A stretch of 23,471 bases of DNA from a virus: IMG/VR virus record IMGVR_UViG_3300050027_000072, positions 1 through 23,471 of that record; one strand, given 5' to 3'. Shown here one piece after another: positions 1 through 23,471 of the stretch. The notes beneath the pieces were generated by a model. It had not been told where the DNA came from and did not search any database. It saw only the letters and a program-made list of their open reading frames with translations. Numbering within the stretch: the stretch's first letter is position 1; each line of letters starts with the position of its first letter. The position numbers and the translations under genes are program-made.

Positions 1-303
1 GTCTTCAAGCGCGATCTGCGGTGCAACGCTCTCGAATACACCATTCAGATCAAACTCGTTCCAACGTTCATCCTCGCAACGATGTGAGTATGCGGCACCT
101 GAAAGCAGCGGTGAGCCAAATACCAAATCGGCGGTCTCCGCTTGGCGTCGCATACAACCGACGACAACGCGATAGAAGCGCAGTCCTTCACGACGAACGT
201 ATTCACCCAGGAGACGACTCTGATTGCGCCCGAGGTCGGAAAGGTAGTCATAGTCGCTTCTCAACCCCGCCTGGCCGTGTCTAAAAAAATAGATGAAGCC
301 CAA
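1..303 (-). CDS. Histidine phosphatase family protein, N-terminal part (cut by window edge)
   Basis: The minus strand is open from a TTG at 303 to the left edge (101 codons). It begins MGFIYFFRHGQAG, the phosphohistidine RHG motif of the histidine phosphatase (phosphoglycerate mutase-like) superfamily at residues 8-10. It continues with YLSDLGRNQSRLLGEY and VGCMRRQAETADL, matching the usual 'LS.LG..QA..LG' and 'S...R..QTA' blocks of small cytosolic phosphatases. Family members are about 190-220 residues, so roughly half is visible. There is no ATG upstream before an in-frame TAG four codons back, and no clear Shine-Dalgarno. The TTG start is therefore either native or a consequence of element insertion just upstream. 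It is most likely a chromosomal gene flanking the element. The substrate cannot be told. Confidence 0.8.
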   Translation of the reverse strand, partial: MGFIYFFRHGQAGLRSDYDYLSDLGRNQSRLLGEYVRREGLRFYRVVVGCMRRQAETADLVFGSPLLSGAAYSHRCEDERWNEFDLNGVFESVAPQIALED

Positions 304-551
304 GCCCCAAGACTAGCAGAATGGCCCTGACAAAATGTTCTGTTTAACGCGACGGGGATGCCGCCCCAGGGCCGCCAGTGATCACCTTGCCGACTTCAGG
401 TCGCCTGCAGCGGCCTATTTCTCGTCTCAGATCCGATCCGGTGCGCTCGAGAACGGGCGGCTTCGATCTAACGCGGCGAGGTCAGAACGCGACTCTTCCG
501 GAAGTTCCTGCCGGATATCGGGACAGGCGATTAACAGGCAACCGTCGGTCT
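304..551. other. Gene-free stretch between host gene and integrase; expected location of the left attachment site
   Basis: I see no convincing gene on either strand here. Its place between a chromosomal-type gene and the 3' end of the integrase makes it the natural location of attL. Direct features are a tandem ACAGGC at 523-528 and 534-539 (11-base period, one helical turn, as integrase/excisionase arm sites often have) and a CGAC/GTCG short inverted repeat near 390-403. There is no tRNA or tRNA 3' end. The core attachment sequence cannot be defined without the right-hand junction. Confidence 0.35.
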
Positions 552-1733
552 TTATTGGACACTGCCCGCCGATTGCGCTGCCACAAACCCGCACAGCTTC
601 TGATCCAGCGCTTCGACCGCGGTGCGGACGCTCTCCGGCAACTCTTGGACGTAAACGCCCAACGTCGTTATCGGCGTGGTGTGCCGCAGTTGCGCCTGAA
701 TATCCTTGGTCGTCCCGACTTTCTGGAACCACGTGGCGCAGGTGCGGCGGAACGCGCGGAAGTTGACCGAGGTTGCCGGGTCCACCCACTGCTTGCCCTT
801 CGGCCAGTCCTTCGGCTTCGGTTGCATAATGCCAGCGCGCACGGCCGCCGGCCAGATGTGGCGCCGCAGAAAGTTCCTGGTGCTGATCGGGCGCGCGCTC
901 TTCGCCGAGGGGAAAATCAGGCTCGAAGTGCTGGTCGCCCGCCAACTCAAGAGCTCCTCGGTAATCGACTTCGGCAGCCATACCCATGCGCGCGATCCGG
1001 GCGTCTTGGTGTCTTTGATCTGCGAATCCACCGCCGCCTCGTCAATACGCAGCCGACCGGCCTCGGGATCGAAGTCATCCCACTTGGTGGCGAATACCTC
1101 GCCGGGCCGCAGGCCAAGGACGATGCAGATGCGAGCGACCAGCCGGTCGCGGCCCTCCATGGCGTCCAGGAGGCGCGTGATCTCATCAAGCGAGAGGAAC
1201 CGCCTGCAGGTCGCCCGCGTCGCCGGCCGGATCAGTTTGCGTGCAGGATTGCGCTCAAGCAAGTCCTGGTCGATTGCTTCCTCCAGCGCGGCCTTGATGT
1301 AGATCCGGACTTTTTGCACCATGCTGGCCGACCACGACTCGGCGATCCTCTTGACCAGCATGTCGATCTCGAATTTCTCGACGCGGCGCAGCAGGCGTGC
1401 GCCTATCACAGGCAATACGTGGCGATCAAAGATCGTTGTGACAACGCCTTCGGTTTTCGGGCACCACGTCCGCGTCGGAACAAAGCGGCGGGTCCAAAAC
1501 CACTGGAACGTTGGCTCGCCCTCGGGCGTTACCGGCCGCTTTTCCTCTTCGGCGATGTGGGCGCGAAGCTTATCCTCGGCTTCCCACTTGGTCAGCTTCG
1601 ACTTGAGGCCCAGCACGACGCGCTCATGGGTGCGTGTTCCGTCCGCACGCCAGGGCATCCAGTGTCCGATCCATTTCTTTTCCGTTTTACCAGAAACCAC
1701 GATCCAGCCCTTCTGGTGCCGTTCGCGTGGCAT
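552..1733 (-). CDS. int: Tyrosine-type site-specific integrase
   Basis: A 393-residue tyrosine recombinase that would integrate and excise the element. The start is the ATG at 1733, behind a strong AGGAGGT six bases upstream; a longer open frame to 1838 lacks this signal. The N-terminus (to about residue 70) resembles an arm-type DNA-binding segment. Residues about 72-165 look like a core-binding helical domain, and the catalytic domain begins near 178 (RFLSLDEITRLLDAM). Catalytic candidates are R209 (GLRPGE), K243, R329, H351 (LRHTTP) and Y361 (GVYVQ). The box II histidine is replaced: the motif reads R326-A-F-R329 instead of H-x-L-R. The gene sits at the element's edge pointing outward, as prophage integrases commonly do, 56 bases after the excisionase-like gene. 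Confidence 0.93.
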   Translation of the reverse strand: MPRERHQKGWIVVSGKTEKKWIGHWMPWRADGTRTHERVVLGLKSKLTKWEAEDKLRAHIAEEEKRPVTPEGEPTFQWFWTRRFVPTRTWCPKTEGVVTTIFDRHVLPVIGARLLRRVEKFEIDMLVKRIAESWSASMVQKVRIYIKAALEEAIDQDLLERNPARKLIRPATRATCRRFLSLDEITRLLDAMEGRDRLVARICIVLGLRPGEVFATKWDDFDPEAGRLRIDEAAVDSQIKDTKTPGSRAWVWLPKSITEELLSWRATSTSSLIFPSAKSARPISTRNFLRRHIWPAAVRAGIMQPKPKDWPKGKQWVDPATSVNFRAFRRTCATWFQKVGTTKDIQAQLRHTTPITTLGVYVQELPESVRTAVEALDQKLCGFVAAQSAGSVQ

Positions 1734-1789
1734 TTCTACCTCCTGGAAGGGTGAAGGTACCTTCCTATTGCGAGCATCATCAAGGCCGG

Positions 1790-2008
1790 CTACGACGCGC
1801 GCCGGAGGCCGGCTGCCCGCTGTTCGGCGATCCAGCAATCGATATCCGCGGGATCGTAGCGCAGCAGACCGCCGATGCGCACTACCGGCAGGCGCGGATG
1901 CTTGCGTGTGCTATGGTCGCGCACCCAGGCGACCGAGACCTGAAGGCGTCCAGCGATTTGAGCGGGAGTCAGCAGACACACTCCGGTTCCGGTGTTCTGA
2001 GCGTTCAT
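1790..2008 (-). CDS. xis: Excisionase-like MerR/HTH_17-type DNA-binding protein
   Basis: A small 72-residue protein. The start is the ATG at 2008, preceded by AGGGG at good distance and lying directly after the TGA of the radical SAM gene. It has the compact winged-helix pattern of the excisionase/AlpA-like family: LLTPAQIAGRLQVSVAWVRD (helix-turn-helix, residues about 12-31), then LPVVRIGGLLRYDPADIDCW, with the 'r.G...Ry...di..Wi' wing and recognition of the family near the C-terminus. Position between the early operon and the integrase supports a role as recombination directionality factor, or as transcriptional regulator of int. The exact role is inference. Confidence 0.8.
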   Translation of the reverse strand: MNAQNTGTGVCLLTPAQIAGRLQVSVAWVRDHSTRKHPRLPVVRIGGLLRYDPADIDCWIAEQRAAGLRRAS

Positions 2009-2009
2009 A

Positions 2010-3008
2010 TCAGCACCCCTCCGACAATTCGGCGTTACACTCGTCCATCGCCCGCGGCTGCCGCTTACCAAGCCGGCGGGGTTCATAGTTCGCTGCCCGC
2101 CAGTCTTTCCAGGTCACACGCTTGTCGTAAGCGCCGACGACCCAACGCTGAAATCCAACGAGTTCCGCCGTGCGATGATACGGCATTGGATACGGAAGCG
2201 CTCCGAATTCGCGAAGCTTGCGCCGCCGGTAATCGCGATCTGCGTGCGTCTCGCCCGGCACATAGCCGATCAGCATGTAAACGAGCAGATGGCGTGGCCG
2301 CACTCCGTTGCGGCACAGCAACTCCAGTCCGGCGAAGAAGCGTGCTTCATCGCTCACGCTGTCCCATGCCGTGTACAGCCGCCGCTCGGCCATCCTCGAA
2401 TCGCGGTAATCGACGGAAGCGATCCCTTCGGCCTGCTCCGGTGTGAGAATGCGGCCGTTGATCCCCTGCGTAAAGCAGACCTTGAACCGGCCGGCGCGGA
2501 GCTCCGCGAGCCGTTCGCGCCACTCGGGATTGCCAAAGAAATCGTTATCGAGCAACACGATTTCACGTGGCGACGGCTGGCCGCGCCAGATTTCAGCGAT
2601 GGTGCCGTTCGCGCGGGCACGTCCTTCCTTCGCAGGCACTACGCAGAAAGGGCACCGCAGCCGGCAACCGCGCATGGCGAATCCGATGCTTTGCCGGTAA
2701 TCCGGGTAGATCGAGTAATCCATTGTGCCAGCAGTGATGCCGATGTCTTCGAGTCGGCGCATGAGGTCCCAGCCAGTGCCGCCAATGATTGCGCCGGGGT
2801 ACGAGTCGAGCACTTTGGACGCAAGGGGGCGACTGCGCTCGAAGATTGTGCTGGCGTACACGCGGTCGAACTGTTCATCGAACAGACCGCCGAAATCCGA
2901 CCCGTGGCGAAGCTCGACGTGATCCCCGCACTCGCGGTGGTGGGCCGCAATTCGCATGAGCGCGAGATTCGGCAGCTTGCCGTCGATTTGAATGAGGAGA
3001 ACATTCAC
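2010..3008 (-). CDS. Radical SAM protein of phage type
   Basis: This 332-residue protein carries the radical SAM cluster motif CxxxCxxC as C115-RLR-C119-PF-C122. It should bind a 4Fe-4S cluster and cleave S-adenosylmethionine. The N-terminal part (residues 1-100, MNVLLIQIDGKLPNLALMRI...) has the Rossmann-like flavour of B12-binding domains but lacks DxHxxG, so cobalamin binding is unlikely. Residues 140-270 hold alternating strand/helix segments expected of the partial TIM barrel (IVLLDNDFF, VCFTQGINGRIL, LLVYMLIGYVPGE). The start codon is GTG at 3008 with only a weak AGGG upstream. It follows the zinc-ribbon gene by 30 bases and overlaps no other gene. The substrate is unknown; DNA-base, nucleotide or tRNA modification are all possible. 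Confidence 0.85.
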   Translation of the reverse strand: MNVLLIQIDGKLPNLALMRIAAHHRECGDHVELRHGSDFGGLFDEQFDRVYASTIFERSRPLASKVLDSYPGAIIGGTGWDLMRRLEDIGITAGTMDYSIYPDYRQSIGFAMRGCRLRCPFCVVPAKEGRARANGTIAEIWRGQPSPREIVLLDNDFFGNPEWRERLAELRAGRFKVCFTQGINGRILTPEQAEGIASVDYRDSRMAERRLYTAWDSVSDEARFFAGLELLCRNGVRPRHLLVYMLIGYVPGETHADRDYRRRKLREFGALPYPMPYHRTAELVGFQRWVVGAYDKRVTWKDWRAANYEPRRLGKRQPRAMDECNAELSEGC

Positions 3009-3038
3009 AAGTGCGCCCTATCCACAGGGCCGAGCGTC

Positions 3039-3299
3039 CTAAACCTCTGCACCACAGGCGGGGCACTCGTCCACCGGTTCCACGTCACCGCACCCGTCCG
3101 GCCAATATGTGTGCTTGGTCCAGCGTCGAGGTCCCAGCCAACCGCACTGGTCGCACCAAACTGGTGTGGGCGACTCGTGTCGTCCCCACATCCACGCCAT
3201 CCGGCGCCGCCACGGGTTACGCGGCCACGCGGTTGCCCAGCGCCAGGCGCCCCAAGCGCCGGTCCAAGTAATGGCTATCAGAAACCGGAGCCAGTTCAT
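3039..3299 (-). CDS. Small Trp-rich protein with hydrophobic N-terminus and zinc-ribbon C-terminus
   Basis: An 86-residue protein whose ATG overlaps the stop of the HD hydrolase gene (ATGA), so it is probably translationally coupled. The first 25 residues (MNWLRFLIAITWTGAWGAW...) are hydrophobic and could insert in the membrane, followed by a basic segment (RNPWRRR). The C-terminal half has two CxxC pairs (WCDQCGW and ECPACG), the arrangement of a zinc ribbon, with a further lone Cys between them. Thirteen of 86 residues are tryptophan, which is striking. I do not recognise the family. It could be a membrane-anchored zinc protein or a soluble one with a Trp-rich core. Confidence 0.6.
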   Translation of the reverse strand: MNWLRFLIAITWTGAWGAWRWATAWPRNPWRRRMAWMWGRHESPTPVWCDQCGWLGPRRWTKHTYWPDGCGDVEPVDECPACGAEV

Positions 3300-4078
3300 T
3301 TCCGAACCAACTCCGCGCGCAGCGTGCGCCGCACAACCTCTTGCACCGCCTCAAGAGAGGGTCTGTGCTCTTGCGAGCGGTACAAGGCCTCGATGGCGCG
3401 TGCGATAGCTCCGGACAGCACAGCCGTCGTCTCTTCGGTATTGGGGAATGGATTGGCTCCAGCGTCCGGGGCATACGACACACAGTGCTGTGCCACTCGG
3501 AGTGCGCGCCGCAACCGTGCCTCATATAGCAGAGCCCAACGCCCATCCGCGTTGAGCGCTTCTTCCGCGCTGTATCCGTGCTCTACGAGGTAGACGTTGA
3601 GCGCGTCCTCTGCCTCCCGATCGTGCCGGAATCCCGTCTGTGTGTGCTCGTAGCCGCGACCAGCGCACCCGAGCACGCCCTCAGCGAGAGCCGCGCGGAA
3701 ATCGGCTTCCTTCACGGCCGCCAGGATCGCGGGGCCTGGTTCCGGCACGCCGAGCGTGGCATGGATTCGGGACTGTACCCTATCTTCGAGCGCACGTGCC
3801 TGGGCCGTCTTCATCGGGCGCGGCACGTCGGCAACGACAACCTCGGCGGCATCGTGGAGCAGGGCGTAAACCTCCAACCACGGATTGATCGGTTCGGCCT
3901 CGGGTTGCCTGTTCAGATTCTTGGGCATCAAATCTGCAACGAGCAGGCAATGCATGCCGATGGGCCAAAAGATTTCAGCAGCGCCGGAAAACCGCACGAG
4001 ACGCATGCTCTGCACGGCGATATCGCGAATCGACGGCGCGCCGAAGTCGCGCGTTACGTGAATACCACTGAACGTCAA
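3296..4078 (-). CDS. HD-domain phosphohydrolase (YfbR-like nucleotidase type)
   Basis: 260 residues from a TTG at 4078; GGAGGT lies eight bases upstream, which decides this start over the longer open frame reaching into the neighbouring gene. The beginning MTFSGIHVTRDFGAPSIRDI is characteristic of phage and bacterial HD hydrolases of the YfbR group. Metal-binding residues are visible: H43 (GMHCLLVADL), H75-D76 (LLHDAAEVVVADVP) and D126 (VKEADFRA). Such enzymes dephosphorylate (deoxy)nucleoside monophosphates. Phages use them to alter nucleotide pools. The C-terminal 90 residues (after about 170) are less typical and may be a lineage-specific extension. It lies 49 bases after the Gp37/Gp68-like gene in the same early operon. 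Confidence 0.8.
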   Translation of the reverse strand: MTFSGIHVTRDFGAPSIRDIAVQSMRLVRFSGAAEIFWPIGMHCLLVADLMPKNLNRQPEAEPINPWLEVYALLHDAAEVVVADVPRPMKTAQARALEDRVQSRIHATLGVPEPGPAILAAVKEADFRAALAEGVLGCAGRGYEHTQTGFRHDREAEDALNVYLVEHGYSAEEALNADGRWALLYEARLRRALRVAQHCVSYAPDAGANPFPNTEETTAVLSGAIARAIEALYRSQEHRPSLEAVQEVVRRTLRAELVRK

Positions 4079-4127
4079 AATGGGACACCTCCAGCCATCA
4101 ATTCCGTGCTCGTGAATGCTAGGACTG

Positions 4128-4952
4128 TTATGCCGCCTGGAATGGGCGCACCTGCGGCATATCGCGCCACTCGCGGTCGTCCAGCAAGTTGCCTCGAACC
4201 TGGCTACCCCAACCTTTGAAGAAGAACGGAATATCTTCCCTGACACACTGGTCGCGTACTGTCTGCGCCCACTGCCGGTCCATCGGCCGCGCGCCCGACC
4301 CGGACTCACCGCCGAGGATTAGCCAATCGATCGCGCGATGACGAAGGCCGCCGTATGCATTGGAAATCTCTATCCCGGTGGCTCCACAGACGTCGAGATC
4401 GACTGGTCCCAGCATTGGCTCCAAGCTGATCCCCCGGACGCTAACGCCGGGAACGCGTAGCAGTTCTGCGATGCGGTTGCTCGTCGCCGGTCCCGTGACT
4501 GTCGTCAGCAACCAGAAGTTCGGCGGGGCTGCATAGTTCTCGAAGAACCGCCTTGCCCGGCGCGGCCGTTTCGTGCAGAGGATCCAGATGTGGGACATTC
4601 GCGCCATCGGGCCCAGGTGCGGCGCCAGCCAGTCGAACGGCAGGGACTCCGTAAAGACGTCCGCGAGGTCGCCCAGGAAGATGGTTCGTGGGTAGCCGTT
4701 CAGCCAAGGCTTCCCTGGACGGTTTTTGCCTTTGAGATCGGACCAACGACACGCTTGCTCAATGCGCCCAGCGAAAAGTTCCGGCTTGTCAAAGAACGCC
4801 GGCCAGCCCGGAAGCCCCGCGTAGCGTCCAACCAGCGAAGCCGCGTAGCAGTGGCTCTCCTCGACGGCGGCGCGGTGCAACTCGCAGCCATCGCAACCGA
4901 CGACGGGGTTGATGGTCGAATCGCACCAGGGGATCTTGGTATCTCGTCCCAC
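4128..4952 (-). CDS. Phage Gp37/Gp68 family protein (DUF5131)
   Basis: A 274-residue protein starting at GTG 4952, which shares its first base with the TAG of the upstream gene. It carries the family's hallmark N-terminus: IPWCDSTINPVVGCDGC then HCYA, giving cysteines C20, C23 and C35. Further typical blocks are PWLNGYPRTIFLGDLADVF, WILCTKRPRRA (where other members read 'lTKRP.r'), VSVRGISLEPMLGPVDL, WLILGGESGSGARPM and a late IPFFFKGWG. The conserved Cys motif has led to suggestions that the family binds an iron-sulphur cluster, as radical SAM-like enzymes do. No reaction is established. Its pairing here with a real radical SAM protein and an HD nucleotidase suggests a shared modification or nucleotide-metabolism role, which is inference. 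Confidence 0.88.
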   Translation of the reverse strand: MGRDTKIPWCDSTINPVVGCDGCELHRAAVEESHCYAASLVGRYAGLPGWPAFFDKPELFAGRIEQACRWSDLKGKNRPGKPWLNGYPRTIFLGDLADVFTESLPFDWLAPHLGPMARMSHIWILCTKRPRRARRFFENYAAPPNFWLLTTVTGPATSNRIAELLRVPGVSVRGISLEPMLGPVDLDVCGATGIEISNAYGGLRHRAIDWLILGGESGSGARPMDRQWAQTVRDQCVREDIPFFFKGWGSQVRGNLLDDREWRDMPQVRPFQAA

Positions 4953-5368
4953 TACCTGCGAGCCTCCACTCCCAGGCCCTTCTTGGTGGCGTGTCGCCCG
5001 TCAGTATCGACACCGATCGCCCGGAGATCGATTGTATCTACGACGGCACCCAGGCGGCGCTCGATCCGGTGACGAAGTGCTTTGACGGACATGCTGAGTG
5101 CGTGCGCAGCGTCCGACAGGCACATTCGTTCCCCGTCGAGGATCACGAAGCGATTGGTAGATCGCTTCATTCGGCCGCGATCCAGGTCTTTGTCGAGTAA
5201 CTGCACGATGCGGAGCTCGTAAACGGCGATGACCTGGCGCAGTGCCACGATGCACTCGGACGGGTTCCAGTGCTGCCCGCTCTGACGTACTCCACACATC
5301 GTGCAAACTCTCCGGTCGACTGTGGCGTATTCAGTTGTGGGGGGAATATCAGTTGACGTGGATGTCAT
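4952..5368 (-). CDS. Small zinc-motif / HTH-like phage protein
   Basis: A 138-residue protein of unknown family. The ATG at 5368 follows the TAA of the upstream gene without a gap, and its TAG overlaps the next GTG start. Residues 22-25 form CTMC with another Cys at 39, a possible metal site. Residues about 31-65 (ALRQVIAVYELRIVQLL...) are predicted helical. Residues 72-108 (RFVILDGERMCLSDAAHALS... then LRHRIERRLG) match the pattern found in many phage HTH proteins, 'G...cLa.wA...gis..tl..R...G', suggesting DNA binding. It may be a regulator or accessory factor of the early operon. Confidence 0.6.
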   Translation of the reverse strand: MTSTSTDIPPTTEYATVDRRVCTMCGVRQSGQHWNPSECIVALRQVIAVYELRIVQLLDKDLDRGRMKRSTNRFVILDGERMCLSDAAHALSMSVKALRHRIERRLGAVVDTIDLRAIGVDTDGRHATKKGLGVEARR

Positions 5369-5626
5369 TTATTCGCACCCCGGATGCTTGGCTACCCGTC
5401 TGGCTTCGCCGCGGCCGATCAGTGCCTCTATAACGAGCGCAAACGAAGATTGCGGCCCACGGATCGTGGGCTCGTAGTAAGTTTGATCTTTGAATTTGAG
5501 ATCATAGATCCGAGACCACCGCTCTGTCTCACGACCTGGGTCGACACGCCGGGCTGCGTAGTACTTATGATTTGCTGCCCGGTGTCTGCATTCGGGACAA
5601 CGCCCGCAGGAGCACTTGATAAACAT
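5369..5626 (-). CDS. Small cysteine-cluster protein of unknown function
   Basis: 85 residues. The N-terminus MFIKCSCGRCPECRHR places four cysteines within ten residues (C5, C7, C10, C13), followed by H15 and H20, a likely zinc-binding head. The remainder is basic and charged without a recognisable domain. AAGGG lies upstream of the ATG, and its TAA abuts the next ATG. It is the first gene after the palindrome-rich control region, so it may head the left early operon. Function unknown. Confidence 0.6.
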   Translation of the reverse strand: MFIKCSCGRCPECRHRAANHKYYAARRVDPGRETERWSRIYDLKFKDQTYYEPTIRGPQSSFALVIEALIGRGEARRVAKHPGCE

Positions 5627-5764
5627 GGGTTTACCCTTGCTTTTGCGGGGGGCCTATGGCAGGATGCAGAAAGACATGGCCATCACGCCAGTAACGAGAT
5701 GCTGTGTTCGCGGGTCACAATTTCCTTAGCAGAGGTTGTGTGGCCCGCCTCTCCCGCAGTTTTC
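5627..5764. other. Non-coding leader upstream of the left early operon
   Basis: No convincing frame is present on either strand. On the minus strand the segment ends in the Shine-Dalgarno (AAGGG) of the gene starting at 5626. It probably holds the 5' untranslated leader of that operon, together with the palindrome block to its right. I found no riboswitch that I can name. Confidence 0.4.
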
Positions 5765-6025
5765 TTACTTACAAGATTGAAATTCCACGGACATGGTAAT
5801 ACTAGAACAGTGGTACTGACAAGGAATTTCGGATAGAAAATTCCTACATTTGGTGGAAGTTTTTGTCCGATTTTGACGCCAGGAGAATCTCCTAGAATAC
5901 TTACTCAGTAAGACGTCAAGGAGTACTGTCCTGGGAGCAAACCTCAGCTTACCTTCGTAAACCGTGATCCGCCGGAAGGGCGCCGGACCAGCGCGGCGAC
6001 CGATGCGGATCTCATTGGACTTCAT
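5765..6025 (-). CDS. Doubtful small ORF overlapping the control region
   Basis: An open frame of 86 codons whose ATG overlaps the stop of the zinc-ribbon gene (ATGA), normally good support. The first 35 codons (MKSNEIRIGRRAGPAPFRR...) use the GC-rich codons of the neighbourhood. The rest is AT-rich, low in preferred codons and runs straight through the dyads at 5822-5919. The likeliest reading is a short coupled gene whose 3' part has decayed or been replaced by regulatory DNA; it may not encode a functional protein at all. Confidence 0.3.
   Translation of the reverse strand: MKSNEIRIGRRAGPAPFRRITVYEGKLRFAPRTVLLDVLLSKYSRRFSWRQNRTKTSTKCRNFLSEIPCQYHCSSITMSVEFQSCK
5822..5845. promoter_or_regulatory. 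24-bp inverted repeat, candidate operator
   Basis: AGGAATTT and AAATTCCT form perfect 8-base arms around an 8-base spacer. The spacing is that of a dimeric repressor site. It lies in AT-richer DNA just upstream of the left early operon, where a lysogeny or early-gene regulator would act. No repressor gene is recognised in the window, so the cognate protein is unknown. Confidence 0.45.
5873..5919. promoter_or_regulatory. Symmetric promoter-like block with two nested palindromes
   Basis: TTGACG at 5873-5878 and its complement CGTCAA at 5914-5919 bracket two odd-length palindromes, AGGAGAATCTCCT (5881-5893) and CTTACTCAGTAAG (5900-5912). On the plus strand TTGACG is followed after exactly 17 bases by AATACT, a fair sigma-70 promoter. 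On the minus strand TTGACG has only poor -10 candidates (TATTCT at 14 bases). The palindromes overlap the promoter spacer and -10, the geometry of repression. Direction of the real transcript is uncertain because all solid genes nearby read leftward. Confidence 0.4.
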
Positions 6026-6183
6026 GCGGCTAATTCCTTAGGATCGAACCGAGCGCCGCATGCCGGACATTCGTACCACTCGTCGCGACAATGCTCGTAT
6101 GGGCCGCTGTCCAGCCCGTGTGTTTCGATGTAATCGACCCTGCGGAAGCGAAGACTCGCTTCACGGCACTCAGGACACGTCAT
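6022..6183 (-). CDS. Small zinc-ribbon protein
   Basis: A 53-residue protein starting at the ATG at 6183, inside the last codons of the primase-helicase gene (14-base overlap), with AAGAGG upstream. Two CxxC pairs (MTCPEC at residues 3-6 and ECPACG near residue 40) are separated by about 33 residues, the classic layout of a zinc ribbon. It resembles the many small zinc-ribbon proteins of phage early regions. No specific function can be assigned. Confidence 0.65.
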   Translation of the reverse strand: MTCPECREASLRFRRVDYIETHGLDSGPYEHCRDEWYECPACGARFDPKELAA

Positions 6184-8041
6184 ATGCGGCGCCTCTTGTG
6201 TCCTCCGCCCGATTTTCAAACTTCGTGAAGGAGTGGAGGAACACCAGATTCACTTTCCCAACCGGGCCGTTGCGCTGTTTCGCTACGATCAGTTCGGCCA
6301 GCCCACGAAACTCGGGCTGGTCGGGCTTATACAGCTCCTCGCGGAAAATGAACGAAACCAAGTCGGCGTCCTGCTCGACGCCGCCAGAATCCCTGAGGTC
6401 ACTGAGTTGTGGGCGATGGTTTCCCTGCCGATGTTCCGGCGCGCGACTGAGCTGAGAAAGCACTAGTAACGGCACACGGAATTCGCGGGCCATGATCTTC
6501 AAGCCTCGCGAAAGCGCCCCAACTTCTTGGTTCCGGTTCTCCCTTGTTGCGGAAGTCATCAGCTGCAGATAATCGATCACCACCAGGTCGACGCGGCCTT
6601 GTCGCTGGCCGAGCGCAAGCAGCTTCGCACGGATGCTTTTCAACGTCGCGATCGGTTGGTCATCGATGAAAATTGGCATCTCGCAGATATCTGCGAATGC
6701 CTGCTGCACTCGGCGACGGTCCTCCCTGTCGAGGCGGCCCGCCCGGAATTTCATTTGGTCGACGCGGCCCCTCGCACAAACGATTCTGCTCAACAAAGAC
6801 TCGCGCGACATCTCCAAGGAAAATACAGCGACCGTTTTTCGCTGCTCCGCGCAGTTATGGGCGATGTTCATTGCAAGCGCAGTCTTGCCCTGGGCCGGCC
6901 GCGCCGCCAGGATCACCAGTTCGCCCTGGTGAAGACCGAGCGTCATCTCGTCGAATCGGTAGTACCCGGTCGGCAGTCCCTTACTGCGCTGGGATGGATC
7001 GAGGAAGGCGTTGATTCCCCCGTCGAACCACTCCACAATTTCGACCGGATTCAATAGCCCGCGTTTTTCGATCTCCTCGGCATGGATTCTCCGGCGTGCC
7101 TCTTGGACGAGGAGTTCGATATCGCTTACGGAATTGCCCGCCTCGATGAATTCGGAAACGTCTTTCCCGGCAGGAACCGCTACGACCAGAACCTCGGCCG
7201 CCTTGCCAGCCAATTCGTGCTCGATCAATTTCGCGCGTTTGCGGCCTGGATCGTCGTTATCGGGGATGATGAAGACGTGCCGGCCGCACAACGATTCCGT
7301 ATATTCAGGCAGCCATTTCTGGGCCGCACCGCCGCTATTGGTCGTGGCAACCAGTCCGCCAGATTCGATCGTGCCGACGTCCTTCTCGCCCTCGACGAGG
7401 TAGACCGCATCGGCCTGCAGGACGGCAGGCAGGTGGTACAGTACGCGACGGACGTCGGGTAGTTCCTCGTCTCCAGGGACCGGCTCGTCCTTTACCGGGT
7501 ACCAATCGCCAGTCTGCGATTTTCGGTACGCGCCCTTCCGTATGCCCCACACCCACGCGCCATCGCTCGGGTGGCGCCGCCGCTGCCTGAATTCCTTCGA
7601 CTTGCCGTCACGCCCGGGTTCGATTCGCAGGACTTCATACAAGAGCTCCCCGTGCTCGTCCGCGTAGGGGTACGTCGCCACGATCTTTCCCTGGGGCTCC
7701 CTGAGCGGTTGCGGTCCGGCCTTCTGCTGCCGAGGGGGGCGCTGAGCGTCCGGATGACTTGGACCGAGCCCGGCCAGTTCCGAAACACGCTCCACTGCAT
7801 CCTTGAACGTTGCCAGCCCCTCGACTTTCATTACGAAATCGAAGACATCGCCTCCTGCCTGGCATCCGAAACAATGGAATAGCTGTTTGTCGAGCGTTAC
7901 TGTGAAGCTCGGGGTCCGCTCTTTGTGAAACGGACAGAGCCCGATCAGTTCATTCGCATTGCCGCCGCGCCGAAGCTCGGCGTACTGGCCGACTACCAGC
8001 GCAATATCCGCGGCCTTCTTCACGTGATCGGCATCGATCAC
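6170..8041 (-). CDS. Bifunctional DNA primase-helicase (CHC2 zinc finger, TOPRIM, DnaB-type helicase)
   Basis: 623 residues from GTG 8041, which overlaps the TGA of the upstream gene (GTGA) and follows GAGGAAG. The zinc finger uses C36, H39, C57 and C60 (CPFHKERTPSF ... HCFGC), as in DnaG-type primases. The TOPRIM domain shows LVEGEKD near 216-221 and IIPDNDDPGR near 258-267. The helicase half (from about 355) starts with TGYYRFDEMTLGLHQGELVI and carries Walker A ARPAQGKTA (380-388), Walker B VVIDYLQLM (487-495), SQLSR (529-533) and DSGGVEQDAD (551-560). The layout is that of T7 gp4-like fusion enzymes: synthesis of primers and unwinding at the element's replication fork. It lacks a separate DnaB N-terminal domain. 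Confidence 0.94.
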   Translation of the reverse strand: MIDADHVKKAADIALVVGQYAELRRGGNANELIGLCPFHKERTPSFTVTLDKQLFHCFGCQAGGDVFDFVMKVEGLATFKDAVERVSELAGLGPSHPDAQRPPRQQKAGPQPLREPQGKIVATYPYADEHGELLYEVLRIEPGRDGKSKEFRQRRRHPSDGAWVWGIRKGAYRKSQTGDWYPVKDEPVPGDEELPDVRRVLYHLPAVLQADAVYLVEGEKDVGTIESGGLVATTNSGGAAQKWLPEYTESLCGRHVFIIPDNDDPGRKRAKLIEHELAGKAAEVLVVAVPAGKDVSEFIEAGNSVSDIELLVQEARRRIHAEEIEKRGLLNPVEIVEWFDGGINAFLDPSQRSKGLPTGYYRFDEMTLGLHQGELVILAARPAQGKTALAMNIAHNCAEQRKTVAVFSLEMSRESLLSRIVCARGRVDQMKFRAGRLDREDRRRVQQAFADICEMPIFIDDQPIATLKSIRAKLLALGQRQGRVDLVVIDYLQLMTSATRENRNQEVGALSRGLKIMAREFRVPLLVLSQLSRAPEHRQGNHRPQLSDLRDSGGVEQDADLVSFIFREELYKPDQPEFRGLAELIVAKQRNGPVGKVNLVFLHSFTKFENRAEDTRGAAYDVS

Positions 8042-8838
8042 GCAACTTCCTCTTCCCACGGAGCGATCCATTCCGCGTTCGGATCCGTCCCGTCACCCGA
8101 CCGTTTGGAGCTTCGTTTTGCCGCCTTTGCTTCAGTACTCTCCGGGGGCTGATCCTTCCAGAGCCGCCCGGTGTGGCGATCATTTCCGGTGAGGAAAGCG
8201 TTTGGAGCCGGTATGTACTTTCCGTCCTCCTCGGCCCAAGCACGTGACGTCTTCCACCGGCGCAGACCAGCGAATATTTCCGGCAGCGTCTCCTCGGTGA
8301 TCTCACCGAGGGCGATCAGCGATATCCAAGATTGCAGTGCGGTGTCGACCCGTACCGCATTGGGATACTCCGAGATCCAATCGTGGAACGCCTCAACCAA
8401 ACGAGAGTCTGTATGGCCGCTTGGAGTCTGAGCCGGGGCTTGCGTTGCAGTGCTGTTCGACGCCAAGGGTGGCTGGACCAGCCGTGATTTCCGGGCGCGA
8501 GTCTCGGCCGACTTCTTCCCGCCGGTGCTGGACTTGCGGCTCCACTCTGCCTGTTTTCGCCGCTCTTCCAGAAGCCGGTCGTTGTAAAGCCGACCGCCCT
8601 CGGCGCGGAACTTCGCCCGGATCTTCTCCCGGCTGCGGCCATCCCAATCCTTTCCGAGCCGCGAGAGGACTGCGAGTTCTTCGTCGTTATCGGGCAGCCC
8701 GCAGTCCGGCTCCAGCCATTCGATGGCTAGCAGGCGGATATACCCGCCCTCCTCGGCGGGGGTCATGAGCAGGATGTCTTTTGAGGAGAGCCAGGAATCA
8801 GCGTAGAACTGAAACGCTGGCGACTTGTGGCGAGCCAT
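8038..8838 (-). CDS. DUF1376-domain phage replication protein
   Basis: 266 residues from ATG 8838, which shares a base with the TAA of the RusA gene (TAATG). The N-terminus (KSPAFQFYADSWLSSKDILL then MTPAEEGGYIRLL and LPDNDEELAVLSRLG) is the DUF1376 signature seen in phage replication-initiation proteins. The middle (about 110-165) is a basic, low-complexity linker. The C-terminal block (FHDWISEYPN ... ALQSWISL ... WAEEDGKYIPAPNAFLTGN) is the conserved end of many such proteins, probably involved in origin or helicase recruitment. Its position directly before the primase-helicase supports a role as initiator or helicase loader; that is inference. Confidence 0.82.
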   Translation of the reverse strand: MARHKSPAFQFYADSWLSSKDILLMTPAEEGGYIRLLAIEWLEPDCGLPDNDEELAVLSRLGKDWDGRSREKIRAKFRAEGGRLYNDRLLEERRKQAEWSRKSSTGGKKSAETRARKSRLVQPPLASNSTATQAPAQTPSGHTDSRLVEAFHDWISEYPNAVRVDTALQSWISLIALGEITEETLPEIFAGLRRWKTSRAWAEEDGKYIPAPNAFLTGNDRHTGRLWKDQPPESTEAKAAKRSSKRSGDGTDPNAEWIAPWEEEVA

Positions 8839-9305
8839 TAGACAGACTCCCGAATCCGAATCACCGCTCCCGGCACACCCAGCGCGTCCGCGTGCTCGCC
8901 AGGAAACACCTTCGCAGCCAGACATCGCACCACGCGTGCGTCGTCTTCCCACACTCCAGCATCGGTGAGCGCATCTTCAGTGGACCGGATCAGCTTGGAC
9001 AGGTCGGGCTTCTTGTCCGGCCAGGTACGGCGGGTTTTCGGCGCGCTCTTGGGTTTGGGAAGCGTGAAGACCATTTCCACGTCCACCGCGCCGTTAATAC
9101 GGCACTCGCGCGGATACGCTTCCGGATTGAACACCTCCAGCGCGGCGTACTTCACAGCCTCACGCCATGGCTTCACTTTCGCGGAACTCTCCACCAGGAT
9201 TCCGCGCCCCGCCTTGGTATGGCCGATCAACCGCTTTGAGCCCTGGGGAGCGGGCAGCCCGACAACGCGAATCTCGACGCTCCGCACTGCCCGCTCGGGG
9301 GTCAT
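8838..9305 (-). CDS. rusA: RusA-like Holliday junction resolvase
   Basis: 155 residues, compared with about 120 for E. coli RusA and up to 150 for phage relatives. The family pattern is clear: VVGLPAPQGSKR near the start, a first acidic residue at D75 (AVDVEMVF), then PDKKPDLSKLIRSTEDALTD with D101 and D111, and WEDDARVV with D121/D122. These acidic residues bind the metal that cuts four-way junctions. Its ATG follows the upstream TAA directly. In the phage context it resolves branched replication or recombination intermediates. Confidence 0.9.
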   Translation of the reverse strand: MTPERAVRSVEIRVVGLPAPQGSKRLIGHTKAGRGILVESSAKVKPWREAVKYAALEVFNPEAYPRECRINGAVDVEMVFTLPKPKSAPKTRRTWPDKKPDLSKLIRSTEDALTDAGVWEDDARVVRCLAAKVFPGEHADALGVPGAVIRIRESV

Positions 9306-10118
9306 TTACGCCGCCTCCGGCCCTGCAGTCCGCGGGCCACCGTTCTCCGCGATCACGCTATCCGCCCAATCCATCACCGCATGTGCGGACTTTGCCAGCG
9401 TGCGGTTGCCGGCGCCAATGTGATCCTCCATGTCATGGAAGATCAGGTTTGCCGCGTCGAGGATTGCATCGCGCCCGGTTTGGAACGTTACGTTGGCCCG
9501 GAGCGGTTCCTGCCGGCGCTTACCGTAGCCCAGGTCCCAGGTAACAGCGGAGACCCACTGATCGGGGCCGATCTCCAGGAATCGGATCTCAGCGCCGCCC
9601 CTTTGCTTCTGCCCTTCCACGGCAAACATCAGACGCCGGATGGCTGGCTCGGCGTCGGAGTACAGGTCGTCGTGAACAGGCGAGGGGTACGCGCGAGCCT
9701 CGATGAGGCGGGACTTATCCGTGATGGCTTCCGACGGCGGCGGCTCGGGGGGCTTCGGTTCCTCCGCGGGGTGATTCACCATGAAGTCGAGGACGGCCTG
9801 GCGCTCCATGTCCGTCATGGGCCGAGTGCGGACGATTTCACCGGTGTCCTGGCGGACGATCGTCGCCTGCCCCGGCTCCGGCTTATCGACGATGATTTCG
9901 CACGGCACGTTGCGCATCTCGTAGCCGGCGCCCAGTAAGGCGGCAAGCTTCGACGCGCGGCCGATCTGCTCCTCGATCTTCGCCTTATACTGCGAGTCGA
10001 TTTCTTTCTTTTCTTGCTCCAGCTCCGAGCGGAGGCGGGTTGCGGTAGCCAGCTGCCGCGCGCTCTCTGCCCATTCGTCGGGCGTAAAATCGCAACGCAA
10101 GAGTTCGGTGTATTCCAA
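9306..10118 (-). CDS. Phage early coiled-coil protein of unknown function
   Basis: 270 residues starting at TTG 10118, supported by AAAGGAG seven bases upstream. Residues about 15-60 form a charged helical stretch (ELEQEKKEIDSQYKAKIEEQ), then come EIIVDKPEPGQATIVRQDTG and RPMTDMERQ. This combination recurs in phage proteins next to SSB, RecT or RusA genes. After a Pro-rich linker (PKPPEPPP, about residue 122) comes a second domain with RFLEIGPDQWVSAVTWDLGY that I do not recognise. It is probably a recombination or replication accessory factor. Confidence 0.6.
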   Translation of the reverse strand: MEYTELLRCDFTPDEWAESARQLATATRLRSELEQEKKEIDSQYKAKIEEQIGRASKLAALLGAGYEMRNVPCEIIVDKPEPGQATIVRQDTGEIVRTRPMTDMERQAVLDFMVNHPAEEPKPPEPPPSEAITDKSRLIEARAYPSPVHDDLYSDAEPAIRRLMFAVEGQKQRGGAEIRFLEIGPDQWVSAVTWDLGYGKRRQEPLRANVTFQTGRDAILDAANLIFHDMEDHIGAGNRTLAKSAHAVMDWADSVIAENGGPRTAGPEAA

Positions 10119-10141
10119 AGTCGGCTCCTTTCGATGACGGC

Positions 10142-10708
10142 CTAGAAGGGCACGTCCTGGTCTGTGGGAACGTAGTCACCGTCTGGCGGCGCGGCGGCCG
10201 GCTGTGCGGCGGATGCGCGCGGGGCGGGAGTAGCCGGCGCGTGCATGGCCTTGAGTGCTTTGCCGAAGAGGTTATCGAGATCCCGCAGTTTCTTCGGTTC
10301 CAGGGCCTTCACTTCGAGGCTCCCGCCGCCGTGCCGGGCAATTCCCCACCGTTCGCGCTTGCCGCCCTCCTGATCGTCTTCGTGTGCGCACCACATATCC
10401 ACATCCAGGCCGCGGAAGTCGTGAAAGCCGGGTGTGTTCGGGTCCAGTTCCCTGAAGGCCGAGCCCTTGAATCCGAGAATCTTCAGGTCTTCGAGGAAAT
10501 ACTTGATCGTTTTGTCGGTGATGGCGCGGAAGTGGGTCCGCTCATACTGCGCCGGCGCCGGGATATAGCGCGTCGGGTCGGAGGGATCAACTTTGCCGAG
10601 CACCGTGAATTGGAGAACGAACTGGGGCGTGCCGGTCTTGGCCTCGCCGAGGGCCTGGCTGGTCACCTTGCAGGCGTACCGGCCAACTTCGTAGAACGGC
10701 TTAGCCAT
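10142..10708 (-). CDS. Putative phage single-stranded DNA-binding protein
   Basis: 188 residues from ATG 10708 with GGAGG upstream; it overlaps the ATPase gene by 8 bases. The core (FYEVGRYACKVTSQALGEA, then PQFVLQFTVLGKV) has the strand-rich look of an OB-fold, similar to phage DUF669-type proteins. Residues about 155-180 are an Ala/Pro-rich linker, and the chain ends in DQDVPF, closely matching the acidic C-terminal tip of bacterial SSB (DDDIPF) that recruits partner proteins. Position between a Sak4-like ATPase and the replication genes fits. The OB-fold assignment is inference; the tip is plainly visible. Confidence 0.65.
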   Translation of the reverse strand: MAKPFYEVGRYACKVTSQALGEAKTGTPQFVLQFTVLGKVDPSDPTRYIPAPAQYERTHFRAITDKTIKYFLEDLKILGFKGSAFRELDPNTPGFHDFRGLDVDMWCAHEDDQEGGKRERWGIARHGGGSLEVKALEPKKLRDLDNLFGKALKAMHAPATPAPRASAAQPAAAPPDGDYVPTDQDVPF

Positions 10709-11591
10709 TCGCCGCCTCCCGGCCCTGCTTTACGGCCGCCATGAAATTCGCCCACGCTTCGGCGGCGTTTGATCCCATATCGACTTCCGCCGGCAACCCC
10801 AAGCGGTTCTTGGCGTCGTAGGATGCGTGGCGTTCCGTGAAGAGCATACGATGATTCCCGCCCGCACCCTTGCCGCGGGCGGCGCCGGTTTTCTTGTTCT
10901 CCTGAACCGCCGTCAGCGTCACCTCGAAGTTGCCGAAGAGAACGACGTCGGCCCATTTATGCGTGAGGCCCCACGTCTTGTCGTGCATGTCCGGCGTATA
11001 GCGGTCATAGTCGGCGCCCTCGGGGTTCTTGAACGGCTTCACTTTCGTGTGGCACAGCGCGACAATCGCCATTCTCTTTTCGGCGCGCAGCCGGTCGAGA
11101 GCATTGAGGAACTTGCGCCATTCCGCGAGGGATACCTCGAATCCCCGCATGTATCCCATGAAGCCGCGCTCGCCCCAGTCGTTGTTGAAATCACGCTCGC
11201 AAACGTACTCGTGGCAGAGACGTTCGGCGCCGTTGACCGTATCCAGGGCCAGCGTGCGGTACGGATGATCTTCGACGGTCAATGTCTCGATGGCCCCCAG
11301 GAGGTCATCCCAGGTCTGCGATTCGGGGAAGTGTGGGACTTCCGGCAGGCGGCCGGAATCGATCAGGGTTTCCAGGCCAGTCTCACCTTTGGTTTCGATG
11401 AATACGGGCTTGACCGTCTGTGCCGCGAAGGACGTCTTACCCCATCCCTCCACCGCATGCAGGACCGTGCGGTTCGGCAGCCCGCTACCCTTGCTGCTGA
11501 TCGCAGCCAGGGAGGGGTGGTTGCTCGTCGTGACTGGCGCCGCCTGCCGCGAGCTCGGTGTTCGCGGAGTTGCTTGCGCTGCTGGTGTCAT
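10701..11591 (-). CDS. Sak4-like AAA ATPase (phage recombination)
   Basis: 296 residues. The ATG at 11591 is preferred over TTG 11597 because AAGGAG lies nine bases ahead of it. Walker A is VEGWGKTS (residues 47-54) and Walker B is YRTLALDTVNG with D117. Later blocks (MAIVALCHTKVKPF, WADVVLF, RMLFTERHASYDAKNRLGLP) are those of the phage AAA_24/Sak4 group. These ATPases act with SSB in single-strand annealing recombination. The first 35 residues are Ser/Thr/Ala-rich and probably disordered. The first 107 bases overlap the end of the nuclease gene in another frame. Confidence 0.83.
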   Translation of the reverse strand: MTPAAQATPRTPSSRQAAPVTTSNHPSLAAISSKGSGLPNRTVLHAVEGWGKTSFAAQTVKPVFIETKGETGLETLIDSGRLPEVPHFPESQTWDDLLGAIETLTVEDHPYRTLALDTVNGAERLCHEYVCERDFNNDWGERGFMGYMRGFEVSLAEWRKFLNALDRLRAEKRMAIVALCHTKVKPFKNPEGADYDRYTPDMHDKTWGLTHKWADVVLFGNFEVTLTAVQENKKTGAARGKGAGGNHRMLFTERHASYDAKNRLGLPAEVDMGSNAAEAWANFMAAVKQGREAANG

Positions 11592-12639
11592 CGTCAATTA
11601 CTCCTTTCTGTGAAGCCAAGAACCACGCCTCCAGCGCCGCATGCCAGAGGTTTCCGAAGTACAACGCATCGCGCTCCTCTTCGTCCTGCCGTTCGATCCC
11701 CAGTTCGTAGTCGTAGAAGTGCTTTCGCCGGCAGGTTTGAAAACATCGAATCCGGCTGTTGGTGAGGACATTGCGGCCGTCGCCCTCGATCCCCGGAAGT
11801 TCCGTATGAACGCACGGCTTTCGCCGCCAATTGTCCGAATCGGGTGCATCGTGCCCCGAGCAGATCCCCAGGAACTTGCAGGGACCGCCATACAACATGC
11901 AAGCGCCGGAGTTCCGCGCGTGACGACCGGTATTGCGGGCGTGCAGGATCTCCTGCCCGTGTTCCCACAGTTCGACGGCGTATTCATGCAACTCGGCGTC
12001 GAGGCGCGGAATAGATCGCCGTTGGAAGTACCACTCCGGCCGCGCCAGGGTACAGTCGTGCGCCAGGCGCGCTTCGTACATCTTCAAGGTCTCGCGCGGC
12101 TTCTCGACATTGAGCGCCAGGATCGATTCGTCAGCGAGGCGGCGGCCGAAGTACTCGTGCGTCACCGCGGCGCTCCTGGCTTCGGCCTTCGTGAGCAGCT
12201 TCGGGCTAATCGCAGGCTTCCGAACGACATCCCAAACCGCGTCATCCGCTTTCCGGGCGTTCAGCCACTCCAGCAGCATGTAATGGCTCGGCTGGCCCTC
12301 CACGATGAGCTGCCGCCAGTACGGCGAGTTTGGATCGCTGATGTCTTCGGAAGTCGTCTTGTGATCCATCAGCACGACACGATCGCGAAAGGCTGCGCTT
12401 AGGTCGATTTTGCCCGCGACGGTAAAAGATCGACTCTTTCTGCCCGTCTCCGGATTCCAGAGGTCCGATTGGACCACCCGTTCCACCGCGACCGCTAGAT
12501 ACTCGGCATCGGCCCAGCGCGCGTGGTAGCCAGCCAGGAGGCCCCGGCACTTCGCAGCCATGATCGCGCGGGATTCGTCTGGCGCTTGCCGCACGAACGC
12601 ATCCACTGCGGAGAGTGCCGCCTCAAGCCGTCTTGGCAT
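11485..12639 (-). CDS. PD-(D/E)XK nuclease with motifs in permuted order
   Basis: 384 residues from ATG 12639, with AAGGAG five bases upstream. Nuclease core residues appear first: D79 (VAGKIDL), D92-H-K94 (LMDHKTT), Q116 and Y120 (GQPSHY). Three cysteines follow (C247, C254, C260), then C299 and C303 in SRIRCFQTCRRKHFYDYELG, and H333 in FGNLWHAALEAW. In Cas4/AddB/RecB-like nucleases the CPRKFY and GxxxH blocks come before the D/DxK core, so here the N-terminal part of the fold sits at the C-terminus. The final 40 residues are low-complexity and overlap the ATPase gene. Likely role: 5'-3' resection for recombination, with an iron-sulphur cluster held by the cysteines. Confidence 0.82.
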   Translation of the reverse strand: MPRRLEAALSAVDAFVRQAPDESRAIMAAKCRGLLAGYHARWADAEYLAVAVERVVQSDLWNPETGRKSRSFTVAGKIDLSAAFRDRVVLMDHKTTSEDISDPNSPYWRQLIVEGQPSHYMLLEWLNARKADDAVWDVVRKPAISPKLLTKAEARSAAVTHEYFGRRLADESILALNVEKPRETLKMYEARLAHDCTLARPEWYFQRRSIPRLDAELHEYAVELWEHGQEILHARNTGRHARNSGACMLYGGPCKFLGICSGHDAPDSDNWRRKPCVHTELPGIEGDGRNVLTNSRIRCFQTCRRKHFYDYELGIERQDEEERDALYFGNLWHAALEAWFLASQKGVIDDDTSSASNSANTELAAGGASHDEQPPLPGCDQQQG

Positions 12640-12877
12640 GATTCTCCTTCGTGCCCTCTTCCGCGCACCAGCCATTTGCGGACGCGCCGTACCAAAACTC
12701 TGCCGTCCTCATCGCATGCTCCAGGAATGGCGAAGCAAAATCCCTCCTTCGTCCGCCAGCCGCGCGCGATCCGGCGAACATCAGCCAGCGATCGCGGTCG
12801 CGCACAAGCCACACGCGGGTGCCGCAGCAGGTTGCAGTAACGCAGACCGCCTCAGAAGGAATCTGCGGTCCGTTCAT
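12623..12877 (-). CDS. Hypothetical 84-residue protein
   Basis: The ATG at 12877 overlaps the stop of the membrane-protein gene (ATGA), and its end overlaps the nuclease start by 17 bases, so it belongs to the chain of coupled genes. It has cysteines at residues 12, 17, 18 and near 70, and a central RVWLVRDRDRWLMFAG strand pair. I do not recognise the family and assign no function. Confidence 0.5.
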   Translation of the reverse strand: MNGPQIPSEAVCVTATCCGTRVWLVRDRDRWLMFAGSRAAGGRRRDFASPFLEHAMRTAEFWYGASANGWCAEEGTKENHAKTA

Positions 12878-13047
12878 ACGCCGTTCTGCTTTCCGATCAT
12901 GCTTCGCGCGAGCACGCCGGTTGCGAACGGAATCAGGTCCTCGCCTTTGGGCACCTTCAACAACCACAACGCGGCGCCAAGGACGATCAAGATGAGGCTG
13001 ACCACAATGTGGCCAGCCTCCCGCTCGAGATCAGCGATTTTCGGCAT
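12874..13047 (-). CDS. Small single-span membrane protein, holin candidate
   Basis: 57 residues. A charged start (MPKIADLEREAGH) is followed by one hydrophobic segment, IVVSLILIVLGAALWLL (residues 14-30), then KVPKGEDLIPFATGVLARS. The ATG is 5 bases after the stop of the 117-residue protein and its TGA overlaps the next ATG. There is no strong Shine-Dalgarno, so translation may be coupled. The size and single span are compatible with a small holin or other phage membrane protein. It lies about 4.9 kb downstream of the endolysin in the same transcription direction, so the holin role is only a guess. Confidence 0.6.
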   Translation of the reverse strand: MPKIADLEREAGHIVVSLILIVLGAALWLLKVPKGEDLIPFATGVLARSMIGKQNGV

Positions 13048-13051
13048 GCGT

Positions 13052-13405
13052 CTACGCCGTAATGGTCGCAGCGGCAGGCGTAACGCCCGCGCTTTTCGTC
13101 ACCTGCTGGAGATACGCGGCGATGGATTTCAAATCCGCGATCTCCTGGGCATCGAGCTGCACGTTGATCCCGTTCGCGGCAACCGCGTTGCCGGCGTCGG
13201 TGATCGCCACGCTGATCTTGCCCAGGACGGCGAAGGCCGCGCGCTCGATGTTGACGGCGTTGGGATCGACCAGGGAAGTCAGCGCCTCGACCGTCGCCTC
13301 CTGTCCCTGCACTTTTTGAAGCACGGGCACGACGGCCCGCGCGACTTTCACGATGTCATGAGCCACGCTGGCGATCGCGTGCTCGGCCTTCTGAAGCGTG
13401 ATCAT
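13052..13405 (-). CDS. Helical hypothetical phage protein
   Basis: 117 residues, ATG 13405 behind AGGAG. The sequence is almost entirely amphipathic helix (AEHAIASVAHDIVKVARAVV, VQGQEATVEALTSLVD, AQEIADLKSIAAYLQQV) without cysteine, tryptophan or a membrane span. It lies between the tail-associated genes and the small membrane protein. I do not recognise it; a virion-associated or chaperone-like role is possible. Confidence 0.6.
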   Translation of the reverse strand: MITLQKAEHAIASVAHDIVKVARAVVPVLQKVQGQEATVEALTSLVDPNAVNIERAAFAVLGKISVAITDAGNAVAANGINVQLDAQEIADLKSIAAYLQQVTKSAGVTPAAATITA

Positions 13406-13425
13406 TCGAGTGTTCTCCTATTTCT

Positions 13426-13443
13426 GCCCGGGGACCGCCGGGC
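13426..13443. terminator. GC-rich hairpin between late genes
   Basis: GCCCGG and CCGGGC are perfect 6-base arms around a 6-base loop in the 67-base gap after the gene ending at 13473. No U-tract follows on the leftward transcript, so this is at best a weak or factor-assisted terminator, or an RNA-stability hairpin. Confidence 0.25.
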
Positions 13444-13472
13444 GCGGGTTTGTATTGAGCGGGAAAAACGGG

Positions 13473-13742
13473 TCAGCGGTCTTGCACTTGAATAACAAAC
13501 GAGCGGTCATCGGTGCGGCCGCCGGAAGTAGTAATGCGATTGGTAACCGTGTACGACTGGCCGGCAACACCGCCCGCCAGCCAAACCGTGGTCCGAGTTG
13601 GAGTGTTCGAATCGTCCGTGGCTTCGATCGCAGGGTCGCTGACGGACCACGCGCTCGTCTGGATTTGGTCGCCGGCCAGCCACTTTGACCAATCGACGGA
13701 ATAGTCCAGAACAGCATCTGGATCTTTGATGAAGGTCGTCAT
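13473..13742 (-). CDS. Small phage virion- or fibre-associated protein
   Basis: 89 residues, ATG overlapping the stop of the upstream gene (ATGA). The sequence FIKDPDAVLDYSVDWSKWLA followed by TTVWLAGGVAGQSYTVTNRI and SGGRTDDRSFVIQV matches a widespread small phage protein that has the look of an immunoglobulin-like beta sandwich and usually lies among head-tail or fibre genes. It probably decorates the virion; the precise role is unknown. Confidence 0.7.
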   Translation of the reverse strand: MTTFIKDPDAVLDYSVDWSKWLAGDQIQTSAWSVSDPAIEATDDSNTPTRTTVWLAGGVAGQSYTVTNRITTSGGRTDDRSFVIQVQDR

Positions 13743-14248
13743 GCTGCGACGCTCCTGGTCTCCGCGGGCACCGTGAACATCCTGTACTCCGCGGCCGCAA
13801 CTACTCGGCGCTGTTCACGGGCGACGGCGACCAATCGCACCTCGGGACCAGCCGCCAACCTCCGCATCTCGATTCGGACGACCACCGCGCGCACGTTCGG
13901 AGTGGTGGCCACTCGCCGTCTGACGGCTTCCAACACAGCGGCGACTTGCGAGCCGCCTTCCGCAAGCGCAGACAGTGCGCGCAGCGAGACCAGGCGCGCG
14001 ACGACCACAGAGGAGCCGGCGGCCGCCGTTCGCCATACACGATAAGCGCGGAGTGCACCAGATGTGCTCCCCTTGCCAGCCACCGTCGCCCACACGGTCT
14101 GGATGCGGACTATCCGGCCGGAGACGGAGGCGCCTCCCGAAATATTCCCGGCCACCGACCGGAGCGTCACCAGTTGGGCACCGGCGGAAGCCTGGCCTTT
14201 GATCGCGCCCGCCAGCGCCCGCGTCGAGTTGAATAGAAGCAGGAGCAT
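13739..14248 (-). CDS. Repetitive phage structural protein
   Basis: 169 residues with almost no acidic cluster and many short strand-forming repeats separated by Arg. The C-terminal part reads VRLVAVAREQRRV, then AAAEYRMFTVPAETRSV, the 'E.R...V' periodic pattern found in small phage proteins near tail-fibre genes. The N-terminus is hydrophobic (MLLLLFN) but too short for a membrane span. Coupled by ATGA to the next gene. Probable fibre-like or virion component; function not established. Confidence 0.6.
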   Translation of the reverse strand: MLLLLFNSTRALAGAIKGQASAGAQLVTLRSVAGNISGGASVSGRIVRIQTVWATVAGKGSTSGALRAYRVWRTAAAGSSVVVARLVSLRALSALAEGGSQVAAVLEAVRRRVATTPNVRAVVVRIEMRRLAAGPEVRLVAVAREQRRVVAAAEYRMFTVPAETRSVAA

Positions 14249-14268
14249 AGGGTCCTACTTCCGCGCCA

Positions 14269-15045
14269 CTACCGCTCCCACCATCCGATCTCAAATTCGT
14301 AGGACAGGCCGGTCGCGGCGTTGCCGGGGAACCACGCATACAGCGTCAGCGCCGAGTTGGGCCCGAGAATTACCGGCGGCAAGCAACTGACCTTGCGGCC
14401 AGGGCACACCGCCTGCGCCGCCGTCAGCCCCGGATACGGTCCGGGATCGGACGGACCACAGACCAGCACCAGTTCGTCGCCCACGATGGGGATGCCGCCC
14501 AAACTGGCGTTCGCCACGAGACGGGCCGAACCCGAGGAGGCAGTCAGCACCGATGCTGCGGCGTTGTTCTGCGCGTTGATGGAGCACACGGACTGCGTGG
14601 CCACGTCCGAGTTGGGCGAGGTCGGCGTGATCGCCAGCGTGTTGTTGGTCGAGAGCGTGCGAAGCTGTGGGTCGGTCTTGATCGCGAAGCGGGCGCCCGT
14701 CGCGCTTGCCGGAGCCACCGTGCAGATCAGCTTGATGTAATCCAGGTACATGCGCCTGCCGAAGGGGTTCGCCTTCGAGTCGTTGTTCTGGATGTATAGC
14801 AGGGGTGTGGTGTCCGAGAAAGCGGCTTGGATGTTGTAGGCCTGCGCCGTTCCCGGCGTCACGTTGGTCGCGATGAAGTAGCTCCCTTCGTCGGCCAGCA
14901 CATGTTTGGTCGAGATGAGTGGCAAAACGTATTGCTCGCCGTACCTACCCCCACGAACATTGGTGACCGGGGCCTTCTGATCCGCCTGCGGCGAGGGGAT
15001 CGCCCTGGCGGGCGTCCACAGTTGATTGACGTCGATTCCTGGCAT
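14269..15045 (-). CDS. Putative phage structural (decoration or tail) protein
   Basis: 258 residues from ATG 15045 with a weak Shine-Dalgarno. It opens MPGIDVNQLWTPARAI, followed by GGRYGEQYVLPLISTKHVLA and EGSYFIATNVTPGT. The rest is strand-rich, ending ALTLYAWFPG ... YEFEIGWWER, which resembles a jelly-roll surface protein. I do not know a named family. Its place among fibre-associated genes argues for a virion role. An alternative is a secreted adhesin, but no signal peptide is seen. Confidence 0.6.
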   Translation of the reverse strand: MPGIDVNQLWTPARAIPSPQADQKAPVTNVRGGRYGEQYVLPLISTKHVLADEGSYFIATNVTPGTAQAYNIQAAFSDTTPLLYIQNNDSKANPFGRRMYLDYIKLICTVAPASATGARFAIKTDPQLRTLSTNNTLAITPTSPNSDVATQSVCSINAQNNAAASVLTASSGSARLVANASLGGIPIVGDELVLVCGPSDPGPYPGLTAAQAVCPGRKVSCLPPVILGPNSALTLYAWFPGNAATGLSYEFEIGWWER

Positions 15046-15076
15046 TTAACTGTTGTTTTCCTTTCGGTTGTCGCAA

Positions 15077-16240
15077 CTACTGAACAGGCACTTGATGCGG
15101 GAACACACCCTCGTTGGTCGAAGTCATGTCGTTACCCGCCAGGGCCCGCAAGATCAAGAGCAAGAGTGCGTTCGTCTCACGGAGTTCCTGGCGAAGCTGA
15201 GTGATCGAAGAGTCTGCGACCTGGAGGACTCCCGTCGAGTCCGTGAGGAGCTTGCGCGCGGTCCCTACAGCGGTGGGATTAGGCGCAGCATAGGACGGGC
15301 TAACCGTGAAGATCCCGTCCACGCCGCCGATGAGCAGGAACGTGGGCTGGCCGGTGCCCTGCCCATTCTGAGGCGTGCCGTCAATCGCAGCAGTAGGCTG
15401 TCGCTGGAAGCCTGACGCGGTGCCATCGCCACCGGCGATGAACACAGGATTACCCGGTTGCGAGGCGATGGCCGTGGAACCAATGACTATCCCGCGACCG
15501 GATGAGTCCAGATAAAGCGGGTGTAGAACGCCACCGGAATCCACACCGTGCGCCACGACCGAGGGAGTCGGATCTTGGGCGTTGGTGTAGCGCGACACCT
15601 GGATCTGCGCGATGCCGGAGGTATAAGCGGTGACGCGAATCCGGAAATACGCGAAGCCCGACAGCAGGAAATCCCACGCCAGCGTGGTCGCCACGAGTTG
15701 CGGATTGCTGTCAATTTGGCCATTGGCCGTTCGGGTTCCAGACACGGTGACCCACGGGCCGAGGATCGGATCGGCAATAGTGGCTTCAAAGATGATCGTC
15801 AACGTGCCCGAACTGGTCACCTGCGCGAGAAGCCCGTTGGAGCCAGCGAGCGGAATCGGGCCAAAGACCGCGCCGTTGGCTCCGACAGCACCGCCGACAA
15901 GTGGCAGGCTGGCGGAAGCAACCGGCACGGGATCGTGATCCGAGGCCAACACCACCGGCACCGAACTGCCAGACGCCGTCCTGCCGTGCCGATCCAACCG
16001 CACCGGCATCGGATTGTCCGGCGGGTTCACGACCTGGACGGAGGCGGTTCCCTCTTTGAACAGATCCTCGTCGGCGGGGCGCACCTGCAACCGGCTCTTG
16101 CCGTCCGAGGTAATCGGATCGGACGAGTTCTCGGTGCCGTCCATCAGCTTGACGCGCTGGTAGTGAGCACCGGTCACCGCGTCCTGGTCGGTGGCGATAA
16201 CGGCGCCCTGGCCAGGACTGATCGGGACATTGTCGGGCAT
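15077..16240 (-). CDS. Putative phage tail/virion protein with Ig-like middle and coiled-coil tail
   Basis: 387 residues from ATG 16240 with GGAGGAGG upstream. The N-terminal part (MPDNVPISPGQGAVIATDQD, then HYQRVKLMDG) and the segment PVVLASDHDPVPV are common to phage structural proteins. Residues about 135-230 look like a beta-sandwich (GLLAQVTSSGTLTIIFEAT ... FAYFRIRVTAYTSGIAQIQV). The last 50 residues contain a helical stretch (SITQLRQELRETNALLLLIL) that could trimerise or attach the protein. It lies 4 bases after the upstream gene. Confidence 0.68.
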   Translation of the reverse strand: MPDNVPISPGQGAVIATDQDAVTGAHYQRVKLMDGTENSSDPITSDGKSRLQVRPADEDLFKEGTASVQVVNPPDNPMPVRLDRHGRTASGSSVPVVLASDHDPVPVASASLPLVGGAVGANGAVFGPIPLAGSNGLLAQVTSSGTLTIIFEATIADPILGPWVTVSGTRTANGQIDSNPQLVATTLAWDFLLSGFAYFRIRVTAYTSGIAQIQVSRYTNAQDPTPSVVAHGVDSGGVLHPLYLDSSGRGIVIGSTAIASQPGNPVFIAGGDGTASGFQRQPTAAIDGTPQNGQGTGQPTFLLIGGVDGIFTVSPSYAAPNPTAVGTARKLLTDSTGVLQVADSSITQLRQELRETNALLLLILRALAGNDMTSTNEGVFPHQVPVQ

Positions 16241-16244
16241 TGGG

Positions 16245-16643
16245 TTAGTCCTCCTCCACCACGAGCGATCCCGGCGCGAACTGGCCGAAGTCGCCCATCT
16301 GAACGGTCTTGGGCGCCGTGAGCGTGTTCCAGTAAAGAAGATTGCCGTTGGCCTGCGCGTCGAAGATGCCGAACGCCACCGCCTGAAGCCAGTCCGCGGC
16401 AGCAGGTCCGAATTGGATGTTATTGGTGTTCGCCACCTGTTGCGCGTTGGCGGTGGCGGGCGCGGGCGCACCGAACGTGACGGCCTGGCGCGAGTAGCCA
16501 CTATCCACAAGTTCCGTGCCCGCCGATCCATCATCGCCGGGTGCTACCGAGAACAGGGCCACGAACGGCGACACGCCGGTGACGGCCGTGCCGTTCAGGA
16601 CATTGAGTATTGCATCGGAGTAGGCGTGCGACTTGCCAGGCAT
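16245..16643 (-). CDS. Small phage tail-fibre-associated protein
   Basis: 132 residues from ATG 16643, behind AGGAGG. The sequence MPGKSHAYSDAILNVLNGTA, then FVALFSVAPGDDGSAGTELV, GYSRQAVTF, NNIQFGPAAADW and VAFGIFDAQANGNLLYWNTL is the pattern of a frequent phage family, annotated as putative tail-fibre or Gp80-like protein. Role in the virion is not established. The upstream gap holds a 21-base hairpin. Confidence 0.68.
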   Translation of the reverse strand: MPGKSHAYSDAILNVLNGTAVTGVSPFVALFSVAPGDDGSAGTELVDSGYSRQAVTFGAPAPATANAQQVANTNNIQFGPAAADWLQAVAFGIFDAQANGNLLYWNTLTAPKTVQMGDFGQFAPGSLVVEED

Positions 16644-16657
16644 AGTCCTCCTAGGGC

Positions 16658-16678
16658 CGCGCGGATATGATCCGCGCG
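16658..16678. other. Strong 9-bp hairpin with 3-base loop upstream of a late gene
   Basis: CGCGCGGAT and ATCCGCGCG pair perfectly around ATG in the 54-base gap between two leftward genes. No U-tract follows, so it is not a classical terminator. It sits just upstream of the Shine-Dalgarno of the gene starting at 16643 and could affect mRNA stability or translation, or be a protein-binding palindrome. Confidence 0.4.
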
Positions 16679-16697
16679 CCAATGACCGCAAGATTGG

Positions 16698-17144
16698 CTA
16701 TTTACTGCACCATCCAAGCGAAACGTAGACGCTCGGATACATCGGCACGTGCCCGATATTGTTGACGTGTAATCCATAGCTCACCGAAAAACCGTTACCC
16801 AGATCGGTCGCCACGCCAGCTCCGTACATCGCGATTCGAGTCAAATCCTTCTGCCCTGCCACTTGGCGGTACGTGATGCCCGCCTGGATATCGCCGTACA
16901 GGGTGATGCCCGGCAGGAATTCGACCAACTGGCGTGTGAAGCCTGGCATTAGGGTTGGGCCCGAACCGAAACGCGCGGAGAGCACGTTGTTCTCGGTGAC
17001 GTTGCCCGCTACCGCCACCGAGATCCCGAAGCGGGCGGGCGCATTCAACGCGGGCTCGACTGCGCTGGAGAACGTGATCTGCCCGTAGGCCGAGCAGGCC
17101 AGAAACGCAGCCAGGAGCGGCAGAACGATGGCTTTGATTCGCAT
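16698..17144 (-). CDS. Outer-membrane beta-barrel-like protein with signal peptide
   Basis: 148 residues from ATG 17144; the GTG four codons earlier has less support. The start MRIKAIVLPLLAAFLACSAYG is a clear Sec signal peptide with cleavage likely after AYG. The mature part alternates hydrophobic and polar residues in strands (ARFGISVAVAGNV, ITLYGDIQAGITYRQ, RIAMYGAGVATDLG, FSVSYGLHVNNIG, PSVYVSLGWCSK), ending in an aromatic-rich strand typical of outer-membrane barrels. It lies in the lysis region like lambda lom and may be a lysogenic-conversion protein; the role is inferred. Confidence 0.7.
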   Translation of the reverse strand: MRIKAIVLPLLAAFLACSAYGQITFSSAVEPALNAPARFGISVAVAGNVTENNVLSARFGSGPTLMPGFTRQLVEFLPGITLYGDIQAGITYRQVAGQKDLTRIAMYGAGVATDLGNGFSVSYGLHVNNIGHVPMYPSVYVSLGWCSK

Positions 17145-17152
17145 GTTATCCC

Positions 17153-17926
17153 TCACTTTCCGACCTTTCCGGTCACGGCCAGCGTGGTCGCCACACTGAC
17201 GCCTACCTGCGCAATGGGCGGCGCGACAGCCAACCCAATGCGTGCCCAGGTCGGCAGGGGCTTGGTGGCGCGAGCGAAGTTCGCCATTACCTGAGCAGTG
17301 TTCCGCGAGGCTTCGGTGCTGGCCTCCGTGGTGGCTTTCACGTTGCCGCCGATTTCACTCCAGGTAGCGAGCATCTGGGGCGTCGCCCGCTGGATGTCGC
17401 GCATGGTTTCCGCGGTCTGCCCGAGCGTAACCTTCGCCGCCCCGGTCAGGCCGAGCAATTGTGCCGGTAGCGCATCGCGCCGGAAGAGGATCGCGGATGC
17501 TTCATTTGCATGCGACGTGATGCTCGCCGCGTTCTCCAGGGTAGGTTTGAGGTCGCCGCGCAATTCTTCGACCTCGCCGAGCGCGGTATCCACGCGCGTC
17601 AGTGTGTCGCCGAGGCGGTGGTCGGCCGACTTGCGGATCTGCGCCAGTTCGCCCATCACGTCGGTCCGCAGCGACGCCACCTGCCCCTCCGCTCGGCTGA
17701 GCAGGTCTTTTCGCGCCGACTCCACCTGGCCGGTGAGATCGCCGCGGACAGCCTGGACCTGAGCAACGAATGCGGTACGCGTGGTCTGGAGCTCGGCAGA
17801 AACCGCCCCCGGCAACGCACGGGCGGCCACGGTCGCAGCTTGCAGGAGGAGGATGGCCTGTGCTGCCACTCCGGTCACGGCCGCCAACAGGGCGCACCAC
17901 AATGCCAACCTAAGCCTTTGCAGCAT
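17153..17926 (-). CDS. Membrane-anchored coiled-coil protein in the lysis region
   Basis: 257 residues from ATG 17926, with AGGAGGT close upstream; its 5' end overlaps the endolysin gene by 17 bases. Residues about 6-30 (LRLALWCALLAAVTGVAAQA) form an N-terminal membrane anchor or signal. Residues 45-135 are long charged helices with heptad character (VQAVRGDLTGQVESARKDLL, LAQIRKSADHRLGDTLTRVD). A second hydrophobic stretch occurs near 225-250 (IGLAVAPPIAQVGVSVATTL). Spanin, holin-associated or tail-chaperone roles are possible; no family is recognised. The topology fits a periplasmic coiled coil tethered at both ends. Confidence 0.65.
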   Translation of the reverse strand: MLQRLRLALWCALLAAVTGVAAQAILLLQAATVAARALPGAVSAELQTTRTAFVAQVQAVRGDLTGQVESARKDLLSRAEGQVASLRTDVMGELAQIRKSADHRLGDTLTRVDTALGEVEELRGDLKPTLENAASITSHANEASAILFRRDALPAQLLGLTGAAKVTLGQTAETMRDIQRATPQMLATWSEIGGNVKATTEASTEASRNTAQVMANFARATKPLPTWARIGLAVAPPIAQVGVSVATTLAVTGKVGK

Positions 17927-18404
17927 TAGCGACCTCCTGGTGGGCGGCGGCGACGGCCTGCGCCACGTTCGTCTGGCCGGCGATAGCAGCAGCCAGGTGC
18001 GCGTAGTTCGGATCGGTCGCGTAGGTGCCGGCGACCGCAGCTATCAGGGCGTGCAGATCGCGATCGTTCTGATACCGCTCCCAGGCGACGCGGTATGGCG
18101 CTCCGTGCGTGATGAGCCACGCGTAATCCCGGCAGGAGTCCCCGAGCGAGTCGTAATCGGCGAACTCCAGGTTCTGCACCACGGACTGGCCGTTTATGAC
18201 CTCGCGGGTCGTCACCGTGCAGCATTTCGCGTGACGGCTGGCGGCCTTTATTCCGAAATAGTTGGCCTGGCCGGCCGGCTTGGCGCCCCACTGGGATTCC
18301 AGTGCCCACTGCGCAATAAGCATTTGCGCTGGGCAGCCGGTCCGGGCCTCCAAATCGACGGCAATGCGCGCGACTTCCCTCAGTCGCTGTTCGCGATCTT
18401 CCAT
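17910..18404 (-). CDS. Endolysin, GH73-like N-acetylglucosaminidase
   Basis: 164 residues from ATG 18404, GAGGTG upstream. It matches the glucosaminidase (FlgJ-type, GH73) family: LIAQWALESQWGAKPAGQAN with the catalytic glutamate E36, then YFGIKAASRH, FADYDSLGDSCRDYAWLI and AVAGTYATDPNYAHL, the last being the usual AYATDPxYxxKL motif. It would cleave the glycan strands of peptidoglycan at lysis. There is no signal peptide, so it needs a holin. Cysteines C55-C56-like pair (AKCCTV) is unusual. Its gene partly overlaps the membrane coiled-coil gene. Confidence 0.85.
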   Translation of the reverse strand: MEDREQRLREVARIAVDLEARTGCPAQMLIAQWALESQWGAKPAGQANYFGIKAASRHAKCCTVTTREVINGQSVVQNLEFADYDSLGDSCRDYAWLITHGAPYRVAWERYQNDRDLHALIAAVAGTYATDPNYAHLAAAIAGQTNVAQAVAAAHQEVANAAKA

Positions 18405-18431
18405 AAGACACCTCGATTGTTGTGGTTTGGG

Positions 18432-21400
18432 TTAGATAAACGAAGGACTGCTTGGTTGCTTCGGCAAGGGCAACGGCCATCCGTACAGGCACAGGTGGTC
18501 GTAAGCCCAAAACTTGATCAGTGGAACTCCCGTCCGCTGCGCAGCCTGAAACTCGCGCGCCCACGGCCAGGCCGGGTTGTACCATCCCTCCAGATACCGG
18601 CAATGTGCGCGATCCCAGGAGAGGACCGTAAACGGGTATCCGGCGCACGCCTGCGCCTCGTCGAGATTGAAGTCGATCCCGGCGTACTGGAATCCTTCGC
18701 AGAGGAACGTGTCGAAGCCGGAGCCAGCCCGCGCCTGCCACGCCGGAGGCAGGTTCACGTAACGGAGCAACCGGCACGCGGTCGGATCGTTCACGTCAAG
18801 CGGCCAGAGCAGTTCGAACACCGCCGCAGGCACCTGCGACAGCACCGCCGCCTGCACCCCTGCTACGTAATTGCCGAGTCGCCCCCGCAGGAAGTTCGCG
18901 TCCGCGTACCCGTTGATGCTTGGGTCGTCATTAGCCGTGCGGAACGTGGCCAGCGGGCGGCCAAGGCCGGCGAGCGCTGCCGCTGCCGTGTCGACATCAT
19001 AGAACGCCATCCCGCTGCCGCCCGCCTCGACGATGTACCACCACAGCACCTCGCCGAACTGGAGCCGGGGCTGGAGTCCAGCCGTCGCCATCAGCCCAGC
19101 CATCTCCGCGTACACCGATGCCATGTAGTTCTCGACCGGCGTGCCGAACGCCGACATGGAGCTATTCAGCCCGCCGAAGCCGGTCGCGGTCGTGGCGGGC
19201 GTCCCGTCCTGGTATCGCTGAATCCACACCGCGCCGCCCGAGGGATCGTCGGGCGGGTTGACCAACTCCTGCGAGAAGGACACCACCACGCCGATTCCGG
19301 CCGCCTTGAGCGCCGCGAAGTAATCGGCGTGCCAGTCGCGGATCGCACGGTTGAGGGGCTGGCTGGCTGCTGGGTCGATGACCCACGTCGGCGCGACGCT
19401 GTTGGTCTGGAGGTCGGGCGACGTGGTAAACGTCTGGCCGCTTACCACGTAGGTGGTGCCGTTCGAGACGGTGATCGTGCCCGCCGCGGAATTGGTCTGC
19501 GTCACGAGACTGTACGTCCAGTTGCTCCCCGTGGATCGACACGTGATCGTGAGCGTCGCGCCGTTCGCTGCGGCCCATACGCCGACTAGCGTCGCGTTGA
19601 TGAAGAACGCCATGTGCTGCGCGATGGTCTCCGGCGTATCGGCGGCAAAGACGGTCTTGCCGATGGCGGTGCCCCCGGTAATCTGGCCGTTCGAATAGGT
19701 GCCGCCGATGTTGACCCAGACCACCTCCTGCGAGGCCCAGGAGCTGCCGAACGTGATCGTGGCACTCGGATAATTGCCGCCCGAAGCCTTGCGCTGGTTC
19801 CACCAGAACACGCCGCAGTAATGGTCGATCTCGCCGACGAGGCCGAGCTTCTGGAGGTTCCAGATCAACCGTTGTGGAGAGAGCTTGTAGGTGTTGTCCG
19901 TGTCATAGTCGGTGGCTAGGCCCACGTCCGTCCGGGTCTCCGGAGCGTCGGGCACGTCCGTGAGGACCGCGCACTCCACGAAGTCGAAGTAGAAGTACCA
20001 CCCCTGGCTGCTGGCGTTCTTGTTGCCGGTCATCGAGAAAACCACCGTGTGGTTGCCCGCCGCGACGTTCTGGAACATGCGCCGCCGCACCAGCGTGCCC
20101 GAGCCGTAGCAGTCGAGTTGCACCGGGTTGCCACCGTCGAGCGTGGCCTGCACGATGCCGCAGTTCGCGTCCAGCCACGTCCCGAGGTAGATATCGTGCG
20201 TGGATTGGCAATGCGTCTCGATGGTGAGGGTGCGCGTCTCGTACTGGCTGTACGCCGACCGGATCGCCCGGCCCATGCTCCAGTACGCCGACACCTTTGG
20301 ATCGGCGAGCGACGGGTCCTCCCAATAACCCGCCCGCGTCACCCACGGGTCGTCCTCTTCCAGCCGCAGGGAGCCAGGCCCGGCGACCTTGAGCGGGCGC
20401 ACGCCGTTGGGGTCGGTGACCGTCCAGTTCGTGACGTTGACGCTCCATTCGGTCGGCGTATAGGCGGCGCTATTCGAGAGCGCGGGCGCGAACGTAAGCC
20501 ACGCCTTCGTGACGTCCGTCCAGCCCAGCTTCCCGAAGTCGATGGTGATGTGCCACTTCACGTTGTCCGACGATCCGCCGCCAAGTTGGAGCGTGCTGGG
20601 CGAGAAGTACAGATTCGAGTCGGTGTGCAGCTCGTACATCGACACCGCGTTGCCGTCCGCGCCGGGTGCTGCGGTGATCGTGAGTTGGTTGCCGTTGGCG
20701 ACCGCCGAAAGCGACACTGGCCCGTGCTGCGTCCAGTCCGTCTGGTTGATCTGTGTGGCGAGATTCGTGGTCACGTCCGACGCGGAGAAGCCCACGAGCG
20801 TCGCGGGCGCGGAACCGTCCGAGCTGGATACGGTGACCGGACCCTGTATGCCACTCCGGAGCGTGATCGTAATGTCGTTGGTGCTGCCATCCGCGCTCGC
20901 GGTGGCGGCGCAGTTGGGGTCGTTGGCCGCGATCTGTGCCGCGATGTTGCTGGCGATCTGCGCCGCTGTGAGGCTGTCCTGGTTGCAGGAATAGACCGCG
21001 CTCCCGATAGTGACAGAGTGGGCGTAATCGCTCAAAGTCGCCGGGCCGGAACCGTCCGAACTCGATACCTGGACGGGGCCGGAGACGCCACTTCGCAGGG
21101 ACACGATCACGCCGTTGGCCTGCGTGCCGCCCACCGTGGCGGTGCAGTTCGGGTCGTTGGCCGCGATCTGGCTCACGATGTTCGTCGCGATCTGCACGCT
21201 GTTGAGGCTGCCCTGATCGCAGGAGTACTTCGTCGTTCCGACCTGCACCCAATGCACATAGTCGCTGAGGGTCACCGGGCCAGAGCCGTCCGAACTCGAC
21301 ACCTGGATCGGCCCGGAGACGCCACTCTTGAGCGTCATCGTAATGTCGTTCGTATTGCCGTCCACACCCGCCGTGGCCGTGCAGTTCGGGTCTGCGGCGT

Positions 21401-22403
21401 TGATCTGCCCGGCCAGCGCCTGCGCGATTTGTGCGCTGTTCAGCCCGTCCTCGGCGATCTGATACTTGTTCGAGCCGATCTGCACCCAATGGACGTACAT
21501 GCTCAGGGTCGCGGAAGCGGAGCCATCGGAACTGGAGACGACCAGATCATTGATCGGGATAAGCGTTTTGAGGACAACGGTGATCTCGTTTCCGTACGCA
21601 CCACCCACCGTGGCGGCGCAGTACGGATCGCTCGCGTTGATCTGCGCCGCGATGTTCTGCGCGATCTGCCCGCTGTTGAGGCCGTCCTCCTGAACGCCAT
21701 AGATGTGGTTCCAGCCGTGCGCCTGCGTCTGGATCTGGACATAGTGCGTATAGTTCGCGTTGCCTTGCCACCACATCGCCTGGACGCAGGACTCGTGGTC
21801 ACCCTGCCACCACATCGACTGCACGCCTGAGGTGGCGGTGCTCTGCCACCACATATCCTGCTCGCAGGAGTTGCTCGCGGATTCCCAGAAGATCGACTGG
21901 ACGCAGGAGCCGCCACTCCCGGAGGAGACGACGTAATCGAACGCGAGGTTCTGATACCAGAGTGTCACCTCATCGCCCGCCACCGGCGTCCCCACGTTGA
22001 GCGTGAACATACCTGACGCGCCAGTGCGGCCAGAGGGCGGCGTGGCGAGATCGAGGAGCGAGTGCTGGAGCAGGTTGCCGCTCTCGTCATAGGAGTTGAT
22101 GTACGCCCAATCAAGCCACGGCCAGCGCAGGGACTCGAACGCCTGGATGCCCTGAAACTCGATGTCGAAATCGAGCTTCAGGCCGGTGATGTTGCCATCC
22201 GGCAGGTACGAGAATCTCGGGTGGGCGAAGGGATCGTCTTTCTGGAACAGCAGCAGGACCGCGAAATCGCCCTGGTCGCGGAAGACACCGGAGACGTTGA
22301 ACCCGGTATCCGAGCCGCCCCACAGTGCAGCCGCCGCGCCAAAGGAGTCGAAGCCCTGGAGGCTCATGGTCCGGTAAGGCTGGAATTTGTAGATCGGGTC
22401 CAT
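18432..22403 (-). CDS. Giant tail-fibre / host-recognition-like protein with two repeat systems
   Basis: About 1323 residues. The start is uncertain: ATG 22403, GTG 22481 or ATG 22367 lack a clear Shine-Dalgarno. An N-terminal strand-rich domain (MSLQGFDSFGAAAALWGG ...) is followed by a Gly-rich hinge, four 13-residue Trp repeats, and four repeats of 78-83 residues plus a partial one. Next come beta domains (LTIETHCQSTHDIYLGTWLD; a later domain with ADTPETIAQHMAFFINATLV of the same type as the repeats). The C-terminal 300 residues look like an alpha/beta barrel (AAGIGVVVSFSQEL, PRLQFGEVLWWYIV, AVFELLWPLDV, AGYPFTVLSWDRAH), possibly a glycan-degrading domain. It precedes the endolysin and probably recognises the host surface. 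Confidence 0.72.
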   Translation of the reverse strand: MDPIYKFQPYRTMSLQGFDSFGAAAALWGGSDTGFNVSGVFRDQGDFAVLLLFQKDDPFAHPRFSYLPDGNITGLKLDFDIEFQGIQAFESLRWPWLDWAYINSYDESGNLLQHSLLDLATPPSGRTGASGMFTLNVGTPVAGDEVTLWYQNLAFDYVVSSGSGGSCVQSIFWESASNSCEQDMWWQSTATSGVQSMWWQGDHESCVQAMWWQGNANYTHYVQIQTQAHGWNHIYGVQEDGLNSGQIAQNIAAQINASDPYCAATVGGAYGNEITVVLKTLIPINDLVVSSSDGSASATLSMYVHWVQIGSNKYQIAEDGLNSAQIAQALAGQINAADPNCTATAGVDGNTNDITMTLKSGVSGPIQVSSSDGSGPVTLSDYVHWVQVGTTKYSCDQGSLNSVQIATNIVSQIAANDPNCTATVGGTQANGVIVSLRSGVSGPVQVSSSDGSGPATLSDYAHSVTIGSAVYSCNQDSLTAAQIASNIAAQIAANDPNCAATASADGSTNDITITLRSGIQGPVTVSSSDGSAPATLVGFSASDVTTNLATQINQTDWTQHGPVSLSAVANGNQLTITAAPGADGNAVSMYELHTDSNLYFSPSTLQLGGGSSDNVKWHITIDFGKLGWTDVTKAWLTFAPALSNSAAYTPTEWSVNVTNWTVTDPNGVRPLKVAGPGSLRLEEDDPWVTRAGYWEDPSLADPKVSAYWSMGRAIRSAYSQYETRTLTIETHCQSTHDIYLGTWLDANCGIVQATLDGGNPVQLDCYGSGTLVRRRMFQNVAAGNHTVVFSMTGNKNASSQGWYFYFDFVECAVLTDVPDAPETRTDVGLATDYDTDNTYKLSPQRLIWNLQKLGLVGEIDHYCGVFWWNQRKASGGNYPSATITFGSSWASQEVVWVNIGGTYSNGQITGGTAIGKTVFAADTPETIAQHMAFFINATLVGVWAAANGATLTITCRSTGSNWTYSLVTQTNSAAGTITVSNGTTYVVSGQTFTTSPDLQTNSVAPTWVIDPAASQPLNRAIRDWHADYFAALKAAGIGVVVSFSQELVNPPDDPSGGAVWIQRYQDGTPATTATGFGGLNSSMSAFGTPVENYMASVYAEMAGLMATAGLQPRLQFGEVLWWYIVEAGGSGMAFYDVDTAAAALAGLGRPLATFRTANDDPSINGYADANFLRGRLGNYVAGVQAAVLSQVPAAVFELLWPLDVNDPTACRLLRYVNLPPAWQARAGSGFDTFLCEGFQYAGIDFNLDEAQACAGYPFTVLSWDRAHCRYLEGWYNPAWPWAREFQAAQRTGVPLIKFWAYDHLCLYGWPLPLPKQPSSPSFI
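20790..21746 (-). repeat. Four tandem 78-83-residue protein repeats (about 237 bp each)
   Basis: Units lie at 21498-21746, 21261-21497, 21027-21260 and 20790-21026. Each starts with a Y-x-H/V-x-V strand, then an A-Q-I-A helix, a DPNC or DPYC motif, and ends with VSSSDGS.xxTL. The middle units share long near-identical stretches at DNA level, for example around the SSSDGS codons, pointing to recent duplication or recombination. A fifth, shortened copy follows to about 20580. Each unit keeps one cysteine, so inter-unit or inter-chain disulphides are possible. Confidence 0.9.
21753..21908 (-). repeat. Four exact-length 39-bp repeats encoding S-C-x-Q-x-M-W-W-Q units
   Basis: Units at 21753-21791, 21792-21830, 21831-21869 and 21870-21908 encode 13 residues each: SCVQAMWWQGNAN, SGVQSMWWQGDHE, SCEQDMWWQSTAT and SCVQSIFWESASN. 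They follow directly on a Ser/Gly hinge and precede the long repeats without a gap. Seven Trp and three Cys in 52 residues are exceptional. They may be a sugar- or lipid-binding stalk, or a crosslinked collar. Confidence 0.92.
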
Positions 22404-22584
22404 CGCTGCGGAAGAGGTGGATTTCTGAGGCGGCGTTAGCCACGAGCGGTCAGTTGCACGCGTCGGCGACTTTGCGTCCACGTGGCGTACCAGGGCCTCT
22501 GCTGGGCACCTACCGGGCTGATTCTACAACGCTTAATGTGCTAGTGTAAGATTCTTGACGTAGAACATCATGTTTTGACTAGGC
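22404..22584. promoter_or_regulatory. Divergent intergenic region between late genes and HEPN gene
   Basis: This is the only place where transcription diverges. It is AT-richer than its surroundings from about 22515. TTGACG occurs at 22555 on the plus strand, but no good -10 lies at 17 bases. On the minus strand TACACT near 22542 could be a -10 with a weak -35. Both promoters are suggested by position rather than sequence. No terminator is visible. Confidence 0.35.
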
Positions 22585-23394
22585 ATGGCCGACCTCTACG
22601 CACTGACGAGTGAACCGCTGCCGAAGACGCTGCATGGTGCCGATGGGAACTTCTCCATTCGCACGCTCTCGGACCATGAGAGAATTGCCATCGAGGATCA
22701 TTTTTTCAAAGCGAATTTCAAGATCGAGCTGCCTTCCACAACGACTGCCGTTGTTGTTGCACAAAACGAAACTGACAGGGCGAGCATGGAGGAGTTCGCC
22801 GTCCTCGTGGAGTTCGCTTTGGCAGTTTTGACCGTCTCGGGCTTCCAGCCCGTAACGACCGTCGCTACGTTCAATGCAACGACCTGCACCGACGGCTTGG
22901 AGCGCCCAGATCCACAGCCGAATGACCCGCCCACTTTTGCGAAAAAGGTTGTCAAGGGGGCCGCGAGTACTTGGCTGCGCCATTTTTTTGCTGCACGTCG
23001 CAAGGCCAAGGATAAGCTGCACGTCACTGCTGATCGATTCGTCCGCTATTCAAGAACAAGAAACTCGCTCGATTCGCTCCTTGATCTGTGCATTTGCCTC
23101 GAGTCCCTGATCGATAGCCAGACCGAGATCTCGTTCCGCTTCGGCACCTGTCTTGCCAAAGTGATCGGCGGTAGGGAAGCTGAGGAGACCAGCGATCTAT
23201 TATCCGATCTTTACGATTTTCGATCCAGGGTCGTTCATGGAGCGGATGCGACCAAGGAGCACAGAAAGGTCGATCCACATCGTGTAAAGTTGCGGTTCCT
23301 GGCGCGCTCAATTCTTACGGGCTACGTTTTGTATCTGACGGAACACACCAAGGACGAGTGGAAGAGGCATCTGCGAAGCGCACTGTTTGCATAA
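22585..23394 (+). CDS. ApeA-like HEPN-domain protein, candidate defence gene
   Basis: 269 residues on the plus strand, opposite to all other complete genes. The C-terminal part is a HEPN domain of ApeA type: NSLDSLLDLCICLESLID (160-177), ISFRFGTCLAKVIG (182-195), then LYDFRSRVVHG (209-219), which contains the R213-x4-H218 motif of HEPN ribonucleases. The family includes anti-phage defence proteins that cleave RNA on infection. The N-terminal 150 residues (a possible sensor) are not recognised. The codon use is less GC-rich than in the phage genes. It may be a cargo gene of the element or a host gene beyond its end. Confidence 0.7.
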   Translation: MADLYALTSEPLPKTLHGADGNFSIRTLSDHERIAIEDHFFKANFKIELPSTTTAVVVAQNETDRASMEEFAVLVEFALAVLTVSGFQPVTTVATFNATTCTDGLERPDPQPNDPPTFAKKVVKGAASTWLRHFFAARRKAKDKLHVTADRFVRYSRTRNSLDSLLDLCICLESLIDSQTEISFRFGTCLAKVIGGREAEETSDLLSDLYDFRSRVVHGADATKEHRKVDPHRVKLRFLARSILTGYVLYLTEHTKDEWKRHLRSALFA

Positions 23395-23403
23395 AGGAAA
23401 CTC

Positions 23404-23471
23404 ATGGCCACAAAGACTAAAATGAACGCGAAACTGCCGCGATTTCCGGTCTTGTTAGGGAAATGTCTTGG
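23404..23471 (+). CDS. Start of a further rightward gene (cut by window edge)
   Basis: ATG 23404 follows the HEPN stop by 9 bases, with AAAGGAAA ahead of it. Twenty-two codons are visible (MATKTKMNAKLPRFPVLLGK...), basic at the start. The spacing suggests co-transcription with the HEPN gene. Too short to assign a family. Confidence 0.5.
   Translation, partial: MATKTKMNAKLPRFPVLLGKCL

Follow-up and report, generated by a model that had tools for sequence, protein, structure and literature searches.

The locus described here raises the question whether a phage nuclease whose conserved blocks stand in a rotated order is a true circular permutant or the remains of two genes read as one. PD-(D/E)XK nucleases form one of the most diverse superfamilies of enzymes, and members of their RecB/Cas4/AddB branch are normally recognised by a fixed order of motifs. 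In a preliminary description of the IMG/VR virus record IMGVR_UViG_3300050027_000072 (23,471 bases, analysed over its whole length and called the window in the following), one gene product was noticed to carry its nuclease core in front and the Cys- and His-containing block at the back, and was read as circularly permuted.

Gene and motif order of the window nuclease

The nuclease gene lies where it had been placed, at 11485-12639, with the addition that it is encoded on the minus strand, its ATG being located at 12639 and its stop codon ending at 11485. The strong Shine-Dalgarno sequence reported for this start is present (AAGGAG, 12649-12644, 4 bases from the ATG), and a second in-frame ATG was found 12 codons further upstream. 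All residues named before sit at their positions in the translated protein, revealing the order D79, D92xK94, Q116xxxY120, C247/C254/C260, CxRKxxY (C303), and GxxxH (H333). The coordinates of these features are given in Table 1.

Table 1. Features of the permuted nuclease gene and of the genes next to it in the window.
Feature	Position	Strand	Remarks and basis
RecB/Cas4-type PD-(D/E)XK exonuclease, very likely circularly permuted	11485..12639	-	384 aa (including stop); translation, Pfam, 37 homologues
Shine-Dalgarno AAGGAG	12644..12649	-	4 bases before ATG; sequence
Residues 27-273, nuclease core and Cys triad (canonical profile positions 90-322)	11821..12561	-	Profile built from 18 canonical phage exonucleases
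D79 (motif II)	12403..12405	-	Invariant 37/37
D92-H-K94 (motif III, DxK)	12358..12366	-	Invariant 37/37; D+13, K+2 spacing as in MGME1
Q116xxxY120 (QxxxY motif)	12280..12294	-	Invariant 37/37
C247, C254, C260; C-terminal in canonical proteins (PMC4176176)	11860..11901	-	Invariant 37/37
Residues 261-288, segment joining old C-terminus to old N-terminus	11776..11859	-	Alignment
Residues 289-344, N-terminal block of canonical proteins (CxRKxxY with C303; GxxxH with H333; canonical profile 10-63)	11608..11775	-	Pfam and canonical profile
C303, fourth predicted Fe-S cysteine	11731..11733	-	37/37
H333, motif Ia histidine (GxxxH)	11641..11643	-	37/37
Residues 346-384, tail; missing or different in many homologues	11488..11604	-	Alignment; low model confidence from residue 349
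Sak4-like AAA_24 ATPase, predicted functional partner	10701..11597	-	PF13479, phrog_124, synteny
Homologue of Tunturi protein annotated as single-strand DNA binding protein	10142..10708	-	Synteny

For residue counts, we used a set of 37 diverse viral homologues (identities down to about 30%), two of them from cultured phages of Acidobacteriota. The motif Ia His (H333), the motif II D (D79), the DxK of motif III (D92/K94), and the QxxxY motif (Q116/Y120) are present in all of them, the spacing of D79, D92, and K94 (13 and 2) being the same as that of D238, D251, and K253 in MGME1. Instead of the canonical order Ia-II-III-IV, all 37 proteins display II-III-IV-Cys3-Cys1-Ia, and the four-Cys iron-staple pattern is likewise complete and rotated, with C303 in the CxRKxxY block and C247, C254, and C260 in front of it. 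From the cysteine pair C299/C303 of the preliminary description, only C303 is a Cys throughout, while C299 is a Cys in just 18 of the 37 proteins; hence, the conserved pattern consists of 3+1 cysteines, as in Cas4. The distance from C260 to C303 amounts to 42-49 residues in 37/37 permuted homologues, and within the joining segment W271, H278, and E280 are invariant in a homologue set of 23 members (set A2).

Homologues and conservation

The two cultured phages of Tunturiibacter psychrotolerans (Acidobacteriota), Tunturi_1 and Tunturi_2, encode homologues with 55-57% identity over 88-89% of the query (tblastn), and scans of IMG/VR uncovered several dozen distinct viral loci, with identities to the respective query down to 29%. 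In all strong IMG/VR matches, the core stands at the front and the H-block, i.e., the block with the GxxxH motif, at the end of one open frame, while the few weak matches L036, L037, L100, and L101 are canonical relatives or fragments of such relatives. No bacterial copies were found in two tblastn scans of GTDB representatives (E <= 1e-3), and no relative of the permuted nuclease was found on plasmids. A survey of homologues had been proposed as a check of the motif order, and it returned the rotated order in 37/37, with D79, D92, K94, Q116, Y120, C247, C254, C260, C303, and H333 invariant in the whole set.

That these 37 homologues keep both order and residues refutes a frameshift as well as a second nuclease truncated in this one case. 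Frameshift, assembly error, and truncated second gene were rejected also in view of the many independent contigs and the two cultured phage genomes that share the arrangement. An internal start for a separate C-terminal protein was rejected as well, with no conserved start codon at the place in question (GTC CTC in the window; V/I/T-L/I in the alignment). The claim that no separate CPRKFY block lies upstream held in a six-frame search, which revealed neither a copy of the H-block upstream nor a copy of the core downstream in any fetched permuted locus.

Values of dN/dS are low in both halves (0.05-0.11 for the core, 0.06-0.19 for the H-block), i.e., both are under purifying selection. From a single sequence, one would naturally take the H-block for a gene of its own, for the beginning of a truncated second nuclease, or for a frameshift product, in each case without a part in the first enzyme. 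We consider this extremely improbable, given the single unbroken frame in every permuted locus found, the selection acting on the H-block, the lack of a conserved internal start, and fetched loci that hold no other H-block copy to supply the essential His or the fourth Cys. Hardly more credible is a permuted but catalytically dead relic, against which stand the catalytic residues kept in 37/37 and the low dN/dS. Since all key residues are kept, the rewired enzyme very probably works, as judged from the sequence.

The tail of the nuclease and the beginning of the Sak4-like gene share 113 bases, read in different frames (window 11485-11597). Few synonymous changes were found in the tail between close relatives, so the overlap with the Sak4-like gene probably constrains it.

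Profile matches of the two halves

In a Pfam scan of the whole protein, PF12705 (PDDEXK_1) reached a total score of 56.2 bits against a cut-off of 22, in two stretches that are out of order, the best of which aligns residues 293-350 with profile positions 3-55. Scanned apart, the C-terminal 102 residues cover profile positions 3-58 and residues 1-282 cover positions 59-207; these ranges are almost exactly complementary. The exonuclease family phrog_1218 (E 2.6e-22 to the window protein) is split likewise. All 23 members of set A2 matched PF12705 (E <= 0.01), while the Cas4 family models PF01930/PF06023 were unmatched in this set, the only other match being a weak one to Dna2.

We also built a profile of 341 positions from 18 phage exonucleases with canonical order. 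It matches 37/37 permuted proteins in a rotated manner, the N-terminal part corresponding to about positions 90-320 and the C-terminal part to about 7-64. As a control, leave-one-out profiles matched 18/18 canonical proteins in normal order. Both profiles bear out that the two halves complement each other, and together with the split phrog_1218 match they demonstrate that the succession of core, three cysteines, CxRKxxY, and GxxxH is real. In the permuted homologue L007, an insertion divides the match of the first part into two. Cys-rich, zinc-knuckle-like insertions were seen in the permuted L007 (CDTCHGLG..CSC; 4932-6248) and in the canonical L039 of Caulobacter phage Kuura (CEACGGTGG..CPEC; 2944-4095).

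Predicted structure

With an alignment of 23 sequences as input, AlphaFold2 predicted the window protein with a mean pLDDT of 84.3 and a pTM of 0.80. The C-terminal block (residues 290-345) mostly shows pLDDT values of 75-95 and ends in a helix of residues 324-350 carrying H333, while values below 50 are confined to the tail (349-384). In this confident model, the C-terminal block is part of one compact fold. The same block might instead complete the active site of a neighbouring subunit in a domain-swapped oligomer: completion in cis and in trans look alike in sequence, the joining segment of 42-49 residues could reach a neighbour, and the model taken alone is compatible with a domain-swapped dimer. 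Nevertheless, we regard such a swap as rather improbable, since the confident prediction for the monomer is a single compact body and the 3+1 cysteines require the block to lie close to the triad of their own subunit, unless the cluster is shared.

Foldseek searches against the PDB ranked MGME1, RecE, Cas4 SSO0001, AddAB, AdnAB, and RecBCD high, with low TM-scores and short or badly superposed sequential alignments, as expected where a sequential aligner meets a permutation. A sequence profile search of the PDB yielded chance antibody matches only. In BFVD, the phage protein A0A6J5NSY1 was aligned in sequence order over the full length (358 columns; TM 0.71/0.79, 24% identity) and, judging from the model comparison, is probably another permuted member. 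The reading as a circular permutation is thus supported by the order and residues of the homologues, by complementary profiles, and by a confident single predicted fold.

Evolutionary origin

In a tree based on the canonical profile columns of permuted and canonical proteins, the permuted proteins group in one clade (FastTree 0.877, UFBoot 100), whose stem is long (1.3 substitutions per site), and a set of canonical phage exonucleases is sister to this clade (support 77). The canonical motif order is common to RecB, AddAB, Cas4, and MGME1, and the rotated order is therefore the derived one. The simplest route to it would be a tandem duplication whose outer pieces were then lost, which we put forward as a conjecture; no tandem-duplicate intermediate was found, and a six-frame search of the permuted loci turned up neither block a second time.

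A chimera, in which a nuclease lost its N-terminal part and acquired, by fusion, the first 60 residues of another nuclease related to it, would draw on the observation that a model of the H-block scores best with MW202777, P69, and Maco7 and one of the core with L100, L036, and L101. Yet these score differences are small and the block has only about 55 residues; moreover, all candidates belong to one nuclease family and the topology at the end is the same either way. We therefore hold such a fusion to be unlikely.

Very likely, the window protein is a natural circular permutant of a phage RecB/Cas4-like (PF12705) exonuclease, with the old termini joined near a predicted Fe-S cluster, that probably resects DNA ends for Sak4. 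In such a permutant, the old N-terminal piece with the Cys block and the GxxxH-histidine helix would now follow the old C-terminus, the joint would be placed between the Cys triad and the fourth Cys, and the new termini would lie in the loop that follows the GxxxH helix (H333). Joining the termini at the cluster would be structurally easy, because a 3+1 Fe-S cluster would already hold both chain ends together, and the chain should then refold into an ordinary active site. The metal ligands of MGME1 are His180, Asp238, and Asp251 plus the following carbonyl, with Lys253 nearby (PMC6237815). Correspondingly, H333, D79, D92, and the carbonyl after D92 may bind Mg/Mn, K94 may assist the attacking water, and Q116/Y120 may position the DNA.

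Gene neighbourhood

A Sak4-like AAA_24 ATPase is encoded directly downstream of the nuclease in 40/42 distinct permuted loci, sometimes with one small gene in between (Tunturi); the other two contigs end less than 100 bases from the nuclease, so that all 40 loci with room have it. The protein annotated as SSB in the Tunturi phages often comes after the ATPase in permuted loci. Canonical PF12705 exonucleases adjoin an ATPase of this kind in Brevundimonas, Serratia, Pseudomonas, Gordonia, Streptomyces, Rhodococcus, Nocardia, and Weizmannia phages. With a Sak4-like ATPase adjoining both, the permuted enzyme takes the place of the exonuclease in an exonuclease-Sak4-SSB recombination module. There is also a weak match between the ATPase of the window and the later part of phrog_8097, which is labelled an exonuclease family, and this match hints at exonuclease-ATPase fusions. 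Among the ORFs scanned in the window, there were no cas1 or cas2 genes.

In phage HK620, Sak4 anneals ssDNA with its SSB (PMC5928155). The permuted nuclease would feed Sak4: it would resect DNA ends, which the adjacent Sak4-like ATPase and SSB would then anneal and recombine during replication of the phage DNA. Metal and Fe-S binding, nuclease activity, polarity, and the partnership with Sak4 are all features we infer.

Several other genes were observed in these genomes. The window encodes a 633-aa protein fusing a CHC2 zinc finger, a Toprim-like, and a DnaB-type primase-helicase part (6170-8071), a DUF5131 protein (4128-4952), a weakly radical-SAM-like protein (2010-3008), and a possibly tail-associated protein of 1349 aa with repeated segments (HWVQIGSNKY.. 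/ VQSMWWQ..) and a match to phrog_6040 (18432-22481), all on the minus strand. In Tunturi_2, a phosphoadenosine phosphosulfate reductase gene is located just upstream of the permuted nuclease (L008, 5124-5867).

Significance and comparison with known systems

Taken together, these proteins probably represent an old, stable phage clade of permuted RecB/Cas4-type Fe-S nucleases, previously undescribed, which arose once, joined its termini at the Fe-S staple, opened new ones beside the catalytic-histidine helix, and serves as the resection enzyme of the exonuclease-Sak4-SSB module. No report of a permuted nuclease of this type was found in the open-access literature searched, though an earlier mention in the reviews of Steczkiewicz 2012 or Kinch 2005 is possible; neither Kosinski 2005 nor Knizewski 2007 mentions a permutation. 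With all key residues kept in a rotated chain, evolution appears to have reopened and rejoined a common nuclease fold, and the predicted Fe-S cysteines, which would already hold both termini, suggest why this reopening was possible. The permutation indicates places at which nucleases might be split or fused, and it calls for caution, since annotation that relies on ordered domain matches or on sequential fold comparison can break such enzymes up or score them too low. The small protein of the cultured phages Tunturi_1/2 lends itself to direct tests of foldability, of what the Fe-S staple does, and of completion in cis or in trans.

The closest known systems are the canonical phage proteins annotated as Cas4 family exonuclease or RecB-like PF12705 proteins (MW202777, Strzyga, Serbin, Cleo, Zuko, Youna2, Apiary, P69), which share the same nuclease motifs and, in most cases, the Cys pattern; like the permuted enzyme, they lie beside a Sak4/RecA-like ATPase, but their Cys/GxxxH block comes first and that of the permuted enzyme last. 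CRISPR Cas4 (PF01930/DUF83, PF06023/DUF911) has the 3+1 four-cysteine pattern, H, D, D/E-x-K, and QhxxY in common with it (PMC4176176); in contrast, the permuted protein is not matched by the Cas4 Pfam models, has rotated motifs, is longer, and is encoded beside a Sak4-like ATPase. The nuclease domains of AddB, AdnB, AddA, and RecB as well as MGME1, which has an equal D-D-K spacing (PMC6237815), are its fold matches in the PDB, yet display the canonical order, while the permuted protein is rotated and carries no helicase domain. The same kind of event, with the motif order rotated and the residues kept, has been described on different folds for permuted DNA methyltransferases (PMC2430557) and for the cpRAS/YRG GTPases (PMC1829167).
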